A program made the translations under genes and the position numbers. Source: Hyphomicrobiales bacterium (GTDB taxonomy: Bacteria > Pseudomonadota > Alphaproteobacteria > Rhizobiales > RI-29). Taken from it: DNA of 64,000 nt. Below the pieces are notes generated by a model. It searched no databases. It was not told where the DNA came from and saw nothing but the letters and a program-made list of their open reading frames with translations. The stretch is taken from positions 310,001 to 374,000 of the forward strand of contig WGLQ01000007.1 in assembly GCA_016125495.1 (NCBI GenBank). Direction: 5' to 3'. This document shows positions 1-64,000 of this stretch, piece after piece; the first letter of the stretch is position 1; the number at the start of each line of letters is the position of its first letter.

Positions 1-102
1 CCAGGCCCGTCCGGCAGGCAACAGCGACCTGCAAGGGGACGTGCGTTCGGGTCGAGGAAGGTGGGGCAGGCGCGCTGGCAGGCATCGCAGTGCCCGAGAA
101 CC

Positions 103-135
103 GAAAGCCCGCCACGGCGCGCCGGGCGGGCTTTC
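103..135. terminator. Bidirectional intrinsic terminator-like hairpin
   Basis: A perfect 11-bp stem (GAAAGCCCGCC at 103-113 with GGCGGGCTTTC at 125-135) encloses an 11-nt loop. The AAA/TTT pairs at the stem base give a short U-run in both directions. It lies downstream of the minus-strand TerB-like gene and could also end a plus-strand gene left of the window. No gene is recognisable in bases 1-200. Confidence 0.6.
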
Positions 136-200
136 AAGTGAGTACTTCCGGGTTCACGAGAGTGCGGCGCGGTGTAGGGCGGCGCTCGTCATCCCGACCG

Positions 201-725
201 TCAGGCCTTCAACGCGCGCTTCAGCCGCTCGATGGCATCCCTTTCGGCGAGCCCGATCTCGCCCTCCGCACCGGCCACGCTTTCGACCATGGCAACGATG
301 TCGGCGAGCTGCTCACGTGTGCATGCCTCGCGCAGCTTCGGCGCGATCCGGCGCACGACCTCGGAGGCATCGATATGCTCGCCGGCCATCCAGCGCGCAT
401 GCGCGATCATCTCCTCGGACTTGCCTGCGGGGATCTCCATCACGCCCGTCAGGGCCGTGGTCATCGCCTCGTGTTCACGCCCCGTCATCGGTCCATCGGA
501 CTGGGCGAGCGCCACCATGAGCGCGGCGGCACCCTCGCGGGGGTCTTCCATCAGGCTGAGACGATCGGCGGCAAACTTCTTTTGCCAGCGCCAGCGCCGG
601 AACATCCCGCGCGCGTCATCGGCCACGCCGATCACCTCGCGCGAAGCACGCGCGGCAACCTCGAGCCGCCAAAGCAGGCCGATGACCACACCAGCCGCCG
701 CCAGCAATCCCATGATGATCGACAT
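201..725 (-). CDS. TerB-like / tellurite-resistance-domain protein with N-terminal membrane segment
   Basis: A 174-residue protein. Residues 2-20 form a hydrophobic helix followed by basic residues, which suggests an N-terminal membrane anchor with the rest in the cytoplasm. From about residue 55 onward it is an all-helical, acidic domain resembling the TerB/DjlA-N fold: one segment (DREHEAM-like, here GREHEAMTTAL) followed by a repeat-like segment near the C-terminus (LADIVAMVESVAGAEGE). TerB-fold proteins bind metal and are linked to membrane stress; the exact role here is unknown. It stands alone on the minus strand with a terminator hairpin downstream. Family assignment is by overall pattern, not by a catalytic motif. 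Confidence 0.6.
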   Translation of the reverse strand: MSIIMGLLAAAGVVIGLLWRLEVAARASREVIGVADDARGMFRRWRWQKKFAADRLSLMEDPREGAAALMVALAQSDGPMTGREHEAMTTALTGVMEIPAGKSEEMIAHARWMAGEHIDASEVVRRIAPKLREACTREQLADIVAMVESVAGAEGEIGLAERDAIERLKRALKA

Positions 726-909
726 CTCGCTTCTCCCCTCCGGGTCGTTGCCCTGCTCGCCCCTCGGATTCCATCGCCGGAGATTAGCAGGACAAAATGA
801 CTTCGATCTGAACAGTGGAACGCTCAGAGGAAAGCCGGTGGAAGACCGTCGTCGAAGCGGGGCAAAGCATAGGCTTTCGCTGCGCCGCCACCCGCCGACG
901 AAGCAAAGA

Positions 910-935
910 GGGGCCCGGCGTTGCCGCCGGACCCC
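910..935 (-). terminator. Intrinsic terminator of hppA
   Basis: On the minus strand an 11-bp GC-rich stem (925-935 with 910-920, one G-U wobble) and 4-nt loop is followed by TCTTTG. It begins 32 nt after the hppA stop codon, so it fits as that gene's terminator. Confidence 0.6.
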
Positions 936-967
936 ATTGTCGCACCAAAGATGGTGGGCGATTTCGC

Positions 968-3097
<2,130 letters not shown>

Positions 3098-3334
3098 GGT
3101 CGAACGTTCCTCTCGTTGTTCCGCTGAGCGCTCGGAGCACGAAAGGACCCCGCCGGACGATGCCGACCCCCCGTAGCCCCCTGCCCAAGCCGTGGAAAAG
3201 CGCGCGGACCATGCCGCAATTGCCAAACCGTGGCAATAAGGAGGCAGCGTTTCTTTGGTTCAATCACCAGCTTGCGGTGGCCATGGTTGACCGCCGGGCC
3301 CCATTGCGGCGCCGGCGTTCCGCGACACCGCCGG

Positions 3335-4642
3335 TCAGCTTGCGGTGACCGCATCCTTGCGGACCGCTTGGCGCATCAGCAGGACGACGAGCACGATCGC
3401 CGCCCCGGTGACCGGGATGAGGACATGGTGGATGCCGTCCCAACCGAGCGTCGCATGCAGGTTGCCCGAAAGGAACGAGGCCAGGGCGACACAGCCGAAC
3501 ACTGTCGCATCGTTCAGCCCCTGCACCTTGCCCCGCTCGGCGGGCGTATGGCACTCGGCGACGATTGTCGTGGCCCCGATGTAGCCGAAGTTCCAGCCGA
3601 GCCCGAGCAGGACGAGCGCGATCTTGAAGTTGGCGAGATCGATGCCGGCGAGCGCGACCCCGGCACAGGCCAGCAGCATCACCAGGCCGATCAACACGAT
3701 TCGTTCGCGCCCGATCCAGGCAATGAGATTGCCCGTGAAAAAGCTCGGCCCGTACATGGCGAGCACATGCCAGCGGATGGTGTCGGCCGCCTCGAGATCG
3801 GAATAGCTGCAGGCGACCATGGCGAGCGGCGTCGCGGTCATCACCAGCGACATCATGGCATAGGCGATCGCCCCCGAGGCGATGGCCGCGAGCAGGCGCG
3901 GCTGGGCGAGGATCACCGAGAGCGGACGCGGCCCGACGCCGCCCTCCGCCACGGAGGCTGGCCGCGGAATGCGCACGAACGCGAGGATGATCACCCCGAC
4001 CGCCAGCACCAGCGCGTTGCCGAGGAAGATGCCGGCATGGAAAGCGGGCGCCAGCCACTCCTTGGTCACCCCGATGATCTCGGGCGTCAGTAGCGCCGCC
4101 AGCACGCCGCCCGCCAGCACCCAGGAGATCGCCTTCGGCCGGAACGACGGCGGCACGTTGTCTGCGGCCGCGAACCGGAAATAGGTCGCCGTCCCCTGCG
4201 CGATGCCGGCCAGACCCGTACCGAGGCACAACAGGAAGAAGCTGCCATCCAACACGCCCTTGGCCGCGACCAACCCGCCGATCGCCCCGATCCCGACACC
4301 GAGCATGAAGATCGGCCGCCGGCCGAAGCGCTGCATGAGGAGCGAGGCCGGTGCCGATGCGAGGAAGCTGCCGACGACCGCGAACGTCACCGGAAGGGTT
4401 GCATAGATCGGGTTGTCCGCGAGCACGTTGCCCGCAAGCCCGCCGATCATGACGACCGTCATCACGGAGATGCCGACGCAGGCCTGCGCCAGGGCGAGCA
4501 ACACGGCGTTGCGCCGGGCCAACCAGTCGTGACCCGCGGCCGTCGCGGTCTCCGCCGTCATCTTCTGCATCGCGTCGCAATGGACCCGAGAGCCGCTTCC
4601 TGTCAACGGCGCCGCGGCCACGGGCTCCAGGGTGTGACACAT
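3335..4642 (-). CDS. MFS transporter
   Basis: A 12-TM major facilitator superfamily permease; substrate unknown. The loop motif after TM2 is recognisable (LLMQRFGRRPIF), and a second half with AMYGPSFFTGNLIAWIGRE mirrors it. The start is uncertain. ATG at 4642 has a GGAG six bases upstream and lies about 22 nt after a predicted FNR-type transcription start. ATG 4570 (MQKMTAETATA) or 4561 would give a shorter N-terminus closer to the first helix, but lacks a clear ribosome-binding site. It sits between thiL and hppA, where related genomes usually have no transporter, so it is probably an insertion into the block with its own promoter. Some distant homologues export drugs or metabolites; no motif here decides. 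Confidence 0.85.
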   Translation of the reverse strand: MCHTLEPVAAAPLTGSGSRVHCDAMQKMTAETATAAGHDWLARRNAVLLALAQACVGISVMTVVMIGGLAGNVLADNPIYATLPVTFAVVGSFLASAPASLLMQRFGRRPIFMLGVGIGAIGGLVAAKGVLDGSFFLLCLGTGLAGIAQGTATYFRFAAADNVPPSFRPKAISWVLAGGVLAALLTPEIIGVTKEWLAPAFHAGIFLGNALVLAVGVIILAFVRIPRPASVAEGGVGPRPLSVILAQPRLLAAIASGAIAYAMMSLVMTATPLAMVACSYSDLEAADTIRWHVLAMYGPSFFTGNLIAWIGRERIVLIGLVMLLACAGVALAGIDLANFKIALVLLGLGWNFGYIGATTIVAECHTPAERGKVQGLNDATVFGCVALASFLSGNLHATLGWDGIHHVLIPVTGAAIVLVVLLMRQAVRKDAVTAS

Positions 4643-4670
4643 GGCCATCTCCGCGACCTGCAATCGGTGA

Positions 4671-4712
4671 TTGATAGCGGCCGCATGGCGCCCTTTCATT
4701 GATCGACATCAA
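4671..4712 (-). promoter_or_regulatory. FNR/FixK-type class II promoter upstream of the MFS gene
   Basis: TTGAT-CGAC-ATCAA at 4699-4712 matches the FNR/FixK consensus TTGAT-N4-ATCAA exactly. On the minus strand a -10-like TATCAA lies at 4676-4671, giving a start near 4664. The box is then centred at -41.5, the classical class II activator position. The leader to ATG 4642 would be about 22 nt. This predicts low-oxygen or nitric-oxide induction of the MFS gene. Confidence 0.65.
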
Positions 4713-4735
4713 CCGTCGATACCGGCATCGATCGT

Positions 4736-5773
4736 TCAGAAATGGTCCCAGCCTGTGCGCTCGGGAAGGGCGATCACGGCGCCGTCGGCATCGAGGAGCC
4801 TCAGTCCCGCCTCCGGCTCCGTTATCCGCCCGATCTCGTCACTGGCGGAAAATCCCAGCGGATTGGCTTGCCGGTGTGCCAGGAATGCCGCCATCCGCTC
4901 CTCGGGCACGGTACAGAGGGGGGTATAGTCATCACCGCCGGTCAGGACGTCCATGAGCGGCACGTGCCCCTGTTCGACCAACCGCGCGACAACCGGATGG
5001 AGCCGGACACGCGAGGCGTCGATTTCCGCACCGACCCCCGAAGCGCGGCAGAGCCGGCCGAGGTCACGCACGAATCCATCGGAAAGATCGAGCGACGCGC
5101 TCGCGAACTCACGGATCGCGGCAGCGAGGATGTCCGGAAAGACGACCGGTGGCGCCATGTAGAGGCGAACGAGTTCCCTCAGTTCGCCCGCGACGAGCCC
5201 GTGCCGCTTGGCGGCAGCGGGATCACGGAAATAGCGCAGCCCGAGGGAGGAGCCGCCGAGTTGCCCGAAGAGGAAAATCCGGTCGCCCGGTCGCGCCCCG
5301 GTGCGCCGCACCGTCCGCCCCTTGGGTATGCGGCCGATGGCGGTGATGGTGATCGTGAGCGGTCCGGGCGTCGAGACGATGTCGCCACCGAGCAGCCCGA
5401 AGTTCTCCCCGGGCGCCATCCACTCCGACAGCCCCTCGACGAAGCCTGCGATCCACTGGCGCGTCGTACCCTTCGGCAGTGCCAGCACCATCTGATATCC
5501 GAGGACCGGCCAGGCGCCCTTGGCGACGAGGTCCGAGAGGTTGACCGCGACGGCCTTTGCGGCGATGTCCTGGGGCCGGTCTTCTGGAAAGAAATGGACA
5601 CCCGCGACGATGGCATCCGTGGTGATGACGAGGTCGCACCCCTCGGGCGGAGCCAACACGGCGGCGTCGTCCCGGAACCCCAGCGCGCCCGGATGGGCGA
5701 GTGGGCGCAGGTAGTCCGCGATCAGCTCGTCCTCCGAGCCGATCGGATCGCTCGCATTCGCGGACGTTTCCAT
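4736..5773 (-). CDS. thiL: Thiamine-monophosphate kinase
   Basis: A 345-residue enzyme that phosphorylates thiamine monophosphate to thiamine pyrophosphate, the last step of thiamine biosynthesis. It belongs to the AIR synthase/PurM-like ATP-binding superfamily. Visible signatures are the N-terminal GFRDDAAVL nucleotide/metal motif (about residues 31-39), ITTDAIVAGVHFF, AVNLSDLVAKGAWP, GGDIVSTPGPLTI and the late SLDLSDGFVRDLGRL. Its length is typical. It lies 23 bp after nusB on the same strand, the usual alphaproteobacterial order nusB-thiL, and is probably cotranscribed. No TPP riboswitch is seen upstream. The ribosome-binding site is weak (GCGGAA), which fits translational coupling. Confidence 0.96.
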   Translation of the reverse strand: METSANASDPIGSEDELIADYLRPLAHPGALGFRDDAAVLAPPEGCDLVITTDAIVAGVHFFPEDRPQDIAAKAVAVNLSDLVAKGAWPVLGYQMVLALPKGTTRQWIAGFVEGLSEWMAPGENFGLLGGDIVSTPGPLTITITAIGRIPKGRTVRRTGARPGDRIFLFGQLGGSSLGLRYFRDPAAAKRHGLVAGELRELVRLYMAPPVVFPDILAAAIREFASASLDLSDGFVRDLGRLCRASGVGAEIDASRVRLHPVVARLVEQGHVPLMDVLTGGDDYTPLCTVPEERMAAFLAHRQANPLGFSASDEIGRITEPEAGLRLLDADGAVIALPERTGWDHF

Positions 5774-5796
5774 TGCGGTTCCGCTTCGTGTCGACG

Positions 5797-6330
5797 TCAG
5801 CCTTCACGCACCGGCGCCGGCACCATTTCCTCGGCCCGCAGCCGGCGCGCCAGCTTGTCGATGATGCCGTTCACCACCTTCGGCTCCTCGCCCGAAAAGA
5901 ACGCGTGCGCGACGTTGATCCATTCGTCGATCACGATCGGCGCGGGCACGCTGCGGTGGCCGAGGAGTTCCAGCGTTCCGGCCCGCAGGATGGCCCGCAG
6001 GATGCTGTCCAATCGCGCGAGCCGCCAGCCTTGCGCGAGCAGGCCGTTGATCAGCGGATCGATCTCTCTCTGGCGCTCGACGACGCCGCGCACGAGGCTG
6101 GCGAAATAGGCCTTGTCGGCGCCTTCGTAGGTGTCACGTGCCCCCTCGCTCGGAAAGCGATGGACGAAAAACTCCTCGATCACCGCGTTGAGGTCCGCCC
6201 CAGTCATCTCCATCTGATAGAGCGCCTGCACGGCCGCCAGACGCGCCACGCTGCGCGGCCCACCGGTGCGCGCTGCCGGGTTGCCCTCACGGCCGTTCTC
6301 TCCGCCGCCCTCTGGCAGATCGTTCACCAT
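5797..6330 (-). CDS. nusB: Transcription antitermination factor NusB
   Basis: A 177-residue all-helical RNA-binding protein of the rRNA antitermination complex. It has a disordered Gly/Glu/Arg-rich N-terminal extension of about 22 residues before the fold (ARLAAVQALYQMEMTGADL). The C-terminal signature is clear: APIVIDEWINVAHAFFSGEE followed by KVVNGIIDKLARRLR. NusB binds BoxA RNA with NusE (S10). Its ATG lies only a few bases after the ribH stop, and thiL follows 23 bp downstream, so all belong to one operon. It is slightly longer than E. coli NusB (139) because of the extension. Confidence 0.96.
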   Translation of the reverse strand: MVNDLPEGGGENGREGNPAARTGGPRSVARLAAVQALYQMEMTGADLNAVIEEFFVHRFPSEGARDTYEGADKAYFASLVRGVVERQREIDPLINGLLAQGWRLARLDSILRAILRAGTLELLGHRSVPAPIVIDEWINVAHAFFSGEEPKVVNGIIDKLARRLRAEEMVPAPVREG

Positions 6331-6333
6331 CGC

Positions 6334-6807
6334 TCAGGCCTGCTTGTGGAATTGGCGCATCAGCTCGGCGAGACGGATGCAGGCACGGGCCGCATCCGCG
6401 CCCTTGCTCGCCGTACCGCCCTCGGCTCGGGCCCAGGCCTGCTTGCTGTTCTCGACCGTGAGGATGCCGTTGCCGATCGGCACAAGGCTGGTCGTTGCGA
6501 TCTGCATCAGCCAGCGCGCCGATTCGTTGGCAACCGTCTCATAGTGCGTCGTCTCGCCCCGGATCACGCAGCCGAGCGCCACCGCCCCGTCGTAGCGGTA
6601 GCGTGCCGCGCCGAACGGCAACAGCCCGGCATCGACCGCCATGGCGATCGCCGGCGGGATCTCGAGCGCGCCCGGCACGGCCAAACGGTCGTATCCATAG
6701 CCCGCCTCATCGAGCGCCGCGATCGCGCCCCGTGCCAGTTCGTCTGAAATGTCCTGATAGAACCGCGCCTCGACGATGAGGATGCGGTTCTTGCTGCTAG
6801 CCGGCAT
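6334..6807 (-). CDS. ribH: 6,7-dimethyl-8-ribityllumazine synthase
   Basis: A 157-residue enzyme of riboflavin biosynthesis. It condenses 5-amino-6-ribitylamino-uracil with 3,4-dihydroxybutanone 4-phosphate. Family motifs are in order: ILIVEARFYQDISDEL at the N-terminus, VPGALEIPPAIAMA, ALGCVIRGETTHYETVANES with the catalytic His, and PIGNGILTVENSKQAWAR. It normally forms pentamers or icosahedral capsids. It follows ribE and precedes nusB by 3 bases, the conserved alphaproteobacterial order. Its substrate partner enzyme RibBA is not in this cluster. Confidence 0.97.
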   Translation of the reverse strand: MPASSKNRILIVEARFYQDISDELARGAIAALDEAGYGYDRLAVPGALEIPPAIAMAVDAGLLPFGAARYRYDGAVALGCVIRGETTHYETVANESARWLMQIATTSLVPIGNGILTVENSKQAWARAEGGTASKGADAARACIRLAELMRQFHKQA

Positions 6808-6857
6808 TGCGCCTCACTCCGTTTTGGTGTTCGAGCCGTCGTGCCTGCCCCGGCGCC

Positions 6858-7472
6858 TCAGCGCGTTTCCTCGCGACCGAGGATGCGTGCGACATACCGG
6901 GCGAGCAGGTCCACTTCAAGGTTCACGCGGTCCCCGACGCGCCGCTCGCCCCATGTCGTGACCGAGAGCGTATGGGGTATCAGATTGACGCCGAAAGTCG
7001 TTCCCGCCACCTCGTTGACAGTGAGTGACGTGCCGTCGAGCGTCACTGAGCCCTTCGTTGCGACATAGCGCGCCAGTTCGTCCGAGCAGGCGAACGAGAA
7101 GCGCTCGGAGTTTCCATCCTCGCGCCGCGCGAGGATCTCGGCAAGGCCGTCGACGTGGCCCGTGACGATATGCCCGCCGAGTTCGGTGCCGAGCGTCAGC
7201 GAGCGCTCGAGATTGATCCGCGTGCCCTCGCGCCAGCCCCCGAGCGTGGTACGCGACAGGGTCTCGTTCGAAATATCGACGTCGAACACGGCACCGCCCG
7301 TGCTTGCCGGCACAACGCGCGTCACCGTAAGGCAGCAGCCGGCGCAGGCGATCGAGGCGCCGAGCGCGATCCCGCCAGCCTCGAACCGGCTCGCGATCGA
7401 GAATGTCCCGCCCTCGTGCGTCAACGTGCGACCGACGACCTGACCGACGTCCGTGACGATGCCCGTGAACAT
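6858..7472 (-). CDS. ribE: Riboflavin synthase, alpha subunit
   Basis: A 204-residue enzyme that dismutates two lumazine molecules into riboflavin. The start is placed at MFTGIVTDVG, the almost invariant N-terminus of the family; an upstream in-frame start would add five residues. Two tandem lumazine-binding domains are visible: the first contains GASIACAGCCLTVT, the second VTLDGTSLTVNEV and NLIPHTL. Its length matches the family (about 200). It lies 42 bp after ribD and 50 bp before ribH and is probably cotranscribed with them. Confidence 0.96.
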   Translation of the reverse strand: MFTGIVTDVGQVVGRTLTHEGGTFSIASRFEAGGIALGASIACAGCCLTVTRVVPASTGGAVFDVDISNETLSRTTLGGWREGTRINLERSLTLGTELGGHIVTGHVDGLAEILARREDGNSERFSFACSDELARYVATKGSVTLDGTSLTVNEVAGTTFGVNLIPHTLSVTTWGERRVGDRVNLEVDLLARYVARILGREETR

Positions 7473-7514
7473 ATCATTACGCTCCAATACGGTCGTCGCC
7501 GACGGCCCGTTCGA

Positions 7515-8687
7515 TCATTGCGCCGCAAAACCGTCCGGCACCGTCGCCTCTCTGATGACGCGCGCGGTCTCCAGCGAACGCAGCACTGTCAATTCGTCCT
7601 TTCCGAGCTGGCGCCGCCCCGCGACATACCAGTCCGCTCCCGACCGATCCGAAAGCATCGAGCCGAGAGGGGCAGGCGGCTCGCAGCCCCGTTCACCGAG
7701 TACCGAACCACTCCGGTAGACCAGCAATTCATCGACGAGTCCGCGCTCGATCATGCTCGCAACGAGCTTCGGTCCACCCTCGATCAACAGCCGCGTCGCC
7801 CCGTAGCGCGCCCTGAGCGCGCTCGCCAACCCTCCGGGATCGACCGCGCCGCTGGCATCCGTGAGGTCCGCCAGCACGATCTCATCCAGGCCCACCCCGG
7901 GCAAGCACGCCGTGGCGGCTGCCGCCGTACGCACGATCGCCACCGGCCCTGCGCCATCCACGAAGAGACGGGCTGCCGGGTCGATCGCACGCCGGCCGGC
8001 CACCACCACGCGTCGCGGTGACCGCGCCTCGAGCCCGGGCACACGGACCGTCAGCGCCGGATCGTCGATCCTCAGCGTCCCGGCCCCGATCACGATCGCA
8101 TCGGCGCGCGCACGCATCAGGTGACCGTGCATGCGCGCCTCGGGTCCTGTCACCCAGACCGGCCCCGCGTCGCCGGCGAGAAAGCGTCCGTCCGCCGAAA
8201 CGGCGATCTTGGCCTGCGTGAAACCGCGCCCACCACGCACCGTAGCGAGCACATGGCCCGCCAGTTGCCAGCGCGCCGCCTCGGCCAGCGCCCCTTGCGC
8301 CTCGAGCGCCACCTCGACACCGGCCGCTCGCAGCCAGGCGATGCCCCGCCCACGCGTTCGCGGGTCGGGATCGCGGGCCAGCGTCACCACCCGTGCGATG
8401 CCCGCCTCGATGATGCGCCCCGCACATGGGCCCGAACGCCCGAGATGGGCGCAGGGCTCGAGCGTCACGTAGAGCGTCGCGTCGACCGCCGACCCCACGC
8501 CCGCCATCGCGATCGCCACCGCCTCGGCATGCGGCCGTCCGCCAGCCTCGGTCGCGCCGCGCCCGAGCAGCACACCGTCCTTGACGAGCACCGCGCCGAC
8601 CGCCGGATTGGGAGACGTCGAACCGAGCCCTCTTGTAGCGAGCCGGAGCGCGCCGGCAAGCCAGACCCGATCCTCCTCGTTCTTCAT
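7515..8687 (-). CDS. ribD: Bifunctional diaminohydroxyphosphoribosylaminopyrimidine deaminase / uracil reductase
   Basis: A 390-residue two-domain enzyme of riboflavin synthesis. The start is at MKNEEDRVWL; 53 more in-frame residues upstream look like intergenic DNA. The N-terminal deaminase has the zinc and catalytic motifs GRPHAEAVAI and LEPCAHLGRSGPCAGRI. The C-terminal NADPH-dependent reductase has AKIAVSADGRF, DAIVIGAGTLRIDDPALTVR and RLLIEGGPKLVASMIERGLVDE. Its length is typical (360-390). It sits between nrdR and ribE; nrdR-ribD linkage is widely conserved in Proteobacteria. No FMN riboswitch is evident upstream. Confidence 0.96.
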   Translation of the reverse strand: MKNEEDRVWLAGALRLATRGLGSTSPNPAVGAVLVKDGVLLGRGATEAGGRPHAEAVAIAMAGVGSAVDATLYVTLEPCAHLGRSGPCAGRIIEAGIARVVTLARDPDPRTRGRGIAWLRAAGVEVALEAQGALAEAARWQLAGHVLATVRGGRGFTQAKIAVSADGRFLAGDAGPVWVTGPEARMHGHLMRARADAIVIGAGTLRIDDPALTVRVPGLEARSPRRVVVAGRRAIDPAARLFVDGAGPVAIVRTAAAATACLPGVGLDEIVLADLTDASGAVDPGGLASALRARYGATRLLIEGGPKLVASMIERGLVDELLVYRSGSVLGERGCEPPAPLGSMLSDRSGADWYVAGRRQLGKDELTVLRSLETARVIREATVPDGFAAQ

Positions 8688-8748
8688 GCTGGTCCCACCC
8701 GGGCACCCTGCAACGGCCGGGCATGCCACTTGTGCGGGCGCTCCCGCC

Positions 8749-9279
8749 TCACCGTCCACTGGCGTCCTCGTCCGGCCTCGTGGCGGCTCGGCTCGCCTCA
8801 CCACTTGCCGACCCGTCAGCGCCCCCCGGCGCCTCGGAAAGCTCACTCAGCAAGGCCCCGAAGTCGCTCGCTTCGCGGAAGTTACGATAGACCGAGGCGA
8901 AGCGGACGTAGGCGATACCGTCCAGCTCCTTCAGCGAATCCATGACCATCTCGCCGATCTGCTGAGACGATACTTCGCCCTCGCTGCTCGCCTCGAGGTC
9001 GCGCACGATCGTGCTCACCATGCGCTCGACCCGGTCCGCCGCGACCGGGCGCTTGCGCAACGCGATGTCGACGGAGCGCTGCAATTTGTCGCGATCGAAA
9101 GGCACCCGCCGCCCGGACGATTTGACGACCATCAATTCGCGCAGCTGGACCCGCTCGAAGGTCGTGAACCGCCCGCCGCAGTCGGTGCACACACGGCGCC
9201 GACGGATGGCGGCATGATCGTCCGTCGGACGCGAATCCCGCACCTGGGTGTCGGTGCTCGAGCAGAACGGACAACGCAT
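8749..9279 (-). CDS. nrdR: Transcriptional repressor NrdR
   Basis: A 176-residue regulator of ribonucleotide reductase genes. The start at [13 protein letters not shown] is the invariant family N-terminus. A four-Cys zinc ribbon (CPFC near residue 3 and CTDCGGRF near 31-38) is followed by an ATP-cone domain from about residue 49 ([16 protein letters not shown]). The C-terminus is extended with a Ser/Gly/Asp-rich tail beyond the usual 150-160 residues. No nrd gene lies in the window, so its targets are elsewhere. It is in the same direction as glyA upstream and ribD downstream. Confidence 0.97.
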
Positions 9280-9342
9280 GGAACGGTTCTCGGCCATCGA
9301 GGGAACGGGGACGGCCGCGCCGCCCCCACCCTCTATAGCCGA

Positions 9343-10650
9343 TCAGGAATAGATCGGGAAACGATCGCAGAGCGTCTTGACCTCGCCCTTGACGCGCTCC
9401 TCGACCTGGCCATTGCCGGCCGGCCCGTTGCTCACCAACCCGTCGAGTACCACGCTGATCATGCGCCCGACCTCGCGGAATTCCTCGGCCCCGAAGCCGC
9501 GCGAGGTGGCGGCCGGCGAGCCGAGACGGATACCGGAGGTGACCGTCGGCTTTTCCGGATCGAACGGCACGCCGTTCTTGTTGCAGGTGATGTGAGCACG
9601 ACCGAGGGCCTTTTCCGAATCACTGCCCTTGAGCCCCTTGGGACGAAGGTCGACGAGCAGCACATGCGTGTCGGTGCCGCCGGTCACCAGCGCATAGCCC
9701 GCCTTCGTGATCTCCTCGCCGAGCGCCTTGGCGTTTTCCGCCACCGCCTGCATGTAGGCCTTGAAGGAGGGCTGGAGTGCCTCGCCGAACGCCACCGCCT
9801 TGGCCGCGATGATGTGCATCAGCGGGCCCCCCTGGAGACCCGGAAAGATCGCCGAGTTGAACTGCTTGCCGAGGTCTTCGTCGTTGGAAAGGATCATTCC
9901 ACCGCGCGGACCGCGCAATGTCTTGTGGGTCGTGGTGGTGGCGACGTGCGCGTGCGGGAACGGGCTCGGGTGCAGGCCGGCGGCCACGAGGCCGGCGAAA
10001 TGGGCCATGTCCACCTGGAAGTAGGCCCCAACCTCGTCGGCGATCTGGCGGAAAGTGGCGAAATCGATCTGGCGCGGATAGGCCGAGCCGCCAGTGATGA
10101 TGAGCTTGGGCTTGTGTTCGTGGGCGAGCTTGCGGACCTGGTCGAAATCGATCTGCTGGGTCGTCGGATCGACGCCGTACTGCACGGCGTCGAACCACTT
10201 GCCCGAGAGATTGGGCTTGGCGCCGTGGGTCAGGTGGCCGCCGGCATCGAGGCTGAGGCCGAGGATGGTGTCACCGGGCTTCAGGAGCGCGAGCGCCACG
10301 GCCTGGTTGGCCTGTGACCCCGAATGCGGTTGCACGTTCGCATAGCTGCAATTGAAAAGCTTGCAGGCCCGGTCGATGGCGAGTTGCTCGGCGATGTCCA
10401 CGAACTGGCAGCCGCCGTAGTAGCGCTTGCCGGGATAACCTTCGGCGTACTTGTTGGTCAGCACACTGCCCGCCGTCTCGAGCACCGCGCGCGAGACGAT
10501 ATTCTCGGAGGCGATGAGTTCGATCTCGTTTTGCTGGCGGCCGAGTTCGAGACCGATGGCCTTTGCGATCTCGGGATCGGTCTCGCAGACCGACGCCGAA
10601 AAGAAGGACGGGACCATGTGACGGCTGGCCGGCGCGGCACTCTTCGTCAT
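9343..10650 (-). CDS. glyA: Serine hydroxymethyltransferase
   Basis: A 435-residue PLP enzyme interconverting serine and glycine with transfer of a one-carbon unit to tetrahydrofolate. The start at 10650 has a GGAGGT site seven bases upstream. Motifs include [39 protein letters not shown], the PLP-lysine region [18 protein letters not shown], and [15 protein letters not shown]. Its length is standard. It is probably the first gene of the glyA-nrdR-ribD-ribE-ribH-nusB-thiL run. No glycine riboswitch is seen in the ~160 bp upstream. Confidence 0.98.
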
Positions 10651-10814
10651 CGAATTGACCTCCAGATAGCGGGATTTGCTCGCGCGGCTCCGCCGGCTCG
10701 GCGCGACGGCGGCGCGCGCCAGCGGATCCGGGCGAGGTTGCCGCCGCTGATAACGGCTCGCCGCGCCCTTGCCAATGGCCTCGAGGGAGATTTCGGAAAC
10801 AATTTCCGCAAAAC

Positions 10815-10841
10815 CGAGGCGGCGCCGCGTGAGCCGCCTCG
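10815..10841 (-). terminator. Hairpin ending the helix-hairpin-helix gene
   Basis: A 9-bp stem (CGAGGCGGC with GCCGCCTCG) and 9-nt loop is followed on the minus strand by GTTTTGCGG. It begins just after the stop codon at 10852 and separates that gene from glyA. A second small dyad (CGGAAA-CAA-TTTCCG, 10794-10808) follows. The remaining bases up to glyA show nothing further. Confidence 0.55.
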
Positions 10842-10851
10842 CCTCGCGACC

Positions 10852-13713
10852 TCAACGGCCCTCGGATTCGCCGCGGTCGAATCGCCGTGCGAAATCGGTG
10901 ATGCCGCCACCGGCCAGAATGCGGGCCTGCCCCACCCAGTTCTCGCGCTCGATCCGACCCTTGAAATCGAGCTGCTCGCTGATCGATTCGATGTCGGCTT
11001 CCGTGAAGTCGGCGATCTGGCGATACTGGGTGATCCCCATCTGGAAGAGCTTGCGCTCGATCACCACGCCGATACCGCGGATCCGCTTGAGGTCGTCCGG
11101 CGCGGACGGCGCCCGCTGCCCGATGACCCGGCGGCCCGAACCCTGTTCGCCACGAAGAGCCTCCGAGCGAACTGAGCGCAGTCCGGCGAAATTGCGCCGC
11201 ACCCGCCCCGCTCCTGCCTCCCCCGAACGATCGGCATCGTCGCCCCCTTCGCCGTCCTCTGGCTCGACATGGGCACCGCTCGACAACGCCGGTTCCACCT
11301 CGGTCAGGACCTCGCGCGCCGCCCCTTTCAGCCTCGTCTCGCTCGAGTCGGCTGTCTCGCTCGTGGCCGCGACGGCGGCTGCTGCGGCCAGTGCAGCGGC
11401 CGCGCTTGCGCTCTGCATCGCCGCTTCGTCCGCCGGCGGCGACGCCGCGCCAGCTTCCTGGTGTCTCGTGGCAAGCACGCGCCGCGCATAGAGCGTCTGC
11501 CCGCCTCTCGCCAATACGGCCGCCTGCTCGATCCAGTTCTGACGCTCGACGCGGCCACGTTCGCCCAGCGCCGCATTGAGCGCGCGCACATGCTCGGCTT
11601 CGAGGCCGGCGATATCGGCATAGGTGGTGATGCCATGCCCACCCAGCATCGAAGCCGTCCAGGCATCGATACCGGCAACGAGGGTGAGATCATCCTCGCC
11701 CGGTGCCATGGCGGGGCCGGCCGAAGCGGAACCCTGCTGGGTGGCGACGGCGACGCCTGATCCGGCCGCCGCCGCCGCTATGGCCAGCGCCGTATCGGAA
11801 ATGTCGGTCCCGCCGCTCGTCCCTTCATCCTCGACGGTCGCGTCGAGATCGGCTTCTTCCCGACCCGCGGTCCGCGCGCGCCAATCCTCGATCGGGGCCG
11901 CGTCCGGTTCCGCGGAATCGATGCGGGCGATCGCCTCGTCGACCACTTCCGCATCCTCGTCGTCGTCAGCGCCCTGCAGCACCTCTTCGCGGATCAGATC
12001 GTCATCGGCGTTCGAGCGCATCCGGTCGCGATGCCGAAAGACGCCATCGTCCTCGTCGTCATCGTCGTCATCGTCATGATCATCATCGTCGTCGTCTTCG
12101 TCTTCGTCTTCGTCTTCGTCTTCTTCTTCGTCGTCGTCGCTGTCCGGCTCGTCCTCATCGTCCCGATCGTCGTCTTCGTCGTCTTCGTCGTCCTCGTCCT
12201 CGTCTTCTTCGTCGTCGCCCTCGTCCTCATCGTCATAATCGTCGTCGGCATCTGCGACCACGTGGCCACGCAGAGGCTCGTGCGTCTCGTCCAAGGGCTC
12301 TCCCGCACTGCCCTCCTCGTCGACGGCGACGTCGTCGTCTCCATCCTGTTCGTCGGGCATCGGAATGGGCGCCGGACCGACATCCCAGCCGGGCGCCTCG
12401 TTGCCATTGGCCTCTCGAACGTCTTCGAAGCTGGTGATCTCGGCGGTCGACTCAACGGTGGCGACGCTCTCGGCCTCGGCCACCGATGGGGTTCCCTCGA
12501 AGCCGCGCGCGACCGCGGCCGCCGCGGCCGCAGCCAGCACGCTCGCCCCGCGCGGCGCGCTGCCTGCATGCGCTGCGCCCTGCTCGACTTCCGCGATCTT
12601 CAGCGCACCGAGATCACGCCGGCGCACGAAGTGCGTCGTGCCACCCCTCTCGAGCACGGCAGCCTGCTCGATCCAGCCTTCGCGCGAGATGCGGCCATGG
12701 CCGAAGACGCGGTCGAGGCCGTCGACCTGAACCGCATCGAGACCAGCGATCTGATCGAAACCAGTCACCCCCAACTCCGCGAGGCGGCGGGCGGTGTCGG
12801 CATCGATACCGCGAATTCGTGTGAGATCGTCGGTTCGCCCGCTCGCGGGCGTCACCTGCGGCACATCGCCGATCCAGGACACATCGGCGGCCAAGACGTT
12901 TGCAGCGGGCCGCATCGCGGCGGCAGCGGCGGCGGCAGCCGCGAGCGCAACGGCCGCGTCGTCGCCACCGATCCCCTCGTGGCTGCGTTCACCGCCAACG
13001 GTCGCGACCGTGGCGATGGTCGCCGGGATCACCTCCGACAGCGTCGGCCGACTCTCGATCACGGGGCCTGCGCCCTGGTTCACGCCAGCTCCGGCCGCGC
13101 GCGCGGCATCGGCCGCTGCCGCCAAGGCCCGGGCATGTGCCATGTCGTCGACTTCCTCGGCCCCGCCAGCGACGTCGGCGCCGCCCGCAGCCGCGCTTCG
13201 GCCGGTGGCTAGATCGACCTCGGCCATCTGCACATCGCGATCGGACGGAACCACGGCCTGCGGAGCCGGGGCCTCGTCGACGCCCCGAGAGGGAGTGGCG
13301 CCTCCGAGCCCCGACTCCATCTGCTCCAGGGACGCACGGGCCTGCGCGCCGGCCGCCTCGACACCATCCTGCGCCCTCGCCACGACCTCGCTGACCGAAC
13401 GCTCCGTCGAGGCGGAGACGCGGTCGATGGCACCGTCGTCCCGCAGCGCGCTGGCCGTACCCGCCACGACTGCCGCCCCTGCGGCCACCGCAGCCGACGC
13501 CTCCCCGACACCTCCCGCGCGAGCCGTATCGTGCTGCTGGCGCTGGAGCCGACGTGCCTCGGGCGTATAGGCGCGACCACGCGGATCGGCCGCCGCTTCG
13601 AGTGCATCTTGCCGCGCGGGAAAGAACCACAACCGGAGCATGAGCCCGATGAGCGCGCCGACGAGAAACACGGCCAGCAGAATGATGGCAGTCTGGAACG
13701 CGTAGTACGTCAT
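10852..13713 (-). CDS. Membrane-anchored protein with three helix-hairpin-helix-like (H3TH) modules and a long Asp/Glu tract
   Basis: A 953-residue protein of unknown function. Residues 7-31 are a membrane segment, followed by an Ala-rich, coiled region. Three related modules occur near residues 295-365, 673-745 and 880-945. Each starts DDL(T/K)-x-(I/V)-x-GI, continues through a G(I/V)T-(x)-DQIAGL-like segment, and ends R-x-x-W(I/V)xQAx(V/I)LxxGG. This pattern matches the predicted flap-endonuclease-like H3TH family, usually found as one copy at the end of short proteins. Between modules 1 and 2 lies a tract of about 70 almost purely acidic residues (488-558). No nuclease active site is visible, so DNA binding is inferred only from the fold. 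It lies downstream of the 34-residue membrane peptide and the BON/OmpA gene, same strand. Confidence 0.8.
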   Translation of the reverse strand: MTYYAFQTAIILLAVFLVGALIGLMLRLWFFPARQDALEAAADPRGRAYTPEARRLQRQQHDTARAGGVGEASAAVAAGAAVVAGTASALRDDGAIDRVSASTERSVSEVVARAQDGVEAAGAQARASLEQMESGLGGATPSRGVDEAPAPQAVVPSDRDVQMAEVDLATGRSAAAGGADVAGGAEEVDDMAHARALAAAADAARAAGAGVNQGAGPVIESRPTLSEVIPATIATVATVGGERSHEGIGGDDAAVALAAAAAAAAAMRPAANVLAADVSWIGDVPQVTPASGRTDDLTRIRGIDADTARRLAELGVTGFDQIAGLDAVQVDGLDRVFGHGRISREGWIEQAAVLERGGTTHFVRRRDLGALKIAEVEQGAAHAGSAPRGASVLAAAAAAAVARGFEGTPSVAEAESVATVESTAEITSFEDVREANGNEAPGWDVGPAPIPMPDEQDGDDDVAVDEEGSAGEPLDETHEPLRGHVVADADDDYDDEDEGDDEEDEDEDDEDDEDDDRDDEDEPDSDDDEEEDEDEDEDEDDDDDDHDDDDDDDEDDGVFRHRDRMRSNADDDLIREEVLQGADDDEDAEVVDEAIARIDSAEPDAAPIEDWRARTAGREEADLDATVEDEGTSGGTDISDTALAIAAAAAGSGVAVATQQGSASAGPAMAPGEDDLTLVAGIDAWTASMLGGHGITTYADIAGLEAEHVRALNAALGERGRVERQNWIEQAAVLARGGQTLYARRVLATRHQEAGAASPPADEAAMQSASAAAALAAAAAVAATSETADSSETRLKGAAREVLTEVEPALSSGAHVEPEDGEGGDDADRSGEAGAGRVRRNFAGLRSVRSEALRGEQGSGRRVIGQRAPSAPDDLKRIRGIGVVIERKLFQMGITQYRQIADFTEADIESISEQLDFKGRIERENWVGQARILAGGGITDFARRFDRGESEGR
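12042..12252 (-). repeat. Low-complexity GAC/GAT/GAG codon tract
   Basis: About 210 bp made almost only of Asp and Glu codons (read on the plus strand as gtc/atc/ctc triplets). It encodes the acidic tract of the H3TH protein. Simple trinucleotide runs like this are prone to length change by replication slippage. Confidence 0.85.
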
Positions 13714-13837
13714 GGCCCTAGCCCCTGTTAACGATCACCATCGCTCAGCGCGCGGCCCTCCCCGGAACCGCGACCGGCGCCCCATCATTGGCATGAAGAC
13801 CGCTCCCCTGCCACGGCCGGATCGCCAGCCTGCGGCC

Positions 13838-13942
13838 TCAGCGGTCGTCGCGGCGGGGCGAGCCGGCATACCAGCCGAGCACCAGTCCGATCACGAAAAC
13901 GAGCGCAACGTATGGCGCCAGTTGCTCGATCAGATAGACCAT
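13838..13942 (-). CDS. 34-residue small membrane protein
   Basis: A short open frame from ATG at 13942 to TGA at 13838. It encodes MVYLIEQLAPYVALVFVIGL and then LVLGWYAGSPRRDDR: one hydrophobic helix (about residues 9-26) with a basic/charged C-terminal tail. A strong ribosome-binding region (AGGTGAGGTGG) ends three bases before the ATG, which supports translation. It lies between the BON/OmpA gene (114 bp upstream) and the H3TH gene (124 bp downstream), same strand, so all three may be cotranscribed. Function unknown. Longer overlapping frames in this interval lack such a ribosome-binding site and read as Arg-rich nonsense. Confidence 0.65.
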   Translation of the reverse strand: MVYLIEQLAPYVALVFVIGLVLGWYAGSPRRDDR

Positions 13943-14056
13943 TGCACCACCTCACCTTGGAACCGGGGCCCGGCCGCCACCCATGCCTCGGGGCGATGGC
14001 GGCTCGGCGCCACGCGGGCACGACCGGTCGCCGCGCCCGCGAACGACACACGGTGC

Positions 14057-17000
14057 CTATTCCAGCAACACCGTGAATTCGATCCGCCGGTTGAGCCGCT
14101 TGTTCGCGGCCGTCGTATTGGGAGCCACGGGCCGCGTCTCGCCATAGCCCCGGGCGACCATGCGCTCACGCTCGATCCCCGCGTTCGCCAGATAGCGCAC
14201 GACGGAATCCGCGCGCTCGTCCGATAGGCGCCTGTTGTAGCGCTCCTCCCCGTCCGAGTCGGTATGGCCCGAAATCTCGATGGTGGCGTCCGGACAGCGT
14301 TTCGCGACGTCGGCGAGAGTGCGCAAGGTCGGTTCGCTTTCGGCCTCGAGAACGGCGCTGTTCTTGGCGAAGTTGATGGTCCCCTCGCGCGCCGCGGTGT
14401 TGAGCACGACCTCGCAGACGTCGTTCGCGATGACACCCGTGCTCGCCAGGACCTCCTCGACGTTCACCTTCGGAAGCACCCGCTGGGGTTCGACGATATC
14501 GGCCGTGTTCGCCCGGTAAGAGAGCGGCATGGCATTGTCGATCGCGGTGCGCACCTTGTCGCTCGCCTCGCGCGAGGGGCTGACGCCGCTCAGCGTGACC
14601 TTGGTCCCCTCGATGGTCGCCACCCCGTTCTGCAAGCGCGAGAGCTGGCCGATGGCGACGCTGGCGGCGCGCAGATACTGCTCCGGTTCGCCGCGCGCGA
14701 GCGTCAGCCGGTCGACCACCTCGCTCGCGGGAAACCGCCGCCGGCTGAGATCGACCAGGGCATTGCGCACGACTTCGCTCGGCACCACGCCCTCGAGGAT
14801 GACCCGGCCGTCGCGGTGCTCGGCCGTCAACCGGTAGGGAGCGGCGACGGGCAGCGCCTCGACCACCGGTGCCGGCGGCCTCAGGGCGATTTCGTCGCGA
14901 CCTCTGTAACCGGCGCCCAGCGCGGCCGAAGTGAAGCCTCGCGCGGCCTCGGCCGCCGCGCTGTCGCTCGCCGTCCCGCGCACCGCGAGTTGCTGATCGT
15001 CGAGCACGGCCTCGCCCTCGCTCAATCTGGCCAGCGCAGAAAGGCCTGCCCTGGCGCTTGCCAGCCAGTTGTCCGCCCGCCCACCGCGCACGTCGAGCGA
15101 CACGCTGAGCTTGCGCCCGGGAAAGAGCCGGCGCGCCTCGGCGACCAGCGCATCGCGGCTCCTCTCGTCCGGCACGCCTCCGGTCAATTCTACGCCGCCT
15201 TCGCTGAGCGCCGCACGCCACTTGAAGCGCGGCTCGGGCGGCGTCTCGACCTCGATCTCATCGCGCGTGGCGAGCCCGAGGCCGGCGATCTCGCGCACCC
15301 GCTCGAGCGCCCGCGAGCGATCCGCCTCGCGCGCGGCCCGCCCTGTCACGGTGAGTTCGGCCCCGTTCAATTCGGCACTGCCGTTGCCGATCTCGTCCAA
15401 CGCCCCGAGCGCGCCCCAGACCATGGCGAGCCAGGTGTCCTCGCCCCCGGTCATACCGGATGCGAGGCGCATGCGATCGTTGATGCGAAAGCCCGGAAAG
15501 AGCTGCGCCAACTCCCCGAGCGCGTCACCTCGTGCCCGCTCGCTCGGCACGAAGCCGTCGAGCAGGATGGTGTCGCCCGCCATCCTGGCCGACCAGCGGA
15601 ACGGATCGGCGAGAGGTGGCTCGACGTTGTTCACCGCCAGTTCGAGGCCGCCGGGCAGGCTCGAGCCGAGGGCCCCACGGAGCGCTGCGTCCGCATCGCC
15701 GTCGCGCGAACGCCCGAAGATGCTGAGGCTGAGATCGGTGAGGGAGACCGATCCCATCTCGAGGTCACCGAGGCGCGCGATCGCATAGCGCATGGCGGTC
15801 GCCCAATCCCCCGTCGCGGGCACACCGCGCGCCAGCACCATGCGGTCGACGATCCGGCGGCCGGGATGCGCGCCACGCGCCAGACTGAGCGCGAGGTCGC
15901 GCGCCTCCTCGCTGGGGACATGACCGCTCAACACCAACTCGTCACCCGTGAGTTCGGCTTGCCACGTGAAGGGGTCGGCGACCGGCAGGTCCGCCTCGAC
16001 GAAACCGATTTCGGGTTGCGCCGAAAAGCCCGCCGGCAGGAGGCCGCCGATCGCGGTCCCGACGTCACGCGCCGTCGCCTCGCTCTGCGCCCTCCCGACG
16101 AGATCGAGCGCGCCGTCGCGCATCGAGAGCGCTCCTTCGTTGAGGCGGGCGAGTTGCGCCAGCGCGATCCGCAGCGCGCCTTCCCAGCCCTCCGGGGCAC
16201 CACGCGCCACCGTTGCGGTGTCCTCGATCCGGGCCCCGGGGAACTGCGTCGCCAGCGCCTCGAGCACCCGCCCGCGCGCCTCCTCGCTCGGCACGTGCCC
16301 GGCCATGCGCAAGCGCTTACCATCGAAGAACACGGCGAATTCGAACGGCGAGACGGTCGGCACCTCGGGCTCGATGAAGTCGACGTCGGCGGCGACCGCA
16401 AAGCCCGAGGGCAGACCGACACCGGCACCCTCGCGCAACTCACGCGCCGTCGCCTCCCCGCGCGCGCGCCCACTGAAATCGACGCTCTTGTCGGTCAGCA
16501 CCGCGCGCCCGCTTTCCAGAAGGCCGAGGCGCGCGAGCAGCCCATCGGCCGCCGCCTCGAAACCCTCCGGAGCACCGTTCGCCAAGGTCATCTCGTCGAC
16601 GATCGTGACACCCGGCCGCGCCGCGCGCGCCGCCGCGAGCAGGCGCCCACGCGTCGCCTCGTCGGGCACGTGGCCGCGCAACACGAACCGGCCACCATCG
16701 AAAAAGGCATCCCAGGCATAGGGAACCACCGTCGGAATGATCGGCTCGCGAAACGCGATGCGCGTCCTTGCGCCGAACCCGCCGGGCATTTCGGCGCCGA
16801 ACCGTGCTTCGAGATCACGCGCCGTCGCTTCCTTCACCGCTTCCCCTTCGAGCGAGACCTGCCGATCCGAAAACGCGAGCCGCCCCCCCTCGAGCAATGC
16901 AAGGCCGGCCAGCCCGCGCTCGACGGCCACTGCCCAACCCTCTGGCGCGCCGCGCGCCAGCGCCATGCGGTCATCGATCCGACGTCCGGCAAAGAGCCGC

Positions 17001-18136
17001 GCCGCCTCGCTTCGAAGCCGTTCACGCGTCGCCTCGTCGGGTACGTGCCCCGACAGCACCACGGCATCACCGGCGCTCTCGATAGCGAGCGTGAACGGCT
17101 TTGCCGTCGCGATCTCGCGCTCGACGAACTGGACGTTCGCGCCCACGGCGTAGCGCTCCGGCAGTCGCCTCGGCAGATTGCCGCGTATGTCTTTCGCCGT
17201 CTCCTCGGTCTGTGCGATACCCTCGAATGTGATGGCCGTATCGGCGAAGTCGAGGCTGCCCGCGTTGAGCCGCCCCAGCTCGGCGAGCGCTCGGCCCACC
17301 GCCTCCACCCAGCCGCGCGGCGCGCCGTCCCCGTCCGCCATCTGATCGACGATCTCGGCCCCAGCGAAGGCCGCGCGCGCGGCTTCGATGACCGCGAGCC
17401 GCGCCTCGTCGTCGGGAACATAGCCGCTCAACACCAACCTGCCGTCGCGCCAACGCGCGCTCCAGGGGAACGGCTTGATTCGCGGTGGTAGGATCGAGAC
17501 CGATCCCCGCTGGACGCCGGCTGGCAAGCCACCTTCGAAGTCGCGTCGGATGCCGGTGTAGCTCGCGCTGTCGCGAGCCCGACCGTGAATCGCGATCGAG
17601 GCGTCGGTGAGTGACACCTCGCCTTCCGTCAGACCACCGAGCTGGCGCACGCCGAAGCTGATGCCCCCGAGCCAGACATCGCGCGGCGGGGCACCGCGGG
17701 CGAGTTCCATGCGATCGTTGATCGCGAAACTCGGAAAGGCCGCCCGCACCATGCCGATGATGTCGTTCCGGGTCGCCTCGTCGGGCACCGAGCCCTTCAG
17801 CTTGATGCGATTCTCGTCCCGGCTGAGCGTGACACCATAGGGCGAACGTTCCGGAATGAGCTCGGCCCGATCCTCGACGATGCGCACGCCGTGCAAGCGC
17901 TCGGCCATGGTGACCGCGCGCCGGCGTTCCGCCTCGCTGACCGCCCGCCCGCCGAGGCGACCGTCTCGCCCTTCGAAGCCCGGCTCGGCCCAACCGAGCC
18001 CGGCCTGATCGAGCGTCTGTTTGATGCGGACCGTCAGCTCCTGTTCGATACGTGGCCGCTCGGCGATGTTGACGATGCCGTAGACCAGCAGCAGCGGCAG
18101 GACACCCCACAGTAGCCGGGACGGTCTCCAACGCAT
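14057..18136 (-). CDS. Giant BON-repeat protein with C-terminal OmpA domain
   Basis: A 1359-residue protein. The start at 18136 (MRWRPSRLLWG) has GGGAG six bases upstream. A single N-terminal membrane segment (8-24) is followed by about nine repeats of roughly 124 residues, from about residue 100 to 1230. Each repeat carries G-x-(V)-x-L-x-GHVPDEATR, an (F)PG-x-x-I-x-D-x-M-x-LARGAPEGW segment, then a second half ending GRAxxEATARD and LPxGF. The repeats resemble paired BON modules. Residues 1254-1359 are an OmpA-type peptidoglycan-binding domain (EISGHTDSDGEERYNRRLS, RGYGETRPVAPN, NRRIEFTVL). It is predicted to span the periplasm from inner membrane to cell wall. OmpA/BON proteins usually have one or two BON units; nine is exceptional. 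Confidence 0.85.
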   Translation of the reverse strand: MRWRPSRLLWGVLPLLLVYGIVNIAERPRIEQELTVRIKQTLDQAGLGWAEPGFEGRDGRLGGRAVSEAERRRAVTMAERLHGVRIVEDRAELIPERSPYGVTLSRDENRIKLKGSVPDEATRNDIIGMVRAAFPSFAINDRMELARGAPPRDVWLGGISFGVRQLGGLTEGEVSLTDASIAIHGRARDSASYTGIRRDFEGGLPAGVQRGSVSILPPRIKPFPWSARWRDGRLVLSGYVPDDEARLAVIEAARAAFAGAEIVDQMADGDGAPRGWVEAVGRALAELGRLNAGSLDFADTAITFEGIAQTEETAKDIRGNLPRRLPERYAVGANVQFVEREIATAKPFTLAIESAGDAVVLSGHVPDEATRERLRSEAARLFAGRRIDDRMALARGAPEGWAVAVERGLAGLALLEGGRLAFSDRQVSLEGEAVKEATARDLEARFGAEMPGGFGARTRIAFREPIIPTVVPYAWDAFFDGGRFVLRGHVPDEATRGRLLAAARAARPGVTIVDEMTLANGAPEGFEAAADGLLARLGLLESGRAVLTDKSVDFSGRARGEATARELREGAGVGLPSGFAVAADVDFIEPEVPTVSPFEFAVFFDGKRLRMAGHVPSEEARGRVLEALATQFPGARIEDTATVARGAPEGWEGALRIALAQLARLNEGALSMRDGALDLVGRAQSEATARDVGTAIGGLLPAGFSAQPEIGFVEADLPVADPFTWQAELTGDELVLSGHVPSEEARDLALSLARGAHPGRRIVDRMVLARGVPATGDWATAMRYAIARLGDLEMGSVSLTDLSLSIFGRSRDGDADAALRGALGSSLPGGLELAVNNVEPPLADPFRWSARMAGDTILLDGFVPSERARGDALGELAQLFPGFRINDRMRLASGMTGGEDTWLAMVWGALGALDEIGNGSAELNGAELTVTGRAAREADRSRALERVREIAGLGLATRDEIEVETPPEPRFKWRAALSEGGVELTGGVPDERSRDALVAEARRLFPGRKLSVSLDVRGGRADNWLASARAGLSALARLSEGEAVLDDQQLAVRGTASDSAAAEAARGFTSAALGAGYRGRDEIALRPPAPVVEALPVAAPYRLTAEHRDGRVILEGVVPSEVVRNALVDLSRRRFPASEVVDRLTLARGEPEQYLRAASVAIGQLSRLQNGVATIEGTKVTLSGVSPSREASDKVRTAIDNAMPLSYRANTADIVEPQRVLPKVNVEEVLASTGVIANDVCEVVLNTAAREGTINFAKNSAVLEAESEPTLRTLADVAKRCPDATIEISGHTDSDGEERYNRRLSDERADSVVRYLANAGIERERMVARGYGETRPVAPNTTAANKRLNRRIEFTVLLE

Positions 18137-18376
18137 GTCAGTGCTCCCTCGAACTTCCCGAGCGTCCTGACCAGCCCGAGCATCACGCCGCCCCCGGACC
18201 GGCGGCCGCGAGGGTGAACAGGACCTCGATAGCACCGTCGGCCCAATGGCATGTGACATCGTTCGGCTGGCCCGAACGCGGTCGGACTATAGGGGTAGCA
18301 TTGGTCTTTTCATAGCGTCCAATCGTGCCAAGAAGTTACGCCAGATGCCCCTCTGAACGTCCCTGGCGATCGCCCG

Positions 18377-18739
18377 TCAGTGGAGCCGCGAACCGTTCGG
18401 AACCGGCCGTTCCGGGCGCACGAGCACGACGGCGCCGGCCGAGTCGGCAAAGCCCAGTGTGAGCACTTCGGAAATGAACGGACCGATCTGGCGTGGTGGA
18501 AAATTGACCACCGCCGCGACCTGCATACCGACCAGCATCTCGGGCGTGTAGTGGACGGTGATCTGCGCACTAGAGCGTTTGACGCCGATCTCGGGACCGA
18601 AATCGATCCGGAGCTTGTAGGCGGGCTTGCGGGCTTGCGGGAACGCCTCGACCTCGACCACGGTGCCGACACGCACGTCGACTGAAAGGAAGGTCTCGAA
18701 ATCGATCGTGCCGCTCCGGCCTTTACTGTCGCTGCTCAT
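18377..18739 (-). CDS. csaA: CsaA-like tRNA-binding-domain protein
   Basis: A 120-residue EMAP/Trbp111-type OB-fold protein. Signatures are [40 protein letters not shown], the [20 protein letters not shown] strand pair, and [12 protein letters not shown]. CsaA binds tRNA as a dimer and has been described as a secretion-related chaperone; which role applies here is not known. Its length is normal (110-125). A GAGGGGATGGC site precedes the ATG. It is the last gene of a minus-strand run after the TetR/COQ9-like gene. About 240 bp without a recognisable gene separate it from the BON/OmpA start. Confidence 0.92.
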
Positions 18740-18790
18740 GCCATCCCCTCGATCCGTTGCGCCGGCGCCGATGTTGCGACCCGACCGTGT

Positions 18791-19501
18791 TCACGCAGCC
18801 GCCCCGGCAGCGCCGGTCGGCCCCTCGCCGCCGCCCGCGGCCTCGCCCGTCGGCCCGCCATCGCCGGCCTCGCTCGCCCGGCGCGCGCGCCGTGCCCCGC
18901 CCAAGGCCTCGCACGCCAACCGCACGAGGCCTCCGGCCGCATCACAGGTATTGCGCACCAGCTGCTCGCTGCGCCGCAGGCGTTTGTCGAGGCGCGCCAT
19001 CGTCCGGGCCATGCCGGGATCGTCGTCGTCGAGCCAGCAGCCGAAGGCATCGCTGTAAATGGCCGCCAGTCCGAGCGTGCGCGCGAGCCCGCCGGGGCCG
19101 TCCACCGGAAACCCCGCCGCCGCCAGCATCCAGCGCTGCGAATTCAGCAGCGGCTTGACGAGGTCCGTCTGCAGTCCGGCCGTTCGCACGATGCGCCCGA
19201 TCGCCGCGCGATCCCCGGCCATCGCCTCGAACCGCATCATGACGACGTCGAAGAGCCGCTCGCGGGGCTCCGCACTCGCATCCAGTTCCCGGCTCGCCCG
19301 CTCGAGCACCGTGTCGTCGATCCGGCGCACATAGGCCTTGAGCACGGCCGCCATGCTCGGGAACGCGCGGCGCATGGTGGCAAGGTCGATGCCAGCGCCA
19401 CGCGCCAGTTCGGCGAGCGTCAGCTCCGACCAGTCCCGCTGCTCGGCTTGCACGAGCAGTTCGTTGACGACACGCCGCCGAACGTCTTCGAGTTCACTCA
19501 T
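18791..19501 (-). CDS. TetR/COQ9-like regulator
   Basis: A 236-residue helical protein. The start MSELEDVRRRVV at 19501 follows a clear GGAGGA site; longer in-frame starts lie upstream. The N-terminal about 55 residues fit a TetR helix-turn-helix (WSELTLAELARGAGIDLATM, then RRAFPSMAAVLKAYVRRID). The C-terminal part (RTLGLAAIYSDAFGCWLDDD, then PGMARTMARLDKRLRR) resembles the alphaproteobacterial TetR and COQ9 families, which share a fold. The last 35 residues are Gly/Ala/Arg-rich and disordered. COQ9 would act in ubiquinone synthesis, TetR in repression; the sequence does not decide. Neighbours: proC upstream (about 100 bp), csaA downstream. Confidence 0.75.
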   Translation of the reverse strand: MSELEDVRRRVVNELLVQAEQRDWSELTLAELARGAGIDLATMRRAFPSMAAVLKAYVRRIDDTVLERASRELDASAEPRERLFDVVMMRFEAMAGDRAAIGRIVRTAGLQTDLVKPLLNSQRWMLAAAGFPVDGPGGLARTLGLAAIYSDAFGCWLDDDDPGMARTMARLDKRLRRSEQLVRNTCDAAGGLVRLACEALGGARRARRASEAGDGGPTGEAAGGGEGPTGAAGAAA

Positions 19502-19607
19502 CGGGTCCTCCGGAAATGGTTGCCGCAACGGCATGCCCTCGCCCGTCACTGCGACCGGCTCGTCGGATGCTCCCTGGTACGACGCGCCGCCCGGCCGCCG
19601 GATCACC

Positions 19608-20426
19608 TCAGCCCGCGAGTTCGCGGGACCGCCGCGTCGCGGCCGCCACGGTGCGCTCGACGAGCCCGTCGAGCCCGTCGTCCGCCATCAGCACGGCCAA
19701 CCCGGCCGCCGTCGTGCCGTTCGGCGAGGTGACGTTCTGGCGCAGAACTGCCGCCGGCTCCGGGCTCTGATAGAGGAGTTCCCCGGCCCCCGCCACCGTC
19801 TGGCGCGCCAGGACACCCGCCAGCTCGGCCGGCAGACCTGCCGCGATACCCGCCCTCTCGAGGCACTCGACCATGTAGAATACGTAAGCCGGCCCCGATC
19901 CCGAGACGCCGGTGACCGCGTCCATCAGCCCCTCGTCCTCGACCCAGGCGACCGCACCGACCGCCGCCAGCAGACGCGAGGCCTGCTCGCGCTGCGCAGG
20001 CGTGACGTGGGCATTGGCCGCGAGCACCGACATGCCGCGCCCGACCGAGGAGGGCGTGTTCGGCATCACCCGAACGATCGCGGTGCCGGCTGGCAAACCG
20101 GCCGCGAGACTGGCCAGCGTTCGTCCGGCCGCAACCGAGATGACGAGGCTGCCGGCGCCCACGGCCGGGACGGTCGATGGGAGGACGGCGTCCATGATCT
20201 GCGGCTTGACGGCGAGGACCACGACCTCGGCGGGACCGCCCCCATAGCGATCGCTCGCCACGATGCCGGCCCCCTCGAGCACCGCCGCGACGTCGGCCGG
20301 CGGTGCCGGATCGACGGCGGCGACATGCTGTGGCGCAAGCCCGGCACCGAGCCAGCCGGACAGCAGCGCTCCCCCCATCTTGCCGCATCCGATGAGCGCC
20401 AGGCTGCGCGGAAATCCGTTCGTCAT
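19608..20426 (-). CDS. proC: Pyrroline-5-carboxylate reductase
   Basis: A 272-residue NAD(P)H-dependent enzyme making proline from pyrroline-5-carboxylate. The start at MTNGFPRSLALIGCGKMGGA places the Rossmann glycine motif near residue 12. Other signatures: VVVLAVKPQIMDAVL, AGRTLASLAAGLP, IVRVMPNTPSSVGRGM, the family pattern DAVTGVSGSGPAYVFYMVE, and NVTSPNGTTAAGLAVL near the C-terminus. Its length is typical. It is on the minus strand, followed by the TetR/COQ9-like gene, a common neighbour in Rhizobiales. Confidence 0.97.
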   Translation of the reverse strand: MTNGFPRSLALIGCGKMGGALLSGWLGAGLAPQHVAAVDPAPPADVAAVLEGAGIVASDRYGGGPAEVVVLAVKPQIMDAVLPSTVPAVGAGSLVISVAAGRTLASLAAGLPAGTAIVRVMPNTPSSVGRGMSVLAANAHVTPAQREQASRLLAAVGAVAWVEDEGLMDAVTGVSGSGPAYVFYMVECLERAGIAAGLPAELAGVLARQTVAGAGELLYQSPEPAAVLRQNVTSPNGTTAAGLAVLMADDGLDGLVERTVAAATRRSRELAG

Positions 20427-20579
20427 TGGGAAGGCTCCTCCGGGCGCGAGCGCCGTGCCGCGCGCTTGTCGCGCCGGACGATCGCCCTGCCGGCGGCACG
20501 GGTCAAGATCCATCGGGCATCTCCCTTCACCGGAGATGCCACCTCGCCGTCCCAGGCCGTTCGGAGCGGGCGTTCTGGT

Positions 20580-20888
20580 TCAGCTGACGCCCGGATCGGG
20601 TGGACCGCCCCAGAAGCAACGCATCACGCGCTCGCAGACCCGCCGACCGTCCTCGCGCCGGCACTCGCGAACGAAGCTGCAGGCGCGACAGGCGTAGCTG
20701 GACGTGCAGCCCCGAGGCCGGCCGTTGCGCCTGAAATTGCACTGCAGGACCGTCTGGCAGTTCTTCGTGGCAATCTGCACCGGTGCGCCGACGTCGGCCG
20801 ATGCACCCGTCGGCATGGCCGCAGAGAGGCTCGCAGCAACGAACGCCACCGCGATCGCCAAGAGACCTGCCGAACGGAGCCCCCGCAT
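20580..20888 (-). CDS. Secreted Cys-rich small protein, hypothetical
   Basis: A 102-residue protein with a Sec signal peptide (about residues 1-31, cleavage near GASA-DV). The mature part, about 70 residues, is basic and has eight cysteines spaced as C-x5-C, C-x5-C-x2-C, C, C-x5-C. This suggests several disulfides or metal binding in the periplasm. GGGAGACGAGG precedes the ATG, so translation is likely. No family is recognised. It sits alone between hemF and proC. An even cysteine count and the conserved-looking spacing argue for a real gene rather than chance. Confidence 0.65.
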   Translation of the reverse strand: MRGLRSAGLLAIAVAFVAASLSAAMPTGASADVGAPVQIATKNCQTVLQCNFRRNGRPRGCTSSYACRACSFVRECRREDGRRVCERVMRCFWGGPPDPGVS

Positions 20889-21034
20889 CCTCGTCTCCCA
20901 TCCTGCCTCGAGTTGGCGACAGTGTCAGCGCATCGAGCCACCACTGCAATGCCTTGCTGGCCGCAAGGTGGACGCCACCGCGCACCTGTTGCCTTCCAAG
21001 CACGCGTCGCGGCGTACGGGCAGCCTGCGGCGGC

Positions 21035-21973
21035 TCACGGCCATTTGACGATCGGCGGCATGGACGACAGGATGCTGTCGACGTTGCCGCCGGTCTTGAG
21101 GCCGAAGATGGTGCCGCGATCGTAGAGCAGGTTGTACTCGACGTAGCGACCGCGTCGCACGAGCTGCTCCTCGCGGTCGGCCTCGCTCCACGGCGTGCGG
21201 AAATTGGCCCGCACGAGTTGCGGATAGATCGCCAGGAACTGGCGCCCGACGTCCCGCGTGAAGGCGAAATCCGCCTCCCAGTCGCCGCTCTCGAGATAAT
21301 CGTAGAAGATGCCCCCGATGCCGCGCGGCTCGCTGCGATGCTTGAGAAAAAAGTACTCGTCGCACCAGGCCTTGTAGCGGTCGTAGTCGGCGACAGCGTG
21401 CGGTCGGCAGGCGCTCGCCATCGCGGCGTGGAACGCGATCGTATCGGGATCGTCCTGCGTGCGTCGGCGATCGAGCACGGGCGTGAGATCGGCACCACCG
21501 CCGAACCAAGCCTTGGTTGTAACGACGAAGCGCGTGTTCATGTGCACCGCCGGCACGTGCGGGTTCTGCATGTGCGCGATGAGCGAGATGCCCGAGGCCC
21601 AGAAGCGCGGGTCCTCCGCCGCACCGGGGATCTGGCCGCGGAATTCCGGCGAGAACTCGCCGTGCACCGTCGACGTGTGCACACCGACCTTTTCGAAGAC
21701 GCGCCCGCCGCGCAGCATCCCCATGGTGCCACCGCCACCCTTGGCGCCGGTGTGGTCCGTGCGCTCCCAGGGACGGCGCTCGAACCGGCCGGCTGGCCGA
21801 CCGCCCGCGAGCGGACCGTCGAGTTCGTCTTCGAGCGTCTCGAATGCCGCGCAGATATCGTCGCGCAATGCGCGGAACCATTGCTCCGCGCGCCCCTTGC
21901 GCTGCTCGATGGCCGCCGCGTCGACGGTGCCGGCCGCTGGCCGCCCGGTGTCTGGCTGCTCCAATCCCGTCAC
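21035..21973 (-). CDS. hemF: Coproporphyrinogen III oxidase, oxygen-dependent
   Basis: A 312-residue enzyme that converts coproporphyrinogen III to protoporphyrinogen IX with O2, in haem biosynthesis. The start is the GTG at 21973 ([10 protein letters not shown]) with a GGAGGCGAGG site; the frame stays open 122 codons further upstream, but that stretch is the divergent promoter region. Motifs: [76 protein letters not shown] and [20 protein letters not shown]. Its length is normal. It is divergent from the ABC exporter gene, with about 290 bp between. Confidence 0.96.
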
Positions 21974-22263
21974 GTCCTCGCCTCCGTTCGCCCGCAGACG
22001 CCCGAAAAAGCGTTCGCGCTGGCGCTGTTTCGCCGACCCGGCTGGGGTATAGAGGAGCCCGACCGGACTTGGAAAGCTTGCCGTCCCGAACCGCGGCGCC
22101 GGCTCCGCCCGATGGCTTGCGGCCCTCGGAGCGCTGACCGCGTCATCGGCGACGGAGCCGCGAGCGTACCGCAAGGACGCCGCCGCGTCCCCCCGACCCG
22201 TGCGCGCGCCCATGGCCGAGAACGGCCTTGCGGGTCGCGACCGCGCCGCCAGGAGCAGTAACC

Positions 22264-24120
22264 GTGCTGACGAATCTCTTCGAGCGCATCGAGCAACTGA
22301 CCGATCCCTTCCCGCTCGAGGAGCCGGTGAAGCCGCCACAGGGGCTGTTCGCGTTCATTCGCCATTACGCTTGGCCATTCCGCTGGCTGCTCCTGACGTC
22401 GGCCGTCCTCGCCGCCGTGATCGCGGTTCTCGAGGTCCTGGTCTTCTCCTTCGTCGGGGACATCATCGACTGGCTGAATACCGGGCGCCGCGAGGACTTC
22501 TGGCAGGCGCACGCCGACGTCCTCATGGCCATGGGCGTGTTGGTCGTCATCATCCTGCCGCTGCTCAAGTTCTCCTACGAGACCGTGGTCCATCAAGGAC
22601 TGCTCGGTAATTTCGCGATGGCCAACCGCTGGCGCGCGCACCGTTACGTCCTGCGCCAGTCCATGAGCTTCTTTCAGAACGACTTCGCCGGCCGCATCGC
22701 CACCAAGGTGATGCAATCGGCCATCGCCGTTCGCGAGACGGTGATGAAGCTGATGGACGTGATGGTCTACGTGCTGGTCTATTTCACCGCGGCACTCGTC
22801 ATGTTCGCGGCGAGCGACATCCGCCTCTCGGCACCTCTCTTTGGCTGGCTCGCCTGTTACGGACTCGTCCTGCGCCACTACGTTCCACGCCTCGCCAAGG
22901 TTTCGCAGGAGCAGTCCGAAGCGCGCAGCGTCGTCACCGGCCGCATCGTCGACAGCTACACCAACATCGCCACTGTAAAGATGTTCGCCCACGCCGATCG
23001 CGAGGACCGCTATGCCCACGGCGGCATGACGCGCTTCCTCGAAACGGTGAACCGCCAGATGCGCCAGGTGACCTGGATGGTCACCATCCTCGCCATCATG
23101 AACAGCCTGCTCGTCTTTTCGGTCGGCGCCCTCGGCATCTGGCTTTGGCAGATCGAGGCGGTGACGGCCGGCGCGGTCGCCTTCTCACTCGGGCTCGTCA
23201 TCCGCCTCCAGGGCATGTCCCAATGGATCCTCTGGGAGGTCGCGGCGATTTTCGAGAACATCGGCGTCATCCAAGATGGCATCGAGACGATCTCGCGCGA
23301 CCGCGCCGTGGTCGATCGCCCGAGCGCGCCGGCTCTCGTCGTTCGCCAGGGCGCGATCCGCTATGAGGCGGTCACCTTCCACTACGGCAAGGAGAAGGGC
23401 GTCATCGAGGATTTCACCCTGGACATCCGGCCCGGCGAGAAGGTCGGCCTCGTCGGGCGCTCGGGCGCCGGCAAGTCGACCGTGGTCAACCTGCTCTTGC
23501 GGTTCCACGACGTCGAGCGCGGCCGCATCCTGATCGACGGCCAGGACATCGCGGCCGTCTCACAGGAAAGCCTGCGCGCCAACATCGGCATGGTGACACA
23601 GGACACCTCCCTGCTGCATCGCTCCGTGCTCGCCAACCTCGTCTACGGGCGCCAGGGTGCGACCCTCGAGGAAGCCATGGCCGCCGCCCGCAAGGCCCAC
23701 GCCCACGAGTTCATCGAGAAGCTCGAGGACCTCAAGGGCCGCACCGGCTATGGCGCCCATGTCGGCGAGCGCGGCGTCAAGCTCTCGGGTGGCCAGCGCC
23801 AGCGCATCGCCATTGCCCGGGTGCTCTTGAAGGACGCCCCCATCCTGGTGCTCGACGAGGCGACGAGCGCCCTCGACAGCGAGGTCGAAGCCGCGATCCA
23901 GGAGCAGCTCTACAATCTGATGGCCGGCAAGACCGTGATCGCCATTGCCCACCGCCTCTCGACCATCGCGGCCATGGATCGTCTCGTGGTGATGGATGCC
24001 GGCCGCATCGTCGAGCAGGGCACTCACGAGGAACTGATCTCGGGCGGCGGCCTCTATGCCAGCCTCTGGCAGCGCCAGTCCGGCGGCTTCCTCGATCTCG
24101 GCGCCGAGGCGGCGCAATAG
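22264..24120 (+). CDS. ABC exporter, fused permease and ATPase
   Basis: A 618-residue half-transporter. The start is the GTG at 22264 ([12 protein letters not shown]) with AGGAG eight bases upstream; a TTG 12 codons earlier is a weaker option. Residues about 40-330 form a six-helix ABC type 1 transmembrane domain. The ATPase follows with Walker [14 protein letters not shown]-loop [12 protein letters not shown], signature [13 protein letters not shown], Walker [13 protein letters not shown] and the switch His in AIAHRLS. It would work as a homodimer in the inner membrane. This is the MsbA/multidrug/lipid exporter type; substrate unknown. Its neighbour hemF is divergent, and potD begins 171 bp downstream. 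Confidence 0.93.
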
Positions 24121-24291
24121 CACCGTCCACGCCTCGCCCGCCCTTCGCCAGCAAACACCCTTGTCGCGGCCACCATCTTGTGGTCCCTTCGCTGCTGGAG
24201 GCTCGGCGAACCGGCAGCGATCGCTGCATCGGCGCCGGGGAATACCAAAAGCGCTGGTAAATGCGCGTTACAATTCGGAGGGTTACCTGCA

Positions 24292-25371
24292 ATGGCTGCA
24301 CGCAGTTTTCGCATGCTCGCATCGCGGCGCCAGTTCCTCGGGGGCGCCAGCGCTCTCGCCGTGGGCCTGACGTTCATGCCGCGCGGCCTCCTCGCCGACG
24401 AGGAGAAGAAGCTGAATTTCTACAACTGGGACACTTACATCGGCGAAACGACCCTCGCCGACTTCCAGACGGCGACCGGCATCGAGGCCAAGATGGACCT
24501 CTTTGCCGACAACGACGAGTTGTTCGCCAAGCTGAAGGAAGGTAATCCCGGCTACGATGTGATCGTGCCGACGAACGACTATGTCGAACGCATGCTGACG
24601 GCCAAGATGCTCGAGCCGCTCGACCACGCCCTCATCCCGAACATGTCGAACATCTCACCTGCTTTCCAGGATGCGACCTTCGATCCGGGCCGCAAGCACT
24701 CGATCCCCTACATGTGGGGCACCATCGGCATCGGCTATCGCAAGAGCAAGGTCACGCCCGCGCCCGACAGCTGGAAGGCCGTCTATGAGAACCCGGGCAT
24801 GGCCGGCCGCATCGCGCTCCTCGGCGACGGTCAGGTCGTCATCGGCATGGCGCTGAAGTATCTCGGCTACTCGCTGAACTCCACCGACGCCGCCCAGATC
24901 AAGCAGGCCGAGGAACTGCTCATCGCCAACAAGAAGTCGATCAAGGTCTTTGCCGACGACAATGGCCAGGACCTGCTCGCCTCGGGCGAGGTCGACCTCG
25001 CGCAGGAGTGGAACGGCGACATCCTCCAGGTCGCCGGCGAGGACGAGGATGTCGGCTACGCGCTGCCCAAGGAAGGCGGCCTCCTCTGGCAGGACTGCAT
25101 GTGCATCCCCAAGGGCGCCCCGCATCCCAAGAATGCGCACGCCTTCCTCAACTTCGTCCTGGACGGCGAGGCCGGCGCGCACATCGCCGACACGATCCAG
25201 TACGCGACGGCGAACGGCGCCGCCCGCAAGCTCCTTTCGGACGAGTACAACAACAACCCTGCGATCTTCCCGTCCGACGAGGCGCTCGCCAAGTCCGAGC
25301 CGCAGCTCTACCTCGGCGAGGACCGGGTCCGCATGGTCGACGAGGCCTGGACCCGCGTGCAGGCCGCCTGA
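24292..25371 (+). CDS. potD: Polyamine ABC transporter substrate-binding protein
   Basis: A 359-residue periplasmic binding protein of the PotD/PotF type. The ATG at 24292 follows CGGAGGG. A twin-arginine-like signal (ASRRQFLGGASAL) precedes a hydrophobic stretch and probable cleavage near residue 35. Mature-domain signatures: LNFYNWDTYIGE, NPGYDVIVPTNDYVERM, SIPYMWGTIGIGYR, VDLAQEWNGDIL and AHAFLNFVLDGE. It would deliver spermidine/putrescine or a similar cation to PotBC. It heads a four-gene potDBCA cluster but is separated from potB by 356 bp with hairpins, which may let it be made in excess. Its length is standard. Confidence 0.93.
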   Translation: MAARSFRMLASRRQFLGGASALAVGLTFMPRGLLADEEKKLNFYNWDTYIGETTLADFQTATGIEAKMDLFADNDELFAKLKEGNPGYDVIVPTNDYVERMLTAKMLEPLDHALIPNMSNISPAFQDATFDPGRKHSIPYMWGTIGIGYRKSKVTPAPDSWKAVYENPGMAGRIALLGDGQVVIGMALKYLGYSLNSTDAAQIKQAEELLIANKKSIKVFADDNGQDLLASGEVDLAQEWNGDILQVAGEDEDVGYALPKEGGLLWQDCMCIPKGAPHPKNAHAFLNFVLDGEAGAHIADTIQYATANGAARKLLSDEYNNNPAIFPSDEALAKSEPQLYLGEDRVRMVDEAWTRVQAA

Positions 25372-25727
25372 CAACCACAGAACCTGGGAGCCGGCACGCC
25401 CTGTGCGCTCGCCGGCTCTCAGCGGACGAAAAGGTTCGCGCGGCGAGGTGCGACACCCCGAGCGCGAACCGGCAACACCCGCCCGGGCTGAGCAGGCCGA
25501 CGCGCGATTGTTTTCTCGAACGGCCAGTCCGTCCGCGATCCGATCCGAGGGAACCTCCCGTCTGGCGAACCGCCTGCGGGCCTTCTCCAACCGGCGAGCC
25601 GGCGCACCCATCGATTGGTCCGTCAGATGCCGGCATACCGGCACGCCGGCGGCGTCGGGGGACCGGCCGAGGCGCGACGATCGGTCAGCCGGCCATCGAA
25701 CGAGTGGACCAGGAAGGACGTGGCGAG
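25372..25727 (+). other. 356-bp potD-potB spacer with inverted repeats
   Basis: No credible gene is seen; open frames here are Arg/Pro/Ala-rich readthroughs. An 8-bp stem (GAGCCGGC 25388-25395 with GCCGGCTC 25411-25418) follows the potD stop, and several GCCGG/CCGGC-rich short palindromes lie near 25625-25665. The first hairpin could protect the potD transcript or partly terminate it. Confidence 0.4.
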
Positions 25728-26615
25728 ATGGAGAACTGGACCAAGAACCGCCTGGCCTTCCTCATTCTCGCGCTGCCGGGCACGTTCTGGCTGGTCGTGT
25801 TCTTCATCGCACCGCTCGCGCTCATCTGGATCCTGTCGTTCGGCACAAAGACGTCCCTGGTCGACATCGAGATCACCGGGACCCTCTCGAACTACCTGCG
25901 CGCCGCCGATCCGATCTACCTGCAGATCATCTGGAAATCGATCTGGGTTTCGGCCATCGCCACCTTCCTCTGCCTGGTGATCGCCTACCCCGTCGCATTC
26001 GCGATCTCGTTCGCGAGCCCGCGCTGGAAATCGCTCCTCCTCGTTGCGATCATCCTGCCGTTCTGGATCAACCTGCTGATCCGCACCTATGCGCTCATCG
26101 CGGTGTTCCGCACGCGCGGCTTCGCCAATTTCGGCCTCGAATGGCTCTACACCACCTTCGGGCTCCATCATCTTTTCGGGCCCTTCCAGCCGCTGCAGCT
26201 CCTCTACAACGACTTCGCGGTGATCGTCGGGCTGGTCTATGTCTTCATGCCGTTCATGGTGCTGCCGCTCTATGCGACGGTCGAACGGCTCGATAAATCC
26301 TACCTCGAGGCGAGCCTCGATCTCGGTGCCTCGCAGTGGACGACCTTCTTCAAGGTCACGGTGCCGCTCACCATGCCCGGCATCGTCTCGGGCATCATCC
26401 TCGTTTTCATTCCCTGCCTCGGATCGTTCCTGACGCCGGACCTCCTCGGCGGCACCAATGCGATCATGATCGGCAACGTCATCGAGCGACAGTTCAAGGC
26501 GGCCAACGATTGGCCGTTCGGGGCCGCGCTCTCGTTCCTGCTGATGTATGTGACGTTCGGCGCGCTCGCCCTGCGCGCCGTGTTCGCCGGCCGCAAGCAA
26601 GGCATGGAGATCTGA
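25728..26615 (+). CDS. potB: Polyamine ABC transporter permease
   Basis: A 295-residue inner-membrane permease with six predicted helices. The start MENWTKNRLAFLILAL is chosen because it begins just before the first helix; the frame is open far upstream. The EAA loop that contacts the ATPase is LEASLDLGASQWTTFFKVT followed by VPLTMPGIVSG. Other PotB traits: ILPFWINLLIRTYALI and FIPCLGSFLTPDLLGG. It pairs with PotC, which starts five bases after this stop, so the two are translationally linked. Its length is typical. Confidence 0.94.
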   Translation: MENWTKNRLAFLILALPGTFWLVVFFIAPLALIWILSFGTKTSLVDIEITGTLSNYLRAADPIYLQIIWKSIWVSAIATFLCLVIAYPVAFAISFASPRWKSLLLVAIILPFWINLLIRTYALIAVFRTRGFANFGLEWLYTTFGLHHLFGPFQPLQLLYNDFAVIVGLVYVFMPFMVLPLYATVERLDKSYLEASLDLGASQWTTFFKVTVPLTMPGIVSGIILVFIPCLGSFLTPDLLGGTNAIMIGNVIERQFKAANDWPFGAALSFLLMYVTFGALALRAVFAGRKQGMEI

Positions 26616-26620
26616 CCGCC

Positions 26621-27520
26621 ATGACCCAGCAGACCAGCCCCGGGACCGCACCGTCGAACCATACCATCGCCCCGCGCCGCAGCCCCTCCGGCCTGTTCGG
26701 TCCAAAGCGCCTCGTCGAGCCCCTCGCCTATTCCAAGCGGCTCTGGATGCGCGCCTTCCTCGCGATCACTTTCATCCTGCTATATGCTCCCATCATCACG
26801 CTGATGGTCTTCAGCTTCAACGATTCCAAGCGCAACATCGTCTGGCGCGGCTTCACGACCAAGTACTACGTGCAGGCCTGGAACAACGAAGCGCTCTTTC
26901 AGGCCTTCGTGAATTCGCTGACCATCGCGGTCATGACCACCATCGTCGCGACCATCCTCGGCGCCACCGTCGGTCTCCTGCTCTGGCGCTTCCGCTTTCC
27001 CTTCAAGGGCGCCTATGAGGGCTTCATGGCCCTGCCGATCGTCATCCCCGAGATCTGCATGGGCGTCGCCATGCTCGTCTTTTTTGCCCGCATCGGCTGG
27101 CCCTCGGGATTGCCCTGGCCGCTCAACCTCTCGGCCATCACAATTGCCCACATCGCCTTTGCCTTCCCGTTCGTCGCCGTCGTCGTGCGCTCGCGCATGA
27201 TGGGCTTCAACCGCGAACTCGAGGAGGCCTCCCGCGATCTCGGGGCCTCGGAATGGCAGACTTTCGTGAACGTCATCCTGCCCTACATGCGCCCGGGGCT
27301 CATCGCCGGCGCGCTCCTCGCCTTCACGCTCTCGCTGGACGACTTCGTCATCACCTTCTTCACCTCGGGGCCGGAGACGGTGACCTTCCCGGTCAAGGTC
27401 TACTCGATGGTGCGCTTCTCGGTGACGCCCGAGGTCAATGCCGCCTCGACCATTCTGATCGTGATCACCATGATCGCCACCCTCATCGCCATGCGCTTCC
27501 AGGCGCCCGACAAGACCTGA
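26621..27520 (+). CDS. potC: Polyamine ABC transporter permease
   Basis: A 299-residue permease, partner of PotB. It has an unusual hydrophilic N-terminal extension of about 40 residues (Pro/Ser/Thr-rich) before the first membrane helix (AFLAITFILLYAPIITL). Signatures: VFSFNDSKRNIVWRGF, PIVIPEICMGVAMLVFF, the EAA loop LEEASRDLGASEWQTFVNV, and LDDFVITFFTSGPETVTFPV, which is typical of PotC. The gene follows potB with a 5-bp gap and precedes potA by about 50 bp. Confidence 0.94.
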   Translation: MTQQTSPGTAPSNHTIAPRRSPSGLFGPKRLVEPLAYSKRLWMRAFLAITFILLYAPIITLMVFSFNDSKRNIVWRGFTTKYYVQAWNNEALFQAFVNSLTIAVMTTIVATILGATVGLLLWRFRFPFKGAYEGFMALPIVIPEICMGVAMLVFFARIGWPSGLPWPLNLSAITIAHIAFAFPFVAVVVRSRMMGFNRELEEASRDLGASEWQTFVNVILPYMRPGLIAGALLAFTLSLDDFVITFFTSGPETVTFPVKVYSMVRFSVTPEVNAASTILIVITMIATLIAMRFQAPDKT

Positions 27521-27572
27521 GCGCTGCCGCCGCGCCCCCGCGCGCGGCGGTCGCCCCAACCGGAGAGTGCTC

Positions 27573-28679
<1,107 letters not shown>

Positions 28680-28712
28680 GCGGCACGCCCTCGTTTCGCC
28701 AAACCGCTCCGA

Positions 28713-28726
28713 TTGACCTTGGTCAA
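28713..28726 (+). promoter_or_regulatory. FNR/FixK-like box upstream of cytochrome c gene
   Basis: TTGAC-CTTG-GTCAA is a perfect dyad that fits the alphaproteobacterial FNR/FixK half-site pattern TTGAC-N4-GTCAA. It lies 74 bp before the cytochrome c start. The -10 is less clear than for the MFS promoter: TATCAA at 28739-28744 would put the box near -31, and the -41.5 spacing gives only ACAACT. Confidence 0.5.
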
Positions 28727-28800
28727 GGACGTGTCCGTTATCAACGGCACAACTGGCCGGGCACCATGGCCCCCGCCCGCCGCCACCAGGAGTAACGACC

Positions 28801-29181
28801 ATGACCGATCCGGCAGCGAACCCGAAGGCCCGCCGACCGTCACTCGTCACCGGTACGGCAGCGGCGCTTTTCGTGATGCTGTTGGCGTTGCTCGCAGCCC
28901 CCTCGATGGCATTGTCCGATGAGTACGAAGACGCCGTGGAGCGTGGCCGGCTGCTGGTCGAGGAGCGCTGTGCACGCTGTCATGCCGTCGGGCGCGACGG
29001 CGCGAGCCCGTTCCCCGAGGCGCCGCCCTTCCACGAGATCGTCGCGCGCTATCCCGTCGAGGGGCTGGCCGAGGCGTTCGCGGAAGGCATCACGGTCGGG
29101 CACCCGGCGATGCCGGAGTTCGTCCTGCCACCCGAGGAGATCACCGATCTCCTGACCTACCTCGACGATCTCACACGATAG
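28801..29181 (+). CDS. Small c-type cytochrome
   Basis: A 126-residue exported cytochrome c. Residues 16-38 are a signal peptide or anchor. The haem-binding CARCH lies at 57-61, and the axial Met is probably Met104 in GHPAMPEF, 43 residues later, as in class I cytochromes. After the signal it is about 88 residues, so a minimal monohaem domain. It may pass electrons between periplasmic partners; the partner is not shown by its neighbours (potA upstream, a convergent DUF2177 gene downstream). The upstream FNR-like box suggests expression under low oxygen. Confidence 0.9.
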   Translation: MTDPAANPKARRPSLVTGTAAALFVMLLALLAAPSMALSDEYEDAVERGRLLVEERCARCHAVGRDGASPFPEAPPFHEIVARYPVEGLAEAFAEGITVGHPAMPEFVLPPEEITDLLTYLDDLTR

Positions 29182-29205
29182 CCGGTTGCGCGCACGCGGC
29201 GGCGT

Positions 29206-29604
29206 TCAGTAGACGAGCCTCGTCAACAGGTAGCCGAGGGTCGCCGAGAGGCCGGTGAGCGTCGTGCCCCACGCCACGTCCACCACCACCATGGCAACCG
29301 GCCAGTCCCGCAGCGTCGCCAGGTTGGTGAAATCGTAGGTCGCATAGCAAAAGAACCCGAAGAGCGCGCCATTGATCGCCGCCGTCGTCCAGTCGCCCGC
29401 CGCGAGCGCCGGAGCCACGGCGAAAAACACGATGCCGGCGACATAGAAGAGATAGAAGATGCCCGCCGCCGGCAGATTGAACTCACCCGCCAGGAGATGA
29501 CCGATCTGGCGCCGGTAGAACTCCGTCGCGACGGCGGAGAGCCAGATGAGGTCGATGGCGAGGAACACCGCCGCCGTGGCGAGATATGCCGTCACACTCT
29601 GCAT
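29206..29604 (-). CDS. DUF2177 family membrane protein
   Basis: A 132-residue protein with four predicted membrane helices. Signatures typical of DUF2177: an N-terminal AAVFLAIDLIWLSAVATEFY, then FNLPAAGIFYLFYVAGIVFF, NGALFGFFCYATYDFTNLAT and DVAWGTTLTGLSATLGYL. The start at 29604 (MQSVTAYLATA) begins at the first helix; upstream in-frame sequence is basic and non-membrane. Function is unknown; the family is common next to photolyase or fatty-acid cyclase genes in other bacteria, which is not the case here. It is convergent with the cytochrome c gene. Confidence 0.85.
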   Translation of the reverse strand: MQSVTAYLATAAVFLAIDLIWLSAVATEFYRRQIGHLLAGEFNLPAAGIFYLFYVAGIVFFAVAPALAAGDWTTAAINGALFGFFCYATYDFTNLATLRDWPVAMVVVDVAWGTTLTGLSATLGYLLTRLVY

Positions 29605-29710
29605 CCCGACCTTCCCCCTCCCTTTCGCTCGTTGGTGTCGCGGCCAGCGACCGACGGCCACCCGTTCCGCTTGCCGACCAATGCGACTACGCACGGGGGC
29701 GCCAAGCTGA

Positions 29711-30952
29711 TCATGCGGCTATCATGCGTGATGCGAGATCGTCCGTGAGATGTACTGTGTCCTCGCGCCCACGCGCCGGACCATCCCCGACCGAGATCAT
29801 TTCGAGGTCGAGCCAGCCGGCCAGTTGCTCGAGTTCCTCGGCGAGGGGCCGCGCCAGGGCCGCCGCCAACTCCCCGGGCTCGTGGAAGGCGGCATTGACT
29901 TTCAGCACGTTCACCTTGCGATCGGCCTTGAGGCAAACCCGCGCCACCAGCCGGTCGCCGAGCAGGAAGGGCAGCACGTAGTAGCCGTGCCTGCGGCGCT
30001 CGGCGGGGGTGTAGATCTCGATGCGGTAGTGAAAGCCGAACAAGCGCTCGGCGCGCGCCCGATCCCAGACCAGCGGATCGAATGGCGCCAGTAGGGCCCG
30101 TGCCTCGACCGCGCGCGGCACCCGCGTATCGCTGCCGTCGATGTAGACGGGACCAGACCAGTCCGCGACCTCGGCCGGCACGATCGAGCCTTCCTCGCGC
30201 GCCTCCTCGAGCGCGGCCCCCGCCTCACTCGAGGCAAGCCGATAATAGTTCGCGACGTCCGCGACGCTCGCCACACCGAGCGCGCGCACCGCCGACGTCG
30301 CGAGGGCGCGTATCGCATCGCGGCGCTCCGGCGTCGGCGCCGCCATCACCGCTGCCGGCAGGACACGCTCGGAAAGGTCGTAAACCCGAGCAAATCCCGC
30401 ACCGAGCCGTTCCCGGGTCGTCAGCTCGCCGCGCCAGAACAGCAGCTCGAGAGCATGTTTGGCCTCGCCCCAGCCCCACCAGCCGCCGGGCCCCCTGTCG
30501 TCCTCCGCGAATGCGCCCGCACTGAGGGGCCCCTCGGTCCGCACCCGCTCGAGCGTGCGCGCCACGACATCCGCCCGTTCCCTCCCGAAGCGTGCGAGTT
30601 CGCGATAGATGCCCTTGCCCTGCGCCGCGTCCGCCATGCGCCAGCGAAACAGCGGCTGGCTCTCGACCGGCAGCAGCGAGCATTCGTGCCCCCAGTATTC
30701 GAACAGCGCACGGCGGCGCCCTGAGGCGGCCTTGTCGAGAAGCCCCATGTCGTAGGCTCCGAGGCGGGAAAAGAGCGGCAGGTAGTGCGCCCTGACGAGG
30801 ACGTTGACGCTGTCGATCTGGAGCACCCCGAGACGCCGGACGAGGCGACACACATCCGCGAGCCCGACCTCGCCGCGCCGCCCGCGATCGAGACCGGTTG
30901 CCCGCAGTGCCAGCCGGCGCGCCGCGCCCGCATCGAGACGCCGCACCTTCAA
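29711..30952 (-). CDS. YcaQ/AlkZ-like winged-helix DNA glycosylase
   Basis: A 413-residue protein of the HTH_42 superfamily, whose characterised members (E. coli YcaQ, Streptomyces AlkZ) excise alkylated bases and unhook interstrand cross-links. The catalytic Q-x-D motif is present as LQIDSVNVLVRAHYLPLFSR (about residues 44-63). Further family landmarks: FEYWGHECSLLP, GELTTRERLGAGFARVYDLSERV, LLAPFDPLVWDR, FGFHYRIEIYTPAERRRHGYYVLPFLLGD. YcaQ-type rather than AlkZ-type is likely from the QID sequence. Its ATG overlaps the trmL stop by four bases, so translation is coupled. Confidence 0.88.
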   Translation of the reverse strand: MKVRRLDAGAARRLALRATGLDRGRRGEVGLADVCRLVRRLGVLQIDSVNVLVRAHYLPLFSRLGAYDMGLLDKAASGRRRALFEYWGHECSLLPVESQPLFRWRMADAAQGKGIYRELARFGRERADVVARTLERVRTEGPLSAGAFAEDDRGPGGWWGWGEAKHALELLFWRGELTTRERLGAGFARVYDLSERVLPAAVMAAPTPERRDAIRALATSAVRALGVASVADVANYYRLASSEAGAALEEAREEGSIVPAEVADWSGPVYIDGSDTRVPRAVEARALLAPFDPLVWDRARAERLFGFHYRIEIYTPAERRRHGYYVLPFLLGDRLVARVCLKADRKVNVLKVNAAFHEPGELAAALARPLAEELEQLAGWLDLEMISVGDGPARGREDTVHLTDDLASRMIAA

Positions 30953-31422
30953 TGCCCGCCCCCCGTCGCCACCGCCCGCGTCACGCGCAAGGCCTCACCG
31001 AGCACCATGGCCAGCGCCACCGCCACGTTGAGTGAGCGCATGCCGGGGGCGAGCGCGATGCGCACGCGCGCATCGGCGGCAGCATGCACATGGGGCGGTA
31101 CCCCCGAGCTCTCGCGCCCGACCATCAGCGTATCGGACCGGCCGAATTCGAAATCGGTGTAGGTCGTCTCGGCGGTGGTACTCAGCAGGACCAGCCGACG
31201 GCCCTCCGCGCGGCGCACCGCCTCGAACGCTTCGAACGAGCCGTGCCGCCGCCAGTCGGCAGCGGTAAGATAGTCGAGACCCGCCCTTCGGAACGCGGCA
31301 TCGCTCAAGCGAAAGCCCGCCGGCTCGATGATGTCTACGCCGACGCCGAGGCAGGCGCCCATCCGCAGGATGGTGCCAGCGTTCTGAGGGATGTCCGGCT
31401 GAAAGAGCGCGACACGTACCAT
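30949..31422 (-). CDS. trmL: tRNA (cytidine(34)-2'-O)-methyltransferase
   Basis: A 157-residue SPOUT-class methyltransferase that modifies the wobble nucleotide of leucine tRNAs. The start at MVRVALFQPDIPQNAGTILR is the family N-terminus; a longer frame upstream is not conserved in pattern. The knotted SAM site is shown by DTLMVGRESSGVP and MRSLNVAVALAMVLGEALR. Its length matches TrmL/YibK. It is divergent from petA, an arrangement common in alphaproteobacteria, and overlaps the ycaQ-like gene downstream. Confidence 0.95.
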   Translation of the reverse strand: MVRVALFQPDIPQNAGTILRMGACLGVGVDIIEPAGFRLSDAAFRRAGLDYLTAADWRRHGSFEAFEAVRRAEGRRLVLLSTTAETTYTDFEFGRSDTLMVGRESSGVPPHVHAAADARVRIALAPGMRSLNVAVALAMVLGEALRVTRAVATGGGH

Positions 31423-31503
31423 TTCGCCCCCGCCGCGCGGTCCGGCGGTCACACTTGTCCGCGGACTACGCACACTTGCGCTCGTCGGCCGATTGATATG
31501 GGG

Positions 31504-31532
31504 TTGAACGCACGGCCCGCCGCAATTAAACA
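31504..31532 (+). promoter_or_regulatory. Possible petABC promoter
   Basis: TTGAAC (31504-31509), a 17-nt spacer and TAAACA (31527-31532) give a plausible sigma-70 promoter about 100 bp before the petA start. Another candidate -10 (TATAAA near 31565) has no clear -35. Low certainty. Confidence 0.3.
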
Positions 31533-31632
31533 CGCGCGTGGCGATATGTCCTAGTCGAGAATCCTATAAAGCTGGCACTCCCATCGTTGCCCGGTCGGTC
31601 GGTGACGATGGAGCGCGAATGGAGGCTGAACC

Positions 31633-32205
31633 TTGGCACACGATGCGGGCGATGCGAACCGCCGCGATTTCCTGATGGTCGCGAGCGGCGCGTTCCTGGC
31701 GGTTGGCGGCGCTGCCGCGCTCTGGCCGCTGATCGATCAGATGAACCCCGATGCCGGCGCCCAGGCGCTCGCCTCCATCGACGTCGACGTGAGTTCCCTG
31801 GCCGAAGGCGCGGCCATGACCGTGATGTGGCGCGGCAAGCCGGTTTTCATCCGCCACCGCACCACCGCCGAGATCGAGGCGGCCCGAACGGTGTCGCTCG
31901 ACGAACTGCCGGATGGCTATGCCCGCAGCGCCTTCGCTGACGACGACGCACCTGCCTCCGACGAGAACCGGGTCAAATCAGGCGAGGAAAAGTGGCTGGT
32001 GCTGATCGGCATCTGCACGCATCTCGGCTGCATCCCCAAGGGCCAGCGCCTCGGTGACAACCGCGGCGAGTTCAAGGGCTGGTTCTGCCCGTGCCACGGC
32101 TCGCACTACGACACTTCGGGGCGGATCCGCAAAGGCCCCGCGGCAGAGAACCTCCCGGTTCCGCCGTACACCTTCAGCGGCGATGCCCGCATCACGATTG
32201 GCTAG
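31633..32205 (+). CDS. petA: Ubiquinol-cytochrome c reductase, Rieske iron-sulfur subunit
   Basis: A 190-residue [2Fe-2S] subunit of cytochrome bc1. The start is TTG at 31633, seven bases after GGAGG; no ATG in this frame gives the full N-terminus. A twin-arginine-like [18 protein letters not shown] forms the signal anchor. The cluster motifs are CTHLGC (residues 128-133) and CPCHGSH (152-158), with the GP-containing loop near [14 protein letters not shown]. It accepts electrons from ubiquinol at the Qo site and passes them to cytochrome c1. First gene of petABC; petB starts 10 bp later. Confidence 0.97.
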
Positions 32206-32215
32206 GGGCCATCTC

Positions 32216-33511
32216 ATGTCTCACGAAAGCACTTACAAGCCGTCGACGGGCATCGAGCGCTGGCTCGACGAGCGCCTGCCGATCGTACGGCTGGCGGCCG
32301 ACTTCATGGCGTTTCCGACGCCGCGCAACCTCAACTACTGGTGGACCTTCGGCGGCATCCTGACCTTCTGCCTCGCTGTCCAGATCGTCACCGGCATTGT
32401 TCTCGCGATGCACTACGTCGCGAGCGCCGACGACGCCTTCAACTCCGTCGAGCGCATCATGCGCGACGTGAATTGGGGCTGGCTGATGCGTTATACCCAC
32501 GCGGTCGGCGCCTCGATGTTCTTCTTTGCGGTCTACATCCACATGTTCCGCGCCCTCTACTACGGCTCCTACAAGGCGCCGCGCGAGGTGTCGTGGATCC
32601 TCGGTGTGCTCATCTTCCTGGTGATGATGGCGACCGCCTTCATGGGCTACACGCTGCCCTGGGGCCAGATGAGCTTCTGGGCCGTGACGGTGATCACCAA
32701 CCTCTTTTCGGCGCTCGATCAGATCATCCCCGGCGTCGGCACGGCGGTGGTCGAGTGGATCTGGGGCGGCTACTCGGTCACGGGCACCACGCTCAACCGG
32801 CTCTTCAGCCTCCACTATCTGCTGCCGTTCGTGCTGGTTGGCATTGTCATCCTGCACATCTGGGCGTTCCACACGACGGGCAACAACAACCCGACCGGCA
32901 TTCCGGTGAAGTCGAGTTCGGACACGCTCTCCTTCCACCCCTACTACACGGTGAAGGACGGCTTTGCCCTCGCCGTGTTCTGCCTGCTCTTTGCGTGGTT
33001 CGTCTTCTATGCACCGAACTACCTCGGGCATGCCGACAATTACATCCCCGCCAACCCACTCCAGACGCCCGCGCACATCGTGCCGGAGTGGTACTTCCTG
33101 CCGTTCTACGCCATTCTGCGCGCGATCCCGGACAAGCTGATGGGCGTCATCGCGATGTTCGGCTCGATCGCCATTCTTTTCCTGGTGCCGTGGCTCGATA
33201 CCTCACGGGTGCGCTCGGCGCGCTTCCGCCCGATCTACAAGTGGTTTTTCTGGCTCTTCGTCGTCAACGCCCTGGTGCTCGGCTACCTCGGCGCCAAGTC
33301 GCCGGACGGCTGGTATCTCTTCTGGGGCCGCGTCTGCACCGCTTACTACTTCCTCCACTTCCTGGTGATCCTGCCGCTCCTCGGTCTGATCGAGACACCC
33401 CGGCCGATGCCACGCAGCATCACCGAGGCCGTGCTCGGTTCAGCCAAGGGCAAGGGCGCCGGCACGGCAACGAGTGCCGCAGGGGCCGCCGCTGCCCCAG
33501 AGAAACGCTAG
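32216..33511 (+). CDS. petB: Cytochrome b of the bc1 complex
   Basis: A 431-residue membrane protein with eight predicted helices carrying haems bL and bH. Landmarks: [12 protein letters not shown], helix [41 protein letters not shown], helix D with [20 protein letters not shown], and the Qo-site PEWY motif ([20 protein letters not shown]). The four haem-ligand histidines are in place. The C-terminus carries a Gly/Ala/Lys-rich tail of about 25 residues beyond the last helix. The start follows the petA stop by 10 bp. Its length is typical of the bacterial fused cytochrome b. Confidence 0.98.
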
Positions 33512-33530
33512 ATCAGGGGTGGCAACGACA

Positions 33531-34394
33531 ATGCGTGCTCACATCAAGAACGCCGCACGTACGGCGCTGGCCCTGGTGGCCGTGGCAGGCCTGCTCGCCG
33601 CGGCTCCGGGCGAGGCCCGTGCCGCCGGCGACGAGATCTACATCGACAAGCAGCCTTGGAGCTTTGCTGGAATCTTCGGCCACTACGATGCCGTCCAGCT
33701 CCAGCGCGGCTTCAAGGTCTACAACACCGTTTGCGCCGGCTGTCATGGCATGAGCCTGCTCTCCTACCGCAATCTCACTGACGAGCACGGCCCTCACATG
33801 TCGCCCGAAGCGGTCGCGGCCATTGCCGCCGAGCGCTCGGTCACCGTGCTCGACGAGGACGGCGAGCCCAGCGAACGCCCGGCCATCCTCTCGGACCGCT
33901 TCGTTTCGCCCTATCCGAACGAGCAGGCGGCCCGCGCGGCCAACGGCGGAGCCTATCCGCCGGATCTGTCCGTCATCGCCAAGGCGCGCTCGGCCTCCCA
34001 GGAAAGCGTCTTTGCGCCGCTCACCTACCTGACCGACATCGTCACCGGTTACCAGGAGGGCGGCCCCGACTACCTCTACGCTCTTCTCGTCGGCTACGTG
34101 GATGCGCCCAGCGACGTCGAGATGGGCGAAGGCATGAGCTACAACAAAGCCTTCCCGGGTCACCAGATCGCCATGGCGGCACCGCTCTCGGACGGCTCGG
34201 TCGATTATACCGACGGCACCCCGAATTCGCTCGACCAGCAGGCGCGCGACGTGTCGGCGTTCCTGATGTGGGCCGCTGAGCCTCACCTCGAGGAGCGTAA
34301 GCAGCTCGGCATCCGGGTCATGATCTACCTCCTGATCCTGACTGTGCTGCTCTATCTCGCCAAGCGGGCGGTCTGGTCGCGCGTCGAGCACTGA
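33531..34394 (+). CDS. petC: Cytochrome c1 of the bc1 complex
   Basis: A 287-residue membrane-anchored cytochrome. A signal peptide (about residues 1-31, ending GEARA-AGD) is followed by haem motif CAGCH at 68-72 and NLTDEHGPH. The conserved PPDLSVIAKAR segment and the axial Met region (MSYNKAFPGHQIAM) are present. A C-terminal helix (VMIYLLILTVLLYLAKRAVW) anchors it in the membrane. The C-terminal DVSAFLMWAAEPHLEERKQLG is typical of c1. It ends the petABC operon and is followed by a strong terminator. Confidence 0.97.
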   Translation: MRAHIKNAARTALALVAVAGLLAAAPGEARAAGDEIYIDKQPWSFAGIFGHYDAVQLQRGFKVYNTVCAGCHGMSLLSYRNLTDEHGPHMSPEAVAAIAAERSVTVLDEDGEPSERPAILSDRFVSPYPNEQAARAANGGAYPPDLSVIAKARSASQESVFAPLTYLTDIVTGYQEGGPDYLYALLVGYVDAPSDVEMGEGMSYNKAFPGHQIAMAAPLSDGSVDYTDGTPNSLDQQARDVSAFLMWAAEPHLEERKQLGIRVMIYLLILTVLLYLAKRAVWSRVEH

Positions 34395-34442
34395 CGGCTG
34401 GCGATCCAGCACCGCTCGGTCAGTCCTGTGCTTCCCAAAATC

Positions 34443-34473
34443 AAGGCGCTGTCTGGAGAGCAGACAGCGCCTT
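34443..34473 (+). terminator. Intrinsic terminator after petABC
   Basis: A perfect 12-bp stem (AAGGCGCTGTCT with AGACAGCGCCTT) and 7-nt loop is followed by CTTCGTT. It lies 48 bp after the petC stop codon. An 11-C run (34568-34578) lies further downstream. Confidence 0.85.
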
Positions 34474-34624
34474 CTTCGTTCGCCCTCGAGCCATTGGCCA
34501 AGCCCGGCCAACGCCCCGTTCGATCCGCGTTTGTCTCCCGCTGTTCCATTGACGTTTACGTCAAACGCCCCCCCCCCCCAACCTGGGCCAAGCTCCGGCG
34601 CCCGAGCCCGAACAGGAGACCGAA

Positions 34625-34768
34625 ATGGAACCGCAGCCTGTCACAATCATCGACGTCCGCTTCCTCGAGCACCGTGGGCGCCTCGTGTGCGTCAAGAAGC
34701 GCTCCGACGGTGTCATCGAGTTGCATCAGCGCCGCCCCGACGCCAAGCCGCGCACCGGCACGCACTGA
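34625..34768 (+). CDS. 47-residue hypothetical protein
   Basis: A short frame from ATG 34625 to TGA 34768. It starts MEPQPVTIIDVRFLEHRGRL and continues VCVKKRSDGVIELHQRRPDA plus a short tail. AGGAGA lies six bases upstream, a good ribosome-binding site. The protein is basic and hydrophilic, and the alternating residues (VTIIDVRFLEHRGRLVCVKK) suggest a small beta-sheet. It lies between the petC terminator and mtnP, so it needs its own promoter or belongs with mtnP. No family recognised. The coding pattern and ribosome-binding site make it more likely real than not. Confidence 0.5.
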   Translation: MEPQPVTIIDVRFLEHRGRLVCVKKRSDGVIELHQRRPDAKPRTGTH

Positions 34769-34960
34769 GCCCGGCTGGTTCGCTCCCGACATGCCCGGCG
34801 GTGCGGCACCTTGCACCACCACCGGCCTGCACTTCGACACTGCTCGAGCGCACCCCGCCAGCCCGCGCATAGCCATCCGCCCTTGACAGCGGCGCCCCGA
34901 GTGCCGAGCGTCCGCCCCTGATGGCGCCCGAACGGGCGGTTCCGGCGAAAGGTGCAGGGT

Positions 34961-35836
34961 ATGACGCAATCGGTTCTGGGCATTGTCGGTGGCAGCGGAC
35001 TCTATGACCTGCCGGGCCTCGCCTTCGCCGAGTGGCGCGACGTGGCGACCCCCTGGGGCGAGCCGTCCGACCAGATCCTGTTCGCCACCGTCGGCGACCT
35101 TCCCGTGCGCTTCCTGCCGCGCCACGGTCGGGGCCACCGCCATAGCCCGACGACGATCAACTACCGCGCCAACATCGATGCCCTGAAGCGCGCGGGCGTC
35201 ACCGATCTCGTCTCCGTTTCGGCCTGCGGCTCGTTTCGCGAGGACCTGCCGCCAGGCAGTTTCGTGCTCGTCGACCAGTTCATCGACCGCACCTTCGCGC
35301 GCGAAAAGAGCTTCTTCGGCACCGGCTGCGTCGCCCATGTGGCGATGGCCGATCCGATCAGCCCCGGCCTCGTCGACCTCATCGCGGCAGCGGGCGAGAA
35401 GTCCGGCGTCGCCCTCCGGCGCGGCGGCACCTACCTCGTCATGGAGGGTCCGCAGTTCTCCACCCGCGCCGAGAGCAACCTCTATCGCCAGTGGGGCTGC
35501 GACGTCATCGGCATGACCAACATGCCGGAAGCCAAGCTCGCGCGCGAGGCCGAGATCTGTTATGCGACCGTCGCGATGGTAACGGATTACGACTGCTGGC
35601 ACGACGACCACCGCGACGTCGACATCACGGCGATCCTGAGGACGCTCCACGACAACGCCGAACGGGCCCGGCGCCTCGTCGGGCAACTCGCCGCCGATTT
35701 CCCCCGCGAACACCCCGCCTGCCCGCTCGGCAGCGATCGCGCCCTCGATTATGCGATCATCACGGCGCCGGAAGCGCGCGATGCCGCCCTCCTCGCCAAG
35801 CTCGACGCCGTCGCGGGCCGGGTGCTGGGCTCGTGA
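34961..35836 (+). CDS. mtnP: S-methyl-5'-thioadenosine phosphorylase
   Basis: A 291-residue enzyme that splits methylthioadenosine with phosphate into adenine and 5-methylthioribose-1-phosphate. The start at MTQSVLGIVGGSGLYDLPGL; a GTG three codons upstream is possible. Signatures: FLPRHGRGHRHSPTTINYRA, SVSACGSFREDLPPGSFVLV, the purine-site YLVMEGPQFSTRAESNLYR, and VIGMTNMPEAKLAREAEICY with VTDYDCWHDDH. Its length is typical of MTAP-like family members. Products feed Apt (adenine, gene at 38401) and MtnA (gene at 39267), so the three form a salvage set. Confidence 0.96.
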   Translation: MTQSVLGIVGGSGLYDLPGLAFAEWRDVATPWGEPSDQILFATVGDLPVRFLPRHGRGHRHSPTTINYRANIDALKRAGVTDLVSVSACGSFREDLPPGSFVLVDQFIDRTFAREKSFFGTGCVAHVAMADPISPGLVDLIAAAGEKSGVALRRGGTYLVMEGPQFSTRAESNLYRQWGCDVIGMTNMPEAKLAREAEICYATVAMVTDYDCWHDDHRDVDITAILRTLHDNAERARRLVGQLAADFPREHPACPLGSDRALDYAIITAPEARDAALLAKLDAVAGRVLGS

Positions 35837-35864
35837 GAAGCGGCCAGCCGGAAGGAAAGCTCGC

Positions 35865-36716
35865 ATGTCCGAGATGCTCCTCGAGGCCCGTGACGGGCCG
35901 GTCGCCGTCCTGACGCTCAACCGTCCGGAGCGGCTCAACGCACTGAACGTGGACCTCCACCGCCAGCTCACCGCTGCCCTCGACCGGGTGGCAGGCGATC
36001 CGACATGTCGGGCCGTCGTCCTCACCGGCGCCGGCCGCGCCTTTTCGACCGGCCAGGACCTTTCAGAGCGCCTCGTCAGCGAGGGCGCGCCCCCGCCCGA
36101 CCTCGCCCACTCGATCGAGGCCCGCTATACGCCCCTCGTCATGCGCCTGCGCAACCTGCCAAAGCCGCTCGTCATCGCCGTGAACGGCATCGCGGCGGGG
36201 GCGGGCGCCTCGCTCGCGCTCCACGGCGACATCACCATCGCGGCTCGCTCGGCGCACTTCATACAGTCCTTCGCCAAGGTCGGCCTGATGCCGGACTGCG
36301 GTGGCACTTGGCTTTTGACGCGGCTGATCGGCGGCGCCCGGGCGCGAGGTCTCGCGATGCTCGCCGAACCGCTGCCCGCCGAGGAAGCCGCCACGATGGG
36401 CCTCATTTGGCGCGCCGTGCCGGACGACGAACTCATGACGCACGCGCTCGCCATCGCCCGAAAGCTGGCGGCCGGCGCCCCGCGTGCCCTGCTCGCCACC
36501 CGCGAGGCGGTCGCCTCGGCCCATTCCAACACCCTCGCCGAGCAGCTCGCCCTCGAACGCGACCTCCAGGGGCGCCTCGGCTCCGAGCCGGACTATCGCG
36601 AGGGCGTCCGCGCCTTCGTGGAAAAGCGCGAGCCGAACTTCACTGGTGCGCCCGCCCCAACGGCACCCGGTGGAGAACCGCCGGCCGCCGAACCGGGGCC
36701 CGCCACAGGAGCCTGA
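35865..36716 (+). CDS. paaG: Enoyl-CoA hydratase/isomerase, PaaG-like
   Basis: A 283-residue crotonase-fold enzyme. The start is [20 protein letters not shown] after an AAGGAAAG site. The CoA/oxyanion segments are [20 protein letters not shown] and [20 protein letters not shown] with [19 protein letters not shown]. The DLSER and GL(M/I)PD(C/S)GGTW patterns point to PaaG, the ring-1,2-epoxyphenylacetyl-CoA isomerase, and Asp of PDCGG sits at a usual catalytic position. The last about 25 residues are a Pro/Ala/Gly/Glu tail. The gene following by four bases is a 3-oxoadipyl-CoA-type thiolase, also a phenylacetate-pathway partner. No other paa gene is here, so a generic hydratase role is possible. 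Confidence 0.75.
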
Positions 36717-36720
36717 CGCA

Positions 36721-37923
36721 ATGTCCGAGGCCTATCTCGTCGATGGCATCCGCACCCCGATCGGGCGCTACGGCGGTGCGCTCTCGGCCGTCCGTCCCGA
36801 CGATCTCGCGGCCCATGTCATCCGTTCGCTTCTCGCGCGCCATCCCGCCATCGTGCCGGACGCGATCGACGACATCGTCCTCGGCTGCGCCAATCAGGCC
36901 GGCGAGGACAACCGCAACGTCGCGCGCATGGCGGCCCTCCTGGCGGGGCTGCCCGCGTCGGTGACGGGGACCACGGTCAACCGCCTGTGCGGCTCCGGTC
37001 TCGACGCCATCGCGATCGCGGCCCGCCAGATCAAGTCGCGCGAGGCCGACCTCGTCGTTGCCGGTGGCGTCGAGAGCATGAGCCGGGCACCGTTCGTGAT
37101 GGGCAAGGCGGCGGAGGCCTTCTCCCGCGATGCCCGCATCCACGACACGACCATCGGCTGGCGGTTCGTCAACCCGGCCATGGAGTCCGCCTACGGGACC
37201 GACTCGATGCCGGAGACGGCCGAGAATGTCGCGGCCGAATTCGCCGTCTCGCGCACCGACCAGGATGCATTCGCCCACCGTTCCCAGGAGCGCGCCGCCG
37301 ACGCGATCGCGCGCGGTCGCCTCGCTCGCGAGATCGCCCCGGTCGTCATCCCGCGTCGCAAGGGCGATCCGGTCGTCGTGACGACGGACGAGCACCCGCG
37401 GGCCACCACCCTCGAGATGCTCGCGGGGCTCGCAACGCCCTTCCGCAAGGGTGGAACGGTGACCGCCGGCAACGCGTCCGGCGTCAACGATGGCGCGGCC
37501 GCCCTGCTCGTGGCCTCCGAGACTGCAATCGAGCGCTTCGGGCTCCTCCCGTTGGCCCGCATCGTGGGCGCCGCGACGGCCGGGGTGCCGCCGCGCGTCA
37601 TGGGGATCGGGCCGGCTCCGGCGACGGAAAAACTCGCGCGCCGCCTCGGCCTCGGGATCGCCGACTTCGACGTCATCGAACTGAACGAGGCCTTCGCCGC
37701 CCAGGCGCTCGCCGTCCTGCGCCAGCTCGGCTTGCCGGACGACGCCGCGCACGTGAACCCGAACGGCGGCGCCATCGCGCTCGGGCATCCACTGGGCATG
37801 TCCGGTGCCCGTCTCGCCCTGACGGCCGCGTTGGAACTTGGCGACCGTGGCGCGCGCCGCGCCCTCTGCACCATGTGCATCGGGGTCGGCCAGGGCATCA
37901 GCCTCGCGCTCGAGCGCGTCTGA
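36721..37923 (+). CDS. pcaF: Acetyl-CoA acyltransferase, 3-oxoadipyl-CoA thiolase type
   Basis: A 400-residue thiolase. The catalytic residues are in place: Cys90 ([14 protein letters not shown]), His356 ([10 protein letters not shown]) and Cys386 ([10 protein letters not shown]). The [10 protein letters not shown] segment and [15 protein letters not shown] are typical of 3-oxoadipyl-CoA thiolase (PcaF/PaaJ), which cleaves 3-oxoadipyl-CoA to succinyl-CoA and acetyl-CoA in aromatic degradation. It starts 4 bp after the PaaG-like gene, so they act or are expressed together. Its length is standard. Exact chain-length specificity cannot be read from sequence. The pair interrupts the mtnP-apt salvage cluster. 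Confidence 0.85.
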
Positions 37924-37971
37924 CCGCACTCTTCCCGCCGACGCGGGTCGGCTCCGACACCGGACCGGGCG

Positions 37972-38256
37972 TCAGAACATGAGTTGCATCTTCAGCCAAT
38001 CCGGAAGCATCCGGTCGGCGACCTCGGCGAGAGCGAAGGCGATGAGCGCCAGCAGGAACAGCGCGGGCAACGCCGCCAGGGCACATTTGAGGAAGAATCC
38101 GACGAGCCGCCAGAACGGCACATCGATGCCGACCAGGACGGATTCCCGGGCTGCTCGGGCGGCTGCGCGCCGCTGCTCGTCCTTGGCGACACGGAACGAT
38201 CGCGGCAGGTCGTCCGCACGCCGCTCGCCATCCAGCGAAAGGGCCATATCATTCAT
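37972..38256 (-). CDS. Hypothetical protein with one or two membrane segments
   Basis: A 94-residue protein of unknown function. Residues 1-45 are hydrophilic and basic (DDLPRSFRVAKDEQRRAAAR). A hydrophobic stretch of about 25 residues (FFLKCALAALPALFLLALIA, then FALAEV) forms a membrane helix, with an amphipathic tail ending DWLKMQLMF. The start MNDMALSLDGE at 38256 is preceded by GGGAGGC. It is convergent with the thiolase gene and divergent from apt. No family recognised. Short length and isolated position lower certainty. Confidence 0.55.
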   Translation of the reverse strand: MNDMALSLDGERRADDLPRSFRVAKDEQRRAAARAARESVLVGIDVPFWRLVGFFLKCALAALPALFLLALIAFALAEVADRMLPDWLKMQLMF

Positions 38257-38400
38257 GCTTGCCTCCCGGCACGCTGCTGGTATCACCCCCCGGCACCCCC
38301 GGTGCACTTATGCCACCGCGAGCGGACGACATCAGGGCACACGCTCGCGGCGATCCCAAGGCAAGCCCGAACGACAATCGCGCCCAAGAGGGTAACCACC

Positions 38401-38931
38401 GTGCTCGATCTGAAGTCACTGGTCCGCACCATCCCGGACTATCCCAAGCCCGGCATCATGTTCCGCGACGTCACGACGCTGCTCTCGAACGCGGCCGGAT
38501 TTCGCCAGTGCATCGCGGAACTCGCCTCGCCCTTTCACGACAAGGGCGTGCAGCTCGTTGCCGGCATCGAGGCGCGCGGCTTCATCCTCGGAGGGGCGGT
38601 CGCCGACCGGCTCGGCTGCGGCTTCGTGCCGATCCGCAAGAAGGGCAAGCTGCCGGGTAAGGCGATCGGCCAGGACTACGAACTCGAATACGGCATCGAC
38701 GCCATCGAGATCCACGAGGATGCAATCGCGCCTGGCGAGCGCGTCCTGCTGATCGACGACCTCATCGCCACCGGAGGGACGGCGCGGGCCGCGGTCAAAT
38801 TGCTGCGCCACGTATCGGCTGAAATCGTCGGCGCCGCCTTCGTCGTGGACCTTCCCGACCTCGGCGGCCGCGGCAGACTCGAGGCGAGCGGCATCGCCTG
38901 CCACGCGCTGATGGCGTTCGAGGGCCACTGA
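38401..38931 (+). CDS. apt: Adenine phosphoribosyltransferase
   Basis: A 176-residue enzyme making AMP from adenine and PRPP. The start is GTG 38401 (VLDLKSLVRTIPDYPKPGI); the frame is open further upstream, but the family N-terminus is here. Signatures: GIMFRDVTTLLSNA, VAGIEARGFILGGAVADR, VPIRKKGKLPGKAI and the PRPP-binding loop VLLIDDLIATGGTARA. It reuses the adenine released by MtnP and is a usual neighbour of that gene in Rhizobiales. Its length is typical. A small zinc-ribbon gene follows 38 bp later. Confidence 0.97.
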   Translation: MLDLKSLVRTIPDYPKPGIMFRDVTTLLSNAAGFRQCIAELASPFHDKGVQLVAGIEARGFILGGAVADRLGCGFVPIRKKGKLPGKAIGQDYELEYGIDAIEIHEDAIAPGERVLLIDDLIATGGTARAAVKLLRHVSAEIVGAAFVVDLPDLGGRGRLEASGIACHALMAFEGH

Positions 38932-38969
38932 ACCGCGCCCGGGTGCGACGACGAGGAACGGACCCGGCC

Positions 38970-39215
38970 ATGGGCGTGGAACAGTTCGATGCCGCCAGTC
39001 ATGCCGAACGCGAGCGGGCACAGCGCGACGCTCTACGCCCGCTCGCTGGCCGCCCGGGCCGCCACACGATCGCCTGCCCGCGTTGCGGCGATGGGGGCGC
39101 CGAGGTCGAGGTCACACCACAGCCGCCCCACGGCATCTGGTATCGCTTGCGCTGCGGCTCCTGTAGCTTCAACGCGCTGGTACTCGAGGCGACGGGCGGC
39201 CCGCGCACGACCTGA
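38970..39215 (+). CDS. Small zinc-ribbon protein, hypothetical
   Basis: An 81-residue protein with four cysteines as two CxxC knuckles (ACPRCGDGGAEVEV and LRCGSCSFNALVLEA), spaced about 25 residues apart, which is a zinc-ribbon pattern. ATG at 38970 (MGVEQFDAASHAER) is preceded by GAGGA at a long spacing; GTG 38943 would add nine residues. The protein is basic at the N-terminus and could bind nucleic acid or protein; no named family is recognised. It lies between apt and mtnA in the same direction and may share their transcript. Confidence 0.6.
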   Translation: MGVEQFDAASHAERERAQRDALRPLAGRPGRHTIACPRCGDGGAEVEVTPQPPHGIWYRLRCGSCSFNALVLEATGGPRTT

Positions 39216-39266
39216 CGCCGGAGTGAGCCCCACAATCTGGCACTGAACCCTTCTGGAGGCCGAGGG

Positions 39267-40385
39267 ATGCGTATCGACGGACGCCCCATGCGGACCATCT
39301 GGGTCGAGGACGACGGCTGGAGCGTCGGCATCATCGACCAGATCGAACTGCCCCACCGGTTCCGGACGCGCCGGCTGGAGAGCTGCGCGGAAGCGGCCCA
39401 CGCCATCAAGTCGATGCAGGTGCGTGGCGCACCGCTGATCGGGGCGACCGCCGCGTATGGCGTCGCCCTCGCGATGCGCCGCGATCCGGGCGATGCCGCG
39501 CTCGAGGACGCGATCGCGCATCTCGCCGCCCAGCGCCCGACCGCCGTCAACCTCCGCTGGGCACTCGATCGCATGTTCGAGACCCTCGCCCCGCTGCCCG
39601 CGGCCGAGCGCGCCCGGGCGGCCTACACGCGGGCAGCCCGGCTGTGCGACGACGATGTCGAGACCTGCCGGCGGATCGGCGAACACGGGCTCCCCATCAT
39701 CCGCGCCCTTGCCGAGCGCAAGGCCGGCAAACCGGTGGAGATCCTGACGCACTGCAACGCGGGCTGGCTCGCCTGCGTCGACTGGGGCACCGCGACGTCC
39801 CCCATTTATCAGGCCCACGACCTCGGCATTCCGGTCCATGTCTGGGTCGACGAGACCCGCCCCCGAAACCAAGGCGCCGCCATCACCGCCTACGAACTCG
39901 GCGCGCACGGCGTCCCCCACACCATTGTCGTCGACAACGCTGGCGGCCACCTGATGCAGCGCGGCCGGGTCGACATGTGCATTGTCGGCACCGACCGCAC
40001 GACGGCGACCGGCGATGTAGCCAACAAGATCGGCACATATCTCAAGGCGCTCGCCGCCCACGACAACGGCGTGCCCTTCTACGTGGCCTTGCCCTCGTCG
40101 ACCATCGACTGGACGATCCGCGACGGCTTTTCCATCCCGATCGAGGAGCGGGACGGTGAGGAGGTCCTCTCGATGACGATCCGCACCGCCGACGGCGGGC
40201 TGTCACGGGGGGAGATCGCGGCACCGGGCTCGCCGGCCGCCAATCCGGCCTTCGACGTCACCCCGGCACGGCTCGTCAGCGGGCTCATCACCGAGCGGGG
40301 CGTCTGCGCCGCGACGCAGCAAGGTCTGGCATCGCTCTTTCCGCACGAGGCCGCGCACGCCATGAGCGCCGAAACGGACGCATGA
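39267..40385 (+). CDS. mtnA: S-methyl-5-thioribose-1-phosphate isomerase
   Basis: A 372-residue enzyme converting methylthioribose-1-phosphate to methylthioribulose-1-phosphate. It is related to eIF2B subunits. Signatures: [95 protein letters not shown] and [20 protein letters not shown]. The catalytic Cys (in HCNAG) and Asp (in GTDRT) are present. GGAGGCCGAGGG precedes the ATG. The stop overlaps the GMC oxidoreductase start by four bases. No later methionine-salvage genes (mtnB, C, D) lie in the window. Confidence 0.96.
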
Positions 40386-41896
40386 CGGGCGAACCCGAGA
40401 GCATCCTCGAAGTCGACGTCGCCATCGTTGGCGGCGGCTCGGCGGGCTGCATCATCGCGCGTCGTCTCGCCGATGCCAGGCCCGACTGGCGCATCCTGCT
40501 GATCGAGGCGGGCCCGGCCGACGAGGGCGACCCGACGCTGACCGACATCAGCCGGCTCGACGAGCAACGGCCGGAGCTCGACTGGGGCTTTCGGGCTGCA
40601 CCGCACGAAGGTGGTCCCGCCGAACTCGCCTATGCCCGCGCCCGCGCTCTCGGCGGCTGCGGCAACCACAACGATTGCGCCTTTCTCATCCCCCCGCCGA
40701 GCGACTTCGAGGCCTGGGTCGCGGCCGGTGCACGGGGCTGGGGACCCAACGACGTCGCCCCGTTCTTTGCGCGCATCGAAGAGCGCGTACATGTCGAGAG
40801 ACACCCGCCGCTCTCGCCCGTCTCGCGCGCATTCATTGCCGCCGGCAACGAGTTGGGACTGCCGACCCGGGACTTTCGGGACGGCATCGAGGAGGGCGTC
40901 GGCGCATTTCCCCTCAATGCCCGTGGCGCGATCCGCCAGTCGTCCTCGGTCGCCTACCTGCACCCGATCGACCTGCTGCCCGCCAATCTGATCCTCTGGA
41001 CCGAGACCCTGGTCGAGCGCATCCTTTTCGAGGACCGCCGCGCCACCGCCATCGAAACGACGCGCGGCGGGGTCTCGGTTGCCGGCGAACTGGTCCTCTC
41101 GGCAGGCGCCATTCAGACGCCGCAGCTCCTGATGGTCTCGGGCATCGGACCGGCCGGTGCGCTCGCGGCCCACTCGATCCCGGTGCTGCACGATGTCGCA
41201 GGCATCGGATCGCATCTCCTCGACCACCCGGCGGCGGCGGTCACGTTCGAACTCGCCCATCCGGTGCCCGCATGGTCGATCACGCCCTTCGAGGCTACGA
41301 TGCTGATCCGCATCGATGCCGATGCCCCCGCCCCCGACGTTCTCTTCCACTTCGGTCTGCGCGTCAGGGAAAAATACGAGGAGGACCCCCGCCTCGGCCG
41401 ATTGGTCAACGGCGTCAAATTGTCACCGAACGTCACGCGGGCGCGCAGCGAGGGCTACATTGGCCTCACCGGTCCGCGCATCGGCGATGCACCGCGGATT
41501 TCCCTCTGCTACCTTTCCGATCCCGAAGGCTACGACCGCCGCATCCTGCGCGCGGCGATGCGCTTTGCCCGCCGCATCATGGAGGCCCCCTCCTTCCGCG
41601 CCATAGCATCGAGGGAGGTCGCCCCGGGCCCGGGCGTCACCACCGACGCCGAGCTGGACGCCCACATCGATCGCGTCGTCGAAACCGTTTATCATCCATC
41701 GGGAACCTGCCGGATGGGCGATCCCCGGGACCCCCGATCGGTCGTTGCCCCGGATCTCGGCGTGTGTGGTCTCGCCAATGTCACGGTTGCGGACGCGAGT
41801 GTGTTCCCGACCATGGTGACGACGAACATCAACAGCGCCGTCATGATGATTGGCGAACGCGCCGCCGCACTTCTCGCCGCGCGGCACTTGCGCTGA
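40382..41896 (+). CDS. GMC family FAD-dependent oxidoreductase
   Basis: A 504-residue flavoenzyme of the choline dehydrogenase/glucose oxidase type. FAD-binding [18 protein letters not shown] is at residues 16-33. The second signature is [20 protein letters not shown], and the C-terminal active site is [10 protein letters not shown] followed by [14 protein letters not shown]. The region [20 protein letters not shown] differs from the commoner GGSSSINGM form and marks a less-studied subgroup. Its substrate, presumably an alcohol, is unknown. The ATG overlaps the mtnA stop (ATGA), so the two are translationally coupled, which hints at a link with methylthioribulose or another sugar alcohol. It is convergent with the MOSC gene, eight bases apart. 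Confidence 0.88.
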
Positions 41897-41904
41897 ATCG
41901 TGGC

Positions 41905-42435
41905 TCAGGGAACGGCGAGCGCGACCGCATCCCCGATGGTGATCACCCCCGCCGACACCACCTCGGCCGTTACCCCGCCGTGGCCGCGCACGGCATTGTA
42001 CCCACCGGACCCGAGGGCCTCCTCCATCCGGCTGCATGGCGCGCAGGGACCGGTGACACGCAGCTTCGCCGTGCCGATCTCGATCACGCGATGGCGCAGC
42101 GCCAGCAGATTGATGCCCGCGACCGCGATGTTCCGGCGCAGCAGCTCCGGCCCGATTTCCGCCCGCCCGAGAAGGCTCGCGATGACGCAAAGGTGCTCCC
42201 ACTGCACGAGTGTCACCGCCCTTTTTCCCTCCCTCATCCGGTGATCGCCGACGAGGCCTTGGGGCAAGACGTCGACGCACTCGCGCAACGTCATCGGCGC
42301 GCGCCGGGCCGGCCGCACTGCGATCCAGCGCACACGACCCGGGCCCGCATGGCGCGTGGTCAGCGCCTCGATGACGCCCTCGCCGAACGGTGCCGCGCCG
42401 CCCGACCGGTTGCCGTCCGGTTCGCGCAATTTCAC
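41905..42435 (-). CDS. MOSC-domain protein
   Basis: A 176-residue MOSC (molybdenum cofactor sulfurase C-terminal) domain protein. Signatures: VRWIAVRPARRAPM, LVGDHRMREGKRAVTLVQWE, GPELLRRNIAVAGINLLALR and the cysteine motif VTGPCAPCSRMEEALG with the conserved Cys used for sulfur or N-hydroxy substrate chemistry. Stand-alone MOSC proteins of this length include YiiM-like detoxifying enzymes; the exact substrate is not known. It is downstream of the histidine kinase gene (23 bp), same direction, so perhaps part of the regulator operon. Confidence 0.85.
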   Translation of the reverse strand: MKLREPDGNRSGGAAPFGEGVIEALTTRHAGPGRVRWIAVRPARRAPMTLRECVDVLPQGLVGDHRMREGKRAVTLVQWEHLCVIASLLGRAEIGPELLRRNIAVAGINLLALRHRVIEIGTAKLRVTGPCAPCSRMEEALGSGGYNAVRGHGGVTAEVVSAGVITIGDAVALAVP

Positions 42436-42458
42436 TCCTCCACGCTCGCGCCCGCCAC

Positions 42459-43853
42459 TCAGACCGGCACCTGGATGATCGCCTTGAGACCGCCGAGAGG
42501 ACTGTCCTCCAGCCAGATGTCACCGCCGTGTGTTCGCGCGATGTCGCGAGAGATCGCGAGCCCGAGGCCGGTGTTGCCGACGTCCTGGTTGCGGGCGGTG
42601 TCGAGGCGGTAGAAGGGACGGAAAACCTCCTCGCGTTTGTCGGCGACGATGCCGGGGCCGTCGTCGTCGACCTCGATGCGCAGCCAGTGCCCGTCGAGTC
42701 CTACGCTCACTTGCACCGTCTTGGCATAGCGCACGGCATTGGTGACGAGATTTGTGATCGCACGCTTCAGCGCCCGTCGCTTGATCGAGACGACCATCGG
42801 GCCGTCGTGCGCCATTTTCAGCTCGAAGCGCCGCGAGAGGCGGGCGGCCTCCTGCTCGATTTCGGCGATCAGGGCGCGCACATCGTGCAGCGCCGTCTCC
42901 TCCCCGCTGCTCCCCTTGGCGAAGGACATGTAGTCCTCCAGCATCGCCTGCATCTCCTCGACATCGCTCTTCAGCGCGTCCGTATCGACCCTCCCGTCGA
43001 TCATCGCCAATTCCAGCCGGAATCGCGTCAGGATGGTCCGGAGGTCGTGGCTGACGCCGGCGAGCATGGCGGTGCGCTGCTCCACGTGGCGCTCGATCCG
43101 ATCGCGCATTTCGATGAACGCGCTCGCGGCCTGGCGCACCTCGCGCGCACCCCTGGCGCGGAAATCCTCCGGCACCGGCCGCCCCTTGCCGAAGGCGTCG
43201 GCCGCCTCCGCCAGGCGCACCACCGGCTTGATCTGGTTGTGCAGAAAAAGAATGGCGACGGTCAGGAGGACGAGGGACGTGCCGACCATCCAGATGAGGA
43301 AGATGTGCGAGTTGGAGGCATATGTCTGGCTGCGATGCGTGATGAAGCGCAGCACCGCGTCCTCGAGGCGGATTTGAATCTCGACGTGCCGCGAGCGTCC
43401 GACCGTGTCGATCCAGTAAGGCCGCGAAACGTGGCGTGCGAGTTCGTTCGAAAGCGTGCGATCGAGGAGGTCGAAATAGGGCCGTGGCCGCTCGGGCGGC
43501 AGTTCACCCTTCGGCAACACCTGGACGGAAAGCCCCATGCGCTGGCGCGCCACCTCGATGAGGCCGGCGTAATTGTCCTGTTCGCCGTAGTCCTGGTACA
43601 TGTCGATGACGGCCGCGATGCTGCCCGCCGTCGCCTCCGACAAGCGGCGCGTCATCGCCTCCCAGTGCCGCTCCATGAAGATGAAAGCGACGACCGACTG
43701 CAACAACACCATCGGCGCGATGATGATGATGAGGGCACGCGCATAGAGCCCCTTCGGCAGGAACGACCACAGCGACTGGCCGAACCGGCGCAGTCGTCCG
43801 CCGAGGCCGCTCGTCGCGCCTTGGCTCTCGTCACTGTCGAGGATCGCAACCAT
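42459..43853 (-). CDS. Two-component sensor histidine kinase, EnvZ-like
   Basis: A 464-residue membrane sensor. Helices at about 41-60 and 184-205 flank a periplasmic domain of 120 residues. A HAMP region follows (NQIKPVVRLAEAADAFGKGR). The phospho-accepting His269 is in MLAGVSHDLRTILTRFRLEL. ATPase boxes are visible: N box NLVTNAVRYAK, D/G box VDDDGPGIVADKREEVFRPF and G2 box NTGLGLAISRDIARTHGG. Its ATG shares a base with the stop of the response regulator (TGATG), so they are a coupled pair. The signal sensed is unknown. EnvZ/PetR-partner type by context. Confidence 0.94.
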   Translation of the reverse strand: MVAILDSDESQGATSGLGGRLRRFGQSLWSFLPKGLYARALIIIIAPMVLLQSVVAFIFMERHWEAMTRRLSEATAGSIAAVIDMYQDYGEQDNYAGLIEVARQRMGLSVQVLPKGELPPERPRPYFDLLDRTLSNELARHVSRPYWIDTVGRSRHVEIQIRLEDAVLRFITHRSQTYASNSHIFLIWMVGTSLVLLTVAILFLHNQIKPVVRLAEAADAFGKGRPVPEDFRARGAREVRQAASAFIEMRDRIERHVEQRTAMLAGVSHDLRTILTRFRLELAMIDGRVDTDALKSDVEEMQAMLEDYMSFAKGSSGEETALHDVRALIAEIEQEAARLSRRFELKMAHDGPMVVSIKRRALKRAITNLVTNAVRYAKTVQVSVGLDGHWLRIEVDDDGPGIVADKREEVFRPFYRLDTARNQDVGNTGLGLAISRDIARTHGGDIWLEDSPLGGLKAIIQVPV

Positions 43854-44578
43854 CAGTCGGTATGCAGGATATAGCCTTTTCCACGCACGGTCTGCAGATA
43901 GACGGGATTGGCCGGATCGACCTCGATCTTGCGGCGCAATCGGTTGATCTGGACGTCGATCGCCCGCTCGTTGCCGATCCCCTCGTCGGTCACGAGTTCA
44001 TGGCGCGGGATCGGCTGACCGGCCTGTTGGGCGAACTGGCGCAGCAGATCCCGCTCGCGCTCCGTGAGCCGTATGGTCTCCCCGTCTCGCTGCAATTCGC
44101 CCCGCGTGACATGGAAGACGAACGGTCCGATCCTCACCTCGTCGCTCGAGATGCTCGTCGTCGCACGTCGCCGCAGGATGTTGTTGATCCGCAGCAACAG
44201 CTCGCGCGGCTCGAACGGTTTCGGCAGATAGTCGTCGACGCCCGCCTCGAGCCCCTTGATGCGGTCGTCCGGCTCGGACTGGGCCGTCAGCATCAGGATC
44301 GGCAGGCCGGCGAATTGACCGGACCTCAATTCGCGCGCGAACGCCAGCCCATCGACCCCCGGCATCATGATGTCGAGCACGACGAGGTCGAAGGCGAGCC
44401 CTTCCATCGCCGAACGGGCCGACTCGACGTCGCGCGCGGTCGTTGCTCGAAAGCCGTTCTCCAACAGGTAGCGTCCGATCAGTTTGCGGATGCGCTGGTC
44501 GTCATCGACGACGAGGACGTGCGGCGCATCGTCCGATGGCGGCTTGATGCCGTCACCCAGTGCGGAGATCCGATTCAT
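43853..44578 (-). CDS. petR: OmpR-type response regulator, PetR-like
   Basis: A 241-residue regulator. The receiver domain has the acidic pocket VLVVDDDQR and phospho-Asp69 in VVLDIMMPG, with the conserved Lys in DDYLPKPFEPREL. The C-terminal winged helix (RLTERERDLLRQFAQQAGQP to DVQINRLRRKIEVDP) binds DNA. ATG at 44578 follows GGAGGGACGCG and overlaps the MarR-family gene's end by 26 bases. MarR-then-OmpR order matches petP-petR of Rhodobacter capsulatus, where both genes were reported as needed for cytochrome bc1 production; that link is by context and not proven here. Confidence 0.9.
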   Translation of the reverse strand: MNRISALGDGIKPPSDDAPHVLVVDDDQRIRKLIGRYLLENGFRATTARDVESARSAMEGLAFDLVVLDIMMPGVDGLAFARELRSGQFAGLPILMLTAQSEPDDRIKGLEAGVDDYLPKPFEPRELLLRINNILRRRATTSISSDEVRIGPFVFHVTRGELQRDGETIRLTERERDLLRQFAQQAGQPIPRHELVTDEGIGNERAIDVQINRLRRKIEVDPANPVYLQTVRGKGYILHTD

Positions 44579-45149
44579 CGCGTCCCTCCACCTCCTCATG
44601 TCTCGCCCCGAGGCGAGCTTCGTTGCGCACCCGACGAGCCTTGCTGATTCCGACGAGGAATTGCTCGACCGCGCAACGGCCATCGGCATCGAGACCATCC
44701 AGCGCCCCGCCGACCCGGCGGATTTGCGGCGCTATGAGCTGGGCGAACAAGGCCGCACCGCGCTCGGTTGCGAACAACAATCGCTCGCGGCGGTCCTGCT
44801 CGCCGGCCCGCTGCTCGATCAACCCTTCGTCGACCAACTGCTTCAGCACGCGGGCGAGACTTTGCTTGGTGATTTTCAGGATGTCGAGCAGATCGGCGAC
44901 CCTGAGACCCGGCCTGAAGTTGACGAAATGCAGCACGCGGTGATGCGCCCGCCCGTAGCCGAGCGCCTCGAGCATCTCGTCCGGATCGGAAATGAAATCG
45001 CGGTAGGCGAAAAAGAGCTGCTCGATGACGCGCACGATCGGATCATCACCGTTCTTGACGGCTTCGGCGGGCTCTGCCTGCCCCGCCGCCCCGCCCTGGC
45101 CCCGGTTGGCGGCAACCAGCGTTTCCGCACTGAGGTCGTTTGCAGCCAT
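44553..45149 (-). CDS. petP: MarR family regulator, PetP-like
   Basis: A 198-residue regulator with a winged helix-turn-helix (VADLLDILKITKQSLARVLK, then the wing AGEQDRRERLLFATERGAAL). An N-terminal Ala/Gly/Asp-rich extension of about 38 residues precedes the fold; the start MAANDLSAETLV is at 45149. It is the first gene of a marR-ompR-envZ run and is divergent from ilvE. Two CAAC-N3-GTTG dyads in the intergenic region are likely its operators, so it may control itself and ilvE. Naming as petP rests on gene order with petR. Confidence 0.88.
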   Translation of the reverse strand: MAANDLSAETLVAANRGQGGAAGQAEPAEAVKNGDDPIVRVIEQLFFAYRDFISDPDEMLEALGYGRAHHRVLHFVNFRPGLRVADLLDILKITKQSLARVLKQLVDEGLIEQRAGEQDRRERLLFATERGAALFAQLIAPQIRRVGGALDGLDADGRCAVEQFLVGISKARRVRNEARLGARHEEVEGRDESDLRTG

Positions 45150-45282
45150 CTGCGCCTCGTTCCTCGCTGGCCGATCGCCCGTCCCCGGCAAGAGCCCTGG
45201 GCTGTGCGGGCCCGGACCGACGCCTGCGATAGGCGCTCAAGCCTCACCAGCCGCCGCGATCATGGTCGCGAACGGCATTTAG

Positions 45283-45355
45283 GTCAACCATGTTGACATA
45301 TCATCGGTCGGTTGATACCTGTCGCGGATGCCGCCATTTGCGCAACATTGTTGCG
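45283..45355. promoter_or_regulatory. Twin CAAC-N3-GTTG dyads in the petP-ilvE divergent region
   Basis: GTCAAC-CAT-GTTGAC (45283-45297) and CGCAAC-ATT-GTTGCG (45341-45355) share the core CAAC-N3-GTTG and are centred 58 bp apart. TTGACA at 45293-45298 overlaps the first dyad and could be the ilvE -35, with a weak -10 near 45315. A MarR-type repressor bound here would block it. Confidence 0.55.
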
Positions 45356-45424
45356 TGGCGCGCCCAGAAAACAGCAACACCGTGAAATTGCGGCCAAATC
45401 GGAGCGGCCGTTGGGAGAACGACA

Positions 45425-46315
45425 ATGGCCGGTGCGCCCTATCACGATCGCGATGGTTGGATCTGGTTCGACGGCGAGTGGAAACCTTGGCGCGAGGCGA
45501 ATCTGCACGTCCTGAGCCATGGTCTGCATTACGCTTCGAGCGTCTTCGAGGGCGAGCGCGCCTATGGTGGCGAGATTTTCAAGCTCGAGGAGCACACGGA
45601 ACGGCTCTATGAAAGTGCCCGCTGGCTCGACTTCGAGATCCCGTTTTCGCCGGCCACGCTCAATGAAGCCTCGCGCGAGGCGGTCCGCCGCAATGGCCTC
45701 GTCGACTGCTACATCCGCCCGATCGCCTGGCGCGGCAGCGGCCAGATGGGTGTCGCCGCGCAGAACGCCGGTGTCCATGTCGCCATCGCCGCTTGGGATT
45801 GGGGCTCCTATTTCGACCCGGCCCAACGCCTCAGGGGCATCCGGTTGCGCCATGCCGACTACCGCCGGCCCGATCCGGCAACCATCCCCTGCAAGGCCAA
45901 GGCGGCTGGGCTCTACATGATCTGCACCCTCGAAAAGCACAAGGCCGAGGCCCGCGGCTACGCCGACGCCCTGATGCTCGACTATCGCGGCAACGTCGCC
46001 GAATGCACCGGCGCCAACATCTTCTTCATCAAGGATGGCACCATCCACACGCCCCGCCCCGACGCCTTCCTCGACGGCATCACCCGGCGCACCGTGATCG
46101 ATCTCGCCCGCAGGCGCGGCTACACTCTCGAAGAACGCATCATCTCGCCGACCGAACTGGCCAGCTTCAGCGAGTGCTTCATCACCGGCACCGCCGCCGA
46201 AATCACACCCGTCTCCGAGATCGGTGACTTCCACTACAAGCCCGGCGCGATCACCGAAACTCTGCTCAACGACTACATGGCGGTCGTTCGCCCGAAGGCC
46301 GCCGTCGCCGAATAG
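45425..46315 (+). CDS. ilvE: Branched-chain amino acid aminotransferase
   Basis: A 296-residue PLP fold-type IV transaminase for valine, leucine and isoleucine. Signatures: HVLSHGLHYASSVFEGERAY, the PLP-lysine region TIPCKAKAAGLYMIC (Lys159), DALMLDYRGNVAECTGANIF and the late ITGTAAEITPVSEIG. The ATG at 45425 follows GGGAGAACGAC. D-amino acid transaminase or aminodeoxychorismate lyase are related, but length and motifs favour IlvE. It is divergent from the MarR/PetP-like gene and followed by a terminator. Confidence 0.94.
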   Translation: MAGAPYHDRDGWIWFDGEWKPWREANLHVLSHGLHYASSVFEGERAYGGEIFKLEEHTERLYESARWLDFEIPFSPATLNEASREAVRRNGLVDCYIRPIAWRGSGQMGVAAQNAGVHVAIAAWDWGSYFDPAQRLRGIRLRHADYRRPDPATIPCKAKAAGLYMICTLEKHKAEARGYADALMLDYRGNVAECTGANIFFIKDGTIHTPRPDAFLDGITRRTVIDLARRRGYTLEERIISPTELASFSECFITGTAAEITPVSEIGDFHYKPGAITETLLNDYMAVVRPKAAVAE

Positions 46316-46352
46316 TCGCACTGTCGCTCGAGCCCGATTCCAGGAATGCCAG

Positions 46353-46377
46353 GCCGCCCGGCACCACGCCGGGCGGC
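46353..46377 (+). terminator. Intrinsic terminator of ilvE
   Basis: A perfect 10-bp GC stem (GCCGCCCGGC with GCCGGGCGGC), 5-nt loop, followed by ATTTCTTTT. It begins 37 bp after the ilvE stop. Confidence 0.9.
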
Positions 46378-46391
46378 ATTTCTTTTCGAGC

Positions 46392-46421
46392 TTGACGTTG
46401 CAACATACCGAACGGTATGTA
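46392..46421 (+). promoter_or_regulatory. Promoter overlapped by TetR-type palindrome
   Basis: TTGACG (46392-46397) and TATGTA (46416-46421) form a promoter with an 18-nt spacer. The perfect dyad ACATACCG-AA-CGGTATGT (46403-46420) fills the spacer and -10, the usual place for a TetR-family operator. No TetR gene adjoins it, and the 120-nt leader to the VOC gene holds no recognisable regulator. Confidence 0.6.
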
Positions 46422-46542
46422 TTTGGAGTGCTGCGGGGGCAAGCCCGTCAACCCGTCGCGAAATCGCCGCGGATGTGAGCGATCGTCTCGAAGGTCACGT
46501 CGAGGTGCTGCTCGCTGCGCGAAGTCAGCTACGGAGATCGGG

Positions 46543-47034
46543 ATGACACAACGGGAAAAACTCGTCACCTTCCTGTGGTTCGACCACGGCGAAGCGAAAA
46601 GGGCAGCGGAGTTCTATGCCGCGACATTTCCCGACAGCAAAGTCGAACGGGTGAACACCGCGCCCGGTGATTTCCCCGGCGGCAAGCAAGGAATTGAACT
46701 CACCGTCGAGTTCACTCTGCTCGGGCGCAAGTTCATCGGCCTCAACGGCGGTCCGATCGTCACGCCGAACGAAGCCGTCAGCTTCATGGTGCTGACCGAA
46801 AGCCAGAGCGAAACCGACCGTTATTGGAACGCGATCGTCGGCAACGGCGGTACGGAGAACGCGTGCGGCTGGTGCAAGGACCGCTGGGGCCATTCGTGGC
46901 AGATCACGCCGAGATTGCTGATGGATCTGACGACAGGATCGGACCGCGCCAAGGCCAAGCGCGCCTTCGAGGCCATGATGACGATGAAGAAAATCGATAT
47001 CGCGGCGCTCGAGGCCGCGGTCGGAGCCGGATGA
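46543..47034 (+). CDS. VOC family protein (PhnB/3-demethylubiquinone-methyltransferase-like)
   Basis: A 163-residue single-polypeptide VOC fold. Signatures: KLVTFLWFDHGEAKRAAEFY, KVERVNTAPGDFPGGKQGIE, FIGLNGGPIVTPNEAVSFMV, and CGWCKDRWGHSWQITPRLLM, which is typical of the PhnB-like/3-demethylubiquinone subgroup (Pfam 3-dmu-9_3-mt). The start is at ATG 46543 after CGGAGATCGGG. Enzymatic role unknown; the family name is historical. It leads a run of five small genes, all plus strand with short gaps, behind the TetR-type operator. Members of such clusters are often stress-induced. Confidence 0.88.
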   Translation: MTQREKLVTFLWFDHGEAKRAAEFYAATFPDSKVERVNTAPGDFPGGKQGIELTVEFTLLGRKFIGLNGGPIVTPNEAVSFMVLTESQSETDRYWNAIVGNGGTENACGWCKDRWGHSWQITPRLLMDLTTGSDRAKAKRAFEAMMTMKKIDIAALEAAVGAG

Positions 47035-47046
47035 AGGAGCAAAATC

Positions 47047-47436
47047 ATGACCTATGTCGACGGCTTCGTGATCGCGGTCCCGACCGCCAACAAACAGAAG
47101 TTCATCGATCACGCCAACGAAGGTGACGGCGTCTTCATCGATCTCGGCGCCCTGCGCGTCATCGAATGCTGGGGCGACGACATCAAGGATGGCAAGTTGA
47201 CCGATTTCCGTCGCGCCGTTCAGGCCAAGGACGACGAGACGGTCGTCTTTTCCTGGATCGAATGGCCCGACAAGGCGACACGCGATGCGGCCTTCGCGAC
47301 GATGATGGAGTGGATGAAAAATCCCGGAACGGGCGACCCGCGGATGGACCCCTCGAGGAACCCCATGCCGTTCGACGGCAAGCGATTGATCTACGGCGGT
47401 TTTGCGCCGATCGTCGAGGTCGCTTCCAAGGAATAG
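47047..47436 (+). CDS. DUF1428 family protein
   Basis: A 129-residue protein. It begins MTYVDGFVIAVPTANKQKFI, the DUF1428 hallmark, and continues with IECWGDDIKDGKLTDFRRAV, TVVFSWIEWPDKATRDAAFA and FDGKRLIYGGFAPIVEV near the end. It has a ferredoxin-like dimeric alpha-beta barrel fold by family. Function is unknown. The gene lies 12 bp after the VOC gene and 19 bp before the SRPBCC gene. DUF1428 genes commonly neighbour VOC/SRPBCC genes in Rhizobiales. Confidence 0.9.
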   Translation: MTYVDGFVIAVPTANKQKFIDHANEGDGVFIDLGALRVIECWGDDIKDGKLTDFRRAVQAKDDETVVFSWIEWPDKATRDAAFATMMEWMKNPGTGDPRMDPSRNPMPFDGKRLIYGGFAPIVEVASKE

Positions 47437-47455
47437 GCTCGAGGAGCGAAACGCC

Positions 47456-47899
47456 ATGCCCGGCACGATCCGCCTCCACCGCGTCCTGACGGCAAAGCCC
47501 GAGAAGGTCTACCGGGCCTTCCTCGATCCCGACGCATTGGCGCGCTGGCTGCCGCCGAACGGCTTCACCGCCAAGGTCCATCACCTCGAGGCCAAGGTCG
47601 GCGGCACGTTTCGCATGTCATTCACGAATTTCACGAGCGGCAAGAGCCATGACTTCGGCGGCGCCTACCGCGAGCTGAAGCCGGCCACGCGCTTGCAGTA
47701 CACCGACGTCTTCGACGATCCGAACCTGCCCGGCGAGATGCTGGTGACCGTCGACCTGACGGCGGTCTCGGTCGGCACCGAAATCAGCATCGTGCAGGAA
47801 GGGGTGCCGGACGCCATCCCGCCGGAGGCCTGCTATCTCGGTTGGCAGCAGTCGCTCTCGAGCCTGGCCCGGCTGGTCGAGCCCGAAATCCCAGATTGA
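47456..47899 (+). CDS. SRPBCC (AHSA1-like) protein
   Basis: A 147-residue START/Bet-v1-fold protein. Signatures: IRLHRVLTAKPEKVYRAFLD, PDALARWLPPNGFTAKVHHL, FRMSFTNFTSGKSHDFGGAY and a C-terminal EACYLGWQQSLSSLARLVEP. The start is ATG 47456 after GAGGAGCGAA. The fold binds hydrophobic ligands in a deep cavity; the ligand here is unknown. Third gene of the VOC/DUF1428/SRPBCC cluster. Confidence 0.88.
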   Translation: MPGTIRLHRVLTAKPEKVYRAFLDPDALARWLPPNGFTAKVHHLEAKVGGTFRMSFTNFTSGKSHDFGGAYRELKPATRLQYTDVFDDPNLPGEMLVTVDLTAVSVGTEISIVQEGVPDAIPPEACYLGWQQSLSSLARLVEPEIPD

Positions 47900-47917
47900 G
47901 GCATTGGAGACAAGGAC

Positions 47918-48703
47918 ATGGCAAACCGGCATGGCGACTTCATCTGGTACGAACTGCTGACCTCCGATGCGGACGCGGCGCAAGCCTTCTATGGCGACAT
48001 ATTCGGCTGGTCGGCGCGGGATTCCGGCCAGCCGGCGATGGACTACCGGCTGTTCGCCATGAGCGGAATCGATGTCGGCGGGCTCATGCAGATCAACGAG
48101 GAGATGAAGGCGGGCGGCGCGCGCCCCCTTTGGCTCGGCTATATCGCCGTCGACGATGTCGATGCCAGCGCAGCGGCGATTGCCAAGGCGGGCGGCGCGT
48201 TGCAGATGCCGGCGATGGACATTGCCGGCGTCGGCCGCATCGCGATGGTGACGGACCCGCAAGGCGCCCCGTTCTACATCATGCGCGGGATGAGCGATGG
48301 AGAGAGCCACGCCTTTGCCTATGACAAGCCGCGCCTCGGCCATTGCGCCTGGAACGAACTGGCGACGTCCGATCAGCCGGCAGCAATGGCGTTCTATGCG
48401 GATCGCTTCGGCTGGAAGAAGGACGGTGAGATGCCCATGGGCCCGATGGGCGCCTATGAATTCTTCCGCCGCGCCGATGTGCCCGGCATCTTCGCCGGAG
48501 TCATGACCAAGCCGAAGGAGTTGCCGATTTCACTCTGGACCTACTACTTCCGCGTGGCCGATGTCGATGTGGCGGTGGAGCGCACCGGGCATGGCGGCGG
48601 CCAGATCCTGCACGGACCGATGGAAATCCCAGGCGGTGAGTTCGCGGTCAACGCGCTCGATCCACAGGGCGCCATGTTCGCCTTCGTCGGACCGCGCAAG
48701 TAG
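47918..48703 (+). CDS. Two-domain VOC family protein
   Basis: A 261-residue protein with two glyoxalase/bleomycin-resistance-type modules: residues about 5-125 (DFIWYELLTSDADAAQAFYG) and 135-258 (GHCAWNELATSDQPAAMAFY). Each begins with a W-x-E-L-x-(T)-x-D-x-x-A-x-x-F-Y pattern and ends with a glycine-rich strand (DPQGAPFYIM; DPQGAMFAFVGPRK). The tandem form provides two metal or ligand sites in one chain. Substrate unknown. The gene lies 18 bp after the SRPBCC gene. Confidence 0.88.
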   Translation: MANRHGDFIWYELLTSDADAAQAFYGDIFGWSARDSGQPAMDYRLFAMSGIDVGGLMQINEEMKAGGARPLWLGYIAVDDVDASAAAIAKAGGALQMPAMDIAGVGRIAMVTDPQGAPFYIMRGMSDGESHAFAYDKPRLGHCAWNELATSDQPAAMAFYADRFGWKKDGEMPMGPMGAYEFFRRADVPGIFAGVMTKPKELPISLWTYYFRVADVDVAVERTGHGGGQILHGPMEIPGGEFAVNALDPQGAMFAFVGPRK

Positions 48704-48745
48704 GCGGCTCGACCCGCGATATCCGCTCGAAGGGAGATTGGCACC

Positions 48746-49171
48746 ATGGGCGCACCCGCCAGGATCACGGTGGAAACGACCGTCCGGGCGCCCGTCGCCG
48801 AGGTCTGGCGCGCCTATACCAATCCGCGTGACATCGAGCGCTGGAACGCGGCCTCCGACGATTGGCACACGACTTCGGCAACGGTGGACCTGCGCGAGGG
48901 AGGCGCCTTTTCCTCGCGCATGGAGGCCAAGGACGGGAGCGTCGGCTTCGATTTCGCGGGCACCTACACCAGGATCGTCGAGCACGAACTGATCGAGTAC
49001 GCGTTCGGTGACCGCTCGGCCCGGGTGGAGTTCGCCAAACTACCCGATGGCGTGCGCGTTCGCGTCACCTTCGAGGCCGAGGCGACCTTTTCCCTCGACC
49101 AACAGCGCGATGGCTGGCAGGCCATCCTCGACAACTTCGCCCGTCACGTCGAGGCGAAGGGCCGTGGCTGA
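48746..49171 (+). CDS. SRPBCC family protein (polyketide-cyclase/AHSA1-like)
   Basis: A 141-residue START-fold protein. Signatures: [60 protein letters not shown] and [18 protein letters not shown]. It resembles the activator-of-Hsp90-like group found next to VOC genes. It is the fifth and last gene of the cluster. No clear terminator follows in the 190 bp before phnW. Confidence 0.87.
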
Positions 49172-49297
49172 CGGCCCCGATCATCGCTCGTTCCTTCGAA
49201 CCGACTTCTTGCCGCCGTCCGCTCGGCTCCGCCGCGTGCCCGAGTCGCCTTGACGGACGTCGAAACGCCTGTTCTCGACCTCGTGACCCACCGCCGA

Positions 49298-49313
49298 GCC
49301 GATTTACATCGGC
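49298..49313. promoter_or_regulatory. Small dyad upstream of phnW
   Basis: GCCGAT-TTAC-ATCGGC is a perfect 6-4-6 dyad, 49 bp before the phnW start. It could be an operator or leader hairpin. No -35/-10 pair is clear. Low certainty. Confidence 0.3.
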
Positions 49314-49362
49314 GCCGCGCGGTGCCAAGGCTGTCACAAAAGCTTCATCTGGAGATCGAGGC

Positions 49363-50547
49363 ATGGTCGACGACGGTGCGTTTCCCAAACCCCGCATGGG
49401 CGAGCCCTACCTGCTGACCCCCGGCCCTCTCACCACGGCCATCGAGGTGAAGGAGGCGATGCTGCGCGACTGGGGCTCGTGGGACGGCGATTTCCGCGCC
49501 ATGACGGGCGATGTCTGCCGCAGACTCCTCGCCATGGCCGGCGACACGGGAGAGCACTATGCCTGCGTTCCGATGCAGGGCTCGGGCTCGTTTTCGGTCG
49601 AAGCGATGCTGGGCACGCTCGTACCCCGGGACGGCAAGGTCCTGGTCCTGGCGAACGGCGCCTATGGGCAACGGGCAGCCGAGACCCTGCGTTACCTCGC
49701 ACGCGACCATGTCGTGATCGACAAGGGCGACTACCTTCCACCGCGCGGCGAGGAGGTCGCCGCCGCATTGGACGGCGACAAGGCCATCAGCCACGTCGTC
49801 GTCATCCATTGCGAGACCTCCTCGGGCATTCTCAACCCGATCGAGGAGATCGCCGAGGTGGTCGCGGCGCGCGGCCGCAAGCTGTTGATCGACAGCATGT
49901 CGGCGTTCGGCGCCATTCCGCTCGACGTCGGTCGGACCCCGTGCGAGGCAATCGTCTCTTCGGCCAACAAGTGCATAGAGGGCGTGCCCGGTTTCGGTTT
50001 CGTCATCGCGAAAAGGAGCGCGCTCGAGGCCGCCAAGGGAAACAGCCACTCGCTGGCCCTCGACCTCCATGCCCAGTGGGCCTATCTGCAGAAGACCGGA
50101 CAGTGGCGTTATACGCCGCCGACGCATGTCCTGGCCGCGTTCCAGAAGGCCCTCGACATGCACGCGGCAGAGGGCGGCGTTCTGGCTCGCGGGGCGCGCT
50201 ACCGCAACAATCGCGATGTGATGGTCGAGGGCATGCGGGCGCTCGGTTTCGAGACGCTGCTCGCCGACCGCTGGCTTTCGCCGATCATCGTCACCTTCTT
50301 CAACCCTGCCGATCCGTCATTCGAGTTCAACCGATTCTATGAACTGATGAAGGCCGACGGGTTCATCATTTACCCTGGCAAGCTCACGGTCGCCGACAGC
50401 TTCCGCATCGGCTGCATCGGTCGGATGGACGGTGCGGTGATGCGGGCCGTCGTGGCCGCCGCCGGACGGGCGCTCGCGGCGATGGGCGTGCGCAGCGCCG
50501 CCCCCCCGGCCGAGGCACTGGCCGAGCGCGCCAAGCTCGCAGCCTGA
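49363..50547 (+). CDS. phnW: 2-aminoethylphosphonate-pyruvate transaminase
   Basis: A 394-residue PLP enzyme that converts 2-aminoethylphosphonate (AEP) and pyruvate to phosphonoacetaldehyde and alanine. Signatures: [71 protein letters not shown] and the PLP-lysine Lys203 in [18 protein letters not shown]. The late [13 protein letters not shown] and [20 protein letters not shown] are typical of PhnW. GGAGATCGAGG precedes the ATG. It opens the phosphonate locus; phnA follows 33 bp later. The C-terminal about 25 residues are an extra Ala-rich tail. Confidence 0.95.
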
Positions 50548-50580
50548 ATGCCGATCCGAGGAGCCCGGTAAGGAGCCCCC

Positions 50581-51819
50581 ATGCCGAGAACCATCGCCGT
50601 GAACGGCCGCACCTATCCCTGGCCGAAGCGTACCGCCATCGCCATCTGCCTCGACGGTTGCGAGCCGGCCTACCTCGATGCCGCGATCACCGCCGGCCTG
50701 ATGCCGACGCTCGCGCGCATCCGCGCCGAAGGCACGGACCGCATCGCCCATTCGGTGATCCCGTCCTTCACCAATCCCAACAACCTTTCCATCGCGACCG
50801 GACGGCCGCCCAGCGTGCATGGCATCTGCGGAAATTATCTCTACGACCGTGAAACCGGCGAGGAGGTGATGATGAACGACGTGCGCTTCCTGCGCGCGCC
50901 GACCATCTTTGCCGGCTTCCACGATGCCGGCGCCAAGGTCGCCATCGTCACGGCCAAGGACAAACTGCGTGCGCTGCTGGGCGCGGGGCTGCGTTTCGCA
51001 GAGGGCCGCGCCATCTGCTTTTCCTCCGAGCGATCCTCGGCGACCACCCGCGCCGAGCATGGCCTCGACGACGCCGCCGCCTGGCTGGGCCGCGCGGTAC
51101 CGGATGTTTATTCGGCCGAACTTTCCGAGTTCGTTTTCGCGGCCGGAGTAAAGCTCCTCGCCGAGTTCCGGCCCGACATCATGTATCTGACCACCACTGA
51201 TTTCATCCAGCACAAGTACGCGCCGGGCGATTCCGTCGCGAACGACTTCTACGCCATGTTCGACCGCTATCTCGGCGAACTCGACGCCCTCGGTGCGGCC
51301 ATCGTGGTCACCGCCGATCACGGTATGAAGCCCAAGCACCTCGCCGACGGCTCACCGGCCGTCGTCTATGTCCAAGACCTCCTCGACCAGTGGCTCGGCC
51401 GTGCGGCCGCACGGGTGATCCTGCCGATCACCGACCCCTACGTCGTCCATCATGGCGCGCTCGGCTCGTTCGCGACGGCCTACCTGCCGGATGGCTCGGA
51501 CCGAAATGCCATCGTCGAGCGCCTGAGGCGGGTGCCCGGTATCGACGTCGTGCTGACCGGGCAGGAGGCTGTCACCCGCTTCGAATTGCCCGCCGACCGC
51601 ATCGGCGACATCGTCCTCACCTCGGGCGAGAACATGACCATCGGCACGAGCGCCGACCGCCATGACCTTGCCGCCCTCGACGTTCCCTTGCGCAGTCACG
51701 GCGGCCTCACCGAGCAGGCTGTCCCCTTCATCGTCAACCGGCGCATGGACCTGCCGGCAGCGCCGACGCTGCGCAATTTCGATGCCTTCGAGATCGCTTG
51801 CGACGCGGGCGCGGAGTAG
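50581..51819 (+). CDS. phnA: Phosphonoacetate hydrolase
   Basis: A 412-residue zinc enzyme of the alkaline phosphatase/NPP superfamily that splits phosphonoacetate to acetate and phosphate. Metal and catalytic residues are visible: Asp25 (CLDGCEPAY), nucleophile Thr64 (SFTNPNNLSIATGRPP), Asp207 and His211 (TTTDFIQHKYAPGD), Asp246-His247 (VTADHGMKPKH) and His373 (RSHGGLTEQAVPF). Its length agrees with the family. Its substrate would come from phosphonoacetaldehyde through PhnY, but only a stub of phnY is present, four bases downstream. Confidence 0.95.
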   Translation: MPRTIAVNGRTYPWPKRTAIAICLDGCEPAYLDAAITAGLMPTLARIRAEGTDRIAHSVIPSFTNPNNLSIATGRPPSVHGICGNYLYDRETGEEVMMNDVRFLRAPTIFAGFHDAGAKVAIVTAKDKLRALLGAGLRFAEGRAICFSSERSSATTRAEHGLDDAAAWLGRAVPDVYSAELSEFVFAAGVKLLAEFRPDIMYLTTTDFIQHKYAPGDSVANDFYAMFDRYLGELDALGAAIVVTADHGMKPKHLADGSPAVVYVQDLLDQWLGRAAARVILPITDPYVVHHGALGSFATAYLPDGSDRNAIVERLRRVPGIDVVLTGQEAVTRFELPADRIGDIVLTSGENMTIGTSADRHDLAALDVPLRSHGGLTEQAVPFIVNRRMDLPAAPTLRNFDAFEIACDAGAE

Positions 51820-51822
51820 GCC

Positions 51823-51963
51823 ATGTCCCCGATCCCCTACCGCATCGGGATATCTCCCTTCGGCGGCATCGAGGACAGCGGCAGCGGCAACGGCTACGAG
51901 GAAGGCGTCGTAGAGGCGATGAAGAGCGACACCAACGTCAAAACGTTCTCGCTACCGTGGTAG
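51823..51963 (+). pseudogene. phnY: C-terminal remnant of an aldehyde dehydrogenase, probably phosphonoacetaldehyde dehydrogenase
   Basis: A 46-codon open frame from ATG 51823 to TAG 51963. It reads [20 protein letters not shown], then [16 protein letters not shown]. This corresponds to the last about 45 residues of ALDH-family proteins (PFGGIKDSG, EAMKSFTNVKTYSLPW is the pattern expected for the phosphonate-linked subgroup). The catalytic Cys and Glu, the NAD-binding domain and about 430 residues are absent, so it cannot be active. It sits exactly where phnY usually sits, between phnA and other phosphonate genes. GGAG within the phnA stop region could still drive translation. An in-frame internal deletion is the simplest explanation. 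Confidence 0.85.
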
Positions 51964-51969
51964 GCGCAC

Positions 51970-53079
51970 ATGTTTGATCTGGCAGTCGTCGGTGCCGGGA
52001 TCGTCGGCCTTGGTCATGCCCTTGCGGCCGCACGCCGGGGGCTCGATGTGCTGGTCGTCGACCGCGATGCCCAGGCCAACGGTGCCAGCATCCGCAATTT
52101 CGGTCTCGTCGTCGTCACCGGCCAGCGGCAGGGCGAGGATCGCAGGCGCGCCGAACGCAGCCGCGACATCTGGCTCGAGATCGCCGGGCCGGCCGGCATC
52201 GCGATCGAGCACCGGGGGCTTTTGGTTGCCGCAAGGCGACCCGAGGCAATGGCGCTGCTGGAGGCCTACGCGGCGACCGGGATCGATGGTGACTGCCGCC
52301 TGCTGTCGCGCGGCGAGTTGCTCGCCCTACAACCGCAGCTCGAGGGAGCCGCGCTCGCCGGCGGCTTGCACGGTCCCCAAGAGCTCCGCGTCGAATCCCG
52401 GTTGGCCCTGCCACGGCTCGCGGACCATCTCGCCCGTCGGTTCGGCGTCGAGTTCCGCTTCGGCACCACCGTCACCGACGTCGCCCCTCCCGTCCTCGAA
52501 ACCTCCGCCGGCCGCATCGAGGCCGCCAAGGTGATCGTATGCCCCGGCGATGATCTGACCGGCCTCTATGGCGCGCACATCGCGGCGCGCGAGGTGACCC
52601 GCTGCAAGTTGCAGATGCTGCGTCTTGCCGATCCCGGCTTTCGTCTGCGGGCGGCAATCGTCTCCGACCTCAGCCTGCTGCGCTACGGCGGCTTTGCGGA
52701 CCTGCCAGCGGCAGCGCCATTGCGCCGGCGCCTCGAGGCCGAACAGCCCGAGATGCTCGCGAACGGGGTCCATGTCATCGCGGTCCAGAGCGCCGACGGA
52801 TCGCTCGTCGTCGGCGACTCCCACCATTACGCCCCGACCCCGGACCCATTTGCTTCCCAGTTGGTTGATCGGCTCATCCTCGACGAGTTCGAGGCCCTTT
52901 TCGGCCCTCGTCGCCTTGCTGTCTCCGCACGCTGGACAGGCACCTATTCCTCGGCCGCAGGCTCGGCCTTCCGCGACGCGCCCCATCCCGATGTCCGCCT
53001 CGTGATGGTGACCAGCGGAACCGGTGCCAGCACGGGCTTTGCGATCGGCGAGGAAACCGTCGCCGAACTTTTCGATTAG
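51970..53079 (+). CDS. Phosphonate-associated FAD-dependent oxidoreductase (glycine-oxidase-like, TIGR03364/Pbf type)
   Basis: A 369-residue DAO-family flavoprotein. The FAD-binding VVGAGIVGLGHALAAARRG is at residues 6-24, followed by SIRNFGLVVVTGQRQGED, which is typical of the TIGR03364 group linked to phosphonate genes. The C-terminal part has FGPRRLAVSARWTGTYSSAA and VMVTSGTGASTGFAIGEE. Characterised relatives (PbfB/C/D) oxidise N-methyl-AEP, and some also AEP, to phosphonoacetaldehyde. Which one this matches cannot be read directly. The ATG lies seven bases after the phnY stub. Neighbours phnW, phnA and the PbfA-like gene support a phosphonate role. Confidence 0.85.
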   Translation: MFDLAVVGAGIVGLGHALAAARRGLDVLVVDRDAQANGASIRNFGLVVVTGQRQGEDRRRAERSRDIWLEIAGPAGIAIEHRGLLVAARRPEAMALLEAYAATGIDGDCRLLSRGELLALQPQLEGAALAGGLHGPQELRVESRLALPRLADHLARRFGVEFRFGTTVTDVAPPVLETSAGRIEAAKVIVCPGDDLTGLYGAHIAAREVTRCKLQMLRLADPGFRLRAAIVSDLSLLRYGGFADLPAAAPLRRRLEAEQPEMLANGVHVIAVQSADGSLVVGDSHHYAPTPDPFASQLVDRLILDEFEALFGPRRLAVSARWTGTYSSAAGSAFRDAPHPDVRLVMVTSGTGASTGFAIGEETVAELFD

Positions 53080-53090
53080 GGACCCGGGGC

Positions 53091-54437
53091 ATGACGCTTC
53101 AGCATACCGAAGGCGAGTCCAACCGCTCGGAGGCCCGCGCGCGCTGGCAGGCGGGCCAGGATCACGCCGCGAGCCGCGAACTCCTCGAGCGCGATGCCGC
53201 CGCCTTCCTGCACCAGAGCCTTTCCAGTCCCTGCGTGCTGACCATCGCCAAGGCCGAAGGCATCTGGATCGAGGATCTGGCCGGCCGTCGCTACATGGAT
53301 TTCCACGGCAATTCGGTCCACCACATCGGCTATCGCCATCCCCGCCTCGTCGCCGCGCTGAAGGCGCAACTGGACGACCTGACGTTCTCCCCGCGTCGCT
53401 TCGCCAATGAGGTCGCGCTGGAACTCGCCGAGCGGCTCGGCGCGATGGCTCCGGGCGATCTCGGCAAGGTGCTGTTCACGACAGGCGGATCGGACGCCAA
53501 CGAGGTCGCGCTGAAGATCGCGCGGGCGGCCACCGGACGCTTCAAGACCCTGAGCTTCTGGGACGCCTTCCATGGCGCGGGATTCGGTGCCTCGGCGGTC
53601 GGAGGTGAAGCGACGTTTCGAAGCCATGTGGCGGGTCCGCTGCTTCCGGGCGCCGAGCACGTGGCGCCGTTCCACTGCTATCACTGCGCCTACGGCCATT
53701 CGGGACCGCAGACCTGCGCCCTCGCCTGCGCCCGCATGGTCGATTACGTGCTCGCGCGCGAAGGCGACGTCGCGGCCGTCATCGCCGAGCCGATGCGCGC
53801 CGTCCCGGTCGTACCGCCGGCGGGTTTCTGGGCGGCGGTGCGAGCCGCCTGCGACCGTCACGGGACCTTGCTCATCTTCGACGAGATCCCGACGGGCCTC
53901 GGCAAGACCGGGCGTGACTTCGCCTTCCAGCACGACGGCGTGGTCCCCGATATCGTCACGCTCGGCAAAGCGCTCGGGGGCGCGATGCTGCCCATCGCGG
54001 CAGTGGTCGCGCGGCGCGACCTCGACGTCTGCGGCAACTTCGCCATCGGCCACTACACCCACGAAAAAAATCCCCTGACCGCCCGCGCCGCGCTGACGAC
54101 GCTCGACATCCTCGAGAGCGAGGGGCTGGCGGAGCGGGCACGCGAGTTGGGCGACGGGGCGATGGCGCGCCTGCGGGACCGGCTCGCCGGATCGCCCCAT
54201 GTCGGCGACGTCCGCGGCCGCGGTCTGATGTTTGGCGTCGAGATCGTCACCGACCGCGACAGCCGCTCGCCCGATCCGGCACGCGCCGAGGCCATCTACT
54301 ACCGCTGCCTTTCGCAAGGGCTGAGCTTCAAGATCAGCGCCGGCTCGGTGCTCACCCTCTCGCCACCGCTGGTGATCGAGCGCGCCGATCTGGACCGAGC
54401 CCTCGACATCGTGGAAGGGGCGATCCTTGCCGCGTGA
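53091..54437 (+). CDS. pbfA: PbfA-like class III PLP enzyme, predicted (R)-1-hydroxy-2-aminoethylphosphonate ammonia-lyase
   Basis: A 448-residue protein of the class III aminotransferase fold. PLP landmarks: TTGGSDANEVALKIARAATG, LLIFDEIPTGLGKTG and Lys293 in DIVTLGKALGGAMLPIAAVV. The HCYHCAYGH segment (about 195-203) is unusual for transaminases and resembles the PbfA group. PbfA releases ammonia from (R)-1-hydroxy-AEP, giving phosphonoacetaldehyde. It follows the FAD gene by 11 bp. A plain aminotransferase is the alternative. The N-terminal about 45 residues are a hydrophilic extension. Confidence 0.8.
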   Translation: MTLQHTEGESNRSEARARWQAGQDHAASRELLERDAAAFLHQSLSSPCVLTIAKAEGIWIEDLAGRRYMDFHGNSVHHIGYRHPRLVAALKAQLDDLTFSPRRFANEVALELAERLGAMAPGDLGKVLFTTGGSDANEVALKIARAATGRFKTLSFWDAFHGAGFGASAVGGEATFRSHVAGPLLPGAEHVAPFHCYHCAYGHSGPQTCALACARMVDYVLAREGDVAAVIAEPMRAVPVVPPAGFWAAVRAACDRHGTLLIFDEIPTGLGKTGRDFAFQHDGVVPDIVTLGKALGGAMLPIAAVVARRDLDVCGNFAIGHYTHEKNPLTARAALTTLDILESEGLAERARELGDGAMARLRDRLAGSPHVGDVRGRGLMFGVEIVTDRDSRSPDPARAEAIYYRCLSQGLSFKISAGSVLTLSPPLVIERADLDRALDIVEGAILAA

Positions 54438-54443
54438 AGCCCG

Positions 54444-55277
54444 ATGAGCAGTTTCGCGCTGGCGCTGGTGCTGTTCGCGGCCGTCATGCACGCGAGCTGG
54501 AACGCGATGGTCCGGGGTGGCGGTGACCGGGGGCTGGTTCTTGCCGGCATCGCGGCCACCCATGCCCTGGCGGGGCTCGCGATCATCGCGGTCGTGCCGG
54601 CCCCGCGCGTCGAGAGCTGGCCCTATCTCATAACCTCGGCGCTGGTCCACTATGTCTACTATTGGCTGTTGTTTCGGGCTTACCGCGAAGGCGACCTCTC
54701 CCAGGTCTATCCGATCTCCCGGGGGCTCTCTCCGGCCCTGGTCACCCTCGGGGCGATGGCGCTGATCGGCGAAACACTTCCACCCCTTGGGCTGGCGGGA
54801 GTGGCTTTGATTTCCTCCGGCATCGGTTTGCTGGCCTTCTCCAGCCGCCGCAAGGGGCGGGCCCCGATGTGGTTCGCCGTGGCCCTTGGCCTCACGATCG
54901 CGCTCTATTCCGTTGCCGACGGCATTGGCATCCGCTCGAGCGGAAGCGTGCTCGGCTACATCGGTTGGTTGTACCTTGCCGAGGCCGTCGTGCCGGCCGT
55001 CGTGGTCGGGCGACGTTGGGCAACGCGCGTGACCATGGCACCGAGGGTCCTGGCGATCAGCATCGCGGGCGGTGTCCTCTCCTTCACGGCCTACGGGATC
55101 GTCCTCTATGCAAAGACGATCGCCCCGATCGGAGCGGTTTCGGCAGTGCGCGAGTCGAGTGTCATCATCGCCGCGCTGATCGGTGTTTTCGTTTTCGGGG
55201 AGCGCCCGGCGGGTATGCGCCTCCTGGCCGCGGTGGTGGTTGCCGCGGGCGTCGTTGCGCTCGCCTCGTCGAGCTGA
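54444..55277 (+). CDS. EamA/DMT family transporter
   Basis: A 277-residue membrane protein with ten predicted helices in two EamA repeats. Signatures: ALVLFAAVMHASWNAMVRGG, SQVYPISRGLSPALVTLGAM, and in the second half TAYGIVLYAKTIAPIGAVSA, ESSVIIAALIGVFVFGERPA. It would act as a single-component exporter or importer. Substrate unknown; its position six bases after the PbfA-like gene suggests a phosphonate metabolite or acetate/amine product. Helices and loops show no truncation. Confidence 0.88.
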   Translation: MSSFALALVLFAAVMHASWNAMVRGGGDRGLVLAGIAATHALAGLAIIAVVPAPRVESWPYLITSALVHYVYYWLLFRAYREGDLSQVYPISRGLSPALVTLGAMALIGETLPPLGLAGVALISSGIGLLAFSSRRKGRAPMWFAVALGLTIALYSVADGIGIRSSGSVLGYIGWLYLAEAVVPAVVVGRRWATRVTMAPRVLAISIAGGVLSFTAYGIVLYAKTIAPIGAVSAVRESSVIIAALIGVFVFGERPAGMRLLAAVVVAAGVVALASSS

Positions 55278-55373
55278 CGCACCGTCCGGGTGCGGCGGCG
55301 ATCACCGATGGGGCTTTACATATGTGACAGAGGTTCTCACAGTCAGCATTGATGTTGCATCGCATCGCCCGGA

Positions 55374-55391
55374 CACCGGTCGCGACCGGTG
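55374..55391. promoter_or_regulatory. Perfect 18-bp palindrome upstream of phnS2
   Basis: CACCGGTC-GC-GACCGGTG lies 62 bp before the substrate-binding-protein start, in the 176-bp gap after the EamA gene. Its size fits a dimeric repressor site or a leader hairpin. No regulator gene lies in the locus. Confidence 0.4.
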
Positions 55392-55453
55392 GACCGTCCG
55401 TCGAGAACGGTAAGATGCCACTTTCAGTCTGAGGAAACGACAGGGAAACGCCG

Positions 55454-56473
55454 ATGATCAGGATGATAAAGGGAGCAGTTGCCGGCCTCGCCGCGCTGCT
55501 GCTGGCAACGAGCGCCTGGGCACAAACCGAGCTGACCGTCTACACCGCGATCGAAGCCGACGACCTCGAGAAGTACGCCGCGCGCTTCAATGCGGACCAC
55601 CCGGAGATCAAGATCAACTGGGTGCGGGATTCGACCGGCATCGTGACGGCGAAACTGCTGGCGGAAAAGAACAATCCGGTTGCGGATGTGGTCTGGGGGC
55701 TGGCCGCGACCTCGCTCCTCGTGCTCAAGACCGAGGGCATGCTGGAGCCCTACGCGCCCAAGGGCCTGGAGCGGCTCGATCCCAAGTTCCGCGACGCCGA
55801 CAATCCCCCGGCCTGGGTCGGCATGGACGCCTGGGCGGCGGCCATCTGCTTCAACACCGTCGAGGCGGCCAAGCATGGCCTCACCGCGCCGACCAGCTGG
55901 CAGGATCTCACCAACCCGCAATACCGCGGGCACATCGTGATGCCGAACCCGGCTTCGTCGGGAACCGGCTTCCTCGACGTCTCGAGCTGGCTGCAGATGT
56001 TCGGTGAAGAGAAGGGCTGGGCGTACATGGACGCCCTCCACGAGAACATCAAGGAGTACCAGCATTCCGGCTCCAAGCCCTGCCGCTCGGCGGGCGCCGG
56101 TGAGGCGGTGATCGGCATCTCCTTCGAGTTCCGCGCCGCCCGTACGAAGCGCGACGGGGCCCCGATCGAGATCATCGTGCCGTCGGAAGGCGTCGGATGG
56201 GACATGGAGGCGAGCGCGATCATCGCCGGAACGTCCAAGCTGGAAGCTGCCCAGAAGCTCCTCGACTGGTCCGTCGGCGACACGGCGATGAACATGTACA
56301 ACGAAGGCTACGCCCTCGTTGCCGTGCCCTCGATCTCGCGTCCGATCGAGCATCTGCCGGAGAATTTCGCCTCGATGCTCATACAGAACGACTTCGAGTG
56401 GGCCGCCAACAACCGCGCCGCGATCCTCGCGGAGTGGGCCAAGCGCTACGACAGCAAGTCTGCACCGAAGTGA
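55454..56473 (+). CDS. phnS2: Putative 2-aminoethylphosphonate ABC transporter substrate-binding protein
   Basis: A 339-residue periplasmic binding protein. A Sec signal peptide (residues 1-23, ending TSAWA-Q) leads into TELTVYTAIEADDLEKYAAR, WVRDSTGIVTAKLLAEKNNP, WGLAATSLLVLKTEGMLEPY, GMDAWAAAICFNTVEA and NPASSGTGFLDVSSWLQMFG. These fit the iron/phosphonate-type family whose phosphonate branch (TIGR03261) is named PhnS2. Context (phosphonate genes, fused permease downstream) supports AEP as ligand. A short hairpin after the stop may favour high expression of this subunit. Confidence 0.88.
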   Translation: MIRMIKGAVAGLAALLLATSAWAQTELTVYTAIEADDLEKYAARFNADHPEIKINWVRDSTGIVTAKLLAEKNNPVADVVWGLAATSLLVLKTEGMLEPYAPKGLERLDPKFRDADNPPAWVGMDAWAAAICFNTVEAAKHGLTAPTSWQDLTNPQYRGHIVMPNPASSGTGFLDVSSWLQMFGEEKGWAYMDALHENIKEYQHSGSKPCRSAGAGEAVIGISFEFRAARTKRDGAPIEIIVPSEGVGWDMEASAIIAGTSKLEAAQKLLDWSVGDTAMNMYNEGYALVAVPSISRPIEHLPENFASMLIQNDFEWAANNRAAILAEWAKRYDSKSAPK

Positions 56474-56480
56474 TCGAACG

Positions 56481-56507
56481 CGCGGGCGGGAGTTGCTCCC
56501 GCCCGCG
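56481..56507 (+). terminator. Intercistronic hairpin between phnS2 and phnT2
   Basis: A perfect 12-bp stem (CGCGGGCGGGAG with CTCCCGCCCGCG), 3-nt loop, followed by ATTTCC. The weak U-run suggests partial termination or 3'-end protection rather than a full stop, giving more binding protein than ATPase and permease. Confidence 0.6.
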
Positions 56508-56537
56508 ATTTCCTTCTCCCCGCATATGAAGGCGCCC

Positions 56538-57647
56538 ATGACCGACGGTCGATCCGCATCCGGTACACCCGCCGCTGCGCCCTATCTCCAGATCCATGGG
56601 TTGTGGAAGGCGTTCGGCCAATTCGTCGCCCTTCGCGACATCGATCTCGACATCGCCCCCGGCGAGTTCGTCTGCTTCCTCGGTCCGTCCGGGTGCGGCA
56701 AGACGACGCTTCTTCGCGCCATCGCAGGCCTCGACCCGCAGAGCCGGGGCACCATCATGCAGGGCGGCATCGACGTTTCGACCCTGCCGGCCTCGCGGCG
56801 TGACTACGGCATCGTCTTCCAGTCCTATGCGCTCTTTCCGAACCTGACCGTGGAGCGCAACATCGCCTTCGGCCTCGAGAACACGGGCCGTCCGCGCGCG
56901 GAGATAAAGGCCCGGGTCGCCGAATTGCTCGCCCTGGTCGGCCTCCCCGAACAGGGACCGAAATACCCGGCCCAGCTTTCCGGCGGTCAACAGCAGCGCA
57001 TCGCCCTCGCCCGTGCCATCGCCATAAACCCGGGCCTGCTTCTGCTCGACGAGCCCCTTTCCGCGCTCGACGCCAAGGTCCGCGTCCATCTCCGCCACGA
57101 GATCAAGGAACTCCAGCGCAAGCTCGGCGTCACCACCGTGATGGTGACCCACGATCAGGAGGAGGCCCTCTCGATGGCCGACCGCATCGTGGTCATGAAC
57201 CACGGCGTGATCGAACAAGTCGGCACGCCGACCGAGGTCTATCGCCATCCCGCAAGCCTCTTCGTTGCCGACTTCATCGGCGAAACCAACAAGTTCGCGG
57301 CCGGGGTCGCGGACGGACGGGTCAGTCTCGACTCCCTGCACCTCGCAGCCCGCACCGAAGGCCATGCCCCGGGCGCACGGGTGACAGTGGCCATCCGTCC
57401 GGAGGATATCCTGCCGATGGCGGCCGATGCTCCGCGCGGCGCGAACCGGCTCGAATGCATGGTCGAGGACATGGAATTCCTGGGCTCCTACTGGCGCTGC
57501 CACCTCGTGACGGGCGATGGCACGCGGATGATCGCCAACTTCTCCATGAACGCGACGCGTCGCATGCGCATCGAGACCGGCCATCCCCTGACGGTGGAAA
57601 TCCCTGTCGAGCGCGTGCTCGTCTTTGCCGACGGAGCCGGGAGATGA
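56538..57647 (+). CDS. phnT2: Putative 2-aminoethylphosphonate ABC transporter ATP-binding protein
   Basis: A 369-residue ATPase of the PotA/FbpC type. ATG 56538 (MTDGRSASGTP) follows GAAGG; ATG 56526 is four codons earlier. Walker A GPSGCGKTTLLR, Q-loop FQSYALFPNLTV, signature LSGGQQQRIALAR, Walker B LLLDEPLSALD and switch His VTHDQEEALS are intact. A C-terminal regulatory domain (TVAIRPEDILPMAADAPRGA, FLGSYWRCHL) follows. The stop overlaps the permease start (ATGA). Phosphonate specificity is inferred from context. Confidence 0.9.
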   Translation: MTDGRSASGTPAAAPYLQIHGLWKAFGQFVALRDIDLDIAPGEFVCFLGPSGCGKTTLLRAIAGLDPQSRGTIMQGGIDVSTLPASRRDYGIVFQSYALFPNLTVERNIAFGLENTGRPRAEIKARVAELLALVGLPEQGPKYPAQLSGGQQQRIALARAIAINPGLLLLDEPLSALDAKVRVHLRHEIKELQRKLGVTTVMVTHDQEEALSMADRIVVMNHGVIEQVGTPTEVYRHPASLFVADFIGETNKFAAGVADGRVSLDSLHLAARTEGHAPGARVTVAIRPEDILPMAADAPRGANRLECMVEDMEFLGSYWRCHLVTGDGTRMIANFSMNATRRMRIETGHPLTVEIPVERVLVFADGAGR

Positions 57648-59650
57648 GCGCCAGTACGACGCTCCCGGCCGGCCGCGACACGCAATTGCGGATCGACCGC
57701 GACGGCTGGGTCAAGCGCTTCTTCGTGGTTGTGATCGGGCTCTATCTCGTCGGCGCGCTCGCGTTGCCGCTCTATGCGATGCTCTCGAAGTCGTTCGTCA
57801 CCTACGGCTTCGACCTCTCGCGCTACGAGGTGATGCGATCGGATGACAGCGGCAACTGGGGACCGGCGCGAGGCCTCGACGACCTCAACGCGGAACTGGG
57901 CCGCTTCACGCCGGAGCGTCTGGCGAGCAACGTCAACGGACGCCTGGCCCCGACGGAATTTTTTCCCGACTTCAGCTTTCGCAGCAAGCAGCGCTGGCGG
58001 ATCAGGGGAACCGTGCCGGATGCCCCTTATCTCGTCGGCCTGCAACTGGTCAACTCGATGGAATGGCGCGAGTTCGACAGCAATACCTTCCGGCGCCTGA
58101 ACCTGCGCCCCATCGCCAGGACGGGGCTCGACAATTACGTCGCCTATTTCACGAACCCGGCACTCTTCGGCTCCATCGGCAACTCGGTCCAGATTGCCGT
58201 CGTCAGCACCATCATCACGCTCTTGATGGCCTTCGGCTTCGCCTACGCGATCAATCGCACGTGCGTTCCCTTCAAGGGCGCGTTCAAGCTGATCGCCATG
58301 ATGCCGATCCTGGTGCCCTCGCTGCTGCCCGGCATCGCGCTCGTCTACATGTTCGGCACTCAGGGCTACCTGACCCCGCTGCTCATGGGCAATTCGATCT
58401 ATGGCCCGATTGGCATCGTGATCGGCTCGGTGTTTTTCACCTTTCCGCATGCCTACATCATCATCTCGACCGCCCTTTCGATTGCCGATCAGCGCCAGTA
58501 CGAAGCGGCCGAGTCGCTACGCGCCTCCTCCTGGCGCACCTTCTGGACCGTCACCATCCCCGGTGCGCGCTATGGCCTCATCTCGGCGGGCTTCGTCACC
58601 TTCACGCTCGTGATCACCGACTTCGGTCTGCCCAAGGTGATCGGCGGGCAGTACAATGTGCTCGCGGTCGACATCTACAAGCAGGTCATCGGTCAGCAGA
58701 ATTTCGAGATGGGGGCGGTCGTCTCCCTTATTCTCCTCATTCCGGCCGTGCTCGCATTCGCCGTTGATCGCATCGTGACGCGGCGCCAGGTCTCGCTCCT
58801 GTCGGCGCGCTCGGTGCCCTTCCAGCCCCGCCCTGATCCCGGCAAGGATGGCTTGTGGCTCGTCTGGTGCCTGCTGGTCGCGCTCTTCATCGTGGGCATC
58901 ATCGCCACGTGCCAGGCTGCGGCCTTGATCCGCTTCTGGCCCTACGATCTCAGCATGACGCTCGCCAACTACGACTTCAACAAGATGGATGGGGGCGGCT
59001 GGGCGGCCTACTGGAACTCGCTGCGCATGGCGCTCTACACCGCCGTCATCGGCACGGTGATCGTCTTCACCGGCGCCTATATGGTGGAAAAGATCGATGG
59101 CTTCCGAACCGGCCGCAATCTGTTCCAGTTCCTCGCCATGCTGCCGATGGCCATTCCCGGAATGGTTCTCGGCCTCGCCTACATTTTCTTCTTCAACGAC
59201 CCGGCCAACCCCGCCCATTTCCTCTACGGCACGATGGCCATCCTCGTCATATCGACGGTTACCCACTTCTACACGGTGGGTCATCTGACCGCGATGACGG
59301 CCCTAAAGCAGATCGACGCCGAGTTCGAGCCGGTCGCATCGTCCTTGCGCCAGCCGTTCTGGCGGCTCTTCGGCCGTGTGACCGTTCCGGTCTGCCTGCC
59401 CTCGATCCTCGACATCTCGATCTATATGTTCGTCAATGCCATGACGACGGTGTCAGCCGTTGTTTTCCTCTATTCCACCAAGACGGCGCTGGCCTCGGTC
59501 GCGGTCCTCAACATGGACGATGCCGGCACCATCGCGCCGGCGGCCGCCATGGGCATGATGATTTTCTATACGAACGCCGCCGCCCGCATCCTGCACGCGT
59601 TGGCCTCCCGGCGCATCTTGAAGCGCACGCAGGCCTGGCGGACCCGCTGA
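57644..59650 (+). CDS. phnU2: Putative 2-aminoethylphosphonate ABC transporter permease (two fused permease domains)
   Basis: A 668-residue inner-membrane protein with about 12 helices in two permease domains, one chain doing the work of two subunits. The first EAA-like loop is YEAAESLRASSWRTFWTVTI and the second EFEPVASSLRQPFWRLFGRV. A soluble loop of about 110 residues (60-170, DLSRYEVMRSDDSGNWGPAR onward) lies between helices 1 and 2, outside the membrane. This two-domain form is typical of the PhnU2 (TIGR03262) branch. It overlaps phnT2 by four bases. No terminator is evident before the convergent usp gene. Confidence 0.9.
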   Translation: MSASTTLPAGRDTQLRIDRDGWVKRFFVVVIGLYLVGALALPLYAMLSKSFVTYGFDLSRYEVMRSDDSGNWGPARGLDDLNAELGRFTPERLASNVNGRLAPTEFFPDFSFRSKQRWRIRGTVPDAPYLVGLQLVNSMEWREFDSNTFRRLNLRPIARTGLDNYVAYFTNPALFGSIGNSVQIAVVSTIITLLMAFGFAYAINRTCVPFKGAFKLIAMMPILVPSLLPGIALVYMFGTQGYLTPLLMGNSIYGPIGIVIGSVFFTFPHAYIIISTALSIADQRQYEAAESLRASSWRTFWTVTIPGARYGLISAGFVTFTLVITDFGLPKVIGGQYNVLAVDIYKQVIGQQNFEMGAVVSLILLIPAVLAFAVDRIVTRRQVSLLSARSVPFQPRPDPGKDGLWLVWCLLVALFIVGIIATCQAAALIRFWPYDLSMTLANYDFNKMDGGGWAAYWNSLRMALYTAVIGTVIVFTGAYMVEKIDGFRTGRNLFQFLAMLPMAIPGMVLGLAYIFFFNDPANPAHFLYGTMAILVISTVTHFYTVGHLTAMTALKQIDAEFEPVASSLRQPFWRLFGRVTVPVCLPSILDISIYMFVNAMTTVSAVVFLYSTKTALASVAVLNMDDAGTIAPAAAMGMMIFYTNAAARILHALASRRILKRTQAWRTR

Positions 59651-59702
59651 TCCCGCCGAATGCGCAAGGCCGCAGATCGGGTCCGGTGAATGTCGAGATC
59701 GC

Positions 59703-60548
59703 CTAGCGCGAGATCAGCACGGGATGCTGCATGTTGCGCAGGACGAATTCGGTGACGCAGCCGAACCGCAGCGTGCCGAACTTGGCGCGCCCATAGGCCC
59801 CCATCACCAGATAGGACGGATGCACGACGTTGCAGTGATCGAGGATCGCATGCCCGACGCGATCCGTCGGCGCCTCGACATTGACCACCCGCGACTGCAC
59901 TCCGTGCCGGCTCAAATGCACGACGAGATCACGCTCCGGCATCGGGTCGTAAAGGTCGCGCGTGTGGCCGGTCTCGATCGTGACGACATCGACCCTTTGG
60001 CCCGGCTGCACGAGCTGTAGTGCATCGCCCAGCGCCCGGGCCGCCGCGCGGCTGCCATCCCAGGCAACCACGACCACACCGCCGGTACGCATCTCGCCGG
60101 CCCCCGCACCTTCCGGCACGACCAGGAGCGGGCGGCCGGCACGCTGCACCAGGTCCTCCGGCTCGAGCGCGCCAGGCTCACGCGCCATCGCTCTGACGAA
60201 CTTGCCCACCACCATGAGATCGTGAAAGCGCCCGATCCGCGCCAGCGTCGGTCCCGGCTCGCCGCGCTCGACGATCCACTCCACCTGCCGCCTGCAGCCA
60301 CGTTCGGCCAGCCGCGCGCGGAACACTGCCCCGACTGCCTCTGCCGCCTCGCGCTGCGCCCGCTCCATGCCCTCGACGATGTCGGCGCGGATCCACTGGC
60401 GGACCATGGCGTCGTTCGGTGTCGGGGGGAAAACGAAGGCGCCGCTGAGGGCCGCGTCGTGGCGTGCCGCGAGTTCGAGCGCCACATCCAGTGCGCCGAG
60501 CGCACCGGGCGTTCCATCGAATGCGACCAGAAGGTCCTTGAGCGCCAT
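59703..60548 (-). CDS. Universal stress protein, tandem UspA domains
   Basis: A 281-residue protein with two Usp domains. The first runs about 1-145 (MALKDLLVAFDGTPGALGAL, DLMVVGKFV) and the second about 155-281 (GVVVVAWDGSRAAARALGDA, YLVMGAYGRAKFGTLRFGCV). The second domain keeps the ATP-type pattern G-x2-G-x9-G near GAYGRAKFGTLRFGCVTEF. GGAAGGGGATC precedes the ATG. Role unknown; UspA-type proteins aid stress survival. It is convergent with phnU2, and its upstream region is the G-run-rich intergenic stretch. Confidence 0.88.
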   Translation of the reverse strand: MALKDLLVAFDGTPGALGALDVALELAARHDAALSGAFVFPPTPNDAMVRQWIRADIVEGMERAQREAAEAVGAVFRARLAERGCRRQVEWIVERGEPGPTLARIGRFHDLMVVGKFVRAMAREPGALEPEDLVQRAGRPLLVVPEGAGAGEMRTGGVVVVAWDGSRAAARALGDALQLVQPGQRVDVVTIETGHTRDLYDPMPERDLVVHLSRHGVQSRVVNVEAPTDRVGHAILDHCNVVHPSYLVMGAYGRAKFGTLRFGCVTEFVLRNMQHPVLISR

Positions 60549-61055
60549 GTCGATCCCCTTCCCGCGCCGCTGGCAATACACGCCGTCTACCCGGCGGCGC
60601 ACGCGCGCACCATGTGGAAATAGTGCCTTTTCCAGCCGACTTCACAAGGGGGTATCGACGCGCGGGGCGTCATGGAAAACCCAAAGGCCCGGTCGCCCGA
60701 GGGGGAGGGGCGACCGGGCCGAGGTTGGTGCGGATTGCAGGGCTAGCGAGGAGATCGGGTTCTCTGCATCACCAACCGGCTGCGGGCGGACCCGGCCCCC
60801 GGTCAGGGGGGGGGGAGGGCACGAGGGACAGGCCCGGCTCGCAGCTGAGTGCCGTTCCCAAGGGGGGGCGGAAAGCGGCACTCTCGCCGCCTCGAGGATA
60901 CCGACCCCCCGGGGGGAGGGGCTCGTCCTCTGAACGAGGCGACAGACCTCATGTAGGTTGCGAGAGCGCCTTGGCAAGTGGCCGAACCATGATCGCCAGA
61001 TCGAAAACTCTATGTTTCATGTTGACGATTTCGACAGACTTCGTGAGCCCGAGCC
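60549..61055. other. 507-bp intergenic region with G-runs
   Basis: No believable gene; the long plus-strand frame here is Gly/Arg/Pro-rich readthrough without a good ribosome-binding site. It holds G-runs of 5 (60701), 10 (60806-60815), 7 (60862-60868) and 6 (60911-60916, preceded by six C), which could form G-quadruplexes on the plus strand. One perfect 12-bp hairpin is annotated separately. Confidence 0.6.
60686..60720 (-). terminator. Terminator-like hairpin downstream of lysR
   Basis: A perfect 12-bp stem (GGCCCGGTCGCC with GGCGACCGGGCC) encloses an 11-nt G-rich loop. On the minus strand it is followed by TTTGGGTTTTCC. It could end transcription from the lysR gene 336 bp upstream and insulate usp. 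Confidence 0.5.
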
Positions 61056-61961
61056 TCAGGCCCGATAGCGATCCGCGAACCAATCGACGGCAAAGTTGAT
61101 GAACGCCCGGGCGCGAACGGCGAGATGGCGCGCGTGTGCGAAGACAAGCGCGAGTTCGAAGCTCGAACCATGCTCGAGTTCGCCGCCGAGCCGGACGAGG
61201 CGGCCGCTCGCCAGATCGTCCGCGACGACGAACTCCGGCACCTGCGCGATGCCGAGGTCCTCGAGCAGCAGCCGGCGCACGGCGAGGGCGCCATTGACGC
61301 GAACGACCGGGTTGACCGCATGCGCGCGCGTGGCACCGCCGGTTGCATCGCAGAACCGCCAGACGCCAGGGTTGCGCACATTCGAATCGCCGATGCAGAC
61401 ATGCCTCGCGAGATCGCCCGTCCCTCTTGGCCAACCGGCGCGCTCGAGATAGCCGGGAGAGGCGACCGTCACGATCCGGACCTCGCCAAGCCGTCGACGC
61501 ACCAGGGCCGAATCCTCTGGCGCCGCGATGCGGATCGCCACATCGACACCTTCGCCGACCAGGTCGACGAAACGGTCGGTGAGATCGAGCGACAGCATGA
61601 CCGCCGGATGAGCGCGATGGAACGCGGCAACGAGGCCCAGCACCTCGTGCTCACCGAACGTCACCGTCGCCGAGATCTTGAGGCTGCCGCCGAGCGAGCG
61701 ATGATCCTGCAGAACGCTCTCCTCGAGCGCGGCCAGTTCTCCGAGCAACGCTCCGGCCCGCTCCAGAAGGTGCCTGCCGGTGTCCGTCACGCTGACGCGG
61801 CGGGTCGAGCGCTGGAGCAGGCGCACACCGAGCCGCGCCTCGAGCTGGCTCACCTGCTTGCTCACGGTCGCCTTGGAGCGCCCGAGCCGCACGGCCGCCG
61901 CCGTGAAGCTTTCCGTCTCGGCCACGGCCACGAACGCACGTACGGCTTCGATGCGATCCAT
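61056..61961 (-). CDS. LysR family transcriptional regulator
   Basis: A 301-residue regulator. The N-terminal winged helix (MDRIEAVRAFVAVAETESFT, RLGRSKATVSKQVSQLEARL) is followed by the effector-binding domain (SLGGSLKISATVTFGEHEVL, MLSLDLTDRFVDLVGEGVDV, AIRIAAPEDSALVRRRLG). It belongs to the CrgA/PecT-like subgroup by pattern. It is divergent from doxX with a dyad between them, so it likely controls the doxX-dioxygenase pair and itself. Inducer unknown. Confidence 0.92.
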   Translation of the reverse strand: MDRIEAVRAFVAVAETESFTAAAVRLGRSKATVSKQVSQLEARLGVRLLQRSTRRVSVTDTGRHLLERAGALLGELAALEESVLQDHRSLGGSLKISATVTFGEHEVLGLVAAFHRAHPAVMLSLDLTDRFVDLVGEGVDVAIRIAAPEDSALVRRRLGEVRIVTVASPGYLERAGWPRGTGDLARHVCIGDSNVRNPGVWRFCDATGGATRAHAVNPVVRVNGALAVRRLLLEDLGIAQVPEFVVADDLASGRLVRLGGELEHGSSFELALVFAHARHLAVRARAFINFAVDWFADRYRA

Positions 61962-61968
61962 ATTGGTT

Positions 61969-61999
61969 CATTCCTCGAAACAATGGGTTTCAACGAATG
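61969..61999. promoter_or_regulatory. LysR-type nested dyad between lysR and doxX
   Basis: CATTC-N3-GAAAC-N5-GTTTC-N3-GAATG is symmetric over 31 bp, centred at 61984, a few bases upstream of the LysR start and 104 bp from doxX. It suits a LysR-type tetramer binding site. Confidence 0.5.
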
Positions 62000-62102
62000 C
62001 CGATTGTCAGCTGATCCTTCAACTCCGAAATGATCGCGAGCGGCGCCGAAACCGCGAACGTCGCACCGGCCGCCGATCCACCGATCCAAGGGAGAACCCG
62101 CA

Positions 62103-62582
62103 ATGCCCACGCGACACACCACGAGCCACATCCAGCCGAACGCGCCCGAATTCGGCGCACTCGTCCTGCGCGTCGGGCTCGGCGCCCTCTTTCTCGCCCA
62201 TGCCTGGTTGAAGATCGCGGTCTTCACGATTCCGGGCACGGTGCAATTCTTCGCCAGCCTCGGACTGCCCGCGATCGCGGCCTACGGAACCATATTGATC
62301 GAACTGGTCGGCGGCGTGCTCTTGATCCTCGGCGTCGCAAGCCGGCTGGTTTCGCTCGCCATGTTGCCAGTGCTGGCCGGCTCGATCCTCTTCGTCCACG
62401 GCGACAAGGGCTGGCTGTTCTCCAACGAGGGCGGCGGCTGGGAATTCCCGGCGTTCCTGATAGTGGCGAGTCTTGCCCAGGTCTTCCTCGGCAACGGCGC
62501 ATTGAGCCTCGGCACGCTGCTCGGCGAGCGCATGGCTCCGGCGGGCGCGAGCGGCCGGCTGGCTCGCGCGGTCGTCTCCTGA
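62103..62582 (+). CDS. DoxX family membrane protein
   Basis: A 159-residue protein with four predicted membrane helices. DoxX landmarks: LVLRVGLGALFLAHAWLKIA, FFASLGLPAIAAYGTILIEL and VGGVLLILGVASRLVSLAML. A periplasmic-side loop (GDKGWLFSNEGGGWEFPAFL) is typical. The start follows GGGAGAACCCG. DoxX proteins are linked to redox stress and quinone or thiol chemistry; the reaction here is not known. The next gene is an extradiol dioxygenase, and both are divergent from LysR, a frequent arrangement. Confidence 0.9.
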   Translation: MPTRHTTSHIQPNAPEFGALVLRVGLGALFLAHAWLKIAVFTIPGTVQFFASLGLPAIAAYGTILIELVGGVLLILGVASRLVSLAMLPVLAGSILFVHGDKGWLFSNEGGGWEFPAFLIVASLAQVFLGNGALSLGTLLGERMAPAGASGRLARAVVS

Positions 62583-62596
62583 TAGCCAGGAACGAA

Positions 62597-62622
62597 GCGC
62601 CCCGGGCCCTGGTCCGGGGCGC
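62597..62622 (+). other. Intercistronic hairpin between doxX and dioxygenase
   Basis: A 9-bp GC stem (GCGCCCCGG with CCGGGGCGC), 8-nt loop, no U-run. Possibly an mRNA-stabilising structure. Confidence 0.4.
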
Positions 62623-62709
62623 CGGCCGCACGGCGGAGGCGAGGCACCGCCGCCGATCCTGGAGCGCGCCACGGACCTCGCGCCGTTGCACCATCGAACG
62701 AGGTAACAC

Positions 62710-63501
62710 ATGCCCCTCTCCCCGCTGGTTTTCGTCTCGCATGGCTCGCCCGAGCTGGCCCTGCGCGCAACGCCGGCCCACGGCCATTTGCGGACGCTCG
62801 GCCGCAAGCTCACGCCGGCTCGCGCCATCCTCGTCGTCTCGGCCCACTGGACGACGCACACCCCGATGGTCGCGTGCGACGCCGCGCCGCGAACGGTTTA
62901 TGATTTCGGTGGCTTCGATCCGCGTCTACGGCAGATCCGCTACGACGCGCCCGCCGCGCTCGACGTCGCCGACACCGCACTCGCGCTTCTGCGGGCCGCC
63001 GGTCTCGACGCCGGAACCGCCGATCACGTCGGCTACGACCACGGCGTCTGGGTGCCGCTCAGCCTCATGGCCCCCGATGCCAGCCTTCCGGTCGCGCAGG
63101 TCTCTGTCCAGCCCGATCGCGATCCGACCCATCACCATGAGGTCGGTCGCGCCCTCGCAAAGTTGCGAGAGGACGGCGTCGCCATTCTCGCCTCCGGCGC
63201 GCTCACTCACAACCTCATGGCGTTCCGTGGACAGCCCGTGGACGCGCCCGTACCGGGGTGGGTTTCGACCTTCAACGACTGGCTCGCCGAGGCCGTCGCC
63301 GAGGATCGCCTTGAGGACCTCCTCGACTATCGCCGGCGCGCGCCACACGGCGCCGACAACCATCCGACCGACGAGCACCTGCTGCCGTTCTTCGTCGCGC
63401 TCGGCGCCCGCGCACCCGGCGAGACGTTCGCCCGCACGCACGCGAGTTACGAACACGGCATCCTGGCCATGGACGTCTATGCGAGCGCCATGGCTGCCTG
63501 A
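62710..63501 (+). CDS. ygiD: Class III extradiol dioxygenase, 4,5-DOPA-dioxygenase-like
   Basis: A 263-residue enzyme of the LigB/DODA family. Likely zinc or iron ligands and catalytic histidines are His11 (FVSHGSPELA), His46 (ILVVSAHWTTHTPM) and the His in GYDHGVWVPL, plus His in DPTHHHEVGRAL and LASGALTHNLMAFRG. It opens catechol-type rings; E. coli YgiD acts on L-DOPA. Here the substrate is unknown and may be a quinol or catechol. The gene lies 127 bp after doxX. Its length is typical. Confidence 0.9.
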   Translation: MPLSPLVFVSHGSPELALRATPAHGHLRTLGRKLTPARAILVVSAHWTTHTPMVACDAAPRTVYDFGGFDPRLRQIRYDAPAALDVADTALALLRAAGLDAGTADHVGYDHGVWVPLSLMAPDASLPVAQVSVQPDRDPTHHHEVGRALAKLREDGVAILASGALTHNLMAFRGQPVDAPVPGWVSTFNDWLAEAVAEDRLEDLLDYRRRAPHGADNHPTDEHLLPFFVALGARAPGETFARTHASYEHGILAMDVYASAMAA

Positions 63502-63545
63502 GGCAGGCCCCGGAACCCGGCTCACCGCGCGAGCAGGTCAGCCGA

Positions 63546-63815
63546 TCAATTGAGCCGGAACGAACCGTCGATGACGCGCAATTCCGCCGGACGGATGAGT
63601 TGGCTGTGCGCTACACGGACACCGAACAGCGGACCGTCGAGCTTTTCCATCCAGAACTCGAGGAAGCGCGTCAGGCGCGGAAAGCTCGGATGGATGTCGT
63701 ACTCCTGCCAGATGTAGGACTGCAGGAGCGATGGATGATCGGGCAGCCGGTAGAGGATCTCCGCGGTCGTCAGGCTGTAGCCTCTGAGCTGCTCGAGCAA
63801 GCTTCTGTCGGCCAT
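63546..63815 (-). CDS. usg: Usg family protein
   Basis: An 89-residue protein matching Usg, a small alphaproteobacterial family named for a gene next to the trp genes. Signatures: LRGYSLTTAEILYRLPDHPS, LLQSYIWQEYDIHPSFPRLT, FLEFWMEKLDGPLFGVRVAH and AELRVIDGSFRLN. The start MADRSLLEQ at 63815 follows AAGGAG; in-frame codons further upstream are not family-like. Function unknown, possibly an interaction partner in tryptophan or ribosome-linked roles. It is at the window edge, so trp neighbours cannot be checked. Confidence 0.93.
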   Translation of the reverse strand: MADRSLLEQLRGYSLTTAEILYRLPDHPSLLQSYIWQEYDIHPSFPRLTRFLEFWMEKLDGPLFGVRVAHSQLIRPAELRVIDGSFRLN

Positions 63816-64000
63816 GTCATCTCCTTTCCAGGCACGGTTGACAACGACACGAATGGAGATGATAGACGTGTTCGCGGAACAGAAAAGTGGCATTTTTGTT
63901 ACGAAACAAGGCGTTAGCAGCCACGAGCTAAGGCTGCTGCCAACCGGGAGGCGACCCGCGCCGGCCGGCGCGAACTGACGGGTCCACCGCGCCCACATGA

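Follow-up and report, generated by a model that had tools for sequence, protein, structure and literature searches.

Two described systems bear most closely on the locus presented here. The first is CcoA of Rhodobacter capsulatus, a copper importer of the CalT family, which has M233xxxM237 and H261xxxM265 as ligands and a loop residue, C247 (PMC8406296). Members of the RfnT-like CalT subgroup lie in the neighbourhood ribH-nusB-thiL-calT (PMC6362234); when tested directly, three of them take up Cu but no riboflavin, with Cu import shown in Escherichia coli, yet they do not restore cbb3 oxidase in an R. capsulatus ccoA mutant, which the authors of that study attribute to species specificity (PMC6362234). 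The link to cbb3 is thus not established for the RfnT-like subgroup, and its client enzyme is unsettled, since members import Cu yet fail to rescue cbb3 in a foreign host. The second system is the regulon of FnrL, for which ChIP-seq identified ccoN and ppk2 (RCC02684) among the direct targets of R. capsulatus and showed binding at bchEJGP and usp in R. sphaeroides (PMC4634722, PMC4263372). CcoA and copper do not come up in the study of the R. capsulatus regulon (PMC4634722), the CcoA papers and a copper review that we searched make no mention of FNR, and in the open-access literature we found no paper joining CcoA with FnrL; the one article matching both CcoA and Fnr, on Caulobacter, did so through a funding acronym.

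Here we describe a calT gene of the RfnT-like type that is preceded by a perfect FnrL-type box, in a window comprising the whole 64-kb stretch of Hyphomicrobiales DNA that was analysed. Our principal reading, which we consider probable, is that lineage-specific FnrL control matches copper import to the assembly of cbb3 oxidase.

The CalT-like gene and its neighbourhood

The gene (3335..4570, minus strand) encodes 411 aa from an ATG at 4570, with a possible longer form from 4648/4642. Sequence searches of Pfam/NCBIfam and the PDB with the transporter gave generic major facilitator superfamily (MFS) models (PF07690, E = 7.6e-24) or no match; its identity as a CalT came from a literature match first and residue tests afterwards. 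The protein has M240xxxM244, C254, and H268xxxM272, with spacing identical to that of CcoA at an offset of +7. The M/M/H/M set is invariant in 128/128 homologs and C254 is kept in 97% of them; as judged by numbering offset only, CcoA Cys49, Cys225, and Cys367 have no clear counterpart. An AlphaFold2 model (pLDDT 92.5, pTM 0.89) has an all-helical MFS fold, with M240/M244 in helix 224-253, H268/M272 in the next helix (258-277), and C254 in the loop between, matching the published layout of the CcoA ligands in TMH7, loop, and TMH8 (PMC8406296). PDB fold matches of the model were MFS transporters, including YajR (3wdo), the template used for CcoA, and the PF07690 match and the model together give the protein the 12-transmembrane-helix MFS fold of the CalT family. 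The gene is the sole CalT match in our search of the genome, and no CalT gene was found beside the complete cco cluster. From these sequence and model features we assign the protein to the CcoA-like copper importers (CalT, RfnT-like), Cu transport being its predicted activity. The initial annotation had described a transporter of unknown substrate that might export an anaerobic product; the CalT/CcoA signature (PMC6362234, PMC8406296) points instead to copper import.

The gene order in the window is nrdR-ribD-ribE-ribH-nusB-thiL-calT-hppA. The upstream neighbour thiL (4736..5773, minus strand; TIGR01379 above cut-off) encodes thiamine-phosphate kinase, and the downstream neighbour hppA (968..3097, minus strand), about 240 bp after calT, encodes a membrane pyrophosphatase. 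Position near ribH-nusB(-thiL), by which the RfnT-like subgroup is recognized, is thus found in the window. Among 125 homolog loci with upstream sequence, many of them too short to show thiL and hppA both, same-strand neighbours were thiL in 46, hppA in 57, and both in 40, so that the thiL-MFS-hppA arrangement is common in this bacterial order. Given this, and given that ribH-nusB-thiL-calT is an already described arrangement (PMC6362234), the earlier view that an MFS gene is unexpected in a vitamin/housekeeping block is not borne out. Elsewhere in the window (10852-13713, minus strand), a 953-aa ORF combines helix-hairpin-helix-like repeats (RIRGI...) with a strongly acidic Asp/Glu tract.

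The palindrome and the predicted class II promoter

A perfect TTGAT-N4-ATCAA lies at 4699-4712, reading TTGATCGACATCAA on the top strand and TTGATGTCGATCAA on the minus strand. It is the only perfect box in the window, none occurred in 100 dinucleotide shuffles (0/100), and the genome (4.05 Mb in 36 contigs, 99% complete) has nine in all, this one included, with 26 occurrences of the TTGAY-N4-RTCAA form; the box of the initial annotation is thereby confirmed. By half-site frequencies in a 395-kb genome sample, the intergenic DNA as a whole should hold ∼0.09 perfect boxes and the coding DNA 0.76. We annotate 4699..4712 (minus strand) as a predicted FnrL binding site, a palindrome acting on the minus-strand gene, on the basis of its rarity and of the consensus shared with ccoN upstream regions.

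The predicted −10 element, TATCAA (4671..4676, minus strand), lies exactly 22 bp downstream of the box; with transcription starting at 4664 (minus strand), a position predicted from geometry alone, the box would be centred at −41.5. Class II promoters need no −35, and in this GC-rich genome only 0.66% of positions hold a hexamer that agrees with TATAAT in at least 4/6 bases. Comparable spacing is seen at two other perfect boxes of the genome, before ppk2 (TAGACT at N22) and bchE (TACACT at N21); no good −10 stands at such a distance from the ccoN box. Both the TTGA-N6-TCAA palindrome and the −10 spacing are therefore present before calT, the −41.5 centre pertaining to the predicted start only. 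The −10 placement proposed earlier is upheld, and an FNR-type class II promoter before the MFS gene is supported as a prediction, a matching FnrL being encoded in the genome. Promoter prediction called no conventional sigma-70 promoter for calT; TTGACA at 4601-4606 was considered as a sigma-70 −35 and rejected, as it is without a good −10.

The longest MFS ORF has starts (4712/4699) that fall within the box. With transcription beginning near 4664, usable start codons would be 4648/4642, preceded by a leader of 16-22 nt and by GGAG at 4649-4652 (minus strand), a possible ribosome-binding site for ATG 4642, or else 4570, which is also possible since alignment with homologs begins near residue 15 of the 411-aa form.

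The box is not conserved among CalT homologs. No box scoring at least 9/10 was found upstream of any of 165 CalT genes (the 125 homologs and 40 more, mostly from other genera), the best scoring 8/10, while the positive control, ccoN, had boxes of at least 9/10 upstream of 26/30 homologs, 11 of them perfect. Among the genomes compared, all of them from other bacterial families, a box before calT is thus peculiar to this lineage. In Paracoccus calT loci (L043-L097), a segment resembling TGGATCGTNACCGA, with 7/10 agreement to the FNR box, recurs in many species ∼50-70 bp upstream, and is probably the end of the upstream gene.

FnrL, its predicted regulon, and the oxidases

A search of PF13545 matches recovered FnrL at C4:310182-310931, scoring 323.6 bits against NF045989 (cut-off 300). 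It has a Cys cluster near the N terminus (CGECPIRERAVC), a central Cys, and TIETVSRQM as its recognition helix (E-x2-S-R), and its PDB relatives are FixK2 and FNR. Two other full-length Crp/Fnr proteins were considered as FixK or NnrR-type regulators and set aside, having by eye no E-x2-S-R helix. The sensor is most likely FnrL, of the Fe-S type, rather than FixK; of the two types first proposed, FNR and FixK, the FNR type is favoured, with Fe-S cysteines and a score above cut-off.

Perfect boxes also precede ccoN of a complete ccoNOQPGHIS cluster, which encodes cbb3 oxidase; bchE, beside a photosynthetic reaction-centre gene (G000:C28:4162-4175; L017:3063); and ppk2, encoding polyphosphate kinase 2 (G000:C4:267439-267452; L011:2940). 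The organism is thus an anoxygenic phototroph whose FnrL regulon is of the ordinary kind. Around a universal-stress-like protein gene and an oxidoreductase-like gene, in a setting typical of FnrL, two near-consensus boxes fall within 2.2 kb (G000:C25:52750 and 54954; L177), and TTGACCGAAATCAA (G000:C9:148349-148362; L222:2350) stands between a cobyric-acid-synthase-like gene, which it closely follows, and a gene for a BPSS1780-like membrane protein.

The genome encodes only two COX1-family proteins, cbb3 and an aa3-type oxidase, the latter assigned by elimination, and no member of the cytochrome cd1 family was found. Since these COX1-family and cytochrome cd1 searches revealed neither NO reductase nor cd1 nitrite reductase, denitrification, which had been suggested as the setting of the transporter, is unlikely.

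From the computed features (the box and its rarity, promoter geometry, a genome-encoded FnrL, a like box ahead of the cco cluster, and CalT identity) we infer FnrL binding and activation, Cu transport by CalT, and delivery to cbb3, as follows. When oxygen is low, FnrL whose Fe-S cluster is intact would bind the palindrome at 4699-4712 and recruit RNA polymerase to the −10 at 4671-4676 by class II activation; transcription would begin near 4664 and yield CalT, which would import Cu to the cytoplasm while FnrL also switches on ccoNOQPGHIS; and the CcoI Cu-ATPase would pass the imported Cu to the CuB site of cbb3. With calT and the copper-requiring cbb3 both apparently under FnrL, Cu uptake would rise as cbb3 is built. 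A fuller version we offer more tentatively, seeing slightly less than even chances for it: that an RfnT-like importer was recruited into the FnrL regulon, so that oxygen sensing directly sets cytoplasmic Cu import for cbb3, possibly with co-transcription of the membrane pyrophosphatase. If this is true, RfnT-like CalTs can serve cbb3 biogenesis.

Other readings of the box and comparison with described systems

An FnrL-driven transcript may read through calT into hppA, in which case hppA would be the target as much as calT, and more membrane pyrophosphatase would be made in anaerobic photosynthesis alongside ppk2, as part of a pyrophosphate/polyphosphate energy programme. The two genes are on one strand with no terminator-like site called in the ∼240 bp between them, and ppk2, with its perfect box here, belongs to the FnrL targets of R. 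capsulatus (PMC4634722). In a few relatives (L112, L117, and L118), 9/10 FNR-like boxes (TTGACGGTTATCAA, TTGATATACATCAC, and TTGATATATATCAC) lie 122-162 bp upstream of hppA itself. Yet the box in the window sits directly before calT and not hppA, while the 240-bp gap forms a GC-rich fold (z = −1.85), may hold a promoter of its own, and is kept in relatives that have no box; we regard hppA as an unlikely co-target. The L112, L117, and L118 boxes are an observation in their own right, in that other lineages may have their membrane pyrophosphatase under FNR control.

Less likely still is that the match arose by chance or that the site is dead, with constitutive expression of calT from the upstream rib-nusB-thiL transcript. 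The absence of a box from all CalT homologs tested would fit such an account, as would the end of thiL only 24 bp upstream, which makes read-through into calT possible, and the finding by ORF inspection that 2/9 perfect genomic boxes lie within coding genes. The other ∼7 are intergenic, however, against ∼0.1 expected, which puts the intergenic set far above chance; several of these sister sites precede known FnrL targets, and the calT box has a correct −10 at exact class II spacing. That the transporter is instead an RfnT in the older sense, moving riboflavin in connection with the adjoining genes of the nrdR-ribD-ribE-ribH-nusB-thiL block, is very improbable: Ochrobactrum anthropi RfnT was once reported, in work cited in PMC6362234, to support a riboflavin auxotroph, but three RfnT-like CalTs moved Cu and not riboflavin (PMC6362234), and the Cu-ligand residues are invariant among homologs.

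The preferred reading, FnrL control of copper import, can be placed against described systems as follows. With the CcoA of R. capsulatus and R. sphaeroides and with the CalT family, the window protein shares the 12-helix MFS form, the MxxxM/HxxxM spacing, the loop Cys, and a genome that encodes cbb3 (PMC6362234, PMC5829832, PMC8406296); unlike the Rhodobacteraceae CcoA cluster, it belongs by its ribH-nusB-thiL-calT neighbourhood to the RfnT-like subgroup, and it alone among the CalT homologs examined has an FnrL-type box. Rhizobiales CcoA-like genes downstream of ccoNOQP-ccoGHIS (cluster 11B) likewise present a copper importer apparently tied to cbb3 (PMC6362234; PMC5829832), but there the tie is one of gene position, whereas here a distant locus would be tied in through an FnrL promoter of its own. 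The box and the targets ccoN, bchE, and ppk2 are those of the Rhodobacter FnrL regulon (PMC4634722, PMC4263372), and the box and the predicted class II spacing those of class II FixK/FNR promoters such as that of pioABC (PMC3050613). For copper import to respiratory oxidases, the transporter family is known, and no oxygen control is reported in the literature that we found. As the single CalT found in its genome, with the regulatory box that the cbb3 operon also has, the gene offers a direct test of which oxidase CalT serves, and a case of a widely conserved housekeeping-block gene gaining regulon membership in one lineage. The box, sensor, promoter class, and transporter family are thus already known from these systems; what is new is the wiring of calT to an FnrL-type box.
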